A stretch of DNA of 64,000 nucleotides from an uncultured Paracoccaceae bacterium (GTDB lineage Bacteria; Pseudomonadota; Alphaproteobacteria; Rhodobacterales; Rhodobacteraceae), in assembly GCA_947492825.1 (NCBI GenBank), contig CANLNT010000001.1, positions 2,666,001-2,730,000 on the forward strand. The letters run 5' to 3'. The notes under the pieces were generated by a model. It ran no database searches. It saw only the letters and a list, made by a program, of their open reading frames with translations, and was not told the DNA's origin. Both the position numbers and the translations under genes were made by a program. This document shows positions 1-64,000 of the stretch, piece after piece. Numbering within the stretch: position 1 is the first letter of the stretch; each line of letters opens with the position of its first letter.

Positions 1-1
1 C

Positions 2-868
2 GCGCTTGCGGCGCAACAGGCCGAAGTGGGGCAATTGCTGGGTGTCTTGCAAGCGATGGGCCGCGCGCCTGCGCCGCTGCTGCTGCTGCACCCCAATGGC
101 CCCTTGGGCACCGCGCGCGGCGGCATGATCGCCGCTGACGTGACACCGGCGCTGCAGCAAAAGGCCGATGCGCTGGCCGTCCAACTGGAAGAGCTTGCCG
201 CACTTTATGCATTGCAGGAAAACGCCGTCGACACGCTGGCCGATGGGTTGCGCGGCGCGCAAGACGCGCGGTCGCGCCTGTCGGCTGCCATTTCCGACCG
301 CACAGACCTGCCCAGCCGATTCTCCGACGATCCGGTGCAAACAGCGCTGCTGCTGGCCAGCACAGAAACGCTCGAGGCATTCGCCTCGACCCTGACAGAC
401 GCTTTCCTGTCGGATACCGAAAACGCCGCCGCCGCAACCGCCACGGGCGACCTGCCGCTGCCGGTGCAGGGCCAGCTCTTGCGCCGCTTCAACGCGCCCG
501 ATGCCGCAGGCATCACCCGCCCCGGTGTGATCCTCGCCGCGCGCCCCCGCGGGCTTGTCACTTCGCCCACGGCGGCCACGATCCTGTTTCGCGGCCCGCT
601 TCTGGACTATGGCAATGTGGTGATTACCGAACCGGCGGCAGGCGTTCTGTTCGTCTTTGCCGGTCTGGCAGAGGTCTACGGCGACCCCGGCCAAGTCATC
701 CCCGAAGGCACACCCCTTGGCCTGATGGGCGGCGATCAGCCCACAGTTGACGCGATTTTGACTGAAACGGCGGGCGCTGGGGGTCCCGGTGCCACACAGA
801 CCCTTTATCTTGAGGTCAGAGACGGGCAAAGTCCCGTGGACCCGGGTGCATGGTTTGCGCTGGAATGA
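2..868 (+). CDS. EnvC-like murein hydrolase activator (5' end outside window)
   Basis: The reading frame is open from the first full codon at base 2, so the N-terminus lies upstream; the GTG at 26 is internal. The visible ~288 residues hold a coiled-coil-like part rich in Ala, Leu and Gln, then a C-terminal LytM/M23-type beta domain (from about residue 195) with YGNVVITEP and LYLEVRDG. Active M23 peptidases have a Y-A-H-L segment and H-x-H in these places. Both are missing here, as in EnvC, which activates periplasmic amidases rather than cutting peptidoglycan itself. It ends 12 nt before ctpA and is probably cotranscribed with it, giving a small cell-wall/envelope operon. The family call is firm; the partner amidase is unknown. 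Confidence 0.85.
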   Translation, partial: ALAAQQAEVGQLLGVLQAMGRAPAPLLLLHPNGPLGTARGGMIAADVTPALQQKADALAVQLEELAALYALQENAVDTLADGLRGAQDARSRLSAAISDRTDLPSRFSDDPVQTALLLASTETLEAFASTLTDAFLSDTENAAAATATGDLPLPVQGQLLRRFNAPDAAGITRPGVILAARPRGLVTSPTAATILFRGPLLDYGNVVITEPAAGVLFVFAGLAEVYGDPGQVIPEGTPLGLMGGDQPTVDAILTETAGAGGPGATQTLYLEVRDGQSPVDPGAWFALE

Positions 869-880
869 ATAGGATGTGAG

Positions 881-2224
881 ATGAAGAAACTGATGATGGC
901 CGCTGCTGGCGGCACCGTTCTGGGCCTGGTCGCAACCACGCAAGTGGCAGGCCCGCTGGTCGCACAAGAAGCCGGGCAAGAGGTCAACATCTACGAACAG
1001 CTTGACCTGTTTGGCGATATCTTCAGCCGTATCCGCGAAGAATACGTCGAACCGGTCAACGAAAAGCAACTGGTCGAGGCCGCGATCAACGGCATGCTGA
1101 CCTCGCTTGATCCGCACTCCAGCTATCTGTCCGAAGACGACGCCGCCGACATGCGCGTGCAGACCCGCGGTGAATTTGGCGGTCTGGGGCTCGAGGTCAC
1201 ACAGGAAGAAGGCTGGGTCAAGGTGGTCTCTCCCATCGACGATACGCCCGCCGCTGCCGCTGGCATGGAATCGGGCGACTTTATCACCGCCGTGGATGGC
1301 GAAAGCCTGCTGGGCCTGACGCTGGACGAAGCACTCGAATTCCTGCGCGGCCCCGTCGGGTCAGAGGTGATTATCACCGTGGTCCGCGAGGGCGAGATTG
1401 AACCCTTCGAGGTTTCGATCATCCGCGACACCATCAAACTGACCGCCGTGCGTCACCGCACCGAAGGCAATGCCGTGGTGCTGCGCGTGACCACGTTTAA
1501 CAACCAGACATTCCCGAACCTGCAAGAAGGCCTTGCCGAACAGATCGAGGCTGCGGGCGGGATCGACAACATCGACGGTGTTGTGGTCGATCTGCGCAAC
1601 AACCCCGGCGGGCTGCTCAATCAGGCGGTCTTTGTCTCGGACGCCTTCCTTGACGCCGGTGAAATCGTCTCGACCCGTGGCCGCGACCCGCAGGACGGCG
1701 ACCGCTACAATGCCACGCCCGGCGATCTGGCCCAAGGCAAGCCGATTGTCGTGCTGATCAACGGCGGCTCTGCCTCCGCCTCTGAAATCGTGGCCGGTGC
1801 CTTGCAGGATCACCGCCGCGCGATTGTCGTGGGCACCAAGAGCTTCGGCAAAGGCTCTGTCCAGACGGTCGTGCCGCTGCGCGGCAATGGTGCCATGCGT
1901 CTGACCACCGCGCGCTACTACACGCCCTCGGGCCGGTCCATTCAGGCGCTTGGCATCTCGCCCGACATCATCGTCGAACAACCCCGCCGCGAACCCGAGG
2001 ATCCGGATGCGGAAGAGGATGAAAACACAGGTTTCCGGTCAGAGGCCGACCTGCGCGGCGCCCTTGGCAACGACAGCCTGACCGACGACGAAATCCGCCA
2101 GATCGAAGAAGACCGCGCCCGCGCCGAAGCCGCCGCAGAGCTGCGCGAACAGGATTACCAACTGGCCTATGCCATTGATATCCTCAAAGGTCTGAACGCG
2201 CTGGGGCCGGAAGACGCCGAGTAA
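881..2224 (+). CDS. ctpA: C-terminal processing peptidase, S41 family (CtpA)
   Basis: A 447-residue periplasmic serine protease. The N-terminus is a signal peptide (MKKLMM, then a hydrophobic run to about residue 28). A PDZ domain (about 90-175, GGLGLEV...SGDFITAVDG) precedes the S41 catalytic domain. In the motif GGSASASE the middle Ser is about residue 299, and the catalytic Lys lies in SFGKGSVQ, with the same 25-residue spacing as E. coli Tsp. The acidic tail after residue 365 is poorly conserved in the family. AGGATGTGAG precedes the ATG. The gene follows the EnvC-like gene by 12 nt, a pairing common in alphaproteobacteria and consistent with envelope remodelling. Confidence is high. Confidence 0.95.
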   Translation: MKKLMMAAAGGTVLGLVATTQVAGPLVAQEAGQEVNIYEQLDLFGDIFSRIREEYVEPVNEKQLVEAAINGMLTSLDPHSSYLSEDDAADMRVQTRGEFGGLGLEVTQEEGWVKVVSPIDDTPAAAAGMESGDFITAVDGESLLGLTLDEALEFLRGPVGSEVIITVVREGEIEPFEVSIIRDTIKLTAVRHRTEGNAVVLRVTTFNNQTFPNLQEGLAEQIEAAGGIDNIDGVVVDLRNNPGGLLNQAVFVSDAFLDAGEIVSTRGRDPQDGDRYNATPGDLAQGKPIVVLINGGSASASEIVAGALQDHRRAIVVGTKSFGKGSVQTVVPLRGNGAMRLTTARYYTPSGRSIQALGISPDIIVEQPRREPEDPDAEEDENTGFRSEADLRGALGNDSLTDDEIRQIEEDRARAEAAAELREQDYQLAYAIDILKGLNALGPEDAE

Positions 2225-2234
2225 TCACCGACGT

Positions 2235-2258
2235 GCGGCGCTACGGCAAAAGCGCCGC
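2235..2258 (+). terminator. Hairpin after ctpA
   Basis: Perfect 8-bp inverted repeat GCGGCGCT / AGCGCCGC with an 8-nt loop, 10 nt past the ctpA stop. No T-run follows, so it may protect the mRNA 3' end rather than terminate by itself. It overlaps the end of the small minus-strand ORF at 2241-2315. Confidence 0.45.
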
Positions 2259-2315
2259 CACTGTCGGAATGGTAAAGGCCAGCAGGAAAAGCAGGACTGC
2301 AATGCGTAAGGTCAT
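2241..2315 (-). CDS. Possible 24-residue membrane peptide
   Basis: A short ORF starting MTLRIAVLLFLLAF and ending AALLP then TAG. It is almost wholly hydrophobic with one N-terminal Arg, which fits a single transmembrane segment with a cytoplasmic N-terminus. No convincing ribosome site precedes it, and its last codons lie in the ctpA hairpin. It sits between the convergent ctpA and SARDH-like genes. It could be a real small membrane protein or chance. I do not recognise a family. Confidence 0.3.
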   Translation of the reverse strand: MTLRIAVLLFLLAFTIPTVAALLP

Positions 2316-2445
2316 GGAAACACCGGACAAAAGATAATCCCGTACAGGGTGTACGGAATTTGGTTAACGTAACGTTAACTTCGCAAGAGGCACCCCGCCG
2401 GATGGCGGAATGTCGCCCGATGTTATCTTGACCCGATGCCTGCGA

Positions 2446-4890
2446 TCAGGCTTTCACCCGCTCTGATTTGGGATCGTAAAAGGGCCGCGTCTGCGCCTCG
2501 GCCTTCACGCGCGTCCCCATCACGTCGATCTCATAGGTGCTGCCCAGCATCTCGGCCAGTGTCTCGCCCTTACACGGCACATAGCCCATGCCAAGTGCGG
2601 CCCCCAGATGGTGGCCATAGCCGCCCGACGACAGATAGCCCACAACCTCGCCGTCGCGCACAATTGGTTCATTGTGGTAGAGCAGCGGTTCCGGATCGGT
2701 CAGCTTGAACTGCACCAACCGCGCGTTTAGCCCCGTCTCTTTCTTGCGCAGCACCGCGTCGCGACCAATGAAATCAGGCTTGTCGGTTTTCACGGCAAAG
2801 CCAAGCCCCGCCTCCAGCACGTGATCCTCTGCAGTGATGTCATGGCCAAAATGACGGAACCCTTTTTCCATCCGCGCGGCATCCATCATGTGCATCCCGC
2901 ACAGCTTCAGGTCCATGTCCTGCCCCGCGGCGTGCAATGTCTCAAACGCATGGGCGGCCATGTCGGAACTGACATAAACCTCCCACCCCAACTCGCCCAC
3001 GTAAGTCACGCGATGCACCCGGGCGAGGCCCATTCCCAGCTCGATCTCCTGCGCCGTGCCAAAGGGGTTCGCGTCGTTGCTGAAATCCGCAGGCGACACC
3101 TTTTCCAGCAGCTTCCGCGCATTCGGCCCCATCACTGCCAGCACACCTTCGCCCGCCGTGACATCGGTGATGACCACGTTGAAATCACCCTGATTGCGCC
3201 GCATCCATGTTTCATCTGCCAACCGTGTGGCCGCCGGTGTCACCACCAGAAACGCGGTTTCTGACAGGCGCGTGACGGTCACATCCGCCTCGATCCCGCC
3301 ATTGCGGTTCAGGAATTGGGTGTAAACGATCTTGCCCACATCGACGTCATATTGCCCGCCGCCCACGTGGTTCATGAACGCCACCGCATCGCGCCCCTCG
3401 ACCCGGATTTTCCCGAATGATGACATGTCATACATGCCAACATTGCTGCGGATCGCATTCACCTCGGCGGCGACGTTGCCAAAGAATTTCTGCCGCTTCC
3501 AGGAATACGCATATTCCGGTGTTTGGCCTGCATCTGCGAACCAATTGGCCCGCTCCCAGCCCGCCAATTCGCCCATGACCGCGCCCTGATCCAGCAGGTG
3601 CTGGTGGAACGGCGTGCGCCGGATGCCCCGCGCCGTGGCCTTTTGCAGATAGGGGAAATGGTCCGCGTAAAGAAGGCCCAGCGTCTCTTTCGACCGCTCA
3701 AACAGATAGGTCTTGTTGCCCTGAAACGGCTGCATCCGGGAAATGTCCACATCGCCCAGATCAAACGGCTTTTCGCCCGCATCCATCCATTGCGCCAGCG
3801 CCATGCCCGCGCCACCCGCCGACTGAATCCCGATAGAGTTGAAGCCCGCCGCGACCCAGACGTTATCCATCTCGGGCGCTTGCCCAAGGTGGTAGGCGTC
3901 GTCGGGGGTAAAGCTTTCGGGGCCGTTAAAGAACGTGTGAATCCCCGCTTCTGCCAGCATCGGCAGGCGTTCCACCGCCGCCTCCAGAATCGGCTCAAAG
4001 TGGTCGAAATCTTCAGGCAATTGGTCAAACTCGAAATCGCTGGGGATACCATCCATCGCCCATGGCTTGGCGTTGGGTTCAAAGGCGCCAAGCAGCATTT
4101 TGCCCGCGTCTTCCTTGTAATAGGCGCATTCGTCCGGCACCCGCAGCACCGGCATCTGGGTCAGGCCCGCAATCGCCTCGGTCACGATATAGAAGTGCTC
4201 GCAGGCGTGCAGCGGCACATTCACGCCCAACATCTTGCCCACCTGATGGCCCCACATGCCGCCGCAGTTCACCACCATGTCGCAGGTGATATGACCGGTT
4301 TCCTCACCCTGCCGCCAGTCCACACCGGTGATCCGGCGGCCATCGCGTTTGACACCGGTCACCAGTGTCCGCTCGATCACCTGCGCGCCCTTCTGGCGCG
4401 CGCCTTTGGCCATTGCCAGTGCGATGTTGGCGGGGTCGCCCTGCCCGTCCAGCGGCAGATAGACCCCTGCCGTCACACCGTCGATGTTCAGATGTTCATA
4501 ACGCTGCTTGACCTCAGCAGGGCTGATCTCTTCAACCTCAACGCCAAAGGCCCGCGCCATCCCCGCTTGGCGGAAAATCTCTTCGCGGCGCTCTTCGGTC
4601 AGCGCCACGGTGATCGACCCGCAGCGTTTGAACCCGGTGGCGACGCCAGTTTCGGCCTCAAGGTTGCCATACAGCTCTTGGGAATACTTCGCGAGCTTCG
4701 TCATATTCGCCGTCGCGCGCAGCTGCGCAATCAATCCAGCGGCGTGCCACGTGGTGCCGGATGTCAGCTGCTTGCGTTCCAGCAGCACCACGTCTTTCCA
4801 GCCCTGTTTGGCCAGATGATAGGCGACCGAACAGCCGATAACACCGCCACCGATGATGACGACACGCGCGGAAGAAGGGGGAGTTCCCAT
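2446..4890 (-). CDS. Sarcosine/dimethylglycine dehydrogenase-like FAD and folate enzyme
   Basis: An 814-residue two-part enzyme. Residues about 9-400 form a DAO-type FAD domain (VVIIGGGVIG near the N-terminus; TWHAAG with His49, the position that carries covalent FAD in DMGDH/SARDH). Residues about 430-800 are a GcvT-like tetrahydrofolate-binding domain. Family chemistry is oxidative N-demethylation of an N-methylglycine, passing the methyl group to folate as 5,10-methylene-THF or releasing formaldehyde. It is the last gene of the betaine-type operon, 11 nt after the homocysteine methyltransferase gene. By context I favour sarcosine as substrate, but sequence alone cannot separate sarcosine from dimethylglycine. 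Confidence 0.85.
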   Translation of the reverse strand: MGTPPSSARVVIIGGGVIGCSVAYHLAKQGWKDVVLLERKQLTSGTTWHAAGLIAQLRATANMTKLAKYSQELYGNLEAETGVATGFKRCGSITVALTEERREEIFRQAGMARAFGVEVEEISPAEVKQRYEHLNIDGVTAGVYLPLDGQGDPANIALAMAKGARQKGAQVIERTLVTGVKRDGRRITGVDWRQGEETGHITCDMVVNCGGMWGHQVGKMLGVNVPLHACEHFYIVTEAIAGLTQMPVLRVPDECAYYKEDAGKMLLGAFEPNAKPWAMDGIPSDFEFDQLPEDFDHFEPILEAAVERLPMLAEAGIHTFFNGPESFTPDDAYHLGQAPEMDNVWVAAGFNSIGIQSAGGAGMALAQWMDAGEKPFDLGDVDISRMQPFQGNKTYLFERSKETLGLLYADHFPYLQKATARGIRRTPFHQHLLDQGAVMGELAGWERANWFADAGQTPEYAYSWKRQKFFGNVAAEVNAIRSNVGMYDMSSFGKIRVEGRDAVAFMNHVGGGQYDVDVGKIVYTQFLNRNGGIEADVTVTRLSETAFLVVTPAATRLADETWMRRNQGDFNVVITDVTAGEGVLAVMGPNARKLLEKVSPADFSNDANPFGTAQEIELGMGLARVHRVTYVGELGWEVYVSSDMAAHAFETLHAAGQDMDLKLCGMHMMDAARMEKGFRHFGHDITAEDHVLEAGLGFAVKTDKPDFIGRDAVLRKKETGLNARLVQFKLTDPEPLLYHNEPIVRDGEVVGYLSSGGYGHHLGAALGMGYVPCKGETLAEMLGSTYEIDVMGTRVKAEAQTRPFYDPKSERVKA

Positions 4891-4901
4891 TTTGTTTAAC
4901 C

Positions 4902-5774
4902 TTAAACTATCTCGTGTCCGGCTGCGTTCAACCGGTCAGCGATGGCTGCGATATGGGCCGGGCCGACCTCGCAGCAGCCACCCACAATAGTGGCCCCCGC
5001 ATCGACCCATGACATGACGTGGTCGGCATAGACGTCCGGTGTGAAATCCCGCCGCATTTCCAAGGCATCAACTGTGGGTTTGTCCTTGAGGAAATCCTTG
5101 GTGATCTGGGTAAAACCGTTGGCATATCCGCCAAAGGGCTTGTCGCCTTTGGCAAAGACCGCCAACGCCGCCGGGATCGCCTCGGGGGCAGAGCAATTGG
5201 CCAAAAGTGCCGCATAGCCCTCCAGCGCCACCACCTCTGCTACCGGCTCTCCTGACCGCAACAGCGTCCCGTCTTCGTCATCGACGCTGACCGCCAGCCA
5301 GACCGGCTTCCCCCCCGCTGCCGCCCCTTCAAGGATCGCGCGGGCATGCGCCACAGAGACCACGGTTTCGCAGATAATCAGATCGACTTGGCGGGCCAAA
5401 AGCCCTGCGACTTCAGCGTATAACGGCACCGCGACGTCATGGCTGGGGTGCAGATCGGGCCGGTAGCTTTGTACCAAGGGGCCGATCGACCCCGCCACCC
5501 TGCCAGCGACACCAGACACCTCTGCCAGCGCGCGGGCATACAGCACGGCAAACTGGCCTTCCATCGCCGTACCGGCCAGCCGGTCGCGGTGAATGGCATA
5601 GGTGTTTGTGGTGGCAACCGTCGCTCCCGCCTTGGCGAAGTCCTGATGGACCTGCGCCACAAGTCCGGGGTGATCCACCATCACCTGCGTCGACCAAAGC
5701 GGCGTGGGCCTGTCCCCGGCGCGGTGCACAAGTTCCTGTCCCATCCCGCCATCCAACAAGGTAATCCGGCTCAT
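4902..5774 (-). CDS. Homocysteine S-methyltransferase family protein (BHMT-like)
   Basis: A 290-residue (beta/alpha)8 enzyme that moves a methyl group to homocysteine to give methionine. The N-terminal LLDGGMGQEL is the family signature. The three zinc-binding cysteines are visible: one in LLANCS and two in the C-terminal GGCC. It overlaps the preceding PPOX-like gene by 4 nt (ATGA), and DMGDH/SARDH-like genes lie on both sides. The natural reading is betaine-homocysteine methyltransferase, converting glycine betaine to dimethylglycine, the substrate of the next enzyme. S-methylmethionine as donor is the main alternative. Confidence 0.85.
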   Translation of the reverse strand: MSRITLLDGGMGQELVHRAGDRPTPLWSTQVMVDHPGLVAQVHQDFAKAGATVATTNTYAIHRDRLAGTAMEGQFAVLYARALAEVSGVAGRVAGSIGPLVQSYRPDLHPSHDVAVPLYAEVAGLLARQVDLIICETVVSVAHARAILEGAAAGGKPVWLAVSVDDEDGTLLRSGEPVAEVVALEGYAALLANCSAPEAIPAALAVFAKGDKPFGGYANGFTQITKDFLKDKPTVDALEMRRDFTPDVYADHVMSWVDAGATIVGGCCEVGPAHIAAIADRLNAAGHEIV

Positions 5775-6220
5775 GGATACATCTCCGCAAATTTGGATTG
5801 ATAGAGCGCAATCATCTCGCCTTCGGTTGCGCCATCGTCATAGGGCGGTGTGGTCAGGGGCCGCACATAGCCGACCTCGATCACCACCACCGCCTTGATC
5901 CGGTCCGCAAGATCGCCCCAGACCGCGCGCCACTTGGGCAGCAATGCCGCCATCGCATCGCCCTCCAGAACCTCCGCGCGGCCTTTCACCTCTGCCCCCT
6001 TGCGGGTGAACACGTCGATGAAATTGACCGACACCGCCGGGTTGCGCCCGATATTGGCGACCGTCCCGGCAGAGCGGATGTGCCCGAAAGCAATCCGCGC
6101 GTCATCCAGCACCAGAAACGTCCCCTTGGGTGCCAGCGACGGCGCGCCATCGGCCCCCACCGTGGCGACAAAGCCCAGTGGATGCCGTGCGATCAGGTCT
6201 TTGGTGGCGGCGTCCAGCAT
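5771..6220 (-). CDS. Pyridoxamine 5'-phosphate oxidase-family flavin protein
   Basis: 149 residues with the split-barrel pattern of small PPOX-family proteins (PLGFVATVGADGAPSLAPKGTF near the N-terminus, PAVSVNFIDVFTRKGAEVKG in the middle). Members bind FMN, F420 or haem, and many have unknown substrates. It is locked into the operon by a 1-nt overlap with the upstream DMGDH-like gene and a 4-nt overlap with the BHMT-like gene. Its role in methylated-glycine use is not known; flavin handling is a guess. Confidence 0.75.
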   Translation of the reverse strand: MLDAATKDLIARHPLGFVATVGADGAPSLAPKGTFLVLDDARIAFGHIRSAGTVANIGRNPAVSVNFIDVFTRKGAEVKGRAEVLEGDAMAALLPKWRAVWGDLADRIKAVVVIEVGYVRPLTTPPYDDGATEGEMIALYQSKFAEMYP

Positions 6221-8682
6221 CAGGCCCGAATCCGCGCGTTGTCAGGGTCCCACATCGGCTGATCAGGCTGCACTGTCGCCTTGACACGCGTGCCGTAGAT
6301 CTCAACCTCCAATGCCGTACCCGGCTCCGCCAGATCGGCCCGCACCATGCCCAGGGCGATGCACTTGTCCACCCTGTAACCCCAGGCGCAGGACGTGGTC
6401 TCGCCCACAACCTCGCCGCCATAATGCACCGGCGACATATAAGGCGCATCCGCCTCGGTCGCGCCATCCAGCGTCAGTGTGACAAACCGCTTTGCAACGC
6501 CTTGCTGCTGTTCGGCTTGAATGGCGGCTTTGCCGGGAAAGTCCTTGTCCAGCTTGATGAACCGCTCCAACCCGCCTTCGAGCAGCGAGTAATCCGTGCT
6601 CAAATCGCCCTTCCACGCGCGATAGCCCTTTTCGATCCGCAGCGAATTCAGCGCGTACATCCCAAAGGGCTTCAGCCCCAGCGGCTCACCCGCCGCCATG
6701 ACCGCGTCAAAGACCGCGGGCGTATCTCCCACGGCAGAGTGGATTTCCCACCCCAATTCGCCCGCAAATGACACCCGCACCAGCCGCACCTCTGCGCCCG
6801 CAATCGTGGCCGTCTGATGGGTCAGCCAGCCTTGGCTCAGGTCCGCATCCGCACAAGCCGCCAGCACGTCGCGCGACTTTGGCCCGGTCAATATCTGACA
6901 GGTGAAATCGCGGGTGATATCGGTCAGCGTGAACGCAGCATCGGCTGGCATCCGGTCGCGCAGCACCTCAAAATCGTGCCATTGCGCAGGTGCGGCTGTG
7001 ATCAGCACAAAGCTATCCTCGTCCAGCCGCATCGCCGACATCTCGGTCAGGATTTTGCCGCGCGTGTCGGCAAAATAGATCAGACCGATCCGGCCCACCT
7101 TGCAGATGCCACCAGTGCAATTGTCGCGCAGGAATTGCGCCGCACCGGGGCCCTCCAGCTGAAAGCGCGAGAACCCCGGCAAATCCAGAATGCCCGCCGC
7201 ATCGCGCACCGCTTCCGCCTCTGCCTTGACGCGAGGTTCCCACGGGCCATTGCGGCCCCAGGTCTCTGTCGCCTCAAGCGACGTATCGTCGCCCGCTTCG
7301 GCATACCAATTCGCGCGCTCCCAGCCGTTGTAGGGGCCCATCTGGCCACCCAGCGCGATGATCCGGTCATGCACAGGCGAATGCTTCTTGTCACGTCCCG
7401 CAGGCCACTCCTTGTGCGGAAAATGCATCCCGTATTCGTGGCCGTAGGTTTCCAGCGCCTTTTGCAGACAATAATCGTGATCGGCGTAGTCAGTGTAACG
7501 GCGCGGGTCGACCGCCCACATGTCCTGACTGGTTTCACCGTGGATCAGCCATTCGGCCATCGTGCGGCCCGCGCCGCCGCCCTGCACAATGCCAAAGGTG
7601 AACGAATGCGCCTCATAAGCGTTCTTCACACCCGGCATCGGCCCGATCATTGGCAGGCCATCGGGCGCATAGGGGATAGGGCCGTTGATATTGCGGCCAA
7701 CGCCACCTGTGGCCAGCACCGGAACACGCGCCATCGCGTCCTCGATGTACCATTCCAAACGGTCCAGATCGTCGGGGTACAACTGAAAACTAAAGTCATC
7801 CGGCATCGGATCACTGGGTGTCACCCAATGCGCCTTGCAGTTCCGCTCATAAGGCCCAAGGTTCAGCCCATTCTTGTCCTGCCGCAGGTAATAGCTGCTG
7901 TCGACGTCGCGGATCATCGGAGTCTTCTTGCCATTCTCCCTGGTCCAGGCCTCAATCTCGGGGATTTCCTCGGTCAGGAAATACTGGTGCGACATCACCA
8001 CCATCGGCACCTCGCGCCCGCCAAAGGGCTTGAACCATTCGCCCACCCGCTGGGCATAATATCCGGCGGCGTTGACCACCTTTTCGCAAGTGATGTCACC
8101 CTTGTCGGTGTGCACGATCCATTCGCCTGCATCATTCTGGCTGATGCCAGTGGCTGGGCAGAAGCGTTCAATCCGGGCCCCCAGATCGCGGGCGCCTTTG
8201 GCCAGTGCCTGGGTCAGCTGCGCGGGGTCGATGTCGCCATCCAACGGGTCCCACAAAACACCTGACAGGTCATGCGTTTCCACGAAGGGGTTGTAGATCT
8301 TCACCTCTTCGGGGCTGATCATCTCCAGCGGCAGCCCCATGCCCTGGGCCTGCCCGCAGACCCGCTCAAATTCCTGCCGGCGCTCTTTGGTGTGGCCCAG
8401 ACGCAGCGCGCCGGTCACGTGATAATTCATCGGGTAATCCACGTCTTCGGCCAGCGTGCGATACATCTCCAGCGAATAGCGCTGCATGTTCATCACCGCC
8501 CAGTTCGGCGCAAAGTTCGGGCAATTGCCCGCGGCGTGCCATGTGGACCCCGCCGTCAGCTCGTTCTTTTCCAGCAGCACGCAATCGGTCCAGCCTTCCT
8601 TGGCCAGATGATACAGCGTCGATGTACCCACGACACCGCCGCCGATGATGACCACGCGGGCCGTTGTTGGAAACTCAGCCAT
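6220..8682 (-). CDS. Dimethylglycine/sarcosine dehydrogenase-like FAD and folate enzyme
   Basis: An 820-residue paralogue of the gene at 2446, with the same plan: N-terminal FAD domain (VVIIGGGVVG; STWHAAG with His49 as probable covalent FAD site) and C-terminal GcvT-like folate domain (GFSRFQLEGPGA onward to the end). The two proteins share architecture but differ clearly in sequence, so they probably act on different N-methylglycines in sequence. By order in the operon I infer dimethylglycine for this one. The start overlaps the GFA gene by 8 nt and the stop overlaps the PPOX-like gene by 1 nt. Confidence 0.85.
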   Translation of the reverse strand: MAEFPTTARVVIIGGGVVGTSTLYHLAKEGWTDCVLLEKNELTAGSTWHAAGNCPNFAPNWAVMNMQRYSLEMYRTLAEDVDYPMNYHVTGALRLGHTKERRQEFERVCGQAQGMGLPLEMISPEEVKIYNPFVETHDLSGVLWDPLDGDIDPAQLTQALAKGARDLGARIERFCPATGISQNDAGEWIVHTDKGDITCEKVVNAAGYYAQRVGEWFKPFGGREVPMVVMSHQYFLTEEIPEIEAWTRENGKKTPMIRDVDSSYYLRQDKNGLNLGPYERNCKAHWVTPSDPMPDDFSFQLYPDDLDRLEWYIEDAMARVPVLATGGVGRNINGPIPYAPDGLPMIGPMPGVKNAYEAHSFTFGIVQGGGAGRTMAEWLIHGETSQDMWAVDPRRYTDYADHDYCLQKALETYGHEYGMHFPHKEWPAGRDKKHSPVHDRIIALGGQMGPYNGWERANWYAEAGDDTSLEATETWGRNGPWEPRVKAEAEAVRDAAGILDLPGFSRFQLEGPGAAQFLRDNCTGGICKVGRIGLIYFADTRGKILTEMSAMRLDEDSFVLITAAPAQWHDFEVLRDRMPADAAFTLTDITRDFTCQILTGPKSRDVLAACADADLSQGWLTHQTATIAGAEVRLVRVSFAGELGWEIHSAVGDTPAVFDAVMAAGEPLGLKPFGMYALNSLRIEKGYRAWKGDLSTDYSLLEGGLERFIKLDKDFPGKAAIQAEQQQGVAKRFVTLTLDGATEADAPYMSPVHYGGEVVGETTSCAWGYRVDKCIALGMVRADLAEPGTALEVEIYGTRVKATVQPDQPMWDPDNARIRA

Positions 8683-9055
8683 TCTCTTGCTCCTCCTGCG
8701 GGTCTGCGCCCGGAATGTCGTAATAATCGCCCTTGTCGGCGGTAAAGATGTGGCGGGTCAGGGTCAGCCCGGTCGCGCCATCCACTGCCCCAAGCGACAC
8801 GCCCGTGTCGGGGTCCGCGTCGGATTTCCAAAACAGGAACGACCCGCAATTGGGGCAGAACCCGCGCTTTGCACTGGCGCTTGATGGATACCAGCGCACC
8901 TCGCCCTGCACGGTCAGATCGGCATCCATCACCTGAACACTGGTCCAGTGATGCCCCGATTGCTTGCGGCATTGTCTGCAATGACAGGCCGCCGGTGCGC
9001 GGGCGACAGCTGCCGCCTCAAACGAAACCGCCCCACATAGACATGACCCCTTCAT
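8675..9055 (-). CDS. GFA/CENP-V family zinc protein
   Basis: 126 residues. MKGSCLCGAVSFE, CHCRQCRKQSG and FCPNCGSFLFW give the Cys clusters that bind two zinc ions in the glutathione-dependent formaldehyde-activating (GFA) family. A longer in-frame ORF reaches into the LysE gene, but the ATG at 9055 begins the conserved domain and overlaps the LysE stop by 4 nt. Demethylation of dimethylglycine and sarcosine can release formaldehyde, so a formaldehyde-glutathione role is attractive here. Many GFA-family proteins lack proven activity, so this is inference from context. Confidence 0.8.
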   Translation of the reverse strand: MKGSCLCGAVSFEAAAVARAPAACHCRQCRKQSGHHWTSVQVMDADLTVQGEVRWYPSSASAKRGFCPNCGSFLFWKSDADPDTGVSLGAVDGATGLTLTRHIFTADKGDYYDIPGADPQEEQENG

Positions 9056-9672
9056 GCCGCCCTCCCCGGTGTCGCGGCACTGCCCAAAAGCAGCCCATAG
9101 ATGATGAAACAGCTTGCCAGCACCCGGCGCAGCCAGACGTTGAACACAGCACCCAGCGCCGCGCGGCCCAACCCCGCGCCAAGTGCGGTGTAGGTCAGAT
9201 AACTCGCCGCCGTCAGCGTCAGCGCCGTGGGCACGATCACCCACATCTGGATGGGCAAAGGCACGTCGGGCTGCACGAACTGACTGAACGCCGCCAGATA
9301 ACCCGCGACCGACTTGGGGTTGATGGTGGCAATCCCAAACGCCCGCCAGAACACCGACCCGGCCCCGCCGACCTGCGGCAGCGGTCGATGTGCCATCAGC
9401 CAACCCCGGACCCCCAACCAGATCAACCAGCCCGCACCCGCCAGCTTGACCCACCAGAACAGACCGGGCGAAGCGACCAATAGCGCCGTCACCCCCGCCG
9501 CCGAGAGCGCCAGAAACAGGTTCGCCTGACACAGGATCGCAGCAACCCCCGGCAGGCTGCGGCGAAAGCCAAGTGTCATGCCGTTGCTGATGCAATTCAC
9601 CGCATTTGGCCCCGGCGTGGTGACAAACACCAGCCAGAACAGCGCGAATATGATCCAAGCCTCAAACGTCAT
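9052..9672 (-). CDS. LysE/RhtB-family amino-acid exporter
   Basis: 206 residues, about six hydrophobic segments. The N-terminal FVTTPGPNAVNCISNG is the LysE/RhtB hallmark, and GIATINPKSVAGYLA is the second conserved loop. The ATG at 9672 overlaps the regulator stop as TGATG and is preferred over the upstream in-frame ATG at 9711. It lies in an operon for methylated glycines, so export of an amino acid or methylated amine that accumulates during catabolism is plausible. The substrate is unknown. Confidence 0.85.
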   Translation of the reverse strand: MTFEAWIIFALFWLVFVTTPGPNAVNCISNGMTLGFRRSLPGVAAILCQANLFLALSAAGVTALLVASPGLFWWVKLAGAGWLIWLGVRGWLMAHRPLPQVGGAGSVFWRAFGIATINPKSVAGYLAAFSQFVQPDVPLPIQMWVIVPTALTLTAASYLTYTALGAGLGRAALGAVFNVWLRRVLASCFIIYGLLLGSAATPGRAA

Positions 9673-10241
9673 CAGTAAACCGGCGGTGCAATGACCCAGA
9701 TCACCACACAAGGGGCGTCATGGGGGTTGGCCCAGCGATTGGCGGTTCCGCGAATGCGGAAACTGTCGCCCGCGCCCACGTCAAAGGCGGTGCCATCAAT
9801 CCAGACCCGCATCCGCCCGCTGACCACATAGCCCAGCTCTTGCGTGGCGCGGGCCACTGGCTCGACCATCTCGGCCCCGGGGGCAAAGGTCGAATGCACG
9901 ACCTCAAAATCATCCGTCAAATCGGGCGACAGCAATTCCTCGACCAGCCCTGCCGCGCGGCTGCCAATCGGCCTGCGCGCATCACAGCGCACCACGAACC
10001 CCTCTTCGCCCGCCGCGGCCGCCACGCGGAAGAGCGATGAAACGGACACATCCAAAACCGCGGCCAAACTGCGCAAATCGGTGATCGACGGCTCCGAGAT
10101 GTCGCGCTCCACCTGAGACAGCCAACCAACCGACCGCCCCAGTGCATCCGCCAGCTCATGCAGCGTCAGCCCGCGCGCCTTGCGCAGGGCACGCAGGTCC
10201 GCCCCCAGCGTGCGTAGGTCTTTCGGCACATCATGCAGCAT
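9672..10241 (-). CDS. XRE-family regulator with C-terminal cupin domain
   Basis: 189 residues. A helix-turn-helix (about 12-66, LRALRKARGLTLHELADALG with WLSQVERD) is joined to a cupin (about 110-185, APGAEMVEPVA, ELGYVVSGRMRVWIDG). This PuuR-like plan is typical of repressors of amine and amino-acid catabolic operons. It is the first gene of the operon that runs down to 2446 and is translationally coupled to the LysE gene. The perfect inverted repeat at 10268-10299, 27 nt upstream, is a good candidate for its own operator. The effector is unknown; betaine or dimethylglycine would fit. Confidence 0.85.
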   Translation of the reverse strand: MLHDVPKDLRTLGADLRALRKARGLTLHELADALGRSVGWLSQVERDISEPSITDLRSLAAVLDVSVSSLFRVAAAAGEEGFVVRCDARRPIGSRAAGLVEELLSPDLTDDFEVVHSTFAPGAEMVEPVARATQELGYVVSGRMRVWIDGTAFDVGAGDSFRIRGTANRWANPHDAPCVVIWVIAPPVY

Positions 10242-10267
10242 TGCGACTCACGTGAAAAATTGTTCCC

Positions 10268-10299
10268 GAATTTCACAATGCACCAGTCCCGTGAAATTC
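10268..10299 (-). promoter_or_regulatory. Putative operator upstream of the XRE-cupin operon
   Basis: GAATTTCAC (10268-10276) and GTGAAATTC (10291-10299) form a perfect 9-bp inverted repeat with a 14-nt spacer. A third half-site, GTGAAA, lies at 10252-10257. It occupies the leader of the regulator gene, where an autoregulated operator is expected. It could also fold as an RNA hairpin. Confidence 0.45.
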
Positions 10300-10315
10300 C
10301 AAAGCCATTTTTCAT

Positions 10316-10348
10316 CTTCTTCTGGCCAAAATAATCCCCGCCGGAGGC
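10316..10348 (-). repeat. Dispersed 33-nt core element, copy A
   Basis: This copy is identical over all 33 nt to the copy at 50138-50170 and differs at two positions from the copy at 56679-56711. On the minus strand it reads GCCTCCGGCGGGGATTATTT followed by TGGCCAGAAGAAG, just after the msrC stop. A short GC-rich stem followed by a U-rich run would resemble an intrinsic terminator in this direction. Confidence 0.7.
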
Positions 10349-10354
10349 AAGAAT

Positions 10355-10807
10355 CTATGTCGCAAAGACCTCTGTCAGCACGCGGCTCAGGCCATCCGCG
10401 TCGGACGTGTCAAACGCACCCGGCTGATCACTGTCGATGTCAAACACACCCAGCAGCGCGCCATCCCGATCCCAGACGGGCAAGACAATCTCGGACCGCG
10501 TGGAACTGGCGCAGGCGATATGGCCGGGGAAGGCATCCACATCGTCAACCAATTGCACCTCACCGGTGCGGGCGGCTGCCCCGCACACCCCGCGCGCAAA
10601 GGGGATCACAAGGCACCCATGCCCACCCTGATAGGGGCCGATCTTCAACAGCTCCGGGGCCACAACCCGGTAAAACCCGGTCCAGTCAAACCGGTCATCG
10701 CGCTGATGCACCTCGCAGGCCACCGTGGCCATCAGCGCCACCACATCATCCTCGCCCGCCGTCAGTGCCGCCAGCACCTTGCTCAGGTCGTCGTAATCTA
10801 TCCGCAT
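10355..10807 (-). CDS. msrC: Free methionine-(R)-sulfoxide reductase (GAF domain)
   Basis: A 150-residue single GAF domain. It reduces free L-methionine-R-sulfoxide with thioredoxin-type donors. Three cysteines at 65, 75 and 99 have exactly the spacing (10 and 24) of the three redox cysteines of the E. coli enzyme (84, 94, 118), and DWTGFYR and GGHGCLVIPFARGVCG are family motifs. The start is the ATG at 10807 behind GAGGATAGG. The longer frame from 10861 would translate two perfect palindromes and has no ribosome site. It follows the thiolase gene, with palindromes between them. Confidence 0.92.
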   Translation of the reverse strand: MRIDYDDLSKVLAALTAGEDDVVALMATVACEVHQRDDRFDWTGFYRVVAPELLKIGPYQGGHGCLVIPFARGVCGAAARTGEVQLVDDVDAFPGHIACASSTRSEIVLPVWDRDGALLGVFDIDSDQPGAFDTSDADGLSRVLTEVFAT

Positions 10808-10824
10808 CCTATCCTCTCGCGCCC

Positions 10825-10869
10825 CAGACTTTTGCAAAAGTCTGTCGCCAAATTCTGTCACAGAATTTG
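10825..10869 (-). repeat. Paired palindromes between thiolase gene and msrC
   Basis: Two perfect palindromes lie side by side: 10825-10844 (CAGACTTTT-GC-AAAAGTCTG) and 10849-10869 (CAAATTCTGT-C-ACAGAATTTG). The layout matches the palindrome pair at 50173-50217 although the bases differ. The 33-nt core found next to the other copies is absent here. Confidence 0.7.
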
Positions 10870-10876
10870 CCCCGCT

Positions 10877-12025
10877 CTACATCACCTCGATCGCGATGGC
10901 CGTTCCCTCACCGCCACCAATACAAATCGCGGCCACCCCGCGTTTCAGCCCGCGTGCTTCCAGCGCATGCAGCAGCGTGACGATAATCCGCGCGCCCGAC
11001 GCGCCAATCGGATGGCCCAGCGCACAAGCCCCGCCGTTGACGTTGATCTTGTCGCGCGGCACGCCCATCTCGGCCATAAAGGCCATCGGCACCACGGCAA
11101 AGGCTTCGTTCACCTCCCACAGGTCCACATCCGCAACCTGCCAGCCGATCCGCGCCAAAAGCTTCTGCGCCGCAGGCACCGGTGCTGTGGTAAACCACCC
11201 CGGCGCTTGCGCGTGACTGGCATGGCCCAGAATCCGCGCGCGGCCCGCACCAGTGCCCAACACCAACGCCGCCGCCCCGTCAGAGATGCTTGATGCATTG
11301 GCCGCCGTCACTGTGCCCTCCTTGCGGAACGCCGGTTTCAGCGTCGGGATCTTCTCGGGCCGCGCCTTGGCAGGTTGCTCATCGCGGGCAATCACCTCTT
11401 CACCGTGGCGGGCATGGACCGTCACCGGGGTGATTTCAGCCTCAAACGCCCCCGACCGTTCGGCGGCCAGCGCATTGTCGAGCGAGCCAATCGCATATTG
11501 GTCCTGATCTGCCCGGGTGAACTGAAACTTCTCGGCGCAATCCTCGGCAAAGGTGCCCATCAGGCGACCTTTGTCATAGGCGTCTTCCAGGCCATCCAGA
11601 AACATCGAATCCACCACCTGCTGATGCCCGATCCGCGCACCACCGCGCATCTTTGGCATCAGGTAAGGGGCCTCTGTCATGCTCTCCATGCCGCCGCAGA
11701 CCATTACCTCAGCCCCGCCCAATGCGATCTGGTCAAACCCCATCATCGCGGCCTTCATCCCCGAACCGCACATCTTGTTCAGCGTGGTCGCAGGCACATC
11801 CTCGCCCAACCCGGCGGCAAAGCTGGCCTGCCGCGCCGGTGCCTGCCCCTGCCCGGCAGGCAAGACGCACCCCATCAAGACCTCATCCACCCGGTCCACG
11901 TCCGTTTGCGCCAAAGCCGCCTTAATCGCGGCCCCACCCAGCACCGGTGCCGCCACCCCGGCAAACACCCCCTGAAAGCCGCCCATCGGCGTGCGCGCGG
12001 CCCCTTTGATCACGACGTCCCGCAT
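10877..12025 (-). CDS. Acetyl-CoA acetyltransferase (thiolase II family)
   Basis: A 382-residue thiolase. The nucleophilic Cys is in NKMCGSGMKA (about residue 86). The other catalytic motifs are VNEAFAV, GGACALGHPIGASGARI and CIGGGEGTA, with the second catalytic Cys near the C-terminus. It condenses or cleaves acetoacetyl-CoA or a related 3-ketoacyl-CoA in the cytoplasm. It stands apart from fatty-acid oxidation partners such as a hydratase or dehydrogenase, so its pathway is not fixed by context. GAGGTGACCG precedes the ATG. Confidence 0.93.
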   Translation of the reverse strand: MRDVVIKGAARTPMGGFQGVFAGVAAPVLGGAAIKAALAQTDVDRVDEVLMGCVLPAGQGQAPARQASFAAGLGEDVPATTLNKMCGSGMKAAMMGFDQIALGGAEVMVCGGMESMTEAPYLMPKMRGGARIGHQQVVDSMFLDGLEDAYDKGRLMGTFAEDCAEKFQFTRADQDQYAIGSLDNALAAERSGAFEAEITPVTVHARHGEEVIARDEQPAKARPEKIPTLKPAFRKEGTVTAANASSISDGAAALVLGTGAGRARILGHASHAQAPGWFTTAPVPAAQKLLARIGWQVADVDLWEVNEAFAVVPMAFMAEMGVPRDKINVNGGACALGHPIGASGARIIVTLLHALEARGLKRGVAAICIGGGEGTAIAIEVM

Positions 12026-12276
12026 CGGTCACCTCTTTGTTCATCACTTCGAAACTACGTCCCGAAACGACCCTTGGAAAGCCCACCAATGACCACAATC
12101 GCGACATGACCCCGCCACAGCAATCCGCGACACCTGTCCTTGTAGCTGCATAGGCTCACCCGGCGTCGCTCAGTCATAGCCCCCACCCAGTTGGGCGGCG
12201 CCGGGACTTCCCCCCACACGCATTGCATCCCGCGCGATTTATCCTAACTTGCCGCCTGTTACGCGGGGAGGATCAG

Positions 12277-13854
12277 ATGCGCGACTTTCACCAACCCGGC
12301 CGCTCGGCGGTCTATGCCACCAATGGCATGTGCGCCACGTCACACCCGTTGGCGGCCAAAGTGGCGGTGCAGATGCTCGAATCCGGCGGCAACGCAATGG
12401 ATGCCGCGATTGCAGGTGCGGTGCTCTTGGGACTCTGCGAACCACAGATGACTGGCATCGGTGGCGATTGCTTTGTGCTGTTCACCCCGCCCGGCAGTGA
12501 CGAGGTGCGCGCGATGAACGGCTCGGGCCGCGCGCCTGCCGGTCTGTCTGCAGATGCGCTGCGCGCCGCAGGCCATACCAATGTGCCGCTTTATGACCCT
12601 GCCGCCGTGACCGTGCCGGGGGCGATTGACGCCTTTTGCCAGCTTTCCTCTGACTGGGGCAAACTCGGCCTGAAAACCCTGCTCGCACCCGCAATCCACT
12701 ATGCCGAAGCTGGGGTGCCCGTGGCCCCCCGTGTCGCGTCTGACTGGGCTAAGGACGCGGCCAAGCTGCAAGGGCAAGCCAAGACCGACTTTCTGCTGGG
12801 CGGCAATATCCCCCGTCCGGGCCAAATCTTCCGCGCCCCGCGCCAGGCCGAGGCCCTGCGCGAAATAGCCTCCGAAGGCCGCGCCGGTTTCTACGAAGGC
12901 CCCGTAGCCGAAGACATGGTTGCCACGCTGCAGGCCCTTGGCGGCAGTCACACGCTGGATGACTTCGCGGCCCAAACCGCAGACTACGTCGATCCTATCA
13001 CCGGCGGCTATGCCGGGCTGGAACTGCTCGAACACCCGCCCAACGGACAGGGCGCGGCTGCGATCCTTTTGCTGAACATTCTCAAACACTTCGACATCGC
13101 CGCGATGGACCCCTATGGCACCCAGCGCGCCCATATCGAGGCGGAGGCGACAAAACTCGCCTATGACGCCCGCAACCGCTTTGTTGCGGACCCCGATCAT
13201 GTGACCCGGCTGGACCACCTGCTGTCCGAAGACACCGCCGCCGCCCTCGCCGCGATGATCGACCCCACCTGTGCCCTGCCGGCGGGCGAACCGCTGGCCG
13301 AATCCGTCCATAAGGACACGATCTATATTACTGTCGTTGACCGCGACCGCATGGCGGTATCGCTGATCTATTCGATCTTCCACGGCTTCGGCTCTGGTAT
13401 CGCGTCAGAGAAATACGGCATTCTCTTTCAGAACCGCGGCGCAGGCTTCAACCTCACCCCCGGCCACCCGAATGAGGCCGGACCAGGCAAGCGCCCGATG
13501 CACACGATCATCCCCGCCATGCTGCGCCGCGGCGGCAAGCTGCACATGCCCTTTGGCGTGATGGGCGGGCAATACCAATCCACCGGCCACGCGCGGTTTG
13601 TCTCCAACCTCACCGATTTCGGCATGGACCCGCAGGCGGCCATCGACGGCCCCCGCTGCTTTGTGGAGAATGGCGAACTTCGGGTCGAAAACGGCTATGC
13701 CGATGCGGTCAAACAGGACCTTGCCGACCTTGGTCACACCGTCGTGGCCCCACCCACCGCCATAGGCGGCGCGCAGGCGATCCTTGTCGGCGCTGACGGT
13801 GTGCTGGTGGGCGGCTCTGACCCGCGCAAGGACGGCTGCGCGCTGGGGTACTGA
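12277..13854 (+). CDS. Gamma-glutamyltransferase-family Ntn hydrolase
   Basis: 525 residues from the ATG at 12277, which follows GGGGAGGATCAG; the in-frame ATG at 12223 has no such site. The N-terminal part has ATSHPLAA and GGNAMDAAIA. Self-cleavage is expected before the Thr in KDTIYITVVD (about residue 347), which aligns with the catalytic Thr of E. coli GGT (TTHYSVVD). The end shows GVMGGQYQS and GGSDPRKDG. There is no signal peptide, so it is probably cytoplasmic, unlike classical GGT. Glutathione breakdown is the default call. A related amidase activity such as HpxW-type oxamate hydrolysis is possible. Confidence 0.85.
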   Translation: MRDFHQPGRSAVYATNGMCATSHPLAAKVAVQMLESGGNAMDAAIAGAVLLGLCEPQMTGIGGDCFVLFTPPGSDEVRAMNGSGRAPAGLSADALRAAGHTNVPLYDPAAVTVPGAIDAFCQLSSDWGKLGLKTLLAPAIHYAEAGVPVAPRVASDWAKDAAKLQGQAKTDFLLGGNIPRPGQIFRAPRQAEALREIASEGRAGFYEGPVAEDMVATLQALGGSHTLDDFAAQTADYVDPITGGYAGLELLEHPPNGQGAAAILLLNILKHFDIAAMDPYGTQRAHIEAEATKLAYDARNRFVADPDHVTRLDHLLSEDTAAALAAMIDPTCALPAGEPLAESVHKDTIYITVVDRDRMAVSLIYSIFHGFGSGIASEKYGILFQNRGAGFNLTPGHPNEAGPGKRPMHTIIPAMLRRGGKLHMPFGVMGGQYQSTGHARFVSNLTDFGMDPQAAIDGPRCFVENGELRVENGYADAVKQDLADLGHTVVAPPTAIGGAQAILVGADGVLVGGSDPRKDGCALGY

Positions 13855-13856
13855 CC

Positions 13857-15335
13857 CTAGCGGATCACAAAGGGGTTCGGGATCGGCGCGTCAGATGTGT
13901 TGATCCATGTGGTCTTGGTGCGCGTGTAATCGTGGATCGCATCCACCCCCGCCTCGCGCCCATAACCTGACTGGCCGTAGCCGCCAAAAGGCGCAATCGG
14001 CGACACCGCGCGATAGGTGTTCACCCAGCAGATGCCCGCCTTCAACCGGGCAGAGACCCGGTGCGCCCGCGCCAGGTTTTGCGTGAACACCCCCGAACCC
14101 AGCCCAAAGGGCGTGTCATTGGCCAGCGCGATGGCCTCGTCCTCGGTGTCAAACGGCAAGAGCGACATGACCGGGCCAAACATTTCGACATCCAGCGTCG
14201 CGGTGGACCTGTCCGCGCATTCCACCAGCGTCGGCGGCATGAAGTTCCCCGCCCGGTCCAACGGCACACCGCCAAAGCGGATCGTGGCCCCGCCTTCCAC
14301 CGCGCGCGCCAAGGTCTCTCTGATCCGGTCGATCTGTGCTGCTGTGCACAGTGGCCCGATATGCGTAGCCGCATCCAGCGGATCACCGATGGTCACGCCC
14401 TTCACCTTCTCCGCAATCCGCGCCACCAGATCGTCATAGATGCTGCGCTGCACGAAACCCCGCGACCCCGCGACACAGCTTTGGCCAGATGCCCCAAAGT
14501 TCCCCGCAATCAACCCATTTGCGGCCCCATCCAGATCGGCGTCTTCAAAGACAATGATCGGCGATTTGCCCCCCAGTTCTAATGATGTGACTGCGAAACT
14601 CTCGGCCGAGTTTCGCACCACATGGCGCGCGGTCTCCGGCCCGCCGGTGAACGCGATCCGGTCCACATCCGGGTGCGCGGTCAACGGAATGGCACAGCCT
14701 TCTGCGTCGCCAGTGATCACCGACACGACCCCCTTGGGAAAGCCCGCCATCTCGATCAGCTTGGCAAACTCCAGCATCGGGGCCGGGGCCATTTCAGAGG
14801 CTTTCAGCACCACCGTGCAGCCCGCCGCCAGCGCCGGGCCCAGCTTGGTTGCGGTCAGGAACATTTGCGCGTTCCACGGCACCACAGCGGCGACCACGCC
14901 AATCGGTTCGCGCCGGGTAAAAACATGCATGTCCGCCTTATCAATTGGCAGCACCGCGCCTTCGATCTTGTCCGCCAGCCCCGCATAATAGCGATAATAA
15001 TCCGCGACATAGGCGCTTTGCGTCGCGGTTTCAGACAGCAGCTTACCGCTGTCCAGCGTCTCCACCCGGCCAATTTCAGCGGCATGTTCCGCAATCAAAT
15101 CCGCCAGGCGGTACAGCAGCTTGCCCCGCGCCGTCTGCGTCATATCCCGCCACGCGGGATCACCCAGTGCCCGCCGCGCCGCCGCCACCGCGCGGTCCAC
15201 ATCCGCAGGCGCGGCACAGGCAAACGTCGCCCAATCGGACCCGGTCGCGGGGTTCTGGCTGGCCATCACCTGACCCGCCGACCCCTCTACCCAAGCCCCG
15301 TCGATGAACAACTGATAATGCGGCAAGTCTGTCAT
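13857..15335 (-). CDS. NAD(P)-dependent aldehyde dehydrogenase
   Basis: A 492-residue ALDH. VVPWNAQMF is the coenzyme-binding start, LELGGKSP carries the general-base Glu, and GQSCVAGSR the nucleophilic Cys. A C-terminal FGGYGQSGYGREAG is also typical. It is the last gene of the operon with the LLM flavoenzyme (9 nt gap), and it would oxidise the aldehyde made by that monooxygenase or hydrolase to a carboxylic acid. The substrate is unknown. Confidence 0.92.
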   Translation of the reverse strand: MTDLPHYQLFIDGAWVEGSAGQVMASQNPATGSDWATFACAAPADVDRAVAAARRALGDPAWRDMTQTARGKLLYRLADLIAEHAAEIGRVETLDSGKLLSETATQSAYVADYYRYYAGLADKIEGAVLPIDKADMHVFTRREPIGVVAAVVPWNAQMFLTATKLGPALAAGCTVVLKASEMAPAPMLEFAKLIEMAGFPKGVVSVITGDAEGCAIPLTAHPDVDRIAFTGGPETARHVVRNSAESFAVTSLELGGKSPIIVFEDADLDGAANGLIAGNFGASGQSCVAGSRGFVQRSIYDDLVARIAEKVKGVTIGDPLDAATHIGPLCTAAQIDRIRETLARAVEGGATIRFGGVPLDRAGNFMPPTLVECADRSTATLDVEMFGPVMSLLPFDTEDEAIALANDTPFGLGSGVFTQNLARAHRVSARLKAGICWVNTYRAVSPIAPFGGYGQSGYGREAGVDAIHDYTRTKTTWINTSDAPIPNPFVIR

Positions 15336-15344
15336 CGGTCCATC

Positions 15345-16379
15345 CTATTGAAACGCGGGTATCACTTCGTCGATGAACCGCCGCAGCGACGCGCGCTTGC
15401 GCTCAAAGCTCATCCCGCTGTCGATCCAGAACGCATATTCGTCGTACCCAAGGTCCTCGTAACGCTTGATCTGGTCAATCACCTCTTGTGCGGTGCCAAT
15501 CGTCAGATCGCGGTGCATGTTTTCGGGCGACATCATTTTGTTGCCCGCCAGCTCTGCGTCGCTCAGTTCCGCAATCAAGCCCTGTTCCACTGGGCGCTTG
15601 TTCTGGAACCACGCGCCAAAGTAGCAATAGAACCGCGACAGCTCTTGCGCCGCGATGTCCACATCATCCGCATCGGACCCGACATAGGTGTGGTGCAGCA
15701 ACATGATCTTGGGGCGCGGCCCGTCATAACTGGCGCAAGCCGCGTTGAACCGCTCCATCAGCACCTCGATTTCTGCAATCCCCTGCCAAAGCGGCGTGAC
15801 CTGAATGTTGAACCCGTTGTGCACCCCAAATTCATGGCTGTTGGGATCGCGCGCCGCAATCCAAATGGGCGGGCCGCCGTCCTGCTTGGGCTTCGGCGCG
15901 GACGAGGTGCTGGGAAAGCTGTAAAATCCCCCCGTATGGGCGCAATCCCCGGCCCAAAGCTGCGGCAGCAGCGGCACGGTTTCGCGCATCCGCAGCCCCG
16001 CCTCCATCGCGTCCATGCCGGGCATCAACCGCTCGTATTCATAGGAATAGGCCCCGCGCGCCAACCCCAACTCGACCCGCCCTCCGGTGATCAAATCGGT
16101 TGATGCCGCCTCTCCGGCCAGTTTGATCGGATGCCAGAACGGCACCACAATCGTGCCGGTGCCAAGGCGCACATGTTTGGTGTGATGCGCCAAATTCACC
16201 AGATTCAGGAACGGGTTTGGCGCAATGGTGAAATCCATCCCATGATGTTCGCCCGTCCAGACCGCGCGCATCTTGGCGTCATCGGCCATCTGGCACAGGG
16301 CAATGAATTCTGCATTCAACTGCTCTTGGGAATGTTCCGGCGTCGTGCGCTCCATATGCGCGAAAAGCGAAAACTCCAT
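15345..16379 (-). CDS. LLM-class flavin-dependent monooxygenase
   Basis: 344 residues in the bacterial luciferase-like fold. MEFSLFAHMERT, WTGEHHGMDF, LGTGTIVVPF and GGRVELGLARGAY are class motifs for FMN-dependent alkanal-type monooxygenases. The ATG at 16379 begins at the conserved strand and sits 2 nt after the hydrolase stop; a longer frame running into the hydrolase gene is a shadow. Such enzymes need reduced FMN from a separate reductase, which is not encoded nearby. With the adjoining ALDH it suggests oxidation of an aldehyde, ketone or amine. Confidence 0.88.
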   Translation of the reverse strand: MEFSLFAHMERTTPEHSQEQLNAEFIALCQMADDAKMRAVWTGEHHGMDFTIAPNPFLNLVNLAHHTKHVRLGTGTIVVPFWHPIKLAGEAASTDLITGGRVELGLARGAYSYEYERLMPGMDAMEAGLRMRETVPLLPQLWAGDCAHTGGFYSFPSTSSAPKPKQDGGPPIWIAARDPNSHEFGVHNGFNIQVTPLWQGIAEIEVLMERFNAACASYDGPRPKIMLLHHTYVGSDADDVDIAAQELSRFYCYFGAWFQNKRPVEQGLIAELSDAELAGNKMMSPENMHRDLTIGTAQEVIDQIKRYEDLGYDEYAFWIDSGMSFERKRASLRRFIDEVIPAFQ

Positions 16380-16381
16380 TC

Positions 16382-17158
16382 TCAGGTCCCTCCGGTGGCT
16401 GTGGCTAGGGCATGCAAGGCGCGGGTTACCGCATCCGCATGTGTCATCGGCATCATATGTGCGGCCCCCTGCACGACCACCGCGCGGCCTTTGGGGGCCA
16501 GACCCGCCATTGCCCGTGACATGGCAGGTGTTGAATTGGGTTCTTCCGCCCCGGTCATGAACAGCGCGGGGCAATCCAACCCCTGCAAAGCCGCACGCGC
16601 TGGCCCGTCGCCTTGTGCAAAGGCGGAATAGGCCGCGCGATAGGCCGCCGGGTCCATCCCGCGCAACCAACTCTTGCAAGCACGCCGCTCCGCGCTGTCG
16701 GCCTCGCCGAACCACCGTTGCAAAGTCAGTACCGGGTCCACAGCACTGACCCCATCCAATGCCGCCGCCCGCGCCTGCACCGCCGCTGACGCCGCCGGGT
16801 CACGCTCAAAGATCGCATTCAGCGCCGCAACACCGCACAGCTTGCCGGGGTGCCTTGCCGCAATCTCCAGCGCGATCATCGCGCCCATCGAATGCCCCGC
16901 CACCAGTGCTGGTGCGTCCAATGATGCGGCCAGTTCCCCCGCCACGCGCGCCAGATCATCCACCACGCCGCCGCTTTCGCCATGCCCAGGCAGGTCCACC
17001 GCGATCACCCGGAATGCCCCCGCCAGCGCATCAATCTGCGCCCCCCAGGCCTCTGCCCGCAGACCGACGCCGTGCAGCAACAGAAGCACCGGCCCATCGC
17101 CCGCCACAACGGCGCGCAGGCCTGCAAAGTCAGACCGCTGCCGGGTTGTCCACGTCAT
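16382..17158 (-). CDS. Alpha/beta hydrolase
   Basis: 258 residues. LLLLHGVGLRAEAW gives the oxyanion strand, GHSMGAMIA the nucleophile elbow with Ser, and GAAHMMP the C-terminal catalytic His. Likely an esterase, lactonase or C-C hydrolase. In this operon it could open a lactone or ester made by the LLM oxygenase. AAGGATC stands before the ATG, and the start overlaps the upstream gene by 29 nt. Confidence 0.88.
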   Translation of the reverse strand: MTWTTRQRSDFAGLRAVVAGDGPVLLLLHGVGLRAEAWGAQIDALAGAFRVIAVDLPGHGESGGVVDDLARVAGELAASLDAPALVAGHSMGAMIALEIAARHPGKLCGVAALNAIFERDPAASAAVQARAAALDGVSAVDPVLTLQRWFGEADSAERRACKSWLRGMDPAAYRAAYSAFAQGDGPARAALQGLDCPALFMTGAEEPNSTPAMSRAMAGLAPKGRAVVVQGAAHMMPMTHADAVTRALHALATATGGT

Positions 17159-17729
17159 GTCCCAGATCCTTCAGGTCCTGATAGCGGTCGCCAATCCGGT
17201 GATGTGGCCGCCCGCCATCGGCCCCGCCCAGCACCACCACAACCTCGTTATCGCGCGGCGCGTCCGGGATCGCGAATTGCAGGGTCAGATAATGCGACCG
17301 GCGGCCCGCATCGTTCTTGTCCATCAGCGGCACCATGATCGGCGCATTGGCCCCGCCGCGCGTATTGGTGAACGACAGATAAGACTTCGCACCCACCGCC
17401 TCGCGGTAAAAATTGCCAAACCGCAAGGTGTGGATCAGACCAGAGGCGTGCTCAATTTCGCCATTCAGCCCGACAACGGCGGCCTTGCCATAGGCCTCGA
17501 TCCGGTCACCGCCGCCTGCCAGCGCGATCATTCGCTCTGTCATCATCTGGCCCAGCACCGGGCCCATCGCCTGAATTTCAGGCTTCAGGTCATCCACAAA
17601 CCGCCCAGCCCAAGGGTTCGTCAGCACAGCGGCCACCGCAAACATCCGCAACGGGCGCTTGGCAGTGCGAAACCCCTCGATCAGGGTCTCTTCTTCATAG
17701 GTCACGATCTTGCGGATTTCGGGGGTCAT
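17130..17729 (-). CDS. AA_synth (DUF1185) family protein
   Basis: 199 residues matching the family named amino acid synthesis protein: IRKIVTYEEETLIEGF at the N-terminus, AYGKAAVVGLNGEIEHASGLIHTLRFGNF in the middle. The biochemical role of the family is not established, but it recurs beside flavin monooxygenases and LysR genes. It is the first gene of a four-gene operon and diverges from the LysR gene at 17836 across about 106 nt. Confidence 0.75.
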   Translation of the reverse strand: MTPEIRKIVTYEEETLIEGFRTAKRPLRMFAVAAVLTNPWAGRFVDDLKPEIQAMGPVLGQMMTERMIALAGGGDRIEAYGKAAVVGLNGEIEHASGLIHTLRFGNFYREAVGAKSYLSFTNTRGGANAPIMVPLMDKNDAGRRSHYLTLQFAIPDAPRDNEVVVVLGGADGGRPHHRIGDRYQDLKDLGHDVDNPAAV

Positions 17730-17777
17730 GGCGGTGCTTTCCTGTCAGTCGGCAGATGATCCGCGCGCACCCCCGCT

Positions 17778-17822
17778 TTGACAAACGAATGTTCTTTGGG
17801 CTTAGGTATTAGCAAAGCTAAT
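17778..17822 (+). promoter_or_regulatory. Divergent promoter with LysR-type box
   Basis: ATTAGCAAAGCTAAT (17808-17822) is a perfect palindrome containing ATTAG and CTAAT, and CTAAT is the recognition core known for GcvA. It ends 14 nt before the LysR start. TTGACA at 17778-17783 could be the -35 for the LysR gene, with TAGGTA as a weak -10. The box lies between the LysR gene and the AA_synth-led operon, as expected for shared control. Confidence 0.55.
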
Positions 17823-17835
17823 AGGTGACTTGTCC

Positions 17836-18675
17836 ATGGCGAAATCCCTGCCGCCGCTCACATGGTTCCGCGCGTTCGAGGCGGCAGGCCGCCACCTCAG
17901 CTTCACCGCTGCGGCGGCAGAAATTGGCATGACCCAATCCGCCGTCAGCCAGCAGGTCAAAGCACTGGAAACCCGGCTGCGGGTGCCGCTGTTTACCCGT
18001 CGCGCGCGGGGGCTGTCGCTGACCGACGATGGCCGCCGTCTTTTGCCGCAGGTCGAGGCGGCACTGGGCCAGTTGCAGGCCGCGACCAAGGGCTTTGACG
18101 CCGGCCCCGCTGCCGATACGCTGACCGTCGCCAGTTCGGTCAGCGTCGCGCAATGGGTGATCGCGCCGCACTTGCAAAACTTCACAGCCGCACACCCGGC
18201 GCTGAAAATCCGCTTTCTGTCCGCCGTCTGGCCCGATGACTTTCACACCGCCCGTGCGGACGTGGAAATTCGCTTTGGCAGTCAAAAACAGGTGGGCCGT
18301 GATGCCCGGCTTTTGACGCCGAACCACTTGATCGCGCTCAAGGCCCCCGGCCTCTCCGGCGACCTCAGCACGCTGCCGCTGATCGAGGCTGTCGGCACCT
18401 CCACCGGCTGGGCCGCATGGGGGCAAAAAATCAACCCCGTGCCCGACCCCGCACTTTTTGCCGACAGTTTTGGCATGGCCCTGCACATGGCCGCACTTGG
18501 CAACGGCGTGGCACTTGTCAGCGCGCTGCTGGCAACCCACGCACTGGACAGCGGCCAATTGACCCGCGCCCATCCCGGCACGATCCCGTCGCAAGAGGGG
18601 TATTACCTCTCGGCCAGCGACACGCCCGCTGCGCGCGCGTTTCATGACTGGCTGCTAACCCGTCTGCCCGGCTGA
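17836..18675 (+). CDS. LysR-family regulator, GcvA type
   Basis: 279 residues. The N-terminal LPPLTWFRAFEAAGRHLSFT and MTQSAVSQQVKALE form the winged helix typical of the GcvA branch; the rest is a periplasmic-binding-like effector domain. The ATG at 17836 has AGGTGA 8 nt upstream and is preferred to the TTG at 17830. It diverges from the AA_synth/hydrolase/LLM/ALDH operon and most likely controls it through the palindrome at 17808-17822. The inducer is unknown. Confidence 0.9.
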   Translation: MAKSLPPLTWFRAFEAAGRHLSFTAAAAEIGMTQSAVSQQVKALETRLRVPLFTRRARGLSLTDDGRRLLPQVEAALGQLQAATKGFDAGPAADTLTVASSVSVAQWVIAPHLQNFTAAHPALKIRFLSAVWPDDFHTARADVEIRFGSQKQVGRDARLLTPNHLIALKAPGLSGDLSTLPLIEAVGTSTGWAAWGQKINPVPDPALFADSFGMALHMAALGNGVALVSALLATHALDSGQLTRAHPGTIPSQEGYYLSASDTPAARAFHDWLLTRLPG

Positions 18676-19992
18676 TCAGATCACCGCAAAGGCGGCATCC
18701 AGCTTGTCGACCAGCTCTGCCACGTGGTCCTCTGAATAGATGAACGGCGGGGCCAGCAGCACGTGATCGCCGTGCTTTCCGTCGCGCGTCCCGCTCATCG
18801 GATAGCAAATCAACCCCGCCTCAAACGCCGCCGCCTTGACCGATGCGGCCAGCTTGCGCGCGGGGTCAAACGGCGCCTTGGTCGCCCGGTCCGCGACCAA
18901 CTCCAGCCCGATGAACAGCCCCCGCCCGCGGATATCGCCCACATGGGCGTGCTGGCCAAAACGGTCCTCCAAGGCGGTGAATAACTGGGCAGAGGTGCGA
19001 TTGACCGCCCGCAAGAGGTCACGCTCCAAAATCGCATTCACCACCGCCAGCCCCGCCGCACAGGCAACCGGATGACCCAGATAGGTGTGACCATGCTGGA
19101 AAAACCCGCTGCCCCTGCCGATGACATCATAGATGGCACCCGTGCACAGCATCGCGCCAATCGGCTGGTATCCGGCCCCTAACCCCTTGGCGATGCACAG
19201 GATATCGGGTGCGACACCCTCTGCCTCGCAGGCAAACAGGTGCCCGGTCCGTCCCATGCCGCACATCACCTCATCAAGGATCAGCAAGACCCCATAGCGG
19301 TCGCAGATTTCGCGGATGCGCCGGAAATAGCCCGCCACTGCAGGCACCGCCCCCATCGTGGCCCCCACCACAGGCTCGGCCACAAAGGCCATCACCGTCT
19401 CTGGCCCCAGACGCAGAATTTCATCCTCCAGCTCTTGTGCCGCCCGCGCGCCGTAATCCTCTGCGCTCTCGCCGTCCGCCCGTTCCACATATTCATAGCA
19501 AGGCGCGATATGGCTGACCTCGACCAGTAGCGGCGCGAACTGCGCCCGCCGCCAAGCATTGCCGCCCGTGGCCAGCGCGCCCAGCGTGTTGCCGTGGTAG
19601 CTTTGCCACCTTGCGATAATGCGCTGGCGACCCGGTTCGCCGTTTTCAATATGGTACTGCCGCGCGAGTTTCAGCGCCGCCTCCACCGCCTCGGACCCGC
19701 CTGACACGAAATAGACCCGGTCCAGATCACCGGGCGCATGGGCGATCAACAGATCGGCCAGCGCCTCTGCCGGGTCACTGGTGAAGAATCCGGTGTGGGC
19801 AAACGCCAACTGGTCCACTTGCGCCTTGATCGCGGCTGTCACCTCTGCGTCGCCATGGCCCAGACAGGACACCGCCGCACCCCCCGACCCATCCAGATAG
19901 CGTTTGCCGCTGGCGTCGGTGATATAGCACCCCTCTGCCGCCACGGCTGTCGGCGGCGGGGCTTTGATCTGGCGTGGGAAAACATGGCTCAT
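18676..19992 (-). CDS. Class III (omega-type) PLP aminotransferase
   Basis: A 438-residue fold-type I enzyme. YFVSGGSEAVEAALKLARQY is the cofactor phosphate loop, LILDEVMCGMGRTG carries the pyridine-binding Asp, and the Schiff-base Lys is in CIAKGLGAGYQP. Class III members transfer amino groups from beta-, gamma- or omega-amino acids to pyruvate or 2-oxoglutarate. It overlaps the BKACE gene by 4 nt (ATGA), so the two probably act in one pathway, for example making a beta-keto acid that BKACE then cleaves. Confidence 0.9.
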   Translation of the reverse strand: MSHVFPRQIKAPPPTAVAAEGCYITDASGKRYLDGSGGAAVSCLGHGDAEVTAAIKAQVDQLAFAHTGFFTSDPAEALADLLIAHAPGDLDRVYFVSGGSEAVEAALKLARQYHIENGEPGRQRIIARWQSYHGNTLGALATGGNAWRRAQFAPLLVEVSHIAPCYEYVERADGESAEDYGARAAQELEDEILRLGPETVMAFVAEPVVGATMGAVPAVAGYFRRIREICDRYGVLLILDEVMCGMGRTGHLFACEAEGVAPDILCIAKGLGAGYQPIGAMLCTGAIYDVIGRGSGFFQHGHTYLGHPVACAAGLAVVNAILERDLLRAVNRTSAQLFTALEDRFGQHAHVGDIRGRGLFIGLELVADRATKAPFDPARKLAASVKAAAFEAGLICYPMSGTRDGKHGDHVLLAPPFIYSEDHVAELVDKLDAAFAVI

Positions 19993-20771
19993 GCGGGCAC
20001 CTCCATCGGTGTGAAACCGGCCTTTGCGGCCGCTGTGACAAACGCCGCGACCGATGCGGCGTTATCTTGAAATACGCGCCCATCCGGCGCTGTGCGGTTG
20101 TTCTCAAACCCGATCCGCGCATGCCCACCGGCCTGCAAGGCGGCCAACAAACAGGCCTGTTCCTGCGCGCCAAAGGCGCAAGCCGACCAGCGCAGCGGCA
20201 CCTGCCCCATCTGCCGCAGGAACGGCGTCAGATCGTCGGGCGTGGACACCTGCCCCGGCGCATAACGCCCCAGCACAAACAGCACCCGGCGCTGCCCCTC
20301 GGCAATCACGCCATCGTCAAAGTACCGCAGCAACAGCGCCAGATCGTCGGCATCATAAAGGATATGCTGCACTTCGATCCCGCGCCCCGCCGCCATTGCA
20401 TAGGTCGCGCGCAACCCTGCCGGATCGCGCGCAATTTCGCGCAGGGCGACGCTGGCGTCCGTGGCGTCAACTTCGGCCAGACAGCGCCGCTGTGCTGCCA
20501 CGCCATAGATCCCCGCCGCCTCGGTTGTCACCTGCACGCGCAGCGTGGTCCGCGCCCTGATCTGCGCCAAAACCTCGGCATAGGCCGCTGCATCCAGCGT
20601 GTGCCGGCCTGCCGCGTCGCGCGCATGCACATGGATCGCGCTGGCCCCTGCATCTGCACAGGCGGCCGCCGTCGCGGCCATCTCGGCCGGTGTGATTGGC
20701 ACGCCCGGGTGGTCCGCCTTCTGCAGGCGCGCGCCATTTGGGGCGACCATCAGTTCAAACGGGGTTCCCAC
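19989..20771 (-). CDS. BKACE family (beta-keto acid cleavage enzyme, DUF849)
   Basis: 260 residues from a GTG at 20771, placed behind AGGAGG at good spacing; upstream in-frame ATGs lack this. HVHARD holds two of the zinc-binding His residues, and VQVTTEAAGIYG and RIGFENN are family segments. BKACE enzymes react a beta-keto acid with acetyl-CoA to give acetoacetate and a new CoA ester. The substrate is set by side pockets that I cannot read here. Together with the aminotransferase this looks like catabolism of a beta-amino or beta-keto acid. Confidence 0.85.
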   Translation of the reverse strand: MGTPFELMVAPNGARLQKADHPGVPITPAEMAATAAACADAGASAIHVHARDAAGRHTLDAAAYAEVLAQIRARTTLRVQVTTEAAGIYGVAAQRRCLAEVDATDASVALREIARDPAGLRATYAMAAGRGIEVQHILYDADDLALLLRYFDDGVIAEGQRRVLFVLGRYAPGQVSTPDDLTPFLRQMGQVPLRWSACAFGAQEQACLLAALQAGGHARIGFENNRTAPDGRVFQDNAASVAAFVTAAAKAGFTPMEVPA

Positions 20772-20848
20772 GGGGTGCCTCCTTTTGGCGAAATGCCGCC
20801 CAATCACAAAGGCCAGCATTACGAACGAAGTCAATCGCCGCTAAAAAT

Positions 20849-20863
20849 AACATCCGTTATGTT
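20849..20863 (+). promoter_or_regulatory. Possible operator between BKACE and RpiR genes
   Basis: AACAT-CCGTT-ATGTT is an inverted repeat of 5-bp arms midway between the two divergent genes, 24 nt before the RpiR start. It may be the RpiR binding site. Evidence is position and symmetry only. Confidence 0.3.
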
Positions 20864-20886
20864 CTTTCGAACCAAAGGCGAATCGC

Positions 20887-21774
20887 ATGGACCCGACGCT
20901 CAAGACCAACACCATCACCGCGCTGATGCAGGGCATCCCTGCGTTTTCACCGCAGATGAAATCAGCCGCGAAATACGTGGTCGATCACCCCTCTGCCTTT
21001 GGGCTCGATTCCATCCGCGAAACCGCGCGCAAGGCGCATGTCAGCACCTATACCCTTGTAAACATGGCGAAAAGGCTGGGCTTCCCAAGTTTTGAGGCAT
21101 TCCGCGAACCCTTTCGTCAGGCGCTTGTGTCCAGTACCAACACCCGGTCTGATCCGCTTTGGCTGGCAAACGTGCGGGACCAGTCCGACCTTGGTCCGAC
21201 CTATGCCGATGCGGCGCAAAACGCGATGTCGGTGGTGTCGCACTCGCTCGAACGGCAGCAGTTGGACAAGATGGAACAGGTGGCCGACATGCTGATGTCG
21301 GCCCGCACGGTCTATGTCACGGCGATCCGGTCCAGCTATGCGGTGGCCTATTACCTGCACTACGTGGGCCGGATGGCCCTGCCGTCGCTGCTGTTGATCC
21401 CGCGCCACCGCAACAGCGCCATTGACGATCTCAATGACGCAGGCCCGGGCGACGTGCTGATTGCGATCACCGTCACCCCCTACTCGCGCGAAACAATCGA
21501 GGCCTGTGATTTTGCACGCAAAAAGGGTGTAAAGCTCCTGCTGATCACGGATTCAGAGGTCGTCTCGCCCGAGTTTCAGGCCGAACATACGCTGGTGGCC
21601 TCGGTCATCAGCAGCCACAACTTTGGCTGCTATTCGGGCATGATGGCCGTGGTCGAACTCTTGCTGGCGCTCTTGATGAAACGCGGCGGACGCGCGGCAA
21701 TGGATCGAATCAAGTCCTACGAACAGGTCCGCACCGAGAACAACGCCTACTGGGTCCGGCAAAAAAAACATTAG
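20887..21774 (+). CDS. MurR/RpiR-family regulator
   Basis: 295 residues. An N-terminal HTH_6 domain (SAAKYVVDHPSAFGLDSIRE, then VSTYTLVNMAKRLGF) is joined to a SIS phosphosugar-like domain (about 130-270; VYVTAIRSSYAVAYYLHYVG, DVLIAITVTPYS). In Rhodobacterales this branch often controls amino-acid or carboxylate uptake rather than sugars. It lies between the BKACE operon and the TAXI transporter and could control both. Confidence 0.88.
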   Translation: MDPTLKTNTITALMQGIPAFSPQMKSAAKYVVDHPSAFGLDSIRETARKAHVSTYTLVNMAKRLGFPSFEAFREPFRQALVSSTNTRSDPLWLANVRDQSDLGPTYADAAQNAMSVVSHSLERQQLDKMEQVADMLMSARTVYVTAIRSSYAVAYYLHYVGRMALPSLLLIPRHRNSAIDDLNDAGPGDVLIAITVTPYSRETIEACDFARKKGVKLLLITDSEVVSPEFQAEHTLVASVISSHNFGCYSGMMAVVELLLALLMKRGGRAAMDRIKSYEQVRTENNAYWVRQKKH

Positions 21775-21865
21775 TTTTTCCGTGACATCCCGGCAATCTC
21801 GTTAGACGCTCTTTGGATGGTTGCGCCGGTCAGGCGCTCCACGAGAGAGTTTTAGGGAGAACCTC

Positions 21866-22840
21866 ATGAAACATATGAAAATGATGGGTGGCGTCTTTGC
21901 CGCGGCCATGATGGCCCTTGGTGGCGCTGCATCCGCGCAGGACCAGCAGTTTATCTCAATCGGCACCGGTGGCGTCACGGGCGTCTACTACCCCACTGGT
22001 GGTGCCATTTGCCGTCTGGTGAACCGCGACCGCAAGGATCACGGCATCCGCTGTGCTGTGGAATCGACCGGTGGCTCGGTCTACAACATCAACACCATCA
22101 AGGCAGGCGAGCTGGAATTTGGCGTCGCTCAGTCCGACTGGCAATTCCACGCCTACAACGGCACCTCCAAGTTCGAAGGCGATGCTGCATTCCCCGGTGT
22201 CCGCGCGATGTTCTCTGTCCACCCAGAGCCCTTCACGCTGATCGTGCGTGCTGACAGCGGCATCGAAAGCTTCGAGGATCTGGCAGGCAAGCGTGTCAAC
22301 GTCGGCAACCCCGGTTCCGGCCAGCGCGCCACAATGGAAGTCGTCATGGACGCTTTCGGCATGGGCATGGACAGCTTTGCGCTCGCGACCGAATACAAAG
22401 GGTCAGAGATGGCCAAGCAGATCTGCGACGATAACATCGACGCAATGATCTACACCATCGGCCACCCGGCCGCTGCGATCAAAGAAGCGACAACCACCTG
22501 TGACGTGAAACTGGTGTCAGTTGTGGGCGAACCGATTGACCAACTGGTCGCGGACAACCCCTACTACCGTGTCGCCACGATCCCCGGCGGGATGTACGCA
22601 GGCACAGACGGTGACACCACCACCTTTGGTGTGGGTGCGACGTTCGTGACCTCTGCGGATGTGTCCGACGATGTGGCCTATGTGGTCGCCAAGGCGGTGC
22701 TGTCGAACCTCGATGACTTCCGTGGCCTGCACCCGGCATTTGCCAACCTCGATGCGGCACAGATGATCAGCGATGGTCTCTCGGCGCCGCTGCATCCCGG
22801 TGCGGAACGGGCCTACAAAGAACTGGGCCTGATGGAATAA
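21866..22840 (+). CDS. TAXI-family TRAP transporter solute-binding protein
   Basis: 324 residues. A Sec signal peptide (MKHMKMMGGVFAAAMMALG, cleavage after ASA) precedes a TAXI domain starting FISIGTGGVTGVYYPTGGAICR and GSVYNINTIKAGELEFGVAQSD. It captures a small acid in the periplasm. The ATG at 21866 follows GGGAGAACCTC and is chosen over the ATG at 21821. TAXI members bind amino acids or dicarboxylates; the neighbouring aminotransferase and BKACE genes suggest an amino or keto acid. Confidence 0.92.
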   Translation: MKHMKMMGGVFAAAMMALGGAASAQDQQFISIGTGGVTGVYYPTGGAICRLVNRDRKDHGIRCAVESTGGSVYNINTIKAGELEFGVAQSDWQFHAYNGTSKFEGDAAFPGVRAMFSVHPEPFTLIVRADSGIESFEDLAGKRVNVGNPGSGQRATMEVVMDAFGMGMDSFALATEYKGSEMAKQICDDNIDAMIYTIGHPAAAIKEATTTCDVKLVSVVGEPIDQLVADNPYYRVATIPGGMYAGTDGDTTTFGVGATFVTSADVSDDVAYVVAKAVLSNLDDFRGLHPAFANLDAAQMISDGLSAPLHPGAERAYKELGLME

Positions 22841-22849
22841 TCAGACCTG

Positions 22850-22972
22850 TTGCGCCGGAGATGGGGAACCTCTCCGGCGCAATTGCATAGGCCCCGCGCA
22901 TGCAGGGTCAGCTGATCGGGGCCAACATGCTTGGCCCCGATCACACCGGAACCGGGCCGCGTGCGGGTTCCG
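22850..22972 (+). repeat. Three stem-loops between TRAP binding protein and permease
   Basis: Hairpin 1 (22850-22882) has 12-bp perfect arms starting TTGCGCCGGAGA. Hairpin 2 (22914-22942) has 12-bp perfect arms starting GATCGGGGCCAA with a 5-nt loop. Hairpin 3 (22947-22972) has 7-bp arms CGGAACC/GGTTCCG. No T-run follows any of them. Such structures usually lower permease expression or protect the binding-protein mRNA. They also argue that the permease does not start at the upstream ATG at 22900. Confidence 0.75.
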
Positions 22973-23001
22973 ACAGAATTCAGGGATGGGGGGCCGCGGC
23001 A

Positions 23002-25647
23002 ATGACCGACGCAGCGATGAAATCAGCAGAAGACATGGTGGCAGAGGCCGATACCGGCGCCCGCAACGCCGGTCCATTTGCCACCAAACTGGTCTTTGGA
23101 CTTTGCATCGCATGGTCGATCTTCCAGCTTTATATCGCCTCCAAAGTGCCCGGCGTTCTGGCGCAGGCCACCGGCATCAGCATTTTCGCCAATATCGTGG
23201 CCCAGGCCCGTTTTGTGCACCTCGCCTTTGCCATTGCGCTGGCCACGCTGGCCTTTCCGATGTTCGGCCACCGCAACCGCATCCCGCTTTATGACTGGGC
23301 GCTGGTGATCCTTGGGGTCTCGGCCTGTCTCTATCTGGTGGTCTTCCGCTTTCAGATCGCGGATCGCCCCGGCCTGTGGAGCACCACCGATATCGTGATG
23401 TCGGGCATCGGCATGGGCGTGCTGATGGTCGCCGTTTTCCGCTCACTTGGCCTGCCGCTGGTGATCATCGCCTCGGCCTTCCTCGCCCTAGCTTTCTTTG
23501 GCGGCTACTCGGAATGGATCGGCAGCATCACCAACTACGGTGGGTCGTCCTTCTCTAAGGCGATGGGCCACTACTGGATGCAGACCGAAGGCGTCTTTGG
23601 CGTGGCCTTGGGTGTCTCCACCTCGATGATCTTCCTGTTCGTTCTGTTCGGCGCGCTTTTGGAAAAGGCAGGCGGCGGCAATTGGTTCATCAAGGTCGCG
23701 ATTGCCCTGCTCGGCGCCCTGCGTGGCGGCCCGGCCAAAGCGGCGGTGCTGTCCTCGATGATGACCGGGATGATCTCTGGCTCATCCATCGCCAACACCG
23801 TGACCACTGGCACATTCACCATCCCGCTGATGAAACGGATCGGCTTTAGCCCTGAAAAGGCAGGCGCGGTCGAAGTGGCCTCGTCCACCAACGGCCAGTT
23901 GACCCCTCCGGTGATGGGCGCTGCGGCCTTCCTGATGGTCGAATATGTCAATATTCCCTACATCGAAGTCGTCAAACACGCCTTCCTGCCTGCGGTGATT
24001 TCCTACATCGCGCTCTTGTACATCGTACACCTCGAAAGCCTGAAGCTCGGCCTGCAGGGCCTGAAAAAGCCCGGCCGCCACATCGGCATCGTGATGATTA
24101 TGATCCTGTTCCTGACCGGATTCTTCGCGATGGCTGCAATCACTTTCCTGGTCATCGGCTTCCGCGCCCTGCTGGAACCGATGATGCCCGGTGCCACGAT
24201 CTATCCCGCGCTGGTGCTGCTGGGCGTCGCCTATCTGGCACTCCTCTTTGTCGCCTCGCGCTTTCCCGATGTGGTGCCCGACGATCCCAACGCGACAGAA
24301 GTAGAGGCACCGCGCCTCACCCCCACCTTCCTCGGCGGCGCATACTATGCCCTGCCGATCTTTGTGCTGGTCTGGAACCTGATGGTCCGCACCGACACGC
24401 TGGACCGCCTGTCGCCTGCGCTGTCAGCCTTCTGGGCAACCATCGTGATGATCATCGTGGCGCTGACACACCGTCCGCTGAAGCAAATGATGCGCGGTCA
24501 GGGCTTTGCCCATCTGGCCGCCTCGCCCACTGGCAACAGCTTTGGTACCGCCTTCCGTGACTTCGTGGCGGGCCTTGAAAGCGGTGCCCGCAACATGATC
24601 GGGATCGGTGTCGCCACCGGTGCCGCCGGCATCATCGTCGGCACGATTTCTCTGACAGGCGCACACCAGATCATCGGTCAGGTGATTGAAACCATCGCCG
24701 GTGGCAACCTGATCATCCTGCTGGTTCTGGTGGCCGTGCTGTCACTGATCCTTGGCATGGGCCTGCCGACCACGGCCAACTACATCGTTGTGTCATCGCT
24801 CATGGCCCCTGTGATCGTCAGCGTCGGCGCGCAATCGGGCCTGATCGTCCCGCTGATCGCCGTACACCTCTTTGTGTTCTACTTCGGGATTCTGGCCGAT
24901 GACACGCCACCGGTGGGCCTTGCGGCCTATGCGGCGGCGGCAATTTCGCGCGGTGACCCGATCAAGACCGGCGTTGTGGGCTTTAGCTATGACATCCGCA
25001 CCGCCCTGCTGCCGTTCATGTTCATCTTCAACACGGACCTGTTGCTGATCGACGTAGGCCCCGCCAAGGCGGTGTTCGTCTTCTTCATCTCGCTCATCGC
25101 GATGCTGGTCTTTGCCGCCGTGACCCAAGGCTACTTCATCGCCAAAACCCGCAAGTGGGAGGCGGTCGTGATGATGCTGATCGTCTTCATGCTGTTCCGC
25201 CCAGATTTCTTCCTCGATCAATGGCAGGACAAATACACCGAAACCACCGGCCCTGCGGCGCTGACAGCGCTAGAGGAGCTGCCAACCGGTGCCACCGCAC
25301 GGCTGCGCATCTCGGCCCCGGACTTTGATACCGGCATCGTCGGCAATACCACCGTGACCCTCACGCCAGAGGCGGACGGCTCTGCTATGGAACGCCTTGA
25401 TGCGGTGGGCCTGACGGTCTTTGAAGACGGTGACATCCTTGCGCTGGATGAACCCTTCCCCGGCACGCCCTATTTCGATCAGCTTGCCAATGACTACGAT
25501 TTCTACGGCGATGAGCCCGCCCAGATCGAAGCCATCCAGGTCGAAAATGAACGGATGCCCAAGGAAATCTTCTTCATCCCGGCCTTGCTGCTGCTCTTGA
25601 TGATCATCTTCATCCAGCGCCCACGCGCCACGCAACCGGCCTTCTAA
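23002..25647 (+). CDS. TRAP transporter fused permease (4TM/12TM, TAXI type)
   Basis: 881 residues, mostly hydrophobic. The N-terminal part is the DctQ-like 4-TM unit, followed by the DctM-like 12-TM unit (GSSIANTVTTGTFTIPLMKR, LGMGLPTTANYIVVSSL, PVGLAAYAAAAISRGDPIKTG), and a C-terminal DUF3394-type soluble part (about 740-850). It uses the sodium gradient to import the solute bound by the protein at 21866. The ATG at 23002 avoids translating the three hairpins upstream. Confidence 0.9.
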   Translation: MTDAAMKSAEDMVAEADTGARNAGPFATKLVFGLCIAWSIFQLYIASKVPGVLAQATGISIFANIVAQARFVHLAFAIALATLAFPMFGHRNRIPLYDWALVILGVSACLYLVVFRFQIADRPGLWSTTDIVMSGIGMGVLMVAVFRSLGLPLVIIASAFLALAFFGGYSEWIGSITNYGGSSFSKAMGHYWMQTEGVFGVALGVSTSMIFLFVLFGALLEKAGGGNWFIKVAIALLGALRGGPAKAAVLSSMMTGMISGSSIANTVTTGTFTIPLMKRIGFSPEKAGAVEVASSTNGQLTPPVMGAAAFLMVEYVNIPYIEVVKHAFLPAVISYIALLYIVHLESLKLGLQGLKKPGRHIGIVMIMILFLTGFFAMAAITFLVIGFRALLEPMMPGATIYPALVLLGVAYLALLFVASRFPDVVPDDPNATEVEAPRLTPTFLGGAYYALPIFVLVWNLMVRTDTLDRLSPALSAFWATIVMIIVALTHRPLKQMMRGQGFAHLAASPTGNSFGTAFRDFVAGLESGARNMIGIGVATGAAGIIVGTISLTGAHQIIGQVIETIAGGNLIILLVLVAVLSLILGMGLPTTANYIVVSSLMAPVIVSVGAQSGLIVPLIAVHLFVFYFGILADDTPPVGLAAYAAAAISRGDPIKTGVVGFSYDIRTALLPFMFIFNTDLLLIDVGPAKAVFVFFISLIAMLVFAAVTQGYFIAKTRKWEAVVMMLIVFMLFRPDFFLDQWQDKYTETTGPAALTALEELPTGATARLRISAPDFDTGIVGNTTVTLTPEADGSAMERLDAVGLTVFEDGDILALDEPFPGTPYFDQLANDYDFYGDEPAQIEAIQVENERMPKEIFFIPALLLLLMIIFIQRPRATQPAF

Positions 25648-25659
25648 GGGGGACACCTC

Positions 25660-26085
25660 ATGTTCAAAACCGTATTGATCGCCGTCGACGTGTCTGTGCG
25701 CGATGATGCAACCCGGCTGCTGACCGCTGCGAGTACGCTCACCGCCGGTTGGGATTGCACTCTGCATGTGGTGACCGTGATCCCCAACGTCGGCATGGCC
25801 ATCGTCGGGTCTTTCCTGAACGACACGTTCGAGGCGGACAGCCAGACCGCCGCCAAGGCAGAGCTTGCCAGCCTTATCGCAGCGCAAGGCATCACCGCGC
25901 AGGACCATGTGCTGTCCGGGCGGGTCTACGACAGCGTGATCTCGCAGGCGAACGCAGTCGGTGCCGATCTGATCCTTGTGGGCGCGCACCAGCCGGACTT
26001 TGGCGACTACCTGCTGGGGGCCAATGCCGCGCGCATCGTGCGCCACGCCCATCAGTCGGTGATGGTGCTGCGCGACGGGGCCTGA
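25660..26085 (+). CDS. UspA-family universal stress protein linked to TRAP transporter
   Basis: A 141-residue Usp fold: FKTVLIAVDVS at the N-terminus, and VGAHQPDFGDYLLGANAARIVRHAHQSVMVLR at the end, a variant of the G-2X-G-9X-G-S/T nucleotide motif (here GDYLLGANA). It begins 12 nt after the permease. A Usp gene in a TRAP operon is known from TeaABC-TeaD of Halomonas, where TeaD binds ATP and tunes transport. The same role is likely here. Confidence 0.88.
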   Translation: MFKTVLIAVDVSVRDDATRLLTAASTLTAGWDCTLHVVTVIPNVGMAIVGSFLNDTFEADSQTAAKAELASLIAAQGITAQDHVLSGRVYDSVISQANAVGADLILVGAHQPDFGDYLLGANAARIVRHAHQSVMVLRDGA

Positions 26086-26161
26086 CCCCGGCCACGCGGA
26101 TGACCGGCGGCCCGCCCTGTGCTATGCTGCATCAAAGATCGAAAACATCCTGCGCCAACAA

Positions 26162-26250
26162 CGTCGCGCGCCCGTAGGCCGGGCTTCAGACCGGCAGGCA
26201 TCCCCGCAGATCAGGCGTCACACGTCCGTAGACCGCTCTTCAGACCGGCT
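26162..26250 (+). repeat. Two REP-like repeats, 35 nt each
   Basis: Copies at 26162-26196 and 26216-26250 share CCGTAG and CTTCAGACCGGC at the same spacing and match at most other positions. In the first, GCCGG and CCGGC flank an 8-nt loop, so it can form a hairpin. They fill the space between uspA and hspQ, which converge, and may serve as transcription or mRNA end signals. Confidence 0.55.
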
Positions 26251-26256
26251 TGGCGC

Positions 26257-26583
26257 TTAGTTCAGCTGCACCTGCAACGGATAATGCCCATCCTCGAACG
26301 GGCCAAAAAGATCATCCAGATCGGGGTGTTCCACCGGCTCGCCGCTGTAATCAGCGACAAGGTTCTGCTCTGACACATACGCCACGTAGTAGCTTTGGTC
26401 GTTTTCAGCCAGCAAATGATAGAACGGTTGGTCCTTGTCGGGGCGCGATTCCTCTGGAATGGCCTCGTACCAGGCGTCGGTGTTCGAAAACATCGCATCC
26501 ACATCAAACACCACACCGCGAAAAGGATGCTTGCGGTGGCGGACAACTTGTCCCAGATGATATTTTGCACGCGTCTTGAACAT
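26257..26583 (-). CDS. hspQ: HspQ (YccV-like) heat-shock protein
   Basis: 108 residues. The YccV-like barrel motifs are KYHLGQVVRHRKHPFRGVVFDVD, the central PFYHLLAEND and YVAYVSEQNL, and GPFEDGHYPLQ. HspQ affects stability of DnaA variants and is a specificity enhancer and substrate of Lon in enterobacteria. It diverges from the AEC transporter. There is no operon partner. Confidence 0.9.
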   Translation of the reverse strand: MFKTRAKYHLGQVVRHRKHPFRGVVFDVDAMFSNTDAWYEAIPEESRPDKDQPFYHLLAENDQSYYVAYVSEQNLVADYSGEPVEHPDLDDLFGPFEDGHYPLQVQLN

Positions 26584-26633
26584 AACTAACGTTCCCCCAA
26601 CGACCTTCTACGCCCGCGCACGGGGCAGAGTCT

Positions 26634-26646
26634 ACGGTAACACCGT
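26634..26646 (+). promoter_or_regulatory. Small palindrome ahead of AEC transporter
   Basis: ACGGT-AAC-ACCGT is a perfect inverted repeat 20 nt upstream of the GTG start at 26667, in the hspQ/AEC divergent region. It may be an operator. There is no further evidence. Confidence 0.25.
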
Positions 26647-26666
26647 TAAATTTAAGGAAACAGTCT

Positions 26667-27548
26667 GTGAACCTGGCACTGACAGTGATGAATATCACCG
26701 CCCCGGTTTTCCTTTTGGCGACAGTTGGATTTGTCTGGGTCAAGCTGGGTTTTGAATACCGTCTGCAGTTCGTGACCCGCCTTGCAATGACCATTGCGGT
26801 GCCTTGCCTGATCTTCGTGGCGCTGATGCGCACAGATGTCGACCCTTCCGCCCTTGCTGACCTGTCCGTGGCGACCCTGGTGGCCTATGCGCTGGTCACG
26901 CTGGCCTGTTTTACGCTCGTCAAACTGATGCGGCTGGACCTGCGCACCTATCTGGCCCCGCTGATCTTTGGCAATACCGGCAACCTTGGCCTGCCGCTGG
27001 CACTCTTTGCCTTTGGTGAGGCGGGGTTGGGCTATGCGGTGGTGGTCTTTGCGGTGATGGCGGTGCTGTCATTCACCTTTGGGATCTGGCTGGTCGCGGG
27101 CGCCGGGTCGCTTCTGCGCGTGGTGCGCGAACCGATGGTGGCTGCCACGCTCTTGGGTGCGCTGTTTTTGTGGCAGGGCTGGGAAACACCGCTTTTTCTG
27201 ACCAACACGCTTGATCTCATTGGGCAACTGGCGATCCCGCTGATGCTGATTACGCTCGGCGTGGCCGTGGCCCGGCTGGAAATCGGCGGCTACGGGCGGG
27301 CAATCTTTCTGTCGCTGATCAAGGTGGCCCTTTGCGTGGCCGCCGCATGGGCTGCTGCCCTCTGGTTCGCACTTCCGCCTGTGGCCGCCGCCGTGCTGAT
27401 CGTGCAGGTCGCCACGCCCGTGGCCGTCACATCCTATATGATCGCTGAAAAGTACGGCGCAGATGCGCAGCCCGTCGCGGGGCTTGTGGTGGTCTCAACT
27501 CTGCTGTCGGTGATCACATTACCGCTTATCCTGTCATTTGTGATCTGA
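26667..27548 (+). CDS. AEC-family transporter (auxin efflux carrier type)
   Basis: A 293-residue, ten-segment membrane protein. PLIFGNTGNLGLPLALFAFGE is the conserved half-helix region, and the second half has QLAIPLMLITLGVAVA. Bacterial AEC proteins move malonate, malate and related acids. The start is a GTG behind TAAGGAAAC. It stands alone, divergent from hspQ, so the substrate cannot be inferred. Confidence 0.88.
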   Translation: MNLALTVMNITAPVFLLATVGFVWVKLGFEYRLQFVTRLAMTIAVPCLIFVALMRTDVDPSALADLSVATLVAYALVTLACFTLVKLMRLDLRTYLAPLIFGNTGNLGLPLALFAFGEAGLGYAVVVFAVMAVLSFTFGIWLVAGAGSLLRVVREPMVAATLLGALFLWQGWETPLFLTNTLDLIGQLAIPLMLITLGVAVARLEIGGYGRAIFLSLIKVALCVAAAWAAALWFALPPVAAAVLIVQVATPVAVTSYMIAEKYGADAQPVAGLVVVSTLLSVITLPLILSFVI

Positions 27549-27628
27549 CGCAGGCCCTTTGCCCGTTCACAGGGGCTGTAATTCGCGCTATAGTCCCCGC
27601 AATAAATATAAAGATAAGCGAGAGGCAG

Positions 27629-28213
27629 ATGAGCAGTTTCTTTCGCGCAATGATCCTTTTGGTGCTTCTGGGCTCATGTTCCGGTGGCTATGGGTCTGCG
27701 CCCCGCAACCTCGACAACGCCTGCTCTATTGTGAGCGAACGGCCCGAATATCTGCGCGCCTTCAAACGGGTAGAACGCAAATACGGCGTGCCTGTGCCCG
27801 GCCTGATGGCGATGATCTATCAGGAAAGCAAATTCATCTCCAACAACCGCCCGCCGCACCGCTTTGCGCTGGGTGTGATCCCGCTGGGGCGGCAATCCTC
27901 TGCGGTGGGGTACTCACAGGCGCTTGATGGCACCTGGGCCGAATACAAGGCCGAAACCGGCGACCGCGGCGCGAAGCGGGACAATATCAACGACGCCACC
28001 GACTTTATGGGCTGGTACATGGTGCAGACCGTCGCCGAAAACGGCATCCCGATCCATGACATCCGCAACCAGTATCTGGCCTATCACGATGGCCGCACCG
28101 GGTATCGGCGCGGCACGTGGAAATCCAAAAGCTGGCTCATTCGCATCGCCGGAGAGGTTGAAAGCCGCGCCGTGCTTTATGACCAGCAGTTGCGCGCCTG
28201 CGGCAAGCGGTGA
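27629..28213 (+). CDS. SLT-domain lipoprotein (lytic transglycosylase-like)
   Basis: 194 residues. A lipobox LLGSC ends the signal sequence, so it should be lipid-anchored. The domain has a probable catalytic Glu in MAMIYQESKFISNNRPPHR, then AVGYSQALDGTW and an Asp/Asn-rich AKRDNINDATDFMGWYM, the order found in lysozyme-like transglycosylases. It probably cuts peptidoglycan glycan strands in the periplasm. GCGAGAGGCAG precedes the ATG. Confidence 0.85.
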   Translation: MSSFFRAMILLVLLGSCSGGYGSAPRNLDNACSIVSERPEYLRAFKRVERKYGVPVPGLMAMIYQESKFISNNRPPHRFALGVIPLGRQSSAVGYSQALDGTWAEYKAETGDRGAKRDNINDATDFMGWYMVQTVAENGIPIHDIRNQYLAYHDGRTGYRRGTWKSKSWLIRIAGEVESRAVLYDQQLRACGKR

Positions 28214-28217
28214 TGTC

Positions 28218-29270
28218 TTAGCGCTGGCCTGCGATCAAGGCGACCTTTTCAGCGTCACCGACACCGGCAAGTGCTGCAATCGTGGCGGCATTGGCGCGCG
28301 CCAACTGCCGGTCATCGCGTCCCGCCGCGCTGGCCCGCAGGTCCGCCAGGATCATATCCCCGATCAACAGCCGCCCGCCCTTGACGGCGGCGGCACGGTG
28401 CGGCGACAGGATCGCACCGGGGCTCTGCCTCAGGGGCGCATCCGCGTCCACTGGTTCGGTGGGAAATACATCAATGCAGGCCCGCAACCGGCCCTGATCC
28501 AGCACCGCGCCCAGCGCATCGAAATCCACCAGATGCGCCCGGCTCAGCAAGACCAGCAGCGCGTTATCGGGCACCAGTGCCAGCCGTGCCGCGTTCAGCA
28601 GGTGATAATTCTCGGACGTGGGAATGGCCGTGACAAACAGACAGCGTGACGCGGACAGGACCTCATCCAGCGGCAGCAAGCGAACCCCGTGTTCGACCGC
28701 CACCGCCTCTGGCAACCACGGATCATGGGCCAGCAGTCTGGGCCGGAACGGTGCCAGCAGCCGCCCCATTTCCTGTGCGATCTGCCCAAACCCGATAAAG
28801 CCTATCGTCGCCCCAAACAGGGTGAAATCCGTGTCTGGGTTGTCAGCCAGCCAGCGTTCCCGGCCCGCCCGAAACGCCTCGTGTTCCGTCACCAGCCCGC
28901 GCGCGCCCGCCAGCGCCATCGCCAGCCCCATCTCTGCCACGGACTGCCGGAATCCGGGCGCACAGCTCAGAACTTCGACGCCGCGCGCAAAGCAGGCAGC
29001 ATAGTCGATCGTGCCGGGAAAGGACCCCGAAACCTCGATAATCATGCGTAGCTTGGGCGCGCGCGCCAGCACAGCTTCATCAACTTGCGGCATCGCCGCG
29101 ATCAGCACCTCTGCCTTCGGCAATGCCGCGTCCAGCACATCGGGCGGGATCGCCCCATCCTTACCCCAGACCACCTCAAACTGGTCGCAGATCGCGCGCA
29201 GGGTCTTGGGCGCGAACAGCTCGTCCATCTGCCGCCAGCCGGGGTCAAGGATCACAATAGGTCTGGTCAT
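28218..29270 (-). CDS. D-isomer 2-hydroxyacid dehydrogenase
   Basis: 350 residues. The Rossmann motif is [18 protein letters not shown]. Catalytic Arg is in LSRAHLVD, Glu in VFPTEPVD and His in LSPHRAAAV. It interconverts a 2-hydroxyacid and 2-oxoacid with NAD(P)H. It overlaps the ABC ATPase gene by 4 nt and is the last gene of the sugar operon, so its substrate probably arises from the imported glycoside, for example glycerate/hydroxypyruvate or a sugar acid. That link is inference. Confidence 0.88.
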
Positions 29271-30337
29271 CGCGTCTCTGGAAAAAGATGCGCCTGATTG
29301 GGGTCAAAGTCGAAATTGGCAACCGTGCCGGGGGCCTGAATGCTGTCCTCGGACAGCGCGGCGATGATCTTGCTGCCATCATCCAGTGCCACGTCAATCA
29401 CCGTCTCGCTGCCCAGACGCTCGGTCAGCATGACCTTGCCGTGCAACTTGCCGCTGCCCTCTGCGACGGGGTGCAGATACTGCGGCCGGACGCCCAGCGT
29501 GGCGGTCTGCCCCACGGTCAGAACACGGCCCTTGTGCGGCACCTCGATCCGGTCCAGCGACGCGTTGCTGACCGTCGCCGTGACCTCGCCCACCGCCTCG
29601 ACCGCGACATTGAGAAAGTTCATCGACGGCGCACCCAGAAAGCCTGCCACAAACAGGTTCGCCGGTTCGTGGTACAGCTCCATCGGGGCGCCCACCTGCA
29701 TCACCTTGCCATCCTTCAGCACCACGATCTTGTCCGCCAGCGTCATCGCCTCGACCTGATCGTGGGTCACATAGATCATCGAGGCACCCAGATCCTGATG
29801 CAGCTTGCCAATCTCCATCCGCATATCCATGCGCAGCGCGGCATCCAGGTTGGACAGCGGCTCATCAAATAGGAACACCTTGGGATCACGCACAATCGCG
29901 CGGCCAATCGCAACCCGCTGCCGCTGCCCCCCCGACAGCTCTGACGGACGCCGGTCCAGCAGATGTTCCATCTGCAAGATCCGCGCGGCCTCTGCCACCT
30001 TTTGCTCTTTCTCGGCCTTGCCCGCCTTGTTGATCGTCAGACCAAAGGCCACGTTCTCGCGCACCGTCATATGTGGGAAAATCGCATAGGACTGAAACAC
30101 CATCGCAATCCCGCGCTTGGACGGCTCAAGATCGTTGACCCGCGTTCCGTCGATTTCCAGCGTGCCGCCGGTGATATCCTCCAGCCCCGCGATCATCCGC
30201 AACAATGTGGATTTGCCGCAGCCCGAGGGGCCGACGAACACAACAAACTCGCCGTCTTCAATGTCGATATCAACGCCCTTGATGACCTCGACCTTGCCAT
30301 AGCTCTTGCGAATATCGCGCAGTTTGACATTGGCCAT
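29267..30337 (-). CDS. Sugar ABC transporter ATPase (UgpC/MalK type)
   Basis: 356 residues. Walker A is GPSGCGKST, the signature [15 protein letters not shown], Walker [14 protein letters not shown], and the switch His is in IYVTHDQ. A C-terminal TOBE/OB regulatory domain follows (about 240-356). It powers the two permeases upstream in the operon, with a 3-nt gap to the glycosidase gene and a 4-nt overlap with the dehydrogenase gene. Confidence 0.95.
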
Positions 30338-30340
30338 GAT

Positions 30341-31327
30341 TTACTCCGCCGCTTTTACGTGTGATTTGATTTCAAGATGCCCGTCTTCGGTCACATGCAC
30401 CGGGTCGGGGTCGGTGATCTGGCCCACGAATTCCGCGCCGCCGGGCCGGTCGGCAAAGCCAAGGATCACAAGGCCCGTGCCGGTGTCCAAGATCCGCGAC
30501 GCATAGCGTCGGCAAGGCATGTCCCCATCCAGAAAGCCCGGTGCGATCCGCCAAGGCCCGCGCGGGCTGTCCCCGATCAGGTAATGGCTGCCGGTGACCC
30601 GTGGCCGCTGTGTCGCCTCATGGGCTGAAAAGTGGTCCGCCGAGGTGCAGAACAGGCAATACCAGCGCCCTGCGACCTCAAACACCTGCGGCACCTCAAG
30701 CTGGCCGAAGCCGCCCGCAAATACCGGCGGCTGCAAGGTCCAGACATAACCGTCGGACGAGGTGGCAAAACCGATGCAGCCGCCGTTGTTCGCCTCTGCT
30801 TCTCCCGCGACCCGCGCGGTGAAATACATCAGCCAGCCGTCCCCGTCCGGATCGCGCATCACCCAAGGGTCGCGCATCGCCCGGTCGTGCCAGATGCTGT
30901 CTGCGAAATCCGCGTCATAAAGCGGCGCATGCGGCCCGGTCAGATCAAGGGCAAAGCCATCGCCAACCCGCTGCCAATCGTGCAAATCCGTCGATGTGGC
31001 GTGCCCTATACGCTGCGGCAGGCCAAACTCATCCTTGTGCGTGCCGGTGTAGTAGAGATGCCAAAGGTCATCATCCCCGCGCACCACCGACCCGGTCCAG
31101 ACAGTGAAATTGTCCCACCCATCCCCGGTGCTGGGCTCAAAACAGGTGCCCAGATGTGTCCACGTGGTCAGATCATCGCTGACCGCATGACCGTAGCTGA
31201 CGTTGAAGTGCCGCAACTCGGGGTCACCAATGGACCGCGGCGCTTTCAGGAAATAGCCGTGCCACCGCGTGCCGTCATGCACATACCAGCTGTCCCAGAC
31301 AAAGTGATCTTTCAGCGCAAGCACCAT
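30341..31327 (-). CDS. GH32/GH68-like five-bladed propeller glycosidase
   Basis: 328 residues without a signal peptide. Candidate catalytic residues follow the GH32 order: Asp12 in VWDSWYVHDG (nucleophile), Asp153 in MRDPWV (transition-state Asp) and Glu211 in LEVPQVFE (acid/base; E-V-P where invertases have E-C-P). Such enzymes release fructose or a related sugar from sucrose-type substrates. Being cytoplasmic and inside an ABC operon, it should act on the imported oligosaccharide. GH43 or another propeller family remains possible. Confidence 0.7.
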   Translation of the reverse strand: MVLALKDHFVWDSWYVHDGTRWHGYFLKAPRSIGDPELRHFNVSYGHAVSDDLTTWTHLGTCFEPSTGDGWDNFTVWTGSVVRGDDDLWHLYYTGTHKDEFGLPQRIGHATSTDLHDWQRVGDGFALDLTGPHAPLYDADFADSIWHDRAMRDPWVMRDPDGDGWLMYFTARVAGEAEANNGGCIGFATSSDGYVWTLQPPVFAGGFGQLEVPQVFEVAGRWYCLFCTSADHFSAHEATQRPRVTGSHYLIGDSPRGPWRIAPGFLDGDMPCRRYASRILDTGTGLVILGFADRPGGAEFVGQITDPDPVHVTEDGHLEIKSHVKAAE

Positions 31328-31330
31328 CGG

Positions 31331-32209
31331 TCAGCCCTTCACGCCGGTTGATGCAATCGACGCGATAAAGGCGCGCTGCAGAACCAGATAAAAGCCCAGC
31401 ACCGGCACGGTGATCACCGTCAGATAGGCCATGATCTCGCCCCAGGCGGGGTTCAGTTGGAAAAAATAGCCAAGGCCGACCATGACCGGGCGATAGGTTT
31501 CTTGCTGCACCACGATCAGCGGCCACAGGTACTGGTTATACATCACCAGAAACTTCAGGATCGCGGCGGTGGCAATCACCGGTCCCGCCAACGGCATGAC
31601 CACGCGGCGGTAAATCTGGAACCACGTGGCCCCTTCCACCCGGCTCGCCTCGATCAGATCGCGCGGCAGATCCTTGAAGAACTGCACGAACAGGAAAATC
31701 GTCAGACCGTCGGCAATCCACGGGATGATCTGCACGCGATAGGTGTTCAGCCACCCGGTTTCGAACCCGCCAAACCCGATCCACGGCATCTGGCTGACCA
31801 GCAACAGCAGCGGGATGGCGATGGTCTCGAACGGGACAATCAGCGTCGCCAGCACAATCGACAACAGCACATTGCGCCCGGTCCAGCTCAGGAAGACAAA
31901 GGAAAACGCCGCCAGCGAACAAAACAGCAGCGACAGCAAGACTGTCAGCCCCGTCACAAACACAGAGTTAAAGATGAATGTCGCCACCGGCGCGCGGTTA
32001 AAGGCGGCGGTGTAATTGTCAAAGCTGACATCGCCCACCGGCAGAAATGCCCGCATGCTGGATGTGTCGCGTAGCAATTGCAGATCGGGCTTCAGGCTCG
32101 ACATCACCATAAAGACCAGCGGCATGATGAAAATCAGCGCGATCAGGGTCAGCACGACATAGCGCATGATCAGGCGCAGCCCGTGGTTGTCGGATGTGAC
32201 AGTCGCCAT
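31331..32209 (-). CDS. Sugar ABC transporter permease (MalG type)
   Basis: 292 residues, six transmembrane helices. The EAA loop that contacts the ATPase reads DLIEASRVEGATWFQIYRRV. It pairs with the MalF-type permease gene 3 nt upstream. It is part of the LacI-regulated uptake operon. Confidence 0.93.
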   Translation of the reverse strand: MATVTSDNHGLRLIMRYVVLTLIALIFIMPLVFMVMSSLKPDLQLLRDTSSMRAFLPVGDVSFDNYTAAFNRAPVATFIFNSVFVTGLTVLLSLLFCSLAAFSFVFLSWTGRNVLLSIVLATLIVPFETIAIPLLLLVSQMPWIGFGGFETGWLNTYRVQIIPWIADGLTIFLFVQFFKDLPRDLIEASRVEGATWFQIYRRVVMPLAGPVIATAAILKFLVMYNQYLWPLIVVQQETYRPVMVGLGYFFQLNPAWGEIMAYLTVITVPVLGFYLVLQRAFIASIASTGVKG

Positions 32210-32212
32210 GCT

Positions 32213-33280
32213 TTATCTCTCCCGCGTCAGGTAACGTTGGATCAGGCTGATGGTCAGCACGATCAGGAACAGGATCACCGAAATGGCCGACCCGCCCGAG
32301 ATGTCTTGCTTGCCATAGCCCCGTTCGACCGCCTGAAAGACCACCGTTGTGGTGCTGTCGAGCGGACCGCCATTGGTCATCACGTCGATCTGCGCAAACA
32401 GGGCAAAGGCCTGCATGGTGATCACGATCAGCACCAGAACGGCCGTGTTGCGCAGCCCCGGCCATGTGACATAGCGGAAGGTCTGCCATTTGCTGGCCCC
32501 TTCGATGGATGACGCCTCGTACAGGGTCGGGCTGATGGTTTGCAGCCCCGACAGCCAGATCACCATGTGAAACCCGACCGCCTGCCAGATTGACATCGCC
32601 TTGATGGCACCCAGCGCCGTGTCCTCGCTGCCCAACCAGTCAGGCCCGTCAAACAGCCCGAAACTCAACGCCCCCAGCACCGAATTCAACAGCCCCTCTT
32701 CGGCGTAAAGGAACCGCCACAAGAGCGAGACAACGACGATCGAGACAACGACGGGCATGAAATAGATCGCGCGGTAGATGTTGATCCCGCGCAGGCGCTG
32801 GTTGATCAGCAGCGCCAGCCCCAACGCCAGCGCGCCCTGCACGGGTGCCACGACCAGCACGAACATGAAAGTGTTGCGCAGCGACTTCCAGAACACCACA
32901 TCGGTGGCGACCACCACCTTTGCGTCATCGCCGCTGTGCCAGCGGAACCACTCGCGCATGCCCGCATATTGCGGATAATCGGGGTTGTTGCGGGTAAAGG
33001 TCCGCACGCGGGGGTATTCCGCATTGCCCTCTGCATCGCGGATCACCGCGCCATTGTCGTCCCGCTCGGGCTCAATCGTCAGCACCGAAATGCTTAGCAG
33101 GTTGCGATAGTTGTCCAACCCCACGAACTCCGTCGGATTGGGCGAGATCAGCCGCTGATTGGTCAGCGACAGATAGAAGGCGAAAAAGAAGGGCACCACG
33201 ATGAACAACGCCAAAAGGCCAAAGCCCGGCAGCGCAAAGGCCCAGCCCGCGCGATTTGATGTGGTCAGCTTGGATGCCAT
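32213..33280 (-). CDS. Sugar ABC transporter permease (MalF type)
   Basis: 355 residues. The EAA loop is TLYEASSIEGASKWQTFRYV. Between the first two helices there is a periplasmic insert (about 55-110, rich in Asp, Asn and Arg), longer than in the shortest sugar permeases. It forms the membrane channel with the MalG-type protein. Confidence 0.93.
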   Translation of the reverse strand: MASKLTTSNRAGWAFALPGFGLLALFIVVPFFFAFYLSLTNQRLISPNPTEFVGLDNYRNLLSISVLTIEPERDDNGAVIRDAEGNAEYPRVRTFTRNNPDYPQYAGMREWFRWHSGDDAKVVVATDVVFWKSLRNTFMFVLVVAPVQGALALGLALLINQRLRGINIYRAIYFMPVVVSIVVVSLLWRFLYAEEGLLNSVLGALSFGLFDGPDWLGSEDTALGAIKAMSIWQAVGFHMVIWLSGLQTISPTLYEASSIEGASKWQTFRYVTWPGLRNTAVLVLIVITMQAFALFAQIDVMTNGGPLDSTTTVVFQAVERGYGKQDISGGSAISVILFLIVLTISLIQRYLTRER

Positions 33281-33309
33281 TGTCTTGCTCCTTCACGAAA
33301 GGGGTGCAA

Positions 33310-33329
33310 GGGCGGCAGATGCGCCGCCC
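33310..33329 (-). repeat. Stem-loop between binding protein and permease genes
   Basis: GGGCGGC and GCCGCCC form a perfect 7-bp stem with a 6-nt loop, in the 64-nt gap after the binding-protein gene. This is the usual site for a structure that keeps the binding protein more abundant than the permeases. Confidence 0.6.
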
Positions 33330-33344
33330 CCACACGCGGGAGGA

Positions 33345-34607
33345 TCAGTGCCCGTAGCCGCCGTTGCGCTCGATGTCGGTGTTGATCTCGTCAACGGCTG
33401 CATCCAGCGTATCAGCCACGTCAGCGCCATTGGCGATGTCGGCCAGCGCCTTTTCAAACACCTTGGCCGCGACCACATACCCAGGCGAGACAGGGCGCAC
33501 CAAAGCCTGCTGATTGCTCAGCTCAAAGAAGACGTTCAGCGGGCCACCTTCCTTGTAGGTCTCGGTCATCTCTGCGGCTGTTGGCGTCGATGGGATCAGG
33601 CCGATGCCATCGGTAAAGGCCGCCAGATACTTGTCCTGCAAGGCAAACTCGATGAACGCATTGGCCCCTTCAGGTGCCTCGGACGAGGCCGCGACACCAA
33701 ACTGCCAGGATGCAGCACCAATGGTGTTGCCGGCACCGAAATCAGGCGCGGGCAGGAACACCACGTCGTCCACACCTGCGTCCAGCGTGGCGACCGCAGC
33801 CCAGTTGCCGTTCCAGCTAAAGCAGTATTTGCCGTCGATGAAACCGGTGTCGCGATCCGCCGGGTCTTGACTGGTGCCGGGCGCATAGCCTTCGGTGAAC
33901 AGCGATTGCCACCAGTCACCGAATTCCAGCGCAGCGTCGCCGTTCAGCGCGCCTTCTGCGGTCTGATAGGTGGACCGATCCACGATGTCGCCGCCAAAGG
34001 ACTGCAACAACGGGCTAAAGGCGTATGGATACCACTCGCCCGTCCAGGCCATCCCCAGATCCAGCGCATATTCGCAGTTGCCCGATGCCTTGGCCGCATC
34101 CAGCGCCGCCATGAACTCCTCTCCGCTCCAGGGTGCGTCCAGCGTTGGCGTGCGCAGGCCCAGCTCATCCAGCATCGACTGGCGCGCGTAAAGGGCGACC
34201 GCTGCATCCCAAAGACCAATCGAATAAAGCTGCCCGTCCCACATGCCCTTGGTACCCGGCAGGAAGTCCGCGATCAGGCTTTCGTCAATGTCGAGTGGCT
34301 GCATATAGCCTGCCCATGCCCAGTTCGGCATCACGGGCCCGTCCACATCAATGATGTCTGGCAGATTGCCCGCCAATGCGGCAGCCACGATGGAATCGTT
34401 ATAGCTTTCCTGCGGAAAACTCTCGAGCGTCACGGTATAATCGCCCTGACTGGCGTTAAAATCATCCACGATCTGACGAATGATCGCGCCTTCCACTTCG
34501 CCACCGGCGCCGTGATACCACATCGAAAGCTCGGTTTGTGCCGCCGCCCCGCTGACCAGTCCCGTGGATGCCAGCAGCGCACCTGCCAAGGTTGCTCTCA
34601 GTTTCAT
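33345..34607 (-). CDS. Sugar ABC transporter solute-binding protein
   Basis: 420 residues. A signal peptide (MKLRATLAGALLASTGLVSG, cleavage near AAA-Q) is followed by a family-1 binding protein (LSMWYHGAGGEVEG at the start, VIDVDGP-like hinge LPDIIDVDGPVM). It delivers an oligosaccharide or glycoside to the MalF/MalG permeases. It starts with a 4-nt ATGA overlap on the LacI gene, so regulator and transporter share one transcript. Confidence 0.92.
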   Translation of the reverse strand: MKLRATLAGALLASTGLVSGAAAQTELSMWYHGAGGEVEGAIIRQIVDDFNASQGDYTVTLESFPQESYNDSIVAAALAGNLPDIIDVDGPVMPNWAWAGYMQPLDIDESLIADFLPGTKGMWDGQLYSIGLWDAAVALYARQSMLDELGLRTPTLDAPWSGEEFMAALDAAKASGNCEYALDLGMAWTGEWYPYAFSPLLQSFGGDIVDRSTYQTAEGALNGDAALEFGDWWQSLFTEGYAPGTSQDPADRDTGFIDGKYCFSWNGNWAAVATLDAGVDDVVFLPAPDFGAGNTIGAASWQFGVAASSEAPEGANAFIEFALQDKYLAAFTDGIGLIPSTPTAAEMTETYKEGGPLNVFFELSNQQALVRPVSPGYVVAAKVFEKALADIANGADVADTLDAAVDEINTDIERNGGYGH

Positions 34608-35695
34608 GTTGTCGTCCTCCCTATGGATGAAAGTTGGGTAATGGGTGTCGCAATCTGTGTGACCGACTGCCGGTGATGCACCTGCCCGCTGACCAGCACC
34701 GGCTCGGTTGGCATCGCCTCATTGCGGTCAATGGCCCCCAGCAACAGCTGCGTGGCCCGAATACCAATCGCGTGATACGGCAGATCAACCGAGGTCAGCG
34801 GCGGATACAGCGTCTCTGTGATCAGCCGGTAATTGTCATATCCCACGATCGAGATGTCATTGGGCAAAGTCAGCCCCCGTGACCGCAAAATGCCATAGGC
34901 CCGCATCGCCATCCGATCATTGCCAAAGCAGATCGCTGTGGGCGGCTGCGGCATCGACAGCACCCGCTCGATGGAATCCCACAGCAGCTGCGCCTCTCCG
35001 TCAGGGTCATCGGTATCAATGTCAGAGGGGATCATCAGCGCGGGGTCCACCGCGACACCCGCCGCCGCCATCGCATCCTCAAACCCAAGCGTCCGCAGCA
35101 CCGTGGCGTCCATTCTGGCCGACAACGACAGATAGGCAATCCGCCGGTGCCCCTTGGCCAGCAGCGCCTCGACAATGCGGCGCTGACCCTGCCGGTCGTC
35201 AGGCAATACACACGGCGTGCCCTTGTCGTCATAACAATTCGCAAGGATCATCCGCGTGTCCCGCGAGATCTCTGGCAAGGTGATCTGCCGGTGGTAATCA
35301 GCCACATAGATCAGCCCTTCGACCCGGTGTTCCTCAAAGGTGCGGATCAGTTGCGGCACACGGTCCTGCCGCCCGCCGGTGTCGGCAATCAGCAGCGTCT
35401 TACCGCTGGCCTCAATCGCCTTCTGAATGCCCTGCACGATCAACAGATCCGGCAGGCCCGAAATTTCCTGATGCTGTTGCCGCAATGAAATCGCGCCGGT
35501 GATCAGCCCCACCAACCCGGATTTGTTTGACCGCATCGCCCGCGCAGCGGTGGACGGCACATAGCCCAGTTCGGCAATCGCCTTTTCCACGGCTTCCTTG
35601 GTGGATGCCTTGACCGCCGCATCGCGGTTGATGACCCGGCTCACCGTCTTGGGCGACACCCCGGATACCCGTGCAACATCGTAAATTGTGGCCAA
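34604..35695 (-). CDS. LacI-family repressor of the sugar operon
   Basis: 363 residues starting at a TTG (35695) behind GGGGGGACGG. The first residues, ATIYDVARVSGVSPKTVSRV, are the LacI helix-turn-helix, which begins right at this codon; an ATG at 35764 would add a tail and lies inside the operator. The rest is a sugar-binding domain (about 60-340). It is the first gene of the operon and should repress its own promoter through the twin operators at 35749-35778. Confidence 0.9.
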   Translation of the reverse strand: MATIYDVARVSGVSPKTVSRVINRDAAVKASTKEAVEKAIAELGYVPSTAARAMRSNKSGLVGLITGAISLRQQHQEISGLPDLLIVQGIQKAIEASGKTLLIADTGGRQDRVPQLIRTFEEHRVEGLIYVADYHRQITLPEISRDTRMILANCYDDKGTPCVLPDDRQGQRRIVEALLAKGHRRIAYLSLSARMDATVLRTLGFEDAMAAAGVAVDPALMIPSDIDTDDPDGEAQLLWDSIERVLSMPQPPTAICFGNDRMAMRAYGILRSRGLTLPNDISIVGYDNYRLITETLYPPLTSVDLPYHAIGIRATQLLLGAIDRNEAMPTEPVLVSGQVHHRQSVTQIATPITQLSSIGRTTT

Positions 35696-35748
35696 ATGCC
35701 GTCCCCCCAGCGCCTGCAGATCGCAATAAAGAATCGCAATCCACCAAA

Positions 35749-35789
35749 ATGACACCGATGTCATGACACCGATGTCATAGCCCTGTCAA
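35749..35789 (-). promoter_or_regulatory. LacI promoter with two overlapping operators
   Basis: ATGACACCGATGTCAT occurs twice, at 35749-35764 and 35763-35778, sharing two bases. Each copy is a palindrome with arms ATGACA/TGTCAT and a central CG, the usual LacI-family form. On the minus strand TTGACA (35789-35784) lies directly upstream as a -35, so bound repressor would cover the spacer and -10. The TTG start is 54 nt downstream. Confidence 0.75.
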
Positions 35790-35841
35790 AGGTTTTTTGC
35801 ACAACCCCGCGCATCGGCCCCCACAACCTTCCGGAAACTTA

Positions 35842-35875
35842 CAGATTTGTAATCCACACCTCAGGCGCTTGTAAT
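35842..35875 (+). promoter_or_regulatory. Putative response-regulator site before the PepSY gene
   Basis: CAGATTTGTAA, 8 nt, then TCAGGCGC (35842-35868), with TTGTAAT at 35847 and again at 35869 (22 nt apart, two helical turns). The same composite, CAGATTTGTAA-N8-TCAGGCGC, recurs at 38296-38322. Direct repeats at this spacing suit an OmpR-type regulator, and the regulator gene lies between the two sites. Confidence 0.5.
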
Positions 35876-35943
35876 TTGGCACCCCCATCTCTGTCTCATC
35901 GCAAGGCAACACCGCCTTGCACACAACAAACGGAGACAACGAC

Positions 35944-36288
35944 ATGAACAACAAACTCATCGCAGGCGGCGCACTTTCGGGCTTGGTACTGGCGGGCGGC
36001 TTTGCCGGCATGGTCTCGGCGCAATCCGTGGCCGACGCCACCGGGCTGACCGAAGCAGAGGTGATCGAAATCGCCCTGATGGAAGTCCCCGGCGAGGTGC
36101 AAGAGGTCGAAATGGAAACCGAAGACGGCCAGTCCATCTTTGAGGTCGAAATCCTCTCTGCCGACGGGGAAGAGTTCGAGGTTGAGATCGCAGCAGAGAC
36201 CGGCGATGTTCTCAAAGTCGCGGCAGACCGCGATGACAAAGGGTGCGACCACGACGATGATGATGACGACAACAGCGAAGACGCATAA
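35944..36288 (+). CDS. Secreted PepSY-domain protein with acidic tail
   Basis: 114 residues. A signal peptide (MNNKLIAGGALSGLVLAGG to about VSA) is followed by one PepSY domain (about 30-95; ATGLTEAEVIEIALMEVPG, FEVEILSADGEEFEVEI) and a tail with one Cys, one His and many Asp. It is periplasmic; the tail suggests cation binding. GGAGACAACG precedes the ATG. It sits 68 nt before a response regulator gene, and PepSY proteins next to such systems often modulate the sensor. Confidence 0.85.
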   Translation: MNNKLIAGGALSGLVLAGGFAGMVSAQSVADATGLTEAEVIEIALMEVPGEVQEVEMETEDGQSIFEVEILSADGEEFEVEIAAETGDVLKVAADRDDKGCDHDDDDDDNSEDA

Positions 36289-36355
36289 ACGTCCCGCTCT
36301 GCCGGGGGCCGCACCGCGCGGCCCCTTCGCCCACAATCGGGGACTGTGACGCCAG

Positions 36356-37039
36356 ATGCGCATCTTGCTTCTTGAAGACGACACACAGCTTGGCCCGTGG
36401 ATCGCAGGCGGCCTGCGGGAAGAGGGCCACGTGGTGGACCACTTTGCCGACGGCAAAGACGCCCTGATCGCCGCGATGGGGCAGGACTTCGACCTGTTGA
36501 TCCTCGACCGCATGGTCCCCGGCCTTGACGGTCTTGCAGTGCTGAAATCCCTGCGCGCCTCCAAGGATCAGACGCCCGCCTTGTTCCTGACCGCATTGGG
36601 AGAGGTTGACGCCCGCGTCGAAGGGTTCGAGGCAGGCGGCGATGATTATCTGACCAAACCCTTCGCCTTTGCCGAACTTTCTGCGCGTGTCAGCGCGCTG
36701 GGGCGGCGGCGCGATGTCCCTGACGGGGCCGATGCAGCCCCCACCACCCTGCGCTATGCCGATCTGACGCTCGATCTTCTGGCGCGGCGCTGTGACCGGC
36801 AGGGGCAGGCCATTGATTTGATGGCCAAGGAATTCAAATTGCTGGAATATTTCATGCGCCGCCCCGGTCGGCTGGTGACCCGCACCATGCTGCTGGAACA
36901 GGTCTGGGACATGAGCTTTGACCCCACCACCAGCGTCGTTGAAACCCACATCAGCCGGTTGCGCGCCAAGATTGACAAACCGTTCGAGACCGCCCTTTTG
37001 CGCACCCGTCGGGGCGAAGGCTATGTCTTTGGTGACTAG
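36356..37039 (+). CDS. OmpR-family response regulator
   Basis: 227 residues. Receiver domain: acidic pocket LLEDD, phospho-acceptor Asp51 in LLILDRMVPG, and Lys in DDYLTKPF. The C-terminal winged helix has FKLLEYFMRRPGRLVTRTMLLEQVW and TSVVETHISRLRAKID. It resembles the QseB/PmrA branch. It overlaps the kinase gene by 17 nt. Predicted targets are the PepSY gene and the 38384/38609 pair, from the shared upstream site. Confidence 0.93.
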   Translation: MRILLLEDDTQLGPWIAGGLREEGHVVDHFADGKDALIAAMGQDFDLLILDRMVPGLDGLAVLKSLRASKDQTPALFLTALGEVDARVEGFEAGGDDYLTKPFAFAELSARVSALGRRRDVPDGADAAPTTLRYADLTLDLLARRCDRQGQAIDLMAKEFKLLEYFMRRPGRLVTRTMLLEQVWDMSFDPTTSVVETHISRLRAKIDKPFETALLRTRRGEGYVFGD

Positions 37040-38306
37040 GCTGCTGGGTCATATCCGCTGGCTCTGGCGTTCCTCGATGGTGCGCCTGTCGCTGCTGTTG
37101 TCGGGCATCTTTGCGCTTGGCATGGCGGTGGCGGTCTTTGTGGCGCTGACCGTCGGGCAAGGGGCGATCGAACGGCGGATCGACACCACCCTTGCCGCAC
37201 TTGCCGCCACGTCTGATCTGTCGCAGGCCACGTCTGATACGCGCGCGATGATCCTGCGCGCGCCCGACAACCTGCGGGGCCTGCCGCGCCCGTTTGGTCG
37301 TGCCGTGGCGCAAGGCGGTGGCACCGTCGCGCTCGACCGCAACTTTCTGAACGCCGACATCTGGCGCGTGCTGGTCGCCGCCGACAGCACCGGCAACCCG
37401 GTGATGGTCGCGGTCCCGCTGGAAGAAAGCGAAGAAACCCGCGAATTGCTGGCTGGCATCCTGTGGACCACCGCAGCAGTGGTGATCGTGCTGGCCCTTG
37501 CGTTGGGGCTGGGGACCGGGCTTTTGGCGCAGCGCCGGTTGCGCCGCATCAACCACACGCTGGGGCAGTTGGCCGCCGGCGATCTGACCGCGCGCACCGG
37601 CCACGCCCGCAACCGCGATGACCTTGACGACATCGCCCGCCAGCTGGACGTGACCGCAGGCGCGCTGGAACGGCTGGTCACCCAAACCCGCCACCTTGGT
37701 GCCAGCATCGCCCATGATCTTCGCACCCCGCTGGCCCGTCTGCGCGCCCAGCTTGAAATGCTGCCCGAAGGCGACGCGCGCGGGGCAGCCCTTGAAGAAG
37801 CAGGCAAGCTTGCGGCGATCTTTGACACCATCATGCGCGTCGCGCGGATCGAAGCGGCACAAGGAAGCGACGGCTTTGAACCCGTGCAGCTGGCCGATCT
37901 CGCCGCTGAGCTGGCAGAGGTCTTTGGCCCGGTCATCGAAGATGGTGGCAAGACCCTGACGCTTGACGTCGGCCCCACCGCCACCGTGCAGGCTGATCGG
38001 CAAATGCTGATGCAGGCGATGGCAAACCTCATTCAAAACGCGCTGGTACATGGCGGTGATGCGATCACACTCCATGCGCGGGGCCTGCGGCTGGGCCTGT
38101 CGGACAATGGCCCCGGCGTGCCGCCCGATGCCTATGCCGAGATCGTCAAACCCATGGTCCGCCTTGATGCGGCGCGATCCACCCAAGGGTCGGGCCTTGG
38201 GCTGGCGCTGGTGCGTGCTGTGGCCGAACGCCACGGGGCGAGGCTCGATATCGGGGCCGCCAACCCAACTGGCCTGCGCGTCACGTTGGACTTTGCAGAT
38301 TTGTAA
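37023..38306 (+). CDS. Sensor histidine kinase
   Basis: 427 residues. Two transmembrane segments (about 20-42 and 140-165) flank a periplasmic sensor loop of about 100 residues. HAMP follows (RINHTLGQLAAGDL), then HisKA with the phosphorylated His in SIAHDLRTPLARLRA, and HATPase (NLIQNAL, SDNGPGVP, GSGLGLALVRAV). The ATG at 37023 is inside the regulator gene; GTG 37032 is an alternative. The stimulus is unknown. The periplasmic PepSY protein is the obvious candidate partner. Confidence 0.92.
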   Translation: MSLVTRLLGHIRWLWRSSMVRLSLLLSGIFALGMAVAVFVALTVGQGAIERRIDTTLAALAATSDLSQATSDTRAMILRAPDNLRGLPRPFGRAVAQGGGTVALDRNFLNADIWRVLVAADSTGNPVMVAVPLEESEETRELLAGILWTTAAVVIVLALALGLGTGLLAQRRLRRINHTLGQLAAGDLTARTGHARNRDDLDDIARQLDVTAGALERLVTQTRHLGASIAHDLRTPLARLRAQLEMLPEGDARGAALEEAGKLAAIFDTIMRVARIEAAQGSDGFEPVQLADLAAELAEVFGPVIEDGGKTLTLDVGPTATVQADRQMLMQAMANLIQNALVHGGDAITLHARGLRLGLSDNGPGVPPDAYAEIVKPMVRLDAARSTQGSGLGLALVRAVAERHGARLDIGAANPTGLRVTLDFADL

Positions 38307-38322
38307 GGTTCGGGTCAGGCGC
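38296..38322 (+). promoter_or_regulatory. Second copy of the composite regulator site
   Basis: CAGATTTGTAA-N8-TCAGGCGC, with the same two halves and the same spacing as at 35842-35868. It overlaps the last codons and stop of the kinase gene and precedes the small membrane protein and cytochrome b561 genes by about 60 nt. Confidence 0.5.
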
Positions 38323-38383
38323 CCGTCAAACCCGGTCTCCATATCGGTGTCATCACACAACAGATGATATCGGAGACCACAAC

Positions 38384-38584
38384 ATGACCACCCAAATCAC
38401 CAAACTCAAAAACGCCGTATCCCACGCCGCCCTGTTCACCATCGGCGTGATGATGCTGGGCCTCGGCTTTGTCTTTGCAGGCACGTTGGCGCTTTTTGCG
38501 CTGGTCGCGGTGGGCTTTGCCATGCTGGCGGCCCCCTTTGTCAAACTGGCGCAACCGGCCACGGCGGACACCCAGCCTGCCTGA
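38384..38584 (+). CDS. Small membrane protein, 66 residues
   Basis: One long or two short hydrophobic segments (LFTIGVMMLGLGFVFAGTLA, then LFALVAVGFAMLAAPFV) between polar ends. I do not recognise a family. GGAGACCACAAC precedes the ATG, and the cytochrome b561 gene starts 24 nt after the stop. Both proteins begin MTTQ. It is probably cotranscribed with and functionally tied to the cytochrome. Confidence 0.7.
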   Translation: MTTQITKLKNAVSHAALFTIGVMMLGLGFVFAGTLALFALVAVGFAMLAAPFVKLAQPATADTQPA

Positions 38585-38608
38585 TCCCACAGAACAAAGG
38601 ATCCCGTC

Positions 38609-39112
38609 ATGACCACCCAACCCGCCACCCCCCACGGCTTTGTCACCAAGGGCATCCATTGGCTCTCTGCCGGGCTGATCGGCTTTGGCTATTTCAAGGG
38701 CCTCGACAGCGTCCGGCAATTGGCCGACCCCGCCGTCCTGCAGTTCGAGGTGGTCTATGCCCTGCTGCTCGGCGGGCTTTTCGCGGCGCGCTACGCTTGG
38801 ACCCGCGGCGTGGCCGGGACAACCCGCCTGCCCGCCAGCGCCCCGCGCTGGGAACACGTGGCATCCAAGACGGTCCACATGGGACTTTATGCCGCCGTCT
38901 TTGGGATCATCCTGTCCGGCCTCGGCATCGCTCTTGGTGTTTCGGTGCCAGCACTGGGCGGGCTGTTCCTGGTTGCAATGCTGGCCCTGCACGAGGGCGC
39001 ATTGGTGGCCATGCCGCTTTTGCTGGTGGCTCATATCGCAGGCGCGCTCTGGCACAAACTGGTGCGCCGGGATGGGGTGCTTGAAAGCATGACAGGCAAG
39101 CTGCCGATCTAG
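38609..39112 (+). CDS. Cytochrome b561-family protein
   Basis: 167 residues, four hydrophobic segments. The His pattern suits two b-type haems: KGIHWLSAG in helix 1, KTVHMGLY, LHEGALV, and LLVAHIAGALWHKLVRRDG near the end. It should pass electrons across or within the cytoplasmic membrane. Placed downstream of a PepSY/two-component module, it may be the regulated output. Confidence 0.88.
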   Translation: MTTQPATPHGFVTKGIHWLSAGLIGFGYFKGLDSVRQLADPAVLQFEVVYALLLGGLFAARYAWTRGVAGTTRLPASAPRWEHVASKTVHMGLYAAVFGIILSGLGIALGVSVPALGGLFLVAMLALHEGALVAMPLLLVAHIAGALWHKLVRRDGVLESMTGKLPI

Positions 39113-39168
39113 GCGGCAGCACCCTCGGGCAGCAGGCGGCCATCACATCGCGATGTGGTGGCCGTTTG

Positions 39169-39633
39169 CTATGCGCCGGGTTTGTAACGTCCCTCGACGT
39201 CGCTGGCGAAATCGGCAACCCGCTTCTTGAAACGTGTGGTCAGGCTGGCCTTGGCCAGCTTGAGCGATTGCAGCAGCAACCGCGCCGACAGCGTCTTGGC
39301 CTTCAGCTCGATTGACACCGCCAACCGCGTGCGCCGCGGTGACAGCGGCACCAGATCAACCACCGTCTGCCCGTCAATCCCTGACGATACCGTATCAAGC
39401 TGCAAGCCCTGATCGTCCAACCGCGCAAGCAGCGCCTTCATGTTGCGTTCCTTGCCGCGAAAGCTGAACTTTACGTCCCAGGTGGCCCCCACGGTGGCAC
39501 CGCCGCTGATATCTGTGCGACGCACATCCGCACCGCGCCGCAGCGCCTGGCGTTCGAACGCGGGAAAATCGGTGATCGCGCGATAGACATGGTCCATCGG
39601 CGCTTCGATATCTTCGCGTGCACTGAATTTCAT
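39169..39633 (-). CDS. SRPBCC-family protein
   Basis: 154 residues from the ATG at 39633 behind AAAGGGCTG. MKFSAREDIEAPMDHVYRAITDFPAFERQALRRG is the START/PYP-like beginning, and the last helix is rich in Lys and Arg. The fold binds hydrophobic ligands or acts as a coenzyme Q-type chaperone; no specific function can be read. An upstream in-frame ATG at 39672 is not needed for the fold. Confidence 0.75.
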   Translation of the reverse strand: MKFSAREDIEAPMDHVYRAITDFPAFERQALRRGADVRRTDISGGATVGATWDVKFSFRGKERNMKALLARLDDQGLQLDTVSSGIDGQTVVDLVPLSPRRTRLAVSIELKAKTLSARLLLQSLKLAKASLTTRFKKRVADFASDVEGRYKPGA

Positions 39634-39688
39634 GATACAGCCCTTTGCTGGCGCACCGCTTGTGTGCGGCATCTTCGCTTATATGCGG

Positions 39689-40636
39689 TTAATCCAGCCT
39701 GTCCGCCAGCCAGTTTTCCAGCAGAAAGTGGGCAATAGAGCCCTTGCGGGCTGGCAAAATCTCTGGGTGTTGCCCGGCGAATACATCCGCCATCTCCTCA
39801 CGTGTGATCCAGCGGGCATCATCAATTTCTGCGGGATCAATGGTGATCTTGGTGTCCAGTGCAATGCCGCTGCACCCAAACATCAGGCTGGACGGGAACG
39901 GCCAAGGCTGACTGCTCAGGTAATTCACCTCACCCACCGTGATCCCACTCTCCTCAAACACCTCACGGCGCACGGCAGCCTCCAGCGTCTCGCCGGGTTC
40001 GACAAAGCCTGCCAGCAGCGAAAACATCCCCGCGGGCCAACCGGGTGAGCGACCGACAAGCACACTGTTGCCGTGGGTGATCAGCATGATCACCACCGGG
40101 TCAGTGCGCGGAAAGTGATGCGTCCCGCAAGCCGCGCAATCGCGCTGCCATCCCCCCATGGCAAAGGCACTTTCAGCCCCGCAAGCGGCGCAAAACTGGT
40201 GGCTGCGGTGCCAGCCGAACAGCGCCCGCGCCGTGGCCGCCAATTCCGCGTCAACGCGGCTCAACCGGGTCATCACGCTGCGCAATTCCAGAAAGGCGTG
40301 GCTCTCGGGCAGCGCAGGGTGATGCTGCGCGCTGGGATCGACAAAGTTCTGTAACGCGGCCTCATCCAGATCATCAGGCGCCCAATCTGACAGATCAGCC
40401 GCAAAAACGGGTGTGCCTGCATCCCGGCCCAACAGGATCTTGCCCGGGCGGGCATAGGCCATCACCGGGTGATCGGCGGCCACCCGCACCAAAGCGTCGC
40501 CCACCAGCATCGGCTTGCCGCGCCACATCAGGATGATTTGCCCGGCGGTCTGGGCCAGCGCACTGGCATCGTTGCGTAAATTTGCGGCACGGTCCAATTG
40601 CCCGCTGCCAAATGTGACTGTTTCTGCATGCTTCAT
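39689..40636 (-). CDS. nudC: NAD(+) diphosphatase / NADH pyrophosphatase
   Basis: 315 residues. A zinc ribbon (CAACGAESAF, CAACGTHHFP) precedes the Nudix box GFVEPGETLEAAVRREVFEESGI, and SQPWPFPSSLM is the NudC signature after the box. It hydrolyses NAD(H) to NMN and AMP and removes NAD caps from RNA. It diverges from the cpdB-like gene. There is no operon partner. Confidence 0.95.
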   Translation of the reverse strand: MKHAETVTFGSGQLDRAANLRNDASALAQTAGQIILMWRGKPMLVGDALVRVAADHPVMAYARPGKILLGRDAGTPVFAADLSDWAPDDLDEAALQNFVDPSAQHHPALPESHAFLELRSVMTRLSRVDAELAATARALFGWHRSHQFCAACGAESAFAMGGWQRDCAACGTHHFPRTDPVVIMLITHGNSVLVGRSPGWPAGMFSLLAGFVEPGETLEAAVRREVFEESGITVGEVNYLSSQPWPFPSSLMFGCSGIALDTKITIDPAEIDDARWITREEMADVFAGQHPEILPARKGSIAHFLLENWLADRLD

Positions 40637-40761
40637 GCGGCTTTGGTGACACGCTGTGACGTGATGTGCAATTCACCAACGTCTGGCCTTTCTTTCGCCC
40701 CAAGGTTGTGACACGCAGCAATAGCATCATACTCTGAATTACCTTCACCTTTCGGATACTC

Positions 40762-42591
40762 ATGGTCACCGCTCAGCTGCGCCTTTTGCAAACCACCGAC
40801 CTGCACATGCACCTCTTGGGGTATGATTATCTTGCTGACGGCCCCGCCCCGGCGCAGGGCCTGACCGAACTTGCTCCGCTGATTGCGGCGGCGCGGGACG
40901 AAGGGCTAACAACGCTCTTGTTTGACAATGGCGACTTTCTGCAAGGCAACCCGGTGGCCGATCACATCGCCCGCCACGGCAGTGCAGCCGCCGTCCACCC
41001 GATGATCGCGGCGTTCAATACGCTGGACTATGACGCGATCACGCTGGGCAACCATGAATTTGACTACGGCCTCGACTTCTTGATGCAAGCGCTTTCGGAC
41101 TGCACCATGCCTGTCGTCTCGGCCAATGTGCGCCGCACGCCCACCCGCAACCTTGTCGCGCCCTGGACCGTGCTGACCCGCGATGTGCAAGGCTCTGACG
41201 GGCAATCCCATCAACTCAAGATCGGGGTGATCGGCTTTGTCACGCCGCAAGTGGTGAACTGGGATGCCCACGCACTGGGCGGCGCGATCCAGACCGATGA
41301 CATCCTTGATGCGGCCCGCAGCCATCTGCCCGCCCTGCGCCGTGCGGGGGCCGATGTGGTGGTCGCACTGTGTCACGCCGGCATCTCGGACGCGCCCTAT
41401 CAGCAGCGGATGGAAAATGCCGCCCTGCATCTGGCCGGGCTGCCGGGCATCGACGTGGTGCTGGCCGGGCATACCCATGACCGCTTTCCCGGCCCCGATT
41501 TCGCGGGCTTTGCCCACGCCGACACGGATGCCGCCACCCTGCATGGCAAGCCCGGTGTGATGGCCGCCAGCCACGGGCAGGCGCTGGGGGTGATCGACCT
41601 TGACCTGCTGCTTGATCCCGACACCGGCTGGCGGATCGACACGCACCACTGCGAACTGCGGGAACTTGCGGATCTCCCGACCCTGCCCGCCACCCCGGCA
41701 AGCGTTGCCATCGCCCGTGACGTGGCCGCCGATCAGGACAAGACACTGGCGCATCTGGGGCAGGCGATCTGTGACACGCCACGCCGCCTGACCAGCTATT
41801 TTGCGGCCATCGGGCGCGATGACACCGCCCCACTTGTGGCCGCCGCCCAGCTTCTTCATATGCGCACCGCACTGGCCAAGACCGACTTTGCCGATTTGCC
41901 GCTCTTGGCAACGACGTCGCCCTATCGCGCAGGCGGGCATGGCGGCCCGGGCAATTATATCGATGTTGCACCGGGGCCGATCGCGCGGCGGCACGTGGCG
42001 GCCATTGTCCCCTTTGAAAACCCGATCTGCGGCGTGCTGCGGCGTGGTTGGCAAATCCGTCACTGGCTGGAAAACGCCAGCCGGTTCTACAACGTGCTGA
42101 AGCCGGGGCTGCCGGGTCAAAAGCTGCTCGACCCTGCGGTGCCTGCCTATCACTTTGACCAGTTCCACGGGCTGCGCTACCGGATCGACCTGACGACACC
42201 ACCGCGTGATGGTGACGACCCGACCCGCCCCGCGCGGGTCCGCGACATCACCTATGAGGGCGCACCACTGGCCGACGACGCATTGTTTCTGGTCGCCACC
42301 TCCAGCTACCGCGCCCATGGCGGCGGCGGGCTGTCGCCGATCCCGACACAGGACGTGGTATATACGTCGCTCTTGGGTCTGCCCGATATTCTGATCGACT
42401 GCGTCGCCAATGACGGCATTCCCGCCACGCCGCCCGTCCCGAACATGGGCTTTCTGGCACAACCTGGCACCGGCGCGCTGTTCCCCGCCAGCCCGGCGAC
42501 CGCCGACATCCCCCTGCCCTGCGACAGGCTCAGCCTGCTGGACAGGCCGGCAGACGCGCGCGGTTTCCGCACCATGCAGCTGACGCTCTAG
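40762..42591 (+). CDS. cpdB: 2',3'-cyclic-nucleotide phosphodiesterase / 3'-nucleotidase
   Basis: 609 residues. The N-terminal metallophosphatase has LQTTDLHMHL, DNGDFLQGNP, GNHEFDYG and AGHTHDRFP; the C-terminal 5'-nucleotidase domain has SPYRAGGHGGPGNYIDV and NASRFYNVL. E. coli CpdB is periplasmic, yet this protein begins directly with the first strand of the domain and has no signal peptide, nor is there an upstream in-frame start giving one. Either it works in the cytoplasm or the mature start is misread. Confidence 0.88.
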   Translation: MVTAQLRLLQTTDLHMHLLGYDYLADGPAPAQGLTELAPLIAAARDEGLTTLLFDNGDFLQGNPVADHIARHGSAAAVHPMIAAFNTLDYDAITLGNHEFDYGLDFLMQALSDCTMPVVSANVRRTPTRNLVAPWTVLTRDVQGSDGQSHQLKIGVIGFVTPQVVNWDAHALGGAIQTDDILDAARSHLPALRRAGADVVVALCHAGISDAPYQQRMENAALHLAGLPGIDVVLAGHTHDRFPGPDFAGFAHADTDAATLHGKPGVMAASHGQALGVIDLDLLLDPDTGWRIDTHHCELRELADLPTLPATPASVAIARDVAADQDKTLAHLGQAICDTPRRLTSYFAAIGRDDTAPLVAAAQLLHMRTALAKTDFADLPLLATTSPYRAGGHGGPGNYIDVAPGPIARRHVAAIVPFENPICGVLRRGWQIRHWLENASRFYNVLKPGLPGQKLLDPAVPAYHFDQFHGLRYRIDLTTPPRDGDDPTRPARVRDITYEGAPLADDALFLVATSSYRAHGGGGLSPIPTQDVVYTSLLGLPDILIDCVANDGIPATPPVPNMGFLAQPGTGALFPASPATADIPLPCDRLSLLDRPADARGFRTMQLTL

Positions 42592-42643
42592 GATCAGGAC
42601 CCTAGCATCTTGCGCCGCTGGCCCGCCCGGCTTATATGACGCT

Positions 42644-42738
42644 TGAGGGGTTGGCGCGGGCAGGCGCCTCGCCAACCTGGTCAGGTCCGGAAGGAAGCAG
42701 CCATAACGAGCCCCGCTTGGGTCGTTGTCAGCCTCTCA
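42644..42738 (+). ncRNA. ffs: Signal recognition particle RNA (4.5S, small bacterial type)
   Basis: The universally conserved SRP RNA tetraloop and symmetric-loop region is present: TCAGGTCCGGAAGGAAGCAG at 42681-42700. Flanking strands TGAGGGGTTGGCG and GTCAGCCTCTCA can pair to close a single long hairpin. It binds Ffh and directs membrane proteins to the translocon. Ends are estimated from the pairing, to within a few bases. Confidence 0.93.
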
Positions 42739-42746
42739 CCGTCAAT

Positions 42747-42802
42747 GTCGCCTTTGGCGACTTGACGAGTTGGATAGAGCGAAAATCGCCCTTCGCGATT
42801 TT
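42747..42802 (+). terminator. Hairpins following ffs
   Basis: GTCGCC-TTT-GGCGAC (42747-42761) is a tight stem just after ffs. AAAATCGC-CCTTC-GCGATTTT (42782-42802) follows, with T's closing the second arm. Either could end ffs transcription. The second resembles the palindromes at 10825, 50173, 50195 and 56714 in style. Confidence 0.5.
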
Positions 42803-42851
42803 GGCGGAGTCCAACACCAACGTTCAGAAGCCCCACAGAGGGAGGACAGCC

Positions 42852-42890
42852 ATGACCCAGTCGCACACCTTCCCGGTCCGGGCACACTGA
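42852..42890 (+). CDS. 12-residue leader peptide ORF upstream of rsgA
   Basis: MTQSHTFPVRAH then TGA. The ATG is preceded by GGGAGGACAGCC, the best ribosome site in this part of the window, while the following rsgA starts with a TTG. The ORF lies 82 nt before rsgA and is followed by a GC-rich hairpin at 42922-42944. I do not know a named family. It looks like a regulatory leader peptide rather than a functional protein. Confidence 0.5.
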   Translation: MTQSHTFPVRAH

Positions 42891-42921
42891 CCTATTCCCT
42901 GTTGTCCCGACCGGAAATGCC

Positions 42922-42944
42922 CGGCCCCGCACCACTGCGGGCCG
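42922..42944 (+). promoter_or_regulatory. Attenuator-like hairpin before rsgA
   Basis: CGGCCC pairs with GGGCCG, and inside it GC with GC around ACCACT, with one bulged C. CCCCTTTCCTTT follows. Its place between the leader ORF and the rsgA start suggests an attenuator or a structure that affects translation. Confidence 0.4.
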
Positions 42945-42972
42945 CCCCTTTCCTTTGTCACAGGACAGTCCA

Positions 42973-44010
42973 TTGACCTCTGAACTCACCCTCGCCGACC
43001 TCGGCTGGACCAACTTTTACATGTCGCAATGCGACCTCGACGAAATCGAAACCCTGACCCCTGCCCGTATCTCGGGCGTGCAACGCGCCTCTGTCACCGG
43101 GCTGACCGTGGACGGCGCATTTGACCTCACACTTGATCCCGGCACCTCGACCGGCGAACTCGCCGTTGGTGACTGGGTGCTGGCCGATCTGGACCGGCAC
43201 CGCGTGATTCGGCTGCTGGACCGGTCCAGCACCCTGCAACGGGGCAAAGAGCACCTGACAGGCGACCGCCAGCTGATCGCGGCCAACCTTGATACGCTCT
43301 TTATCACCACCTCCTGCAACGCGGATTTCAACCCCGCGCGGCTGGAACGCTACCTTGCGCTTGCCAATGACGCCGACATTACCCCGGTGATCATCCTGAC
43401 CAAGGCTGACATGGCCGAAGACCCAGACAGCTATACCGACCGCGCCCGCGCGCTTGGTCGCGGGCTCGAGGTTGTGACGCTGAACGCCAAATCCCCCGAC
43501 ACCGCAGACAAGCTTTCGCTCTGGTCGGGCAAAGGACAGACGGTGGCGCTGGCCGGGTCATCGGGTGTCGGCAAAACCACCATCGCCAACGCGCTGACGG
43601 GTGGCGATGCCGCAACCCAGGGCATCCGCGAAGACGACGCACGCGGCCGCCATACCACCACCGACCGCAGCCTGCACCGCATCCCGGGTGGCGGTTGGCT
43701 GATCGACACGCCCGGTATGCGCGGACTTGGCGTCGCTGATGTGGCCGCCGGGATCGAGGCGACGTTTTCCGAGATCACCGACCTGATCGGCCAGTGCAAA
43801 TTTCGCGATTGCCAACACGACAGCGAACCGGGCTGCGCTGTGCAGGCCGCCATCTCCGCCGGTGACATCGACCCCGACCGCCTGACGCGCTACAAAAAGC
43901 TCAAACGCGAAGACCAATACGCGACAGAGACAATCGCCCAGGCCCGCGACCGCTATCGCAAATTGGGCAAGATGTACCGCTCTGCCACGCAGAAGAAAAA
44001 GAACCGCTAG
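42973..44010 (+). CDS. rsgA: Ribosome small-subunit GTPase RsgA
   Basis: 345 residues from a TTG at 42973 with AGGA 8 nt upstream; TTG 42955 is the alternative. An OB domain (about 30-95) precedes a circularly permuted GTPase: G4 LTKAD, G1 GSSGVGKTT, G3 DTPGMRG. The C-terminal zinc site is CKFRDCQHDSEPGC. RsgA binds the 30S subunit and checks late maturation. Rather than standing in an operon, it follows ffs and the leader ORF. Confidence 0.93.
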   Translation: MTSELTLADLGWTNFYMSQCDLDEIETLTPARISGVQRASVTGLTVDGAFDLTLDPGTSTGELAVGDWVLADLDRHRVIRLLDRSSTLQRGKEHLTGDRQLIAANLDTLFITTSCNADFNPARLERYLALANDADITPVIILTKADMAEDPDSYTDRARALGRGLEVVTLNAKSPDTADKLSLWSGKGQTVALAGSSGVGKTTIANALTGGDAATQGIREDDARGRHTTTDRSLHRIPGGGWLIDTPGMRGLGVADVAAGIEATFSEITDLIGQCKFRDCQHDSEPGCAVQAAISAGDIDPDRLTRYKKLKREDQYATETIAQARDRYRKLGKMYRSATQKKKNR

Positions 44011-44018
44011 AGGTTGGG

Positions 44019-44039
44019 GGGTGGGCCACCGGCCCACCC
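44019..44039 (+). terminator. rsgA terminator-like hairpin
   Basis: GGGTGGGCC-ACC-GGCCCACCC, a perfect 9-bp stem with a 3-nt loop starting 8 nt after the rsgA stop. Only TATT follows, so termination may be partial. Confidence 0.6.
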
Positions 44040-44107
44040 TATTCAGCCGCCACCGCGTGATCCGTCAGCGCAGCAAACAGCGCGGGGCATCGCCCGCCTT
44101 GGGCCTT

Positions 44108-44239
44108 CTAATGCGCCGCCTCCTGCGCACAGCCACCGGTGCCGCCAATGCCCCCGTCGCGGCCTCCCTCGCAGCTCGGCACTGTGGCCGCGCACCCCGC
44201 CAGCGCAGCCAGCGCCATCACCAAGATCAAACGCCGCAT
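44108..44239 (-). CDS. 43-residue lipoprotein with GGIGGTGG motif
   Basis: A short gene below the usual size limit. It begins MRRLILVMALAALAGC, a clear lipobox, and the mature part of 28 residues contains RDGGIGGTGG and three cysteines in all. AGAGGAGAG precedes the ATG, which overlaps the DUF6502 stop as TGATG, so the two are translated together. GGIGGTG also stands at the head of larger DUF5666 proteins, which often adjoin DUF6502 genes; this may be a reduced form of that partner. The DUF5666 link is from memory of the family. Confidence 0.75.
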   Translation of the reverse strand: MRRLILVMALAALAGCAATVPSCEGGRDGGIGGTGGCAQEAAH

Positions 44240-44940
44240 CAATCGCTCTCCTCTGCATAGAAAAAACCGCCCGCACGAAACCGATGCGTGCCGGGGCTGT
44301 GGTTTTGCAGGTCCCGCGCCCGTGCGGCGACCTCTTCCAGCACCGCCATCTGCCGGTCGGCAAACAGCGCCTGCAAGTCCGCCACCGCCTCGGGCGACAA
44401 CTGGTTGAAATGCGCCGCCCGTTCAAAATGCCCGGCCCCGGCGATCACATTCTGCACCCCCGCGTTCAGAAAATCCCCGCCATTGGCCGCCAGAAAATCC
44501 AACTGATCCACCGACCCCGCTGCTGGCTGGTAAGACCGTTTGACCCGCGTCACCCGGTCTGCATCCACCACCACCGTGCCTGCATCGACCAATTGTTCCA
44601 ACAACGTGCGCGGATGCACATCCTTGCGCACCGATGCCGCCAGCGCGTCAAAGCTTTTGCGGTCCAGCACCTTGGGATGATCCGCCACCCATATGGCCAC
44701 CAGCCGCGACAAATGATGCACCACTGGCGCGCCCTCTGGCAGGGCGCGCAGTCTTGCAATATCGCGCCGCTGCAACCCGGTCATCACGCTGATCCGGCTG
44801 TCATTGGGCGCATCGGCCAGCGCCTCGGCCCCGCGCAGAAATTGGACTTTCAGCCGCGCGGCAGCCTGCGGAAACATCACCCCGCGCGCCACTGCAAGGC
44901 GGGCAATCGGGGCAAAGAGGGCATCCAGAATCCGGTTCAT
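44239..44940 (-). CDS. DUF6502-family protein
   Basis: 233 residues. MNRILDALFAPIARLAVARGVMFPQAAARLK and NDSRISVMTGLQRRDIARLR match the DUF6502 pattern; the second segment looks like a helix-turn-helix. The function is unknown; a regulator of the neighbouring lipoproteins is a reasonable guess. The start codon lies 2 nt from a TGTGCA-type repeat (44942-44957) and has no ribosome site, so the mRNA may be leaderless. It is followed by the 43-residue lipoprotein. Confidence 0.7.
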   Translation of the reverse strand: MNRILDALFAPIARLAVARGVMFPQAAARLKVQFLRGAEALADAPNDSRISVMTGLQRRDIARLRALPEGAPVVHHLSRLVAIWVADHPKVLDRKSFDALAASVRKDVHPRTLLEQLVDAGTVVVDADRVTRVKRSYQPAAGSVDQLDFLAANGGDFLNAGVQNVIAGAGHFERAAHFNQLSPEAVADLQALFADRQMAVLEEVAARARDLQNHSPGTHRFRAGGFFYAEESD

Positions 44941-44941
44941 A

Positions 44942-45003
44942 TGTGCATTTCACACATTTTCATTGCACGTGCAAGATTTTCAAATTATGTGCAATTTACA
45001 CAT
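44942..45003. promoter_or_regulatory. Symmetric divergent control region
   Basis: Two near-identical 16-mers, TGTGCATTTCACACAT (44942-44957) and TGTGCAATTTACACAT (44988-45003), each with TGTG/CACA ends, flank a perfect 12-nt palindrome TTGCACGTGCAA (44963-44974). The first copy abuts the DUF6502 start and the second lies 20 nt before the lipoprotein start at 45023. This fits one regulator controlling both genes. Confidence 0.6.
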
Positions 45004-45022
45004 TTATCTGAAAGGTTAACAC

Positions 45023-45640
45023 ATGCGCCTGTTTTTGATCCTGATCCTGCTGCCCCTGCTGGCCGCTTGTTCCACCACCACCCAGACCACATCCGGGGCT
45101 GCGTTTCTTGCCGCGCGCAGCGGGCCAGTGGACCCTGCGGTCGCCCGTGCTGCCGCTGGTGAACCCGACCTGCGCCTGCCTGCGCGCATCGGCCTTGCGC
45201 GCGTGGTCAACGGGCAGTTGACCCTGCCGACCGAGGAAGAGCTTGCAGGCCTCCCCTTGCCACCCGGCATTGGCGCGGTGACTATCATCAACCCCTTGAT
45301 ATCAAACACACTTGATACCCGCCCGCGCAATCCAATCCGCCTTGCGCAACTCACCGCTGCGCGGCAGCATCAGGACTATGTGCTGATCTATGACATATCC
45401 CAGATCGGGCGCGGGCTGGGCAAGATGGGGCAGGCCAATGCGGTTCTGATGGACGTCCGCAGTGGTTATATCTACGGCACCGCTTCGGTCCGCGAAAACC
45501 TTGGCACCTACAACGGCATCTGGCTCGGCTGGGCGCGCGGCTACGGGTTGTCAGACCCCGCCGCCGCCCGTCTGGCGCGCGCCTTAGCACCCGAAGTCGT
45601 GGCGATGTTTTCTGAACTCACCGCGCGGGTAAATGGTTAA
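45023..45640 (+). CDS. Hypothetical lipoprotein
   Basis: 205 residues. MRLFLILILLPLLAAC is a clean lipoprotein signal. The mature part has PARIGLARVVNGQLTLPT, a hydrophobic QDYVLIYDIS and DVRSGYIYGTASV, suggesting a compact beta-rich periplasmic domain. I do not recognise a named family. AAAGG precedes the ATG. It diverges from the DUF6502 pair and shares its repeat-rich promoter. Confidence 0.75.
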   Translation: MRLFLILILLPLLAACSTTTQTTSGAAFLAARSGPVDPAVARAAAGEPDLRLPARIGLARVVNGQLTLPTEEELAGLPLPPGIGAVTIINPLISNTLDTRPRNPIRLAQLTAARQHQDYVLIYDISQIGRGLGKMGQANAVLMDVRSGYIYGTASVRENLGTYNGIWLGWARGYGLSDPAAARLARALAPEVVAMFSELTARVNG

Positions 45641-45682
45641 TCACGGTGCCTTAACCCCCGGCTGCGCGCCCACTGTGCAGCC

Positions 45683-45715
45683 GGGATGTGTATGGGATGT
45701 GCATGCAATGTGCAT
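45683..45715 (+). repeat. Triple 11-nt repeat, intergenic copy
   Basis: Three exact-length units, GGGATGTGTAT, GGGATGTGCAT and GCAATGTGCAT, in tandem with an 11-nt period. The same three-unit design occurs at 62691-62723 inside the CbiG-CobJ gene. It lies between the lipoprotein stop and the phosphatase stop, two convergent genes. Confidence 0.65.
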
Positions 45716-45740
45716 CGGTTAACGCACCGCCTGACGCACC

Positions 45741-46235
45741 TTAACCCTTTGATTCGGCTTGGTCTTGCAGCGCCCAGGCCATCTGGTCTTCGGTTTCGAC
45801 CGCACAGGGCCGCACCCGCCGCAAAACACGTAACGCATCCGGCACACCAGCGGCGATCATCAGCCGCAGCACCACCATCCCCGACCGCCCGCAACCACCA
45901 AAGCAATGCACCAACACCCGGCCGCCCTGCCGCAGCGTGTCCAGCACCTCGGCCTGCACCTCCGGCCAGGCTGCATCAAGTGCTGCATCAGGCGTGCCAT
46001 AGTCCGGCACCGGCAGGTGCCGCCAAACAACGCCTGCATTCCGCAAATCCGTGCCAAGCGTGCCCGCGCCCTTGCGCTCCAACTCGTGCATTTCGGTCAT
46101 GGAAACAACCGCTTGCGGACCCCAGTCCACCAGCCGCAGCCAGTCGGTATAGTAATGCCGCGTGCGCCCCGGCAGGGGCGAAATCGCAAGCACTCCGCCC
46201 CCGACCTGCATCTCGTGGATGACAAACTCAGGCAC
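45741..46235 (-). CDS. Dual-specificity/tyrosine-type protein phosphatase
   Basis: 164 residues. The C-x5-R loop is VHCFGGCGRSGM (Cys111, Arg117), with general acid Asp78 in PVPDYG. Such small enzymes remove phosphate from tyrosine or other phosphoesters by a cysteinyl-phosphate step. The start overlaps the ankyrin gene by 8 nt, so both are made from one mRNA. The target is unknown. Confidence 0.85.
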   Translation of the reverse strand: MPEFVIHEMQVGGGVLAISPLPGRTRHYYTDWLRLVDWGPQAVVSMTEMHELERKGAGTLGTDLRNAGVVWRHLPVPDYGTPDAALDAAWPEVQAEVLDTLRQGGRVLVHCFGGCGRSGMVVLRLMIAAGVPDALRVLRRVRPCAVETEDQMAWALQDQAESKG

Positions 46236-47748
46236 CGGTCACCTGCCCCGGATGCGCCTTAGCCCAATCCGTCAGAAACGCCGCCATCGCCGGGTCACCG
46301 GCCAGCCGCAGCGCCTCTTTTGGCAGGGCCACGCCATGTTCCAGCGCGATCCGCGCACAGCCCACGTGGTCCGATCTTTCTGACCGTGGCGCGTTTTCTG
46401 ACCCGTGGATAATCGTGCTCAGCAGGGTGCCGCCGAACCCATTGATATGACTCAAATCAGGACGCAACGTCAGGAAATAGGCCATCATCTCTGTTAACCC
46501 TTCCCAACCGGCCACCTGCACCGGCGTCAGCCCTTCGGTGTCGGGCTTGTCATAGAACAGCCCCAACGCCACCAAACCCTTGATATGTGGCAGTTTCCCC
46601 GGCAGATGCACCATCTCCCGAATGATGTTGCGATAGGCGCGCGGCAGCTGCGCCTCATCCAGATAGGTCCCCGCTGGCACTTGCCCTTCGGCCGCCAATG
46701 CCAACAATTCCTCTTCCGGTGACAACTTTGGCGCGGCGCCCAAATCCTCGATCATTGCCGCCAAACCGCGATGCCCAAAGACCCGCGCAAAGGCATAGGC
46801 GCTGGCCCATTGATAGTCGCGCCCCGGATCAGCCCCGGCCTCCAGCAAGACCTTGCACATCGCGTCTGACACTTGCCGCCTTGCCGCCTGATGCAACGCC
46901 GGAATGACCCACGGCATTTCGCCCCCGACCGGCCCATCCTCAAACGCATTGGGGTCTGCGCCTGCGTCCAGCAACATCTGCACCGCTGGCACATCGTCAA
47001 AGTCCATCGCCCGCAGCAAGGCATTGGTCCCGTTGGGTTTTGCGCCGTGTTCCAGCAGCATCTTCAGACCCTCGTGATGGCCCAGCTCAGTCGCATGATA
47101 AAGCGATTCACCATCGTTCGGATCAGCACCCCGTTCCAACAGCCAGCGGCCCAACACCATGTTGTCCGCATGTCCAATCGCCCCATAGAGCGCCGACAGT
47201 GGATGCCCGTCATGATCCATCGCGCTGTTCACATCGGCCCCATGCGCGATCAGCGCCTCAGCGATCCGCAGCATCGCTGAGGCGCGGTCAGGCCAGATGT
47301 GAATGGCGCGCGAAAAGGCCAGATGCAGCAAGGGCTTGCGCGGACCAGCGGGCCGCACCGCCAGCCCCGGCTCATCGGCCAAAGCAGCCATAACTGGCGC
47401 ATCCTGCAACAGCGCAACCTGAAGGCCGAAATGCCCCTCGGCCAGATCGGGGGTCTCTTCCAGCAACCGCTGCACCACGCCGTTCTGCCCATGTGCCAAG
47501 GCGATCTTCAGCCGCTGAACCTTGGCCGCGCGATCCATGCCAAGTGTCCCCACCGCCTCTTTCATCTGCGGCCAAGTGGCAAAGCTGCGCTCGCGCGCAA
47601 TCACATGCAGAAAATCGGCCCGTTTCAGCGGGTCTTTCTGGGGCCGCAGATGCGCAGCAACGCGTTCCAACGCCGACGCATCGCCATTTTCATATTGTTT
47701 TTGAAGGGTTTTTGCCTGCCTGCGCAGGTTGTCCAATGGATCTGTCAT
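46228..47748 (-). CDS. Ankyrin-repeat protein
   Basis: 506 residues from the ATG at 47748 behind GAGGAAGCCC. The N-terminus (MTDPLDNLRRQAKTLQKQYENGDASALERV) resembles helical heads of other bacterial ankyrin proteins. Repeats run from about 75 to 320, for example ALIAHGADVNSAMDHDGHPLSALYGAI and MLLEHGAKPNGTNALLRAM. No signal peptide, so it is cytoplasmic. It binds an unknown partner, perhaps in relation to the coupled phosphatase. Confidence 0.85.
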   Translation of the reverse strand: MTDPLDNLRRQAKTLQKQYENGDASALERVAAHLRPQKDPLKRADFLHVIARERSFATWPQMKEAVGTLGMDRAAKVQRLKIALAHGQNGVVQRLLEETPDLAEGHFGLQVALLQDAPVMAALADEPGLAVRPAGPRKPLLHLAFSRAIHIWPDRASAMLRIAEALIAHGADVNSAMDHDGHPLSALYGAIGHADNMVLGRWLLERGADPNDGESLYHATELGHHEGLKMLLEHGAKPNGTNALLRAMDFDDVPAVQMLLDAGADPNAFEDGPVGGEMPWVIPALHQAARRQVSDAMCKVLLEAGADPGRDYQWASAYAFARVFGHRGLAAMIEDLGAAPKLSPEEELLALAAEGQVPAGTYLDEAQLPRAYRNIIREMVHLPGKLPHIKGLVALGLFYDKPDTEGLTPVQVAGWEGLTEMMAYFLTLRPDLSHINGFGGTLLSTIIHGSENAPRSERSDHVGCARIALEHGVALPKEALRLAGDPAMAAFLTDWAKAHPGQVTGA

Positions 47749-47985
47749 GGGCTTCCTCATCCATGCGCCCCGTGGTCCGCTGCCCGGGCAATGAGAAAAA
47801 CCAGATGTGGTCGTCTCGGTCTGTCAAAGGGTGCTGTGATCAGCTTTCCGCGAACCAGGATGCCGCCCATACGGCGCGTTAAGGGTATCGCAACCCCAAT
47901 GGCGATACAATCCCGCCGACGTGGTGGACCTCTGGCACCCGGCCCCCTAGTCTGATCCGGTCATCCGAATCCGTCGAAAGTGCCC

Positions 47986-49734
47986 ATGTCAGACCAACCC
48001 GCTTATCAGGTCCTCGCCCGCAAATACCGGCCCGAAACCTTTGCCGATCTGGTGGGACAGGATGCAATGGTCCGCACGCTGCGCAATGCCTTTGCCGCAG
48101 ACCGGATTGCACAAGCCTTCATCATGACCGGCATCCGCGGCACCGGCAAAACCACGACCGCGCGGATCATCGCCAAAGGCATGAACTGCATCGGCCCTGA
48201 TGGCACCGGTGGCCCTACGACCGATCCGTGTGGCCAGTGCGAACATTGCACCGCGATTATGGAAGGCCGCCATGTGGACGTCATGGAAATGGACGCGGCA
48301 TCCAACACCGGTGTGCAGAATATCCGCGACGCGATCATTGAAACCGTCAGTTATCGCGCCGCCTCAGCCCGGTTCAAGATCTTCATCATTGATGAGGTGC
48401 ACATGCTCTCGACCAGCGCCTTCAACGCGCTCTTGAAGACGCTGGAAGAACCCCCCGCCCACGTCAAATTCATCTTTGCCACGACCGAAATACGCAAGGT
48501 GCCGGTCACCGTCCTGTCGCGTTGCCAACGGTTTGACCTGCGCCGCATCGAACCCGAAGTGATGATCGCAATGCTGCGCCGGATCGCCACCGCCGAAGGC
48601 GCTGAAATATCCGATGACGCGCTGGCGCTGATCACCCGCGCCGCCGAAGGCTCTGCCCGTGACGCGCAATCGCTTCTGGATCAGGCGATCAGCCACGGCG
48701 CAGGCGAAACCACCGCTGATCAGGTCCGCGCCATGCTGGGTCTGGCCGACCGGGGCCGGGTGCTGGACCTCTTTGACATGATCCTGCGGGGCGAGGCTGC
48801 AGCGGCCCTGAATGAGTTGTCGTCGCAATATTCCGACGGCGCCGACCCGATGGCCGTGCTGCGCGATCTGGCAGAGGTCTGCCACTGGGTCAGCGTCATC
48901 AAGATCACGCCCGAAGCGGCAGAAGATCCCACCATCAGCCCCGATGAACGCACCCGCGGGCAGGCGATGGCCGCCGGTTTGCCGATGCGTGTGCTGTCGC
49001 GGATGTGGCAGATGCTGTTGAAATCGCTGGAAGAAGTCAGCGTCGCGCCCAACGCCATGATGGCCGCAGAAATGGCAGTGATCCGCCTGACCCACGTGGC
49101 CGACATGCCGACGCCCGACGAGCTGGTCAAGAAATTGCAAGACGCCACGCCGCCGCCCTCCGGCGGTCCAACGGGCGGCAGACCAGCACCCACCGGCGGC
49201 ACCACGACCACCGCCATATCGGCGTCTCCGGCCCCGACCCACAGCGGCCCATCTGGCCCCTCTGCGGCACTGGCCGTGGCGGCGGACACCGCAGCGCTGG
49301 CGCATTACGCCCGGTTCGAAGACGTGGTCGACCTGATCCGCACGCACCGCGATGTGAAACTGCTGGTGGACGTTGAAACTTCGCTCCGGCTGGTGGCCTA
49401 TCAACCGGGCCGGATCACGGTGAACCCCACAGATAAAGCACCGCGCGATCTGGTGCAGAAACTGGGCAGCCGCCTGCAATCCTGGACCGGCAACCGCTGG
49501 GCGATCACTGTGGTCAGCGAAGGTGGCGCGCCAACAATTGCAGAAGTCCGGGATGCCGCCGAAAACGCCCTGAAGGAAGAAGTGCAGAACCACCCGCTGA
49601 TGCAGGCGGTGCTGGCCACGTTTCCGAAGGCCCGGATCACCCGGATCGAAACCCAACAGGACAAGGCCCAAGAGGCGCTGGAAGACGCGCTGCCAGAGGT
49701 GGACGACGAATGGGACCCCTTTGACGAGGACTGA
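47986..49734 (+). CDS. dnaX: DNA polymerase III subunit gamma/tau
   Basis: 582 residues. ARKYRPETFADLVGQ, Walker A GIRGTGKTTTA, zinc cysteines CGQCEHC, Walker B IFIIDEVHML and the SRC finger in VLSRCQRF mark the clamp-loader ATPase. A Pro/Gly/Thr linker (about 385-430) leads to the tau C-terminus that binds the polymerase. No frameshift site for a short gamma form is obvious to me. ATG 47986 is preferred over GTG 47980. It heads dnaX-ybaB-recR. Confidence 0.95.
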   Translation: MSDQPAYQVLARKYRPETFADLVGQDAMVRTLRNAFAADRIAQAFIMTGIRGTGKTTTARIIAKGMNCIGPDGTGGPTTDPCGQCEHCTAIMEGRHVDVMEMDAASNTGVQNIRDAIIETVSYRAASARFKIFIIDEVHMLSTSAFNALLKTLEEPPAHVKFIFATTEIRKVPVTVLSRCQRFDLRRIEPEVMIAMLRRIATAEGAEISDDALALITRAAEGSARDAQSLLDQAISHGAGETTADQVRAMLGLADRGRVLDLFDMILRGEAAAALNELSSQYSDGADPMAVLRDLAEVCHWVSVIKITPEAAEDPTISPDERTRGQAMAAGLPMRVLSRMWQMLLKSLEEVSVAPNAMMAAEMAVIRLTHVADMPTPDELVKKLQDATPPPSGGPTGGRPAPTGGTTTTAISASPAPTHSGPSGPSAALAVAADTAALAHYARFEDVVDLIRTHRDVKLLVDVETSLRLVAYQPGRITVNPTDKAPRDLVQKLGSRLQSWTGNRWAITVVSEGGAPTIAEVRDAAENALKEEVQNHPLMQAVLATFPKARITRIETQQDKAQEALEDALPEVDDEWDPFDED

Positions 49735-49779
49735 CCAAACACCTATCTGGAACCAGAACAAAGATAGCGGAGAAATGTG

Positions 49780-50124
49780 ATGCTCAAAGGATTAGGCGGC
49801 CTTGGCGACATGGCCAAGATGATGAAACAAGCCCAGGAAATGCAGGGCAAAATGGCCGAGATGCAAAACGACCTCGACAACATCATGGTCGTGGGCGAAA
49901 GCGGCGCAGGTCTGGTCAAGGCAACCGCGACCGCCAAGGGCGAACTCAAGGGTCTCGACATCGACCCCAGCATCTTCAACGGCGATGACAAGGAAGTGGT
50001 CGAAGACCTGATCCTTGCCGCCATCAAGGACGCACAATCGCGCGCCTCCGAACGCAGCCAGCAGGAAATGTCAAAAATGGCAGAGGCCATGGGCCTGCCA
50101 CCCGGCATGAACCTGCCGTTCTAA
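49780..50124 (+). CDS. ybaB: YbaB/EbfC nucleoid-associated protein
   Basis: 114 residues. A Met/Gln/Lys-rich helix (MAKMMKQAQEMQGKMAEMQ) precedes the conserved VKATATAKGELKGLDIDPS. It forms dimers that bind DNA. GGAG lies 7 nt before the ATG at 49780. Between dnaX and recR, as in most bacteria. Confidence 0.95.
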   Translation: MLKGLGGLGDMAKMMKQAQEMQGKMAEMQNDLDNIMVVGESGAGLVKATATAKGELKGLDIDPSIFNGDDKEVVEDLILAAIKDAQSRASERSQQEMSKMAEAMGLPPGMNLPF

Positions 50125-50137
50125 GGACGGTCCCCTG

Positions 50138-50217
50138 CTTCTTCTGGCCAAAATAATCCCCGCCGGAGGCATCAAATCCTTCCAAGGATTTGAACAAAAT
50201 CCTGTGTCAGGATTTTG
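50138..50217 (+). repeat. Dispersed element copy B: core plus two palindromes
   Basis: The 33-nt core (50138-50170, identical to copy A) is followed by palindrome CAAATCCTT-CC-AAGGATTTG (50173-50192) and palindrome CAAAATCCTG-TGT-CAGGATTTTG (50195-50217). CCCCCG then leads into the recR ATG at 50224. Relative to its operon this copy is inverted compared with copies A and C. Confidence 0.75.
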
Positions 50218-50223
50218 CCCCCG

Positions 50224-50817
50224 ATGACGCAGGGCACCGAAGATCTCGACGACCTGATCGCACTTCTGGCCAAGCTCCCTGGGCTTGGCCCCCGCTCTGC
50301 CCGGCGGGCAGTCCTGCATCTGATCAAGAAGCGTGGGCAAGTCCTGCTGCCCTTGGCCGAAGCCATGCAGCGGGTCGGCACCACGGCGCGCGAATGCCTG
50401 AACTGCGGTAATATCGGCACCACGGACATCTGCGACATCTGCGCCTCTGAAAAGCGCGCCACGGGCGAGATTTGCGTGGTCGAAGACGTGGCCGATCTTT
50501 GGGCGATGGAACGCGCCGCGGTGTTCAAGGGCCGCTACCATGTGCTGGGCGGTACCCTTTCGGCGCTGGATGCTGTGGGCCCCGAAGAATTGCGCATCCC
50601 CAAGCTGATCGACCGTGTCAAAACCGAAGAGGTGACAGAGGTGATCCTCGCCCTCTCCGCCACCATCGACGGCCAAACCACGGCGCACTACATCGCCGAT
50701 CAATTGCCGGGCATCTCTGTCACTTCACTGGCGCAAGGCGTGCCGGTAGGCGGTGAGCTTGACTACCTTGACGATGGCACCATCACCGCAGCCCTGAACG
50801 CGCGACGCAGGCTCTAG
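50224..50817 (+). CDS. recR: Recombination mediator RecR
   Basis: 197 residues. A helix-hairpin-helix start ([20 protein letters not shown]), a C4 zinc site ([16 protein letters not shown]) and a Toprim domain ([32 protein letters not shown]). It works with RecO to load RecA on single-stranded DNA. No ribosome site is visible before the ATG; the palindrome of the dispersed element ends 6 nt upstream. Confidence 0.95.
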
Positions 50818-51530
50818 ACAACGGCAGGCCGCGTGATTTCTGCCAAGATGGGCAAGTGGTCAGAGGCATGCGCCCCTTTGGGCAACGGCGGCAGTGGTAG
50901 CGTGGACAGGTTCAACTCCGGGCTATGTGCGATCCGGTCCAGCGCCAAGAGCGGTAGACGCGAAGGAAAGCTGCGCCCCGGCGTCTTTATGACAAATCCC
51001 CTCGCGATCCGCCCTAAACCGCGCCGCAAACTCCACTCATTGAAGTCCCCGATGATGACTGTCGGACGCTGATGCATGTCGCCCAAAGTTTGACGCAGAT
51101 GATCCAACTGGCGGCGGCGGGCAGATCGGAGCAACCCCAAATGCACCCCAACGATCCGCAATGGTCCGATTGGGGTCTCGGCATCGGCAATGATCGCCCC
51201 GCGCGGCTCCAGCCCCGGCAGATCGATACAGACCCGGTCATTTACCGTGATCTCCGGGGCCACCAGCAGCGCGATCCCGTGCCAACCCAGGCTGTCGGGA
51301 TGCCCGCCAAAATCGACAGCGCAAAGACCCGTGTCAGCGATCAGGCGGCGTGGCAGGGCGCTGGGTCGATGACCCATGCGAAAATCAGCCTCCTGCAACA
51401 CCATCATCTGCGTCTTGAGCCCGATGATCGTCGCCAAGGTTCGCGCCGGGTTGCGGCGCAGGTCTGTCCCCAGTCCGGCACGGATGTTGTAGCTGCCGAT
51501 GCGCAGGCTTATGTCAGGTACATCACACAT
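50814..51530 (-). CDS. Endonuclease/exonuclease/phosphatase family protein
   Basis: 238 residues from the ATG at 51530 (CGGAGTG just before). EEP motifs in order: [35 protein letters not shown] and [11 protein letters not shown]. The substrate may be DNA, RNA or a phospholipid. A much longer in-frame frame upstream covers the divergent gene and is rejected. The 3' end overlaps recR by 4 nt, convergent. Confidence 0.88.
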
Positions 51531-51564
51531 CACTCCGATATAGAAACAACGACAAGGCGTTGCG

Positions 51565-52230
51565 ATGGTGAAGTCAGAGACATTCGTGCGGATCATGCAA
51601 GCCATCCTGCTGATCTCAGCTGGCTTTGCGCTTTTTGATGGAAAATGGTCGGTGGTCTTTGTGGCTCTTGCCACATGGGTCCTGACACTCTCACCGCGTC
51701 GCTTTGCCCGCTGGTTGGGGATTGATCTGCCACCCAGCTTCCTGCTGGCGATTGTGGTCTTTACTTTTGGCACCTTGTTTCTGGGCGAAGTCTTTGACTT
51801 CTACGAACGCTACTGGTGGTGGGACATCGCCCTGCATTTCGGCTCTGCCATGGGGTTCGGGCTGATCGGTTTTCTGTTTATTTTCATGCTGTTCGAGGGG
51901 GACCGTCTTGCCGCACCACCGCTTGCAATTGCGGTGCTTTCCTTTGCAACCGCTGTCGCCATCGGCGCGCTTTGGGAGGTGTTCGAATTTGCGATGGATC
52001 AGCTGTTCGGGCTGAACATGCAAAAGTCCGGGCTGGTCGATACCATGGCCGATCTTATCGTGGACATTTTGGGCGCATTCCTTGGGGCGACGGCAGGCTA
52101 TTTCTACCTGAAGGGGCGGCAGCTTGGCGGATTGGGGGCGGCGATTGATGCCTTCGTGCAGCGCAATAAATCACTTTATCGGAAAATCAGACCGGGGCAG
52201 AAGTCGCCCAAACGCAAAAAGCCCCGCTAA
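51565..52230 (+). CDS. YjdF/DUF2238-like membrane protein
   Basis: 221 residues with about six membrane segments. The conserved part is WWWDIALHFGSAMGFGLIGFL, then GALWEVFEFAMDQLFGLNMQKSGLVDTMADLIVDILGA, with His, Glu and Asp inside membrane segments. The C-terminus is basic and cytoplasmic. The function is unknown. Divergent from the EEP gene. Confidence 0.7.
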   Translation: MVKSETFVRIMQAILLISAGFALFDGKWSVVFVALATWVLTLSPRRFARWLGIDLPPSFLLAIVVFTFGTLFLGEVFDFYERYWWWDIALHFGSAMGFGLIGFLFIFMLFEGDRLAAPPLAIAVLSFATAVAIGALWEVFEFAMDQLFGLNMQKSGLVDTMADLIVDILGAFLGATAGYFYLKGRQLGGLGAAIDAFVQRNKSLYRKIRPGQKSPKRKKPR

Positions 52231-52245
52231 GGTGGCGGGGCTTTT
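52217..52245. terminator. Bidirectional terminator
   Basis: AAAAGCCCCGC and GCGGGGCTTTT form an 11-bp perfect stem. The TAA of the upstream gene lies in the 7-nt loop. T-runs occur in both directions, so it serves both the membrane protein gene and trcR, which converge. Confidence 0.85.
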
Positions 52246-52263
52246 CGCATCGTACGGTCGGGA

Positions 52264-53022
52264 TTAATCCTCGTCTGTGTCGCCGCCCTCTGGCAGGTTA
52301 AAGAAGCTGTCGGCATCCGCCACGTCGCGGGTATCCTCTTCTTCTTCGCCCTCTTCATCGCGTGGGTCGGACAGGCTGAACGTCTCAAGGCCAGCAATCG
52401 CACTTGGCATCTTGGGTTCTGGTTCCATGCCCAGCGACTGTTCGGTGCTGACCAGCTTGCGCCGCTCATCATCGGACATCACGCCGCCCTCTTTCGCCTT
52501 CTTGGCATTGGCCTTTTGCACAGCGGCATCCAGTTCGGATTGCTTGCACAGGCCCAGCGCCACGGGGTCAATCGGCTCAAGATTGTTGATGTTCCAATGG
52601 GTCCGTTCGCGGATTGCCTGAATGGTCGGCTTGGTCGTGCCCACCAGTTTAGAGATCTGGCCATCGGACAATTCGGGGTGGAACTTCACCAGCCAATAGA
52701 TTGACGCAGGGCGATCCTGACGCTTAGACAGCGGCGTGTAGCGCGGACCACGGCGCTTTTCCTCACCGGCAGAGGCGGGGTTATAAAGCAACTTCAGCTT
52801 GTGCATCGGATCAGCCTCGGCCTTGTCGATCTCGGCCTGGGTCAGCTGTTTGTTGGCGATGGGGTCAAAGCCCTTCACACCGGTGGCCACATCACCATCG
52901 GCAATGCCCTGCACTTCCAGCTCGTGCAGGCCGCAGAAATCCGCGATCTGCTTGAAAGTGATTGTCGTGTTATCGCAGAGCCAGACCGCCGTGGCCTTTG
53001 CCATAATCGGTAGATTTGCCAT
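52264..53022 (-). CDS. trcR: Cell-cycle transcriptional regulator TrcR (DUF1013)
   Basis: 252 residues. PIMAKATAVWLCDNTTITFKQIADFCGLHELEVQGIADGD is the family start, and IYWLVKFHPELSDGQISKLVGTTKPTIQAIRERTHWN a second HTH-like part. The C-terminus is strongly acidic. TrcR is an essential-type, alphaproteobacterial DNA-binding protein. ATG 53022 starts the conserved part; ATG 53046 is a possible longer start. Confidence 0.92.
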   Translation of the reverse strand: MANLPIMAKATAVWLCDNTTITFKQIADFCGLHELEVQGIADGDVATGVKGFDPIANKQLTQAEIDKAEADPMHKLKLLYNPASAGEEKRRGPRYTPLSKRQDRPASIYWLVKFHPELSDGQISKLVGTTKPTIQAIRERTHWNINNLEPIDPVALGLCKQSELDAAVQKANAKKAKEGGVMSDDERRKLVSTEQSLGMEPEPKMPSAIAGLETFSLSDPRDEEGEEEEDTRDVADADSFFNLPEGGDTDED

Positions 53023-53152
53023 TCTCATCTCCATCTCATCAGACATGCCTCTCCCGCGCCCTTGAAGGGGCAGACCGCTATGGGCCGGGTTCGCATTGTC
53101 GGGGAACTTGAGCCGTATATAGTGCGGGCATTCCCGGTTGGAAAGACCCCAA

Positions 53153-53782
53153 ATGCGCCGCCTGTTCGCCCTTTTGCTTTGCCTTGCCTCGCCCGCTGCC
53201 GCACAAGATGTGGCCGGAGAGTTCGACTACTACGTGCTGTCACTGTCATGGTCGCCCAATTGGTGTGATCTGGAAGGGCGCGCCAAGGGATCTACCCAAT
53301 GTGACGAAGGCGCAGGGTTCGGCTGGATCATGCACGGGCTTTGGCCGCAATACGAACGCGGCTGGCCTGCCAATTGCCCGACGAGCCAGCGCAACCCTTC
53401 GCGGGCCATGACTGCCGAGATGGCTGATATCATGGGGACCTCAGGCCTCGCTTGGTATCAATGGAACAAACATGGCGTCTGCGCGGGGCTTGCGGCAGAT
53501 GACTATTACGCGCTGGCGCGGCTGGCCTATGAAAAGGTCACGCGCCCGGCGGTTCTGCGCGAACTGACCCGCGACGTGACCCTGCCCGCGACGCTGATTG
53601 AAGAGGCTTTTCTGCGCGACAATCCTGACCTTGAGCCTGATCAGATCACCATCACCTGCAAGGCCGGTGCCATTCAGGAGGCGCGGATCTGTCTGACCCG
53701 TGATCTGGAATATCGCACTTGCGGCGCGGATGTGATCCGCGATTGCAGTCTGGACAGTGCCGCCTTCTCGGCGATTGATTAG
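53153..53782 (+). CDS. Secreted RNase T2-family protein
   Basis: 209 residues. A signal peptide MRRLFALLLCLASPAAA is followed by DYYVLSLSWSPNWC. First active-site segment: IMHGLWPQY (His61). Second: WYQWNKHGVC (His107). Where many T2 enzymes have HEW in the second segment, this has YQW, so the acidic residue is Gln. Probably a periplasmic RNA scavenger, with possible altered activity. GGAAAG precedes the ATG. Confidence 0.88.
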   Translation: MRRLFALLLCLASPAAAQDVAGEFDYYVLSLSWSPNWCDLEGRAKGSTQCDEGAGFGWIMHGLWPQYERGWPANCPTSQRNPSRAMTAEMADIMGTSGLAWYQWNKHGVCAGLAADDYYALARLAYEKVTRPAVLRELTRDVTLPATLIEEAFLRDNPDLEPDQITITCKAGAIQEARICLTRDLEYRTCGADVIRDCSLDSAAFSAID

Positions 53783-54411
53783 CGTTCCTGCGCCCCTTTG
53801 CCCGCGATGATTTTGTCGCGAAACTTGGCGATCCGCGCGATGCGTGTCGGCGATTGTTTTGCCTGGTTCAGGTTGAACGCATAGCTTTTCTGCCGTCCCG
53901 GTGTCAGCGCGGCAAAGGCCTCTGCCAGTTCCGGGTCAGCATCCAGCGCTTCGATCAGCTCATCAGGGATCGGCACCTCTCGCACGACCTTGGGCGGCAG
54001 AATACCTGCGGCGGCATAGCCCATTGCCTCTTTCAAATAGGCGATGATGACCGGGGCCATTGCGGCCGGTCCCGCGTTGTCTTCAAAGCGGATCATATCG
54101 GGGTTTTGCGTATTTGGGCCTTGCCTTTGCAGAACCCCCTCGGGGTCTTTCATCAGGGCGGCATTGAAGAAACTCAGGCGGAAATTGCTTTGAAACGCGC
54201 CGATAATCGCAATGTTGCGCCCAGCAAACATGTAACACGGATGCCCCCATTTCGCGGTCTCTTCCAGCCCCGCGTCGCGGCAAAGCTGCCTCAGTGTCAG
54301 CAGCCCCTCTTGCCAGATCAAGCTTGAACAACTTGGGCTATCGAACCTGTCGCAACGGCCACACCCCTTGGCAAAGTAGTCATCCGGCTCTGTGATCATC
54401 GCGCGTGTCAT
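53779..54411 (-). CDS. YdeI/OmpD-associated, DUF1801-type protein
   Basis: 210 residues. An N-terminal DUF1801-like fold (LLTLRQLCRDAGLEETAKWGHPCYMF, NIAIIGAF) joins a C-terminal YdeI motif (PIPDELIEALDADPELAEAFAALTPGRQKSYAFNLNQAKQSPTRIARI). YdeI-family proteins are linked to stress and antimicrobial peptide resistance in some species, with no known chemistry. It converges with the RNase gene (4-nt overlap). Confidence 0.8.
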   Translation of the reverse strand: MTRAMITEPDDYFAKGCGRCDRFDSPSCSSLIWQEGLLTLRQLCRDAGLEETAKWGHPCYMFAGRNIAIIGAFQSNFRLSFFNAALMKDPEGVLQRQGPNTQNPDMIRFEDNAGPAAMAPVIIAYLKEAMGYAAAGILPPKVVREVPIPDELIEALDADPELAEAFAALTPGRQKSYAFNLNQAKQSPTRIARIAKFRDKIIAGKGAQER

Positions 54412-54457
54412 GCCCGGACCCTAACGCAACTGCGGCACTGTCATCAAACCCGCGGCC

Positions 54458-54892
54458 TTAGCGTCCGTCGGGATATTCCGCCGGGCCCTTGATCTCCAGC
54501 TTGTTGCCAAACGGATCACGCACATAGAACGAATGGCCCATGCCGCGCGCACCGCCGTGCATCGCCTCGCGTTCAATCGCGACACCGTGGGCGGCCAGAT
54601 GGGCGCGCAAGGCGTTGTGATCAAAGGGCGTGGTGGCGATGCACACGTGATCGACATTGCGACCACCCGGTACCGGTGGCACGGTAGAGGCGGCACCGGG
54701 GTGGGTTGTGTCCCACAGGACGATCAGCGCAGACCCGGCCCAGACCTGTTCCATCCCCAGATCGGGATAGGAATAGCCCGGCGGACAGCCCAGCACATCG
54801 CGATACCACGCAACCGCCCGGTCAAGGTCGTCGACCAGAAAGACAACATGGTCAATCCCGACCAAGGCAAAGGGCAACTTGCGATGAGGCAT
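54458..54892 (-). CDS. VOC-family (glyoxalase-like) protein
   Basis: 144 residues with two beta-alpha-beta-beta-beta units. GIDHVVFLVDDLDRAVAWYRDVLG starts the first, VDHVCIATTPFDHN the second; SFYVRDPFGNKLEIKGP holds the C-terminal metal Glu. Members are metal-dependent lyases, dioxygenases or resistance proteins. It starts 2 nt after the aldo/keto reductase gene. The substrate is unknown. Confidence 0.85.
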   Translation of the reverse strand: MPHRKLPFALVGIDHVVFLVDDLDRAVAWYRDVLGCPPGYSYPDLGMEQVWAGSALIVLWDTTHPGAASTVPPVPGGRNVDHVCIATTPFDHNALRAHLAAHGVAIEREAMHGGARGMGHSFYVRDPFGNKLEIKGPAEYPDGR

Positions 54893-54894
54893 GG

Positions 54895-55713
54895 TCAGAC
54901 GTCCCATTCCGGGCACCAGGGGCCGTTCACCAACCGCATGTTGCGATCCAGCGCGTCGATCCGCGCAATCTGATCAGGCGACAGGGTGATGTCCCCGGCG
55001 GCCAGGTTTTCAGCAATCCGTTCTGGGTTGCCAGAGGATGGGATCACCCAGTGCCCCTTCGCCAAAAGCCACGCCAGCGCCACCTGACCGATGGTGGCAC
55101 CCAACTCTGTCGCGACGGCCTGCAAGACTGGGTCATCCGCCACAGCACCGCGCGCAAGTGGCGAAAAGGCGGTCATCGCGATACCTTTTGTGCGGCAGTA
55201 ATCCACGATGGGGCTGTTGTGCAGGAACGGATGCAGTTCCACCTGATTGGTCAGGATTGGACGGTCACCCAAAAGCGCCAGCGCGCGGTCCATATAACGA
55301 ATTGTAAAGTTTGAGACGCCAATATGGCGCGTCAGCCCCGCGTCATAGACGTCGGCAAACTGCGCCATGTAATCCTCGATCTGATACTCGTCGTTGATCG
55401 ACGGATAATGCAGCAGCAACAGGTCGACAGGGCCGACACCCAGCTTGTCCAGCGAGGCCTCGACATGGCTCCGGATCTGGCCGGGGGCAAAGCTTTCGGG
55501 GGCGACCTTGGTGGTGACCCACAACTGGTCACGCGGAATGCCCGCGTCGGCAATGGCGCGGCCCACGTCCGCTTCATTGTCATAGCCTTCTGCCCCGTCG
55601 ATATGGCGATAGCCCACCTTTAGCGCCGTCAGGACCCCCTGATAGGCGGCATCGCCCGGGCGGTTCCATGTGCCGTAACCAATCGGTGGCGGGGTGGTCA
55701 TCATTGCTGACAT
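54895..55713 (-). CDS. Aldo/keto reductase
   Basis: 272 residues. Catalytic tetrad: Asp and Tyr in HIDGAEGYDNE, Lys in WVTTKVAP, His in LLLLHYPS. The NADPH site is near IPSSGNPERIAENL. It reduces aldehydes or ketones to alcohols (2,5-diketogluconate reductase-like group). ATG 55713 follows an AGGAT stretch. Cotranscribed with the VOC gene, which may handle a related reactive carbonyl. Confidence 0.9.
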   Translation of the reverse strand: MSAMMTTPPPIGYGTWNRPGDAAYQGVLTALKVGYRHIDGAEGYDNEADVGRAIADAGIPRDQLWVTTKVAPESFAPGQIRSHVEASLDKLGVGPVDLLLLHYPSINDEYQIEDYMAQFADVYDAGLTRHIGVSNFTIRYMDRALALLGDRPILTNQVELHPFLHNSPIVDYCRTKGIAMTAFSPLARGAVADDPVLQAVATELGATIGQVALAWLLAKGHWVIPSSGNPERIAENLAAGDITLSPDQIARIDALDRNMRLVNGPWCPEWDV

Positions 55714-55773
55714 GCGCTGCATCCTATCTATTGGAGGGCGCAGCCTATAACGATTTAGACGCCCTTGCCAATA

Positions 55774-56670
55774 TCAATCAAGACGGTCCGGCAACGACAA
55801 CCCCTTTAGAACGTCCCCCGCCGCCATTGCCGACTTTCCGGCACGCTGCGCGCGCGTGATTTCAACAGCACCGTCACCGCACGCCACTGTAAACCCGCTC
55901 AGAACCGCCCCCGGCGGGCCAGAGCCTTCGGCCAGTCGCGACGCCAGCAGCTTGACCCGCTCGCCCGCAACCTCGCACCATGCGCCCGGAAATGGCGACA
56001 GACCGCGGATCAGGCGGTCAACCTCTTGCGCGGGGCGCGTCCAATCCACCCGCGCCTCTGCCTTGTCGATCTTGGCTGCATAGGTCACGCCGTCCTCGGG
56101 CTGCGCCTCTGCGTCCATCGGCAACCCGTCCAGCGCCTGCACGATCAGCCGTGCACCAAGGACCGACAAGCGGTCATGCAAAGCACCGGTCGTTTCTTCG
56201 GTGCCGATTGCCACAGCCTCACGCAGCAACACAGGGCCGGTGTCCAACCCTGCCTCCATCTGCATGATGCAGACGCCCGTTTCGGCGTCCCCGGACATGA
56301 TCGCGCGATGGATCGGGGCCGCTCCCCGCCATCGCGGCAAAAGGCTTGCGTGGATATTAAGACAGCCAAGGCGTGGGGCGTCCAACACCGCTTGCGGCAG
56401 GATCAGCCCGTAAGCCACCACAACAGCCACGTCCGCCTCCAGCGCGGCAAACTCCGCCTGCGCAGCCGCATCTTTCAAAGACACCGGATGGCGCACGTCC
56501 AAACCCAAGGCTGCGGCCTTGGCCTGCACGGGACTGGGCCGATCTTTCTTGCCGCGCCCCGCCGGCCTCGGCGGCTGGCAGTAGACGCAGGCGATATCAT
56601 GGCCCGCATCGACCAGCGCCTGCAAAACCGGCACCGAAAAATCAGGCGTACCCATGAATATGACGCGCAT
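55774..56670 (-). CDS. fmt: Methionyl-tRNA formyltransferase
   Basis: 298 residues. [19 protein letters not shown], the catalytic Asn/His in [17 protein letters not shown] and [17 protein letters not shown] define Fmt, with a C-terminal OB-type tRNA-binding domain. It formylates Met-tRNAfMet; the deformylases upstream in the same operon remove the formyl group later. The ribosome site, AAGGGA, is partly supplied by the end of the dispersed element at 56679. Confidence 0.95.
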
Positions 56671-56678
56671 CGTGGTCC

Positions 56679-56734
56679 CTTCTTCTGGCCAAAAATATCC
56701 CCGCCGGAGGCACAGAATTTTCGACGAAAATTCT
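56679..56734 (-). repeat. Dispersed element copy C: core plus palindrome
   Basis: The 33-nt core (56679-56711) differs from copies A and B at two bases. Next to it is palindrome AGAATTTTCG-A-CGAAAATTCT (56714-56734), which runs into the stop codon of the deformylase-like gene. On the minus strand the order is palindrome, then core, then fmt. Confidence 0.75.
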
Positions 56735-57230
56735 ACCCCCGCGCTTTGCGGGCCTTTTTGAGTAACATATCCCGCTTCACCCGGCTGAGATGATCAAAAT
56801 ACATCTTGCCTGCCAGATGATCGATCTGGTGCTGCACGCTGGTCGCAGCAAGGCCCACAAATTCCTGCCGGTCCCAGATCCCCTGATCGTTCAGGAACCG
56901 CACGGTCACGGCCCGTGGGCGTTTGATCGTGGCGCGGACACCGGGCAAGTTGGGCGACCCTTCGGAATGTTCGCGCAGCTCAACACTCGCATGCAGCACT
57001 TGCGGGTTCGCCAACCGCACCGCTTTGCCTCGGCTGGTGCTGGCATCAACCACGGCCAGAGCCAGCGGGATGCCCAGTTGTACCGCTGCCAGCCCCACAC
57101 CGGGCATCGCATCCATCGCCACGATCATCTCGTCCCAGATCGCGTGGATTTCATCGGTGATCTTGTCCACTGGCTGGGCCGGGGTGCGCAGGGCCTTGTC
57201 AGGCCACATCACAAAGGGGCGGTGCATCAT
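56733..57230 (-). CDS. Peptide deformylase-like protein, active site altered
   Basis: 165 residues. The fold is clear ([10 protein letters not shown] matches motif 1), but motif 2 EGCLS reads EGSPNL, losing the metal-binding Cys, and motif 3 HExxH reads QHQIDH, losing the catalytic Glu. It is therefore probably not an active deformylase and may bind nascent chains, a ribosome or the true enzymes. The ATG at 57230 overlaps the upstream def stop as ATGA. The frame is intact, so it is not a decaying gene. Confidence 0.88.
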
Positions 57231-57679
57231 ATCGCGTAGTCCGTGCATAAAATCCCATCGAGGTGGTCACGCTCGTGCTGGATGCACCGCGCGGCGAATC
57301 CGTCAAATGCGGCTTCATGTGGCGCGCCTTCAAGGTCCTGCCACGTCAGCCTGATTGCCACGGGTCGGGTCACCATGCAGGGCGTATCCGGGATCGACAG
57401 GCATCCCTCTTCGCTCGCTTCGCAACGCTCATCGGCCCATGACACCACTGGGTTCACAAAAATCTGTGGGTCAGGCGCGCCGTCTTTCCACGTCGCATCC
57501 ATGACGAAGATGCGTTTCATCACCCCTACCTGTGGTGCCGCCAGCCCGCGTCCCTGTGCGCGATACATCACCTCAAGCATGCCCTTGGCGAGTGCTGCCA
57601 GCGCCGGGCCGAACGGGTCAACCGGCTTGCAAACAGCCCGTAACACCGGGTCCGGTGCAAGGCGTAACGTCAGGCTCAC
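57227..57679 (-). CDS. def: Peptide deformylase
   Basis: 150 residues. All three motifs are intact: GRGLAAPQVG, EEGCLSIP and IQHERDHLDG. The protein stops soon after motif 3, shorter than the copy at 57676, so it lacks the long C-terminal helix. It starts with a GTG that overlaps the previous stop (GTGA). A second active deformylase in the same operon. Confidence 0.92.
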   Translation of the reverse strand: MSLTLRLAPDPVLRAVCKPVDPFGPALAALAKGMLEVMYRAQGRGLAAPQVGVMKRIFVMDATWKDGAPDPQIFVNPVVSWADERCEASEEGCLSIPDTPCMVTRPVAIRLTWQDLEGAPHEAAFDGFAARCIQHERDHLDGILCTDYAI

Positions 57680-58197
57680 GCGCGGGCCTTCTCGCGCTTC
57701 AGCTTTTGCATCTTTCGGGTGATCATCTGGCGTTTGAGCGGCTTGAGGTAGTCGATGAAGAGCTTGCCGTGCAGGTGGTCAATCTCGTGTTGCACACAGG
57801 TCGCCCAAAGCCCGTCAAACCGTTCCTTATGGGTTTGCCCGTCCAGCCCAAGCCACTCAACTTCGACCTCGGACGGGCGTTCGACATCGGCATATTGATC
57901 CGGGATCGACAGGCACCCTTCTTCATAGACCCCGGTTTCTTCCGACGCCCATGTCACAACCGGGTTCATCAGGACCATCGGGCGCGGCTCTTCCTCGTCT
58001 TCCTTGACGCAATCCATCACCAGAATCTGCTGCATCACACCGATCTGTGGTGCGGCCAACCCAATGCCCGGTGCGGCATACATGGTTTCCAGCATGTCAT
58101 CCGCAAGCGTGCGTAGTTCATCTGTGACCTCGGCAATCGGATCAGTTTCTTTCTTCAACCGCGGGTCGGGATGGATCAGGATGGTACGTTTTGTCAT
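57676..58197 (-). CDS. def: Peptide deformylase
   Basis: 173 residues, the canonical bacterial length. GIGLAAPQIG, EEGCLSIP and VQHEIDHLHGKLFIDYL are all conserved, with a basic C-terminal helix as in E. coli Def that can touch the ribosome. It removes formyl from new proteins. First gene of the four-gene def-def-def-like-fmt operon. Confidence 0.95.
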   Translation of the reverse strand: MTKRTILIHPDPRLKKETDPIAEVTDELRTLADDMLETMYAAPGIGLAAPQIGVMQQILVMDCVKEDEEEPRPMVLMNPVVTWASEETGVYEEGCLSIPDQYADVERPSEVEVEWLGLDGQTHKERFDGLWATCVQHEIDHLHGKLFIDYLKPLKRQMITRKMQKLKREKARA

Positions 58198-58304
58198 GGC
58201 GCTGATGTAATCGGGACCGCGTCAAAGCGCAACGGGCGTGGCCTTTCATCTTGCGCTTGCCGGACGGGGGGCTAGCTTGCACCCAAAGCCCCAAAGGACA
58301 CCAA

Positions 58305-59486
58305 ATGCAGTTCGATTTCGAGACCACCAAAGACCAAACCACCGGCCGCAGCTCTAAATGGGCGATGATGGAGGCGATGCTGGGCCGCGCGGTGCCGCAG
58401 GATATGATCCCGATGTGGATCGCGCAGTCTGACCTGCAACCTGCCCCGGTGCTGCTGGACGTCTTGGATGATCTGAAAGCCTGTGGCGAATTTGGTTATT
58501 TCGACTATTCCGCTTTCGCCCGTCACGTGGCGTGGTGGTACGAACACCGCCACGGTTGGCGCCCGAATACCGATCACATTTTTGAACTGCATGGCATCGG
58601 CAACGCTGTCGGTGTGACCTTGCAGGCGCTGACCGATCCCGGCGATGGCATTATCGTTTTCAGCCCGGTTTACCACGAGTTTGCCAACAAGATCCGCAAG
58701 AACGGCCGTGTCATGGTGCAGTCCCCGCTGCTGATAGATGACCAGGGCCTCTTTCGCATGGACCTTGAAACGCTGGAAACCCAACTGACCGGCAACGAAA
58801 AGGCAGTGATGTTCTGTTCCCCCCACAACCCGGCGGGCCGGGTCTGGGAGGCGGCCGAAATTCAGGCGCTGTCCGCCTTTTGCGCGCGCCATGATCTGAT
58901 CCTGATCTCGGACGAGATTCATATGGATCTGGCCTTTCCCGGCCACACCCACCTGCCCACGGCCCTGCATGCGCCGGATTCACTGCCCAAGCTGGTGGTG
59001 ATGTCGGCTGCCTCGAAAACCTTCGATATCGCTGGCCTGCGCACCGGCTATGTCATCATCCCCGATGACGACCTGCGCGCCCGGTTCGCCGCACTTTATG
59101 CAGCACTTGATATTCAGCCCAACCGACTGGGCGCTGATCTGACCTGTGCCGCCTACACGCCCCAAGGCGCGGCATGGGTTGATGCGATGGTGCAGCTGAT
59201 CGATGGCAACCGCGCAGCCCTTTGCGCGGGTATGAATGCGATCCCCGGTGTGCAGGCGATGCCGATGCAATCCACCTTCCTGTCATGGGTCGATTTTTCC
59301 GGCACGGGTATGTCGGACGCGGACATCCGAAGCCGTCTTTATGATACCGCCCGCGTGCTTCCTACACCTGGCGACGGGTTGGGCATTGGCGGCGCGCTGC
59401 ACCACCGCTTCAACGTGGCGACGACCCGCGCGGTGGTGGACGAGGCTGTCGCCCGCGTGCAGGCGGCCTTTGCCGATCTGCAATGA
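58305..59486 (+). CDS. PatB/MalY-type PLP enzyme (C-S lyase)
   Basis: 393 residues. MWIAQSDLQ, the PLP Asp in ISDEIHMDL and the Schiff-base Lys in SAASKTFDIAGLRTGY mark the MalY/PatB group, which splits cystathionine or cysteine S-conjugates and may also aminotransfer. AAAGGACACCAA precedes the ATG at 58305; the in-frame ATG 58251 is rejected. It overlaps the L,D-transpeptidase gene by 4 nt. Confidence 0.9.
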   Translation: MQFDFETTKDQTTGRSSKWAMMEAMLGRAVPQDMIPMWIAQSDLQPAPVLLDVLDDLKACGEFGYFDYSAFARHVAWWYEHRHGWRPNTDHIFELHGIGNAVGVTLQALTDPGDGIIVFSPVYHEFANKIRKNGRVMVQSPLLIDDQGLFRMDLETLETQLTGNEKAVMFCSPHNPAGRVWEAAEIQALSAFCARHDLILISDEIHMDLAFPGHTHLPTALHAPDSLPKLVVMSAASKTFDIAGLRTGYVIIPDDDLRARFAALYAALDIQPNRLGADLTCAAYTPQGAAWVDAMVQLIDGNRAALCAGMNAIPGVQAMPMQSTFLSWVDFSGTGMSDADIRSRLYDTARVLPTPGDGLGIGGALHHRFNVATTRAVVDEAVARVQAAFADLQ

Positions 59487-60001
59487 CGCTGCGCGCCTCC
59501 CTTTTGGCCACTTTGCTGGCGCTGGCCTTTGCCATCTGGGGGGCGCTGAAACCACAGCCACCTTTGCCGCCAGAGATCACCGGTCAGATTGACCGCATCC
59601 TGATCGACAAATCCGACCGTATGTTGCTGGCCTATCAAGATGGCCGGGTCGTGCGTCGCCTGCCGGTCAACCTTGGTTTTGCGCCCGACGGTGACAAGGT
59701 CCGCCAAGGCGACGGCAAAACGCCCGAAGGGCTGTTCCGCGTTGATCGCCGCAACGCGCAAAGCCGGTTCCACTTGTCGCTTGGCATCGACTATCCGCAG
59801 CCCGACGACATCGCGCGGGCCCGCGCAGGCGGCTATTCACCGGGGGGCGACATCTTCATCCACGGCCAACCCCGCGGGATTACCGGTCTGCAACGGATCG
59901 CTTATGACTGGACCGAAGGCTGCATCGCCATCAACAACGACGCCATGACAGAGCTTTTCCACGCCACGCCGCTGGGCACACCGGTGGAAATCAGACCCTA
60001 G
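59483..60001 (+). CDS. L,D-transpeptidase (YkuD family)
   Basis: 172 residues. An uncleaved or signal-type hydrophobic start (LLATLLALAFAIWGAL) is followed by the YkuD domain: IFIHGQP (His127) and DWTEGCIAI (Cys147), the catalytic pair. It makes 3-3 crosslinks or anchors proteins to peptidoglycan in the periplasm. Coupled to the PatB/MalY gene without an obvious functional link. Confidence 0.9.
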   Translation: MTLRASLLATLLALAFAIWGALKPQPPLPPEITGQIDRILIDKSDRMLLAYQDGRVVRRLPVNLGFAPDGDKVRQGDGKTPEGLFRVDRRNAQSRFHLSLGIDYPQPDDIARARAGGYSPGGDIFIHGQPRGITGLQRIAYDWTEGCIAINNDAMTELFHATPLGTPVEIRP

Positions 60002-60341
60002 GGATCAGTCCCGCAGGCACAAAATCGGGCCGTTCAAAGTCAACGGGTGCTGTATCCGTGACCGGATGCAGCCATTTGAAGTCGAACACGATCTCTGCGC
60101 CCTCTTCCTGCCCATTCACGATCAACGCCTGATACAGATGCCGCGCGCCGTCATAAATCTCGACCCGGCCACGCAGCTTGTCGCCGTGGTGACCGTCGAT
60201 CGACATGCCGTTGTCCCAGAAACGGCGGATGCGGTACACTTCATCCCCGTCATGCACGCATAGCCGATCATTACGATGCAATGCGGCGCGGCGCGCCTGT
60301 TCCAAACCTTCACGAACAGCCTTTGGCAAAAATGATGACAC
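59991..60341 (-). CDS. Conserved-looking hypothetical protein
   Basis: 116 residues, soluble, charged. AVREGLEQARRAALHRNDRLCVHDGDEVYRIRRFWDNGM and GRVEIYDGARHLYQALIVNG suggest a small beta-barrel-like fold. I do not recognise the family. It converges with the transpeptidase gene and overlaps it by 11 nt. Codon use is like that of its neighbours, so it is probably real. Confidence 0.65.
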   Translation of the reverse strand: MSSFLPKAVREGLEQARRAALHRNDRLCVHDGDEVYRIRRFWDNGMSIDGHHGDKLRGRVEIYDGARHLYQALIVNGQEEGAEIVFDFKWLHPVTDTAPVDFERPDFVPAGLIPRV

Positions 60342-60439
60342 GACTCGGTCCTCCTTGACCCTCAGCCAGCTAACTAGCTGAGAAGGTTAAAGATCAAGTG
60401 ACAATTTCCGCCGCAATGCAGCAGTGCTGCTGCAACACA

Positions 60440-61210
60440 TCAGCTGATTTTGACCTTGGGCCGCAAGACATGCGGTTTGGCCGCGTCATAAAGCGCTGAA
60501 TCGGGGAACCCGTGACTGTCGCCCAGCGCAGGCCCCACCATGATCAGCGCGGTCCGGGTAATCTTAGCCGCGCGCACCTTCTCGCGCACATCGCTCAGCG
60601 TGCCACGAATGATCATCTGATCCGGCCAGGACGCGCGATAAATTACCACACAGGGGCAATCTTCGCCGTAAAACGGGATCAACTGCCGCTCAATCTCGCG
60701 CAGCGCCCGCACACCCAGATGAATGGCCAGCGTCGCCCCGGTGCGGGCGAAATTCTCAAGCGTCTCGCCCGGCGGCATACCGGTCGATTTCATCGACATC
60801 CGTGTCAAAACAATGGATTGCGCGATTTCCGGCACTGTCAATTCGGTCCCAAGTGCAGCGGCCGCAGCGGCATAGGCGGGCACACCGGGGATGATCTGAT
60901 AATCAATCCCTTCGGCCTTCAACAGCCGGATCTGCTCGGCGATCGCGCCATAAAGCGATGGGTCGCCCGAATGCACACGGGCCACATCCACGCCACGCTG
61001 ATGGGCCGCCACAATCTCGGCATGGGTGTCCTCAAGCGTCATCGGCGCGGTGTCCAGCACCCGCGCATCCGCGGGTGCGCATCCCACCACCGCCTCTGGC
61101 ACCAGCGATCCGGCATAAAGGCACACCGGGCATTCCCCGATGATACGCGCGGCCTTGAGCGTCAAAAGCTCCGGATCACCCGGACCCGCGCCAATAAAGA
61201 AAACAGTCAT
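60440..61210 (-). CDS. cobM: Precorrin-4 C(11)-methyltransferase
   Basis: 256 residues. FFIGAGPGDPELLTLKAARII and VHSGDPSLYGAIAEQ are SAM-dependent uroporphyrinogen-type methyltransferase motifs. It methylates C11 of precorrin-4 in aerobic B12 synthesis. AGGAG lies 8 nt before the ATG. It is the last cob gene here; a GCAGCA/TGCTGC hairpin follows its stop. Confidence 0.93.
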   Translation of the reverse strand: MTVFFIGAGPGDPELLTLKAARIIGECPVCLYAGSLVPEAVVGCAPADARVLDTAPMTLEDTHAEIVAAHQRGVDVARVHSGDPSLYGAIAEQIRLLKAEGIDYQIIPGVPAYAAAAAALGTELTVPEIAQSIVLTRMSMKSTGMPPGETLENFARTGATLAIHLGVRALREIERQLIPFYGEDCPCVVIYRASWPDQMIIRGTLSDVREKVRAAKITRTALIMVGPALGDSHGFPDSALYDAAKPHVLRPKVKIS

Positions 61211-61461
61211 CGCATCACTCCTGCACGATTCGGGGCCGGGTCAAGGATCGCGGCACGCGACCGCGCTTGCGCGGCTTGTCCTTGAGGCGGGCGCGAATCG
61301 GTTTCATCCTCGATGTGGCCTGTTTGCGGCAGACCTGCCCGCAAACGGCCTCTCAGCAATTTCAAGCCGCCTGGACACCGCGCAGCAGCCGCATGGCGCC
61401 CCATCCGGGACGGCGGGCGGGGCGTTTTGCCCGACAGGGCAAGAGCGGCGCACGACGTCAC
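61207..61461 (-). CDS. Doubtful 84-residue ORF between cbiG-cobJ and cobM
   Basis: It begins with a GTG overlapping the CbiG-CobJ stop (GTGA) and ends with a TGA overlapping the cobM start (ATGA), so its fit between the genes is exact. Yet the product is rich in Arg, Pro and Ala with no recognisable domain, and third codon positions are visibly less GC-rich than in neighbours (AGA, CGA, CCA occur). A perfect GTTTGCGG/CCGCAAAC hairpin lies inside. It may be an untranslated spacer, a decayed gene or an unknown small protein. Confidence 0.25.
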   Translation of the reverse strand: MTSCAALALSGKTPRPPSRMGRHAAAARCPGGLKLLRGRLRAGLPQTGHIEDETDSRPPQGQAAQARSRAAILDPAPNRAGVMR

Positions 61462-63269
61462 GCCAGATCACCGTCAATCTTGCGCGCGTAGCCACGCGGC
61501 GTGAACATGCGTGGCCCCTCGCCCAACTGCGCCAGCCGTGAATTGCTCGACCCAACCAGTACGACAGTCAGCATATCTACCTCGTCCACCTGCAATTCAT
61601 CCAGACGCCGATAGCGGATATGCTCCTCGGGCCGGCCCAGTGACGACGCCAACATCACCGGCGTGTCGGCGGGCCGGTGCTGCAACAGAATGTCCCGCCC
61701 TTCGGCCAGCAAGGTTCGCCGCGTCTTGGACACCGGATTGTAGAACGCGATCACGAAATCGCCCTCTGCTGCCGCCTTCAGACGTCGCAGGATATCCTCG
61801 CGCGGGGTCAGCAGGTCCGACAGGGAAATCGCACAGAAATCATGCCCCAGCGGTGCCCCCGCCCGTGCCGCCGCGCCTTGCAAAGCACTCACACCGGGCG
61901 AACATTGCACTTCGACCCGGCGCGCTGCGTCCGAGACACCCATCTGGTCCGGACCGCGATCCAGCAATTCAAAGACGAGCGCACCCATCGCATAGATGCC
62001 CGCATCGCCGGAACAGACAAGGGCCACGTTCTTGCCCTTGCCCGCCTGTTCAAGCGCATAGCGACAGCGATCCTCTTCCCCGCCCAAGGGGAAATCCGAC
62101 CGGTCCTTGCCAGCGGCCAATGGCCCAAGCAGATCGATATAAAGCCCGTAACCCACCAATTCCTCAGCGTCGGCCACCAGCCGTGACACCTCTGGTGTGC
62201 GCCACGTCGCCTGCCCCGGCCCGATGCCAACAACCGACAGCTTGCCGCGCGGCCGTCCGCGCATCTCAATCAGCGGTGCTGGCACTTGCACCAGCGCGCA
62301 GGTCGCATTGGCGGTCTTGCGCTTTGTCACGATCAGTTCTGCGTCAGCCCCGCCCTGCGCCAGGGCCGCCGCTTCGGCCACCCCATGCGTGCCGACCTCG
62401 GCAAAGACCACCTCGGATGGGGTCGCCAGGCGCGGCGTCTCGGCCTCAAGCTCTTGGGCTTCAAACAACCGCATCGGGACACCCAGATTACGGGCGAGGT
62501 TGATGATGGCCGGTTCATCGGCCTTGAGCGTCATCGTGTTGACGGAATGCACGGCTTGCGCGCAGATGTCCGCCTCGTCCAACACATCCTTGACCAGTGC
62601 CGACAGCTCCTCTGGCGGGCAGTTGCGGGCGCAGCCGACACCCAGCACCGTCCGCAAAGGCGTAAATTTCAGTAAGGTTTGCGTCGGTACGGGATGTGCA
62701 TGAGTTGTGCATGCAATGTGTATCCCGTCGCCGCGCGGCAATTCCTGCAACCAATCGGCGGGTTCATCCCCTGTTAACGTCGCACCCTGCCCGTCCAACA
62801 GGGCCGCCATCGCACCCTTGGCTGCGTCGGGATTAACAAGCCGCCATCCCGGTGGTGGCGCATCAAGGGCCACCCCCAGGGCAACATCCCCTGCGGTGGT
62901 AACAGCCGCAACCCCTTCCAAAACATCAGCGATTTCCTTGGCCAACCGGTTCGCCCCGCGATGCCCACCAAGCAGCGGCACGATCACAGCCCCATCATCA
63001 CTGACAGATATCACCGGCGGCTCTGTTGTCTTGTCCGCAAGTAGCGGCGCCACAGCCCGGATCAAAATTCCGCTCGCACAGACTCCAATCACCGGGTAAC
63101 CCGCCGCAAACAGATCACGCACATGATCCAGCGCGTTTGCAAAAAATGCATCGGCCTGTTCAACCCGATCCTGCCGTCCATGCAGCGAGGCATCCAACAA
63201 TTTGGCGATACGATGGGCTGTTGGTTCGCCGGATTTCGACAACGCCACAACAATGGGTTTCAAAGCCAC
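61458..63269 (-). CDS. cobJ: CbiG-CobJ fusion (precorrin-3B C17-methyltransferase)
   Basis: 603 residues. Residues 1 to about 335 are CbiG-like: N-terminal part (VVALSKSGEPTAHRIAKLL, LLGGHRGAN) and the CobE-like C-terminal part (VLGVGCARNCPPEELSALV, FAEVGTHGVAEAAAL). From about 343 it is CobJ: LSVVGIGPGQATWRTPE, VCSGDAGIYAMG, DFCAISLSDLLTP. It contracts the corrin ring. A triple 11-nt repeat (62691-62723) encodes residues about 183-193 in the linker between the CbiG parts. It overlaps cobI by 10 nt. Confidence 0.92.
   Translation of the reverse strand: MALKPIVVALSKSGEPTAHRIAKLLDASLHGRQDRVEQADAFFANALDHVRDLFAAGYPVIGVCASGILIRAVAPLLADKTTEPPVISVSDDGAVIVPLLGGHRGANRLAKEIADVLEGVAAVTTAGDVALGVALDAPPPGWRLVNPDAAKGAMAALLDGQGATLTGDEPADWLQELPRGDGIHIACTTHAHPVPTQTLLKFTPLRTVLGVGCARNCPPEELSALVKDVLDEADICAQAVHSVNTMTLKADEPAIINLARNLGVPMRLFEAQELEAETPRLATPSEVVFAEVGTHGVAEAAALAQGGADAELIVTKRKTANATCALVQVPAPLIEMRGRPRGKLSVVGIGPGQATWRTPEVSRLVADAEELVGYGLYIDLLGPLAAGKDRSDFPLGGEEDRCRYALEQAGKGKNVALVCSGDAGIYAMGALVFELLDRGPDQMGVSDAARRVEVQCSPGVSALQGAAARAGAPLGHDFCAISLSDLLTPREDILRRLKAAAEGDFVIAFYNPVSKTRRTLLAEGRDILLQHRPADTPVMLASSLGRPEEHIRYRRLDELQVDEVDMLTVVLVGSSNSRLAQLGEGPRMFTPRGYARKIDGDLA
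62691..62723 (+). repeat. Triple 11-nt repeat inside CbiG-CobJ
   Basis: Units GGGATGTGCAT, GAGTTGTGCAT and GCAATGTGTAT in tandem, same period and order of variation as at 45683-45715. Because 33 nt is a whole number of codons, the gene frame is kept; on the coding strand it yields IHIACTTHAHP. Confidence 0.65.
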
Positions 63270-63961
63270 GGATCGGCCCCCTTGGTCAGAAGTATCATGG
63301 AAAAATAGGGTGCCTTTTCAGGCGCTTGCGCCAGCGGCGTGACCACCTCTTGCGGCAGACTGACGCGTTCGACATAGACCGCCTGATCCAAGAGCCCCAG
63401 TGCTTCGATCACGCCGCGGATCTTCGGCAGATGCCGCCCCACTTTCATGATCGCCACGCTTTCGGCGCCTTCGATCCGGTGGCGCAGCTCATCCTCGGGC
63501 AATGGCCCGGGAAGGATGGTCAAACGCTCGTTCCGCGCCGCCAACGGCAACCCAGCTTGCGCAGCACAGGCGGTGACAGATGTCACACCGGGAACAACCT
63601 CGACCCGGTAAGCCTCTGACAGTCTTGCGAAAAGATACATGAAAGAGCCGTAGAAAAACGGGTCGCCTTCGCACAGACACACCACGTCCTGGCCTGCGTC
63701 CAGCGCGGCGGCAATTTCGGCAGCACCGGCGTCATAGGCCGCCTGAGCAGGGCCGCGTTCCACCGTCATCGGCACGTCCATCACGATCTCTTGGCAGCCG
63801 TCCGGGATCAGGTCCCTTGCAATCGCGCGCGCAAAGCTCTCGCCGCCTGCAAGTGTCGGATAAGCCACGACTTTCGCGCCCTCGATCAACCGCGCAGCCC
63901 GCAAGGTCATCAGGTCGGCCGCACCCGGCCCGACGCCCACACCATAAAGAACCCCTGTCAT
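63260..63961 (-). CDS. cobI: Precorrin-2 C(20)-methyltransferase
   Basis: 233 residues. GVLYGVGVGPGAADLMTLRAARLI and LCEGDPFFYGSFMYLFARL are the CobI/CbiL motifs. It methylates precorrin-2 at C20. The ATG at 63961 overlaps the upstream stop as ATGA; a GTG 18 nt upstream is in frame but not needed. Confidence 0.93.
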   Translation of the reverse strand: MTGVLYGVGVGPGAADLMTLRAARLIEGAKVVAYPTLAGGESFARAIARDLIPDGCQEIVMDVPMTVERGPAQAAYDAGAAEIAAALDAGQDVVCLCEGDPFFYGSFMYLFARLSEAYRVEVVPGVTSVTACAAQAGLPLAARNERLTILPGPLPEDELRHRIEGAESVAIMKVGRHLPKIRGVIEALGLLDQAVYVERVSLPQEVVTPLAQAPEKAPYFSMILLTKGADPWL

Positions 63962-64000
63962 CTTTTCACAAGGCTCCACTGGGTGACGGGCATCGCGGGA
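63958..64000 (-). CDS. C-terminal end of upstream gene (partial)
   Basis: The last 13 codons of an ORF entering from beyond the window: PAMPVTQWSLVKR then TGA, overlapping the cobI ATG by 4 nt. Position suggests another cob gene, possibly cobH (precorrin-8X methylmutase), but the fragment is too short to identify. Confidence 0.5.
   Translation of the reverse strand, partial: PAMPVTQWSLVKR

Follow-up and report, generated by a model that had tools for sequence, protein, structure and literature searches.

Do AT-rich hairpins whose arms differ in sequence and still pair mark an RNA under selection, a DNA repeat or a by-product of DNA copying? The question is raised by five perfect palindromes in the window, that is, the whole 64,000-nucleotide stretch analysed here, from an uncultured Paracoccaceae bacterium. 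All five lie where the original prediction had placed them, except that one spans 50172-50193 and is one pair longer than the 50173-50192 first read. Each has arms of 10 bp, with loops of 0 (10825-10844), 1 (10849-10869), 2 (50172-50193), 3 (50195-50217) and 1 nt (56714-56734), and a G+C content of 29-40%, against 62% for the whole window. When perfect palindromes of under 50% G+C are counted, with a minimum arm of 9 and a maximum loop of 3, the window holds five, against a mean of 0.35 and a maximum of 2 in 20 order-2 Markov simulations. The five occupy three short co-directional junctions (thiolase/GAF-domain gene, ybaB/recR and def/fmt), two of which also have a copy of a core repeat in the spacer:

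10877..12025, minus strand: thiolase gene (PF00108, PF02803), upstream of the hairpin doublet
10849..10869, minus strand: first hairpin of the thiolase-GAF doublet, in the sense direction CAAATTCTG-TGA-CAGAATTTG, 7 nt past the thiolase stop codon
10825..10844, minus strand: second hairpin of the doublet, CAGACTTT-TGCA-AAAGTCTG, upstream of the GAF-domain gene
10358..10807, minus strand: GAF-domain gene (PF13185), downstream of the doublet
10316..10349, plus strand: the window's third copy of the core, no AT hairpin adjoining it
49780..50124, plus strand: ybaB (PF02575)
50138..50171, plus strand: sense-oriented core copy, located after the ybaB stop and ahead of the hairpins
50172..50193, plus strand: first hairpin of the ybaB-recR spacer, TCAAATCCT-TCCA-AGGATTTGA
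50195..50217, plus strand: second hairpin of the ybaB-recR spacer, CAAAATCCTG-TGT-CAGGATTTTG, ending 6 nt ahead of the recR ATG
50224..50817, plus strand: recR (PF13662, PF21175)
56733..57248, minus strand: def, peptide deformylase (PF01327), upstream of the single hairpin
56714..56734, minus strand: single def-fmt hairpin, AGAATTTTC-GTC-GAAAATTCT, starting within the def stop codon
56679..56712, plus strand: core copy, antisense to def-fmt
55774..56670, minus strand: fmt, formyltransferase (PF00551), downstream of the single hairpin

The genome is of 4.0 Mb, and the relatives of its recR are those of Yoonia, Loktanella and other Rhodobacteraceae. The AGGA closest to the recR start codon lies inside the 3' arm of the second hairpin, here and likewise in L043 and L044, and recR translation may be coupled to that hairpin through it. 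Rfam 15 covariance models found the small SRP RNA alone in the whole window, with no match at the palindromes; on 50100-50260 they gave five matches, all far below the gathering score. No description of the palindromes or the core turned up in the literature searched (most subscription journals lie outside it), and a search with the core's CCGCCGGAGGC as text returned only papers on other subjects. Short tandem repeats of another kind, the GGGATGTGYATG type, lie at 45671-45716 and 62679-62724 of the window, and L047 has a stretch resembling them between 4598 and 4815.

The core has 30 copies in the window's own genome when up to three mismatches are allowed, and in the spelling used it occurs in 55 of the 198 family genomes sampled. 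An AT hairpin lies within 100 nt on the GGAGGC side of 8 of the 30 copies and on the opposite side of none; a ninth copy with a hairpin, in L026, was seen by eye, having been missed through the script's G+C limit. That core and hairpins can occur separately, as had been proposed from the window, is borne out: the spacer of the doublet at 10825-10869 is without the core, the core at 10316 is without a hairpin, as are most of the 30 copies, and at site s6 two relatives retain the core and lack the hairpin. They are separate elements, sometimes neighbours, and the hairpins look like a scattered family with gain and loss, not a fixed part of the core repeat. A core-plus-AT pattern matched 11 of 197 family genomes, its matches being a mix of some hairpins (e.g. 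the doublet in L236), inverted core pairs and plain AT stretches.

Three further observations concern the core: (i) In L229, L249 and L257 (genome G068) it stands as a head-to-head inverted pair round a short loop, which would form one long hairpin. (ii) A second repeat module consists of the left half of the core followed by a GC-rich hairpin of GGGGGCTGGCCCCC type; it was found in L018, in L130 at about 18960 and, in several genera, at the thiolase-GAF junction. (iii) The core at 56679-56712, read on the minus strand, ends in GGCCAGAAGAAGG immediately before the fmt start, and may be the source of the fmt ribosome binding site.

The palindromes are members of a dispersed AT-rich hairpin family of some Rhodobacteraceae, about 19-26 bp in length and occurring singly or in close pairs. 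Among 92 sequences from the window's own and related genomes, spacers hold 64 AT-rich palindromes, many of them orthologs of each other, against 1 to 5 in five shuffles. Of the AT palindromes with a score of at least 9, 4 of 31 and 10 of 86 in two samples were genic, the others lying between genes. The family is unevenly dense, since a second batch of 400 kb from the own genome yielded only two clear members by eye (L261 and L276).

Copies differ in arm sequence, and so do orthologs. A fixed-arm pattern had no match in the own genome, and a MAFFT alignment of doublet copies put the hairpin centres out of register. One subtype does have a fixed centre, TTCGWCGAA, and was matched at 90 sites; 23 of 197 family genomes carry it, the own genome with 20 of the sites, and identical 19-base copies occur in distant genera. 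The subtype pattern permitted mixed half-sites, and both free pairs are symmetric in 78 of 78 among the matches listed (90 counted). A search of the own genome with the centre as the only criterion returned 19 sites, 17 of them listed. Complementarity extends to all four flanking pairs at 13 of these 17, which have four different flank sequences between them, and to one pair at the other 4, with none in between. One pair type is excluded at the outermost position of this pattern, which leaves three of the four pairs fully free. In other genomes, the 59 centre sites listed have 0, 1, 2, 3 and 4 complementary pairs in 9, 26, 18, 4 and 2 cases, a mean of 1.4 that is slightly above the 1 expected for random bases.

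The family is gained and lost at gene junctions, often right past a stop codon, and where it adjoins the core it does so on the GGAGGC side. At the thiolase-GAF junction we surveyed 70 family genomes, one per genus, drawn from 146 with a GAF-protein match. By script, the thiolase end adjoins the GAF gene in 46 of the 70, a figure to be read with 5 spacers left without assignment, the junctions of L298, L305 and L311 missed and the own spacer mis-set. In 16 of the 46 the spacer is of at most 9 nt or the codons overlap, and several junctions carry a GC-rich repeat module sharing the core's left half. AT hairpins were found there in the own genome, in L299, with two hairpins of other arms plus a reversed core, and in L345, with one. 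Within the window's genus, G004 and G005 lack about 66 bp containing both hairpins, and their stop and start codons overlap; the doublet of this genus thus appears to be a gain between formerly abutting genes.

Orthologous sites were compared within the genus, starting from hairpins of the own genome (G000) and taking G002, G003, G004 and G005 as relatives. In 19 hairpin comparisons, transcribed from ortholog alignments with one register choice per pair, 145 stem pairs are unchanged and 21 are altered on both sides and still paired, 6 of these 21 coming from one comparison of uncertain register (the recR spacer of G004, which has one hairpin). One-sided changes number 6 (2 to G-U, 4 to a mismatch), and there is 1 both-sided mismatch. 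The both-sided changes are clustered, with 17 of the 21 within 5 of the 19 comparisons, and the loops are altered in 14 of the 19. At the thiolase-GAF junction, the doublet of G003 has identical stems and new loops, and that of G002 reads CAATTTTT-GGA-AAAAATTG and CGGATTTTT-TGAG-AAAAATCCG; the def-fmt hairpin of L048 has a both-sided change relative to the window copy. At eight further own-genome sites, the hairpin in G002, G003 and G004 is retained, retained with new arms, or missing, and for some junctions no alignment was obtained. The 19 comparisons thus exclude sites with a missing hairpin (s5 in G002 and G003; s6 in G002, G003 and G004; s7 in G004; thiolase-GAF in G004 and G005; recR in G005), s3 in G002, where two other hairpins stand, and sites for which no alignment spanned the junction (s1 in G003 and G004, s2 in G002 and G003, s3 in G003 and G004, and s8).

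The original prediction had read covariation from copies within the window; this example is not covariation in the strict sense, because the copies compared belong to different, non-homologous loci, but at orthologous sites the claim holds. AT palindromes are present in 19 of 71 orthologous ybaB-recR spacers. Species at this locus were picked for hairpin presence, with the window's own genus left out, so that they show paired change given a hairpin and not constant retention. Among second hairpins with loci of one length (11 of 14 hairpins, 9 distinct sequences), 96.3% of cells are paired and 8 of 9 pairs have a both-sided change; the corresponding first hairpins (9 of 16, 8 distinct) have 97.2% of cells paired and a both-sided change in 5 of 9 pairs. 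For both hairpins the paired cells, both-sided changes and covariation score lie above all 500 shuffles and all slid versions; the number of further pair types was reached by 6 of 500 shuffles for the second. The wider sets, whose letters were transcribed by eye from the spacers, have Watson-Crick pairs in 125 of 128 cells (16 first hairpins) and 110 of 112 (14 second hairpins); both-sided cells number 28 and 23, where shuffling gives means of 5.0 and 5.7. Placed on the recR tree, these same letters imply at least 23 paired-to-paired changes in the first hairpin and at least 17 in the second; non-Watson-Crick cells number 3 and 2. Change at orthologous sites thus preserves pairing.

A longer kind of palindrome was also seen, GTAAGGTGGATC.../...GATCCACCTTAC and GTAAGATGGGTTT/AAACCCATCTTAC, which are pair-preserving variants of one another and measure 26 bp (30 with flanks in L067). 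Sites of this type are at L050 16585, L057 18861, L059 6801, L062 6493, L063 3830, L067 5523, L071 16024, L076 2802 and L101 2363, about 5 to 64 nt past the nearest called gene end.

Position relative to genes was measured in 684 kb of the own genome (the window plus 31 stretches). There, AT palindromes with a score of at least 9 in assigned spacers are co-directional in 17 of 25 cases and divergent in 8. Of 14 co-directional spacers, 9 have their first AT hairpin starting no more than 12 nt past the stop codon, with 2.66 expected, a count equalled in 2 of 5000 random placements; for GC-rich hairpins the figure is 9 of 25, with 5.14 expected. Random stretches of G002-G004 showed no such excess, with an AT hairpin near the stop in 1 of 6 spacers and 1.12 expected. 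With 400 kb added to the own-genome sample, and hairpins outside the family included, co-directional spacers have 21 AT hairpins in 46.5 kb, divergent 9 in 21.3 kb and convergent 3 in 12.8 kb; per kb, the co-directional density does not exceed the divergent one. Gene calls came from a simple script and contain some errors (it lists the L138 doublet as divergent, though this was read as following a stop codon), and by these calls L144, L261 and L276 are clear family members in divergent or convergent spacers. L138 also has two identical TTTGCAACCGGTTGCAAA palindromes, at 11622-11639 and 16458-16475, which lie about 4.8 kb apart in divergent spacers and are operator-like.

What the hairpins are for can be read in several ways. 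The one we place first, tentatively and with less than even confidence, is that this family, with arms that change together, consists of intercistronic mRNA hairpins protecting the upstream cistron. The palindromes would be transcribed and fold between cistrons, protecting the 3' end of the upstream one once cleavage or Rho-type termination has exposed it to 3'-to-5' exonucleases; they would not themselves end transcription. In favour of an RNA are the place behind stop codons, loops that change oftener than stem pairs, and the window folds: predicted RNA folds of the three window sites contain the hairpins, at -25.8, -21.9 and -18.9 kcal/mol, with 1, 1 and 5 of 200 shuffles equally good. Of three relatives folded, L148 adopts the drawn fold without surpassing its shuffles (z -0.95), L057 forms the second hairpin only and L101 adopts another fold. 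In the related Rhodobacter, the puf operon has stabilising RNA structures (PMC6238624), and these would serve as a precedent.

It had also been proposed that covariation here is the mark of a selected RNA or DNA structure, and this step the data do not support, because there is no preference for G-U over A-C, the centres are palindromic unusually often, and DNA copying can produce paired changes with no selection on the product. Mismatches in AT hairpins, a set that holds some hairpins outside the family, are G-U and A-C in a ratio of 8:8, as against 77:20 in the GC-rich hairpins of the same pool (Fisher p 0.024), and in the genus comparison G-U makes up 2 of the 6 one-sided changes. The copying alternative is described in PMC8794818. 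Pairing is kept, and selection for an RNA may be what keeps it. We take an mRNA-hairpin function to be the most probable explanation for the elements' persistence at these places, and template switching to be a strong contender as the source of the paired changes, the two being compatible.

Template switching may also be the whole explanation, arm-to-arm copying during replication making and renewing perfect palindromes of a selfish or neutral repeat, with no RNA selection; we regard this as distinctly possible, if short of probable. Two-sided changes are clustered and one-sided intermediates rare, as is looked for in template switching: the genus comparison gave 6 one-sided against 21 both-sided changes, so bunched that 5 of 19 comparisons hold most of the latter, and on the recR tree at least 40 paired changes contrast with 5 non-Watson-Crick cells. 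Centres are palindromic beyond what an RNA loop would require: among four-base loops, complementarity at both inner pairs was found for 26 of 52 AT hairpins and 6 of 102 GC-rich ones. Neither the even mismatches nor the GAC and GTC centres (6 and 6 among those listed) show a strand preference. According to PMC8794818, the footprints of template switching include multi-base compensatory changes and four-base loops, most of them partly reverse-complementary. The absence of a co-directional excess per kb over divergent spacers likewise weighs the RNA-hairpin reading down and template switching up. Template switching alone does not account for why the hairpins follow stop codons, why they are AT-rich when the genome is rich in G+C, or why, judged by eye, ybaB-recR hairpins are either intact or missing and not decayed. 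Inverted loops, which PMC8794818 calls extremely rare, are 0 of the 14 changed loops in the genus comparison. A bolder combination is a repeat family inheriting only palindromy, in which arm-to-arm DNA copying rewrites the sequence within a genus, the hairpin and its stop-codon place persist, and structure, not sequence, is what spreads and is kept; we find it rather doubtful.

Less can be said for a mobile palindrome of REP type that serves no purpose for the host and is mobilised by a transposase working on hairpin DNA; this we consider unlikely. The family is dispersed and patchy, as seen in the subtype confined to 23 of 197 genomes and its identical copies in distant genera; presence and absence at orthologous junctions fit mobility; and a Y1 transposase was matched in 2 of 20 genomes (G104 and G131), both bearing copies. 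Yet in that search of 20 genomes for a mobilising enzyme, which covered the RAYT-type family (Y1, PF01797) alone, no match was obtained in G000, with its 20 subtype copies, nor in G002, G003 and G004, nor in G157, G066, G010, G025 and G011, with 4-9 copies each. The arms, moreover, are without sequence conservation among copies and orthologs, the TTCGWCGAA centre being fixed in one subtype. An identity as REP/RAYT elements was rejected on both grounds, the own genome lacking a PF01797 transposase and arm sequence not being conserved.

That the palindromes are operator sites of a dimeric DNA-binding protein with relaxed specificity is very improbable. Dyad symmetry through the centre, AT-rich half-sites and the fixed TTCGWCGAA centre of one subtype are operator-like, but a tolerant protein would be expected to accept mixed half-sites, and the symmetric free positions (all 78 matches listed, under a pattern that allowed mixing) therefore speak against it, as does the split of the listed own-genome centre sites into 13 fully paired and 4 with one pair. 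Half-sites do not vary independently at free positions, and the operator identity was rejected for this reason. Intrinsic transcription terminators, suggested by hairpins at gene ends, were rejected as scarcely credible, there being no U-tract, no G+C-rich stem (29-40% G+C in the window), a short distance to a co-directional next gene, and no call for any of the three hairpins within a terminator scan of 49000-57500.

Covariation commonly counts as the best sign of a functional RNA that sequence can give, and here it is strong in a simple 20-base hairpin and among close relatives; several signs fit DNA copying despite that strength, so the family makes a natural test of covariation arising from mutation alone. 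Being poor in conserved sequence, repeats of this kind are also missed by identity-based repeat finders, and some of their junctions are places where a hairpin pair appears to have arisen between genes that formerly abutted.

Several known systems invite comparison. The REP and BIME elements of enterobacteria and other gammaproteobacteria are likewise short intergenic palindromes, single or paired. REPs keep their sequence and accompany a RAYT transposase, whereas the arms here change, the stems are AT-rich, and G000 and G002-G004 gave no PF01797 protein. The Rhizobium intergenic mosaic elements and Rickettsia palindromic elements are, like these, dispersed palindromic repeats of alphaproteobacteria; they are larger and of conserved sequence. 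The double-hairpin elements of fungal mitochondrial DNA are also tandem hairpins scattered in spacers, but are mitochondrial. Closer in setting is the puf operon hairpin of Rhodobacter capsulatus, tied to segmental mRNA stability (PMC6238624, which cites Klug et al. 1987): it too stands between co-directional operon genes of a related bacterium, at a single locus, unlike the present dispersed family with its gain, loss and rewritten arms. The template-switch hairpins treated in PMC8794818 share multi-base paired changes, perfect stems and partly palindromic four-base loops; those are RNA genes, whereas here the palindromes are intergenic and no inverted loop was seen. Set beside all of these, the palindromes are a new variant among dispersed intergenic palindromic elements, one in which pair-preserving change is unusually clear.
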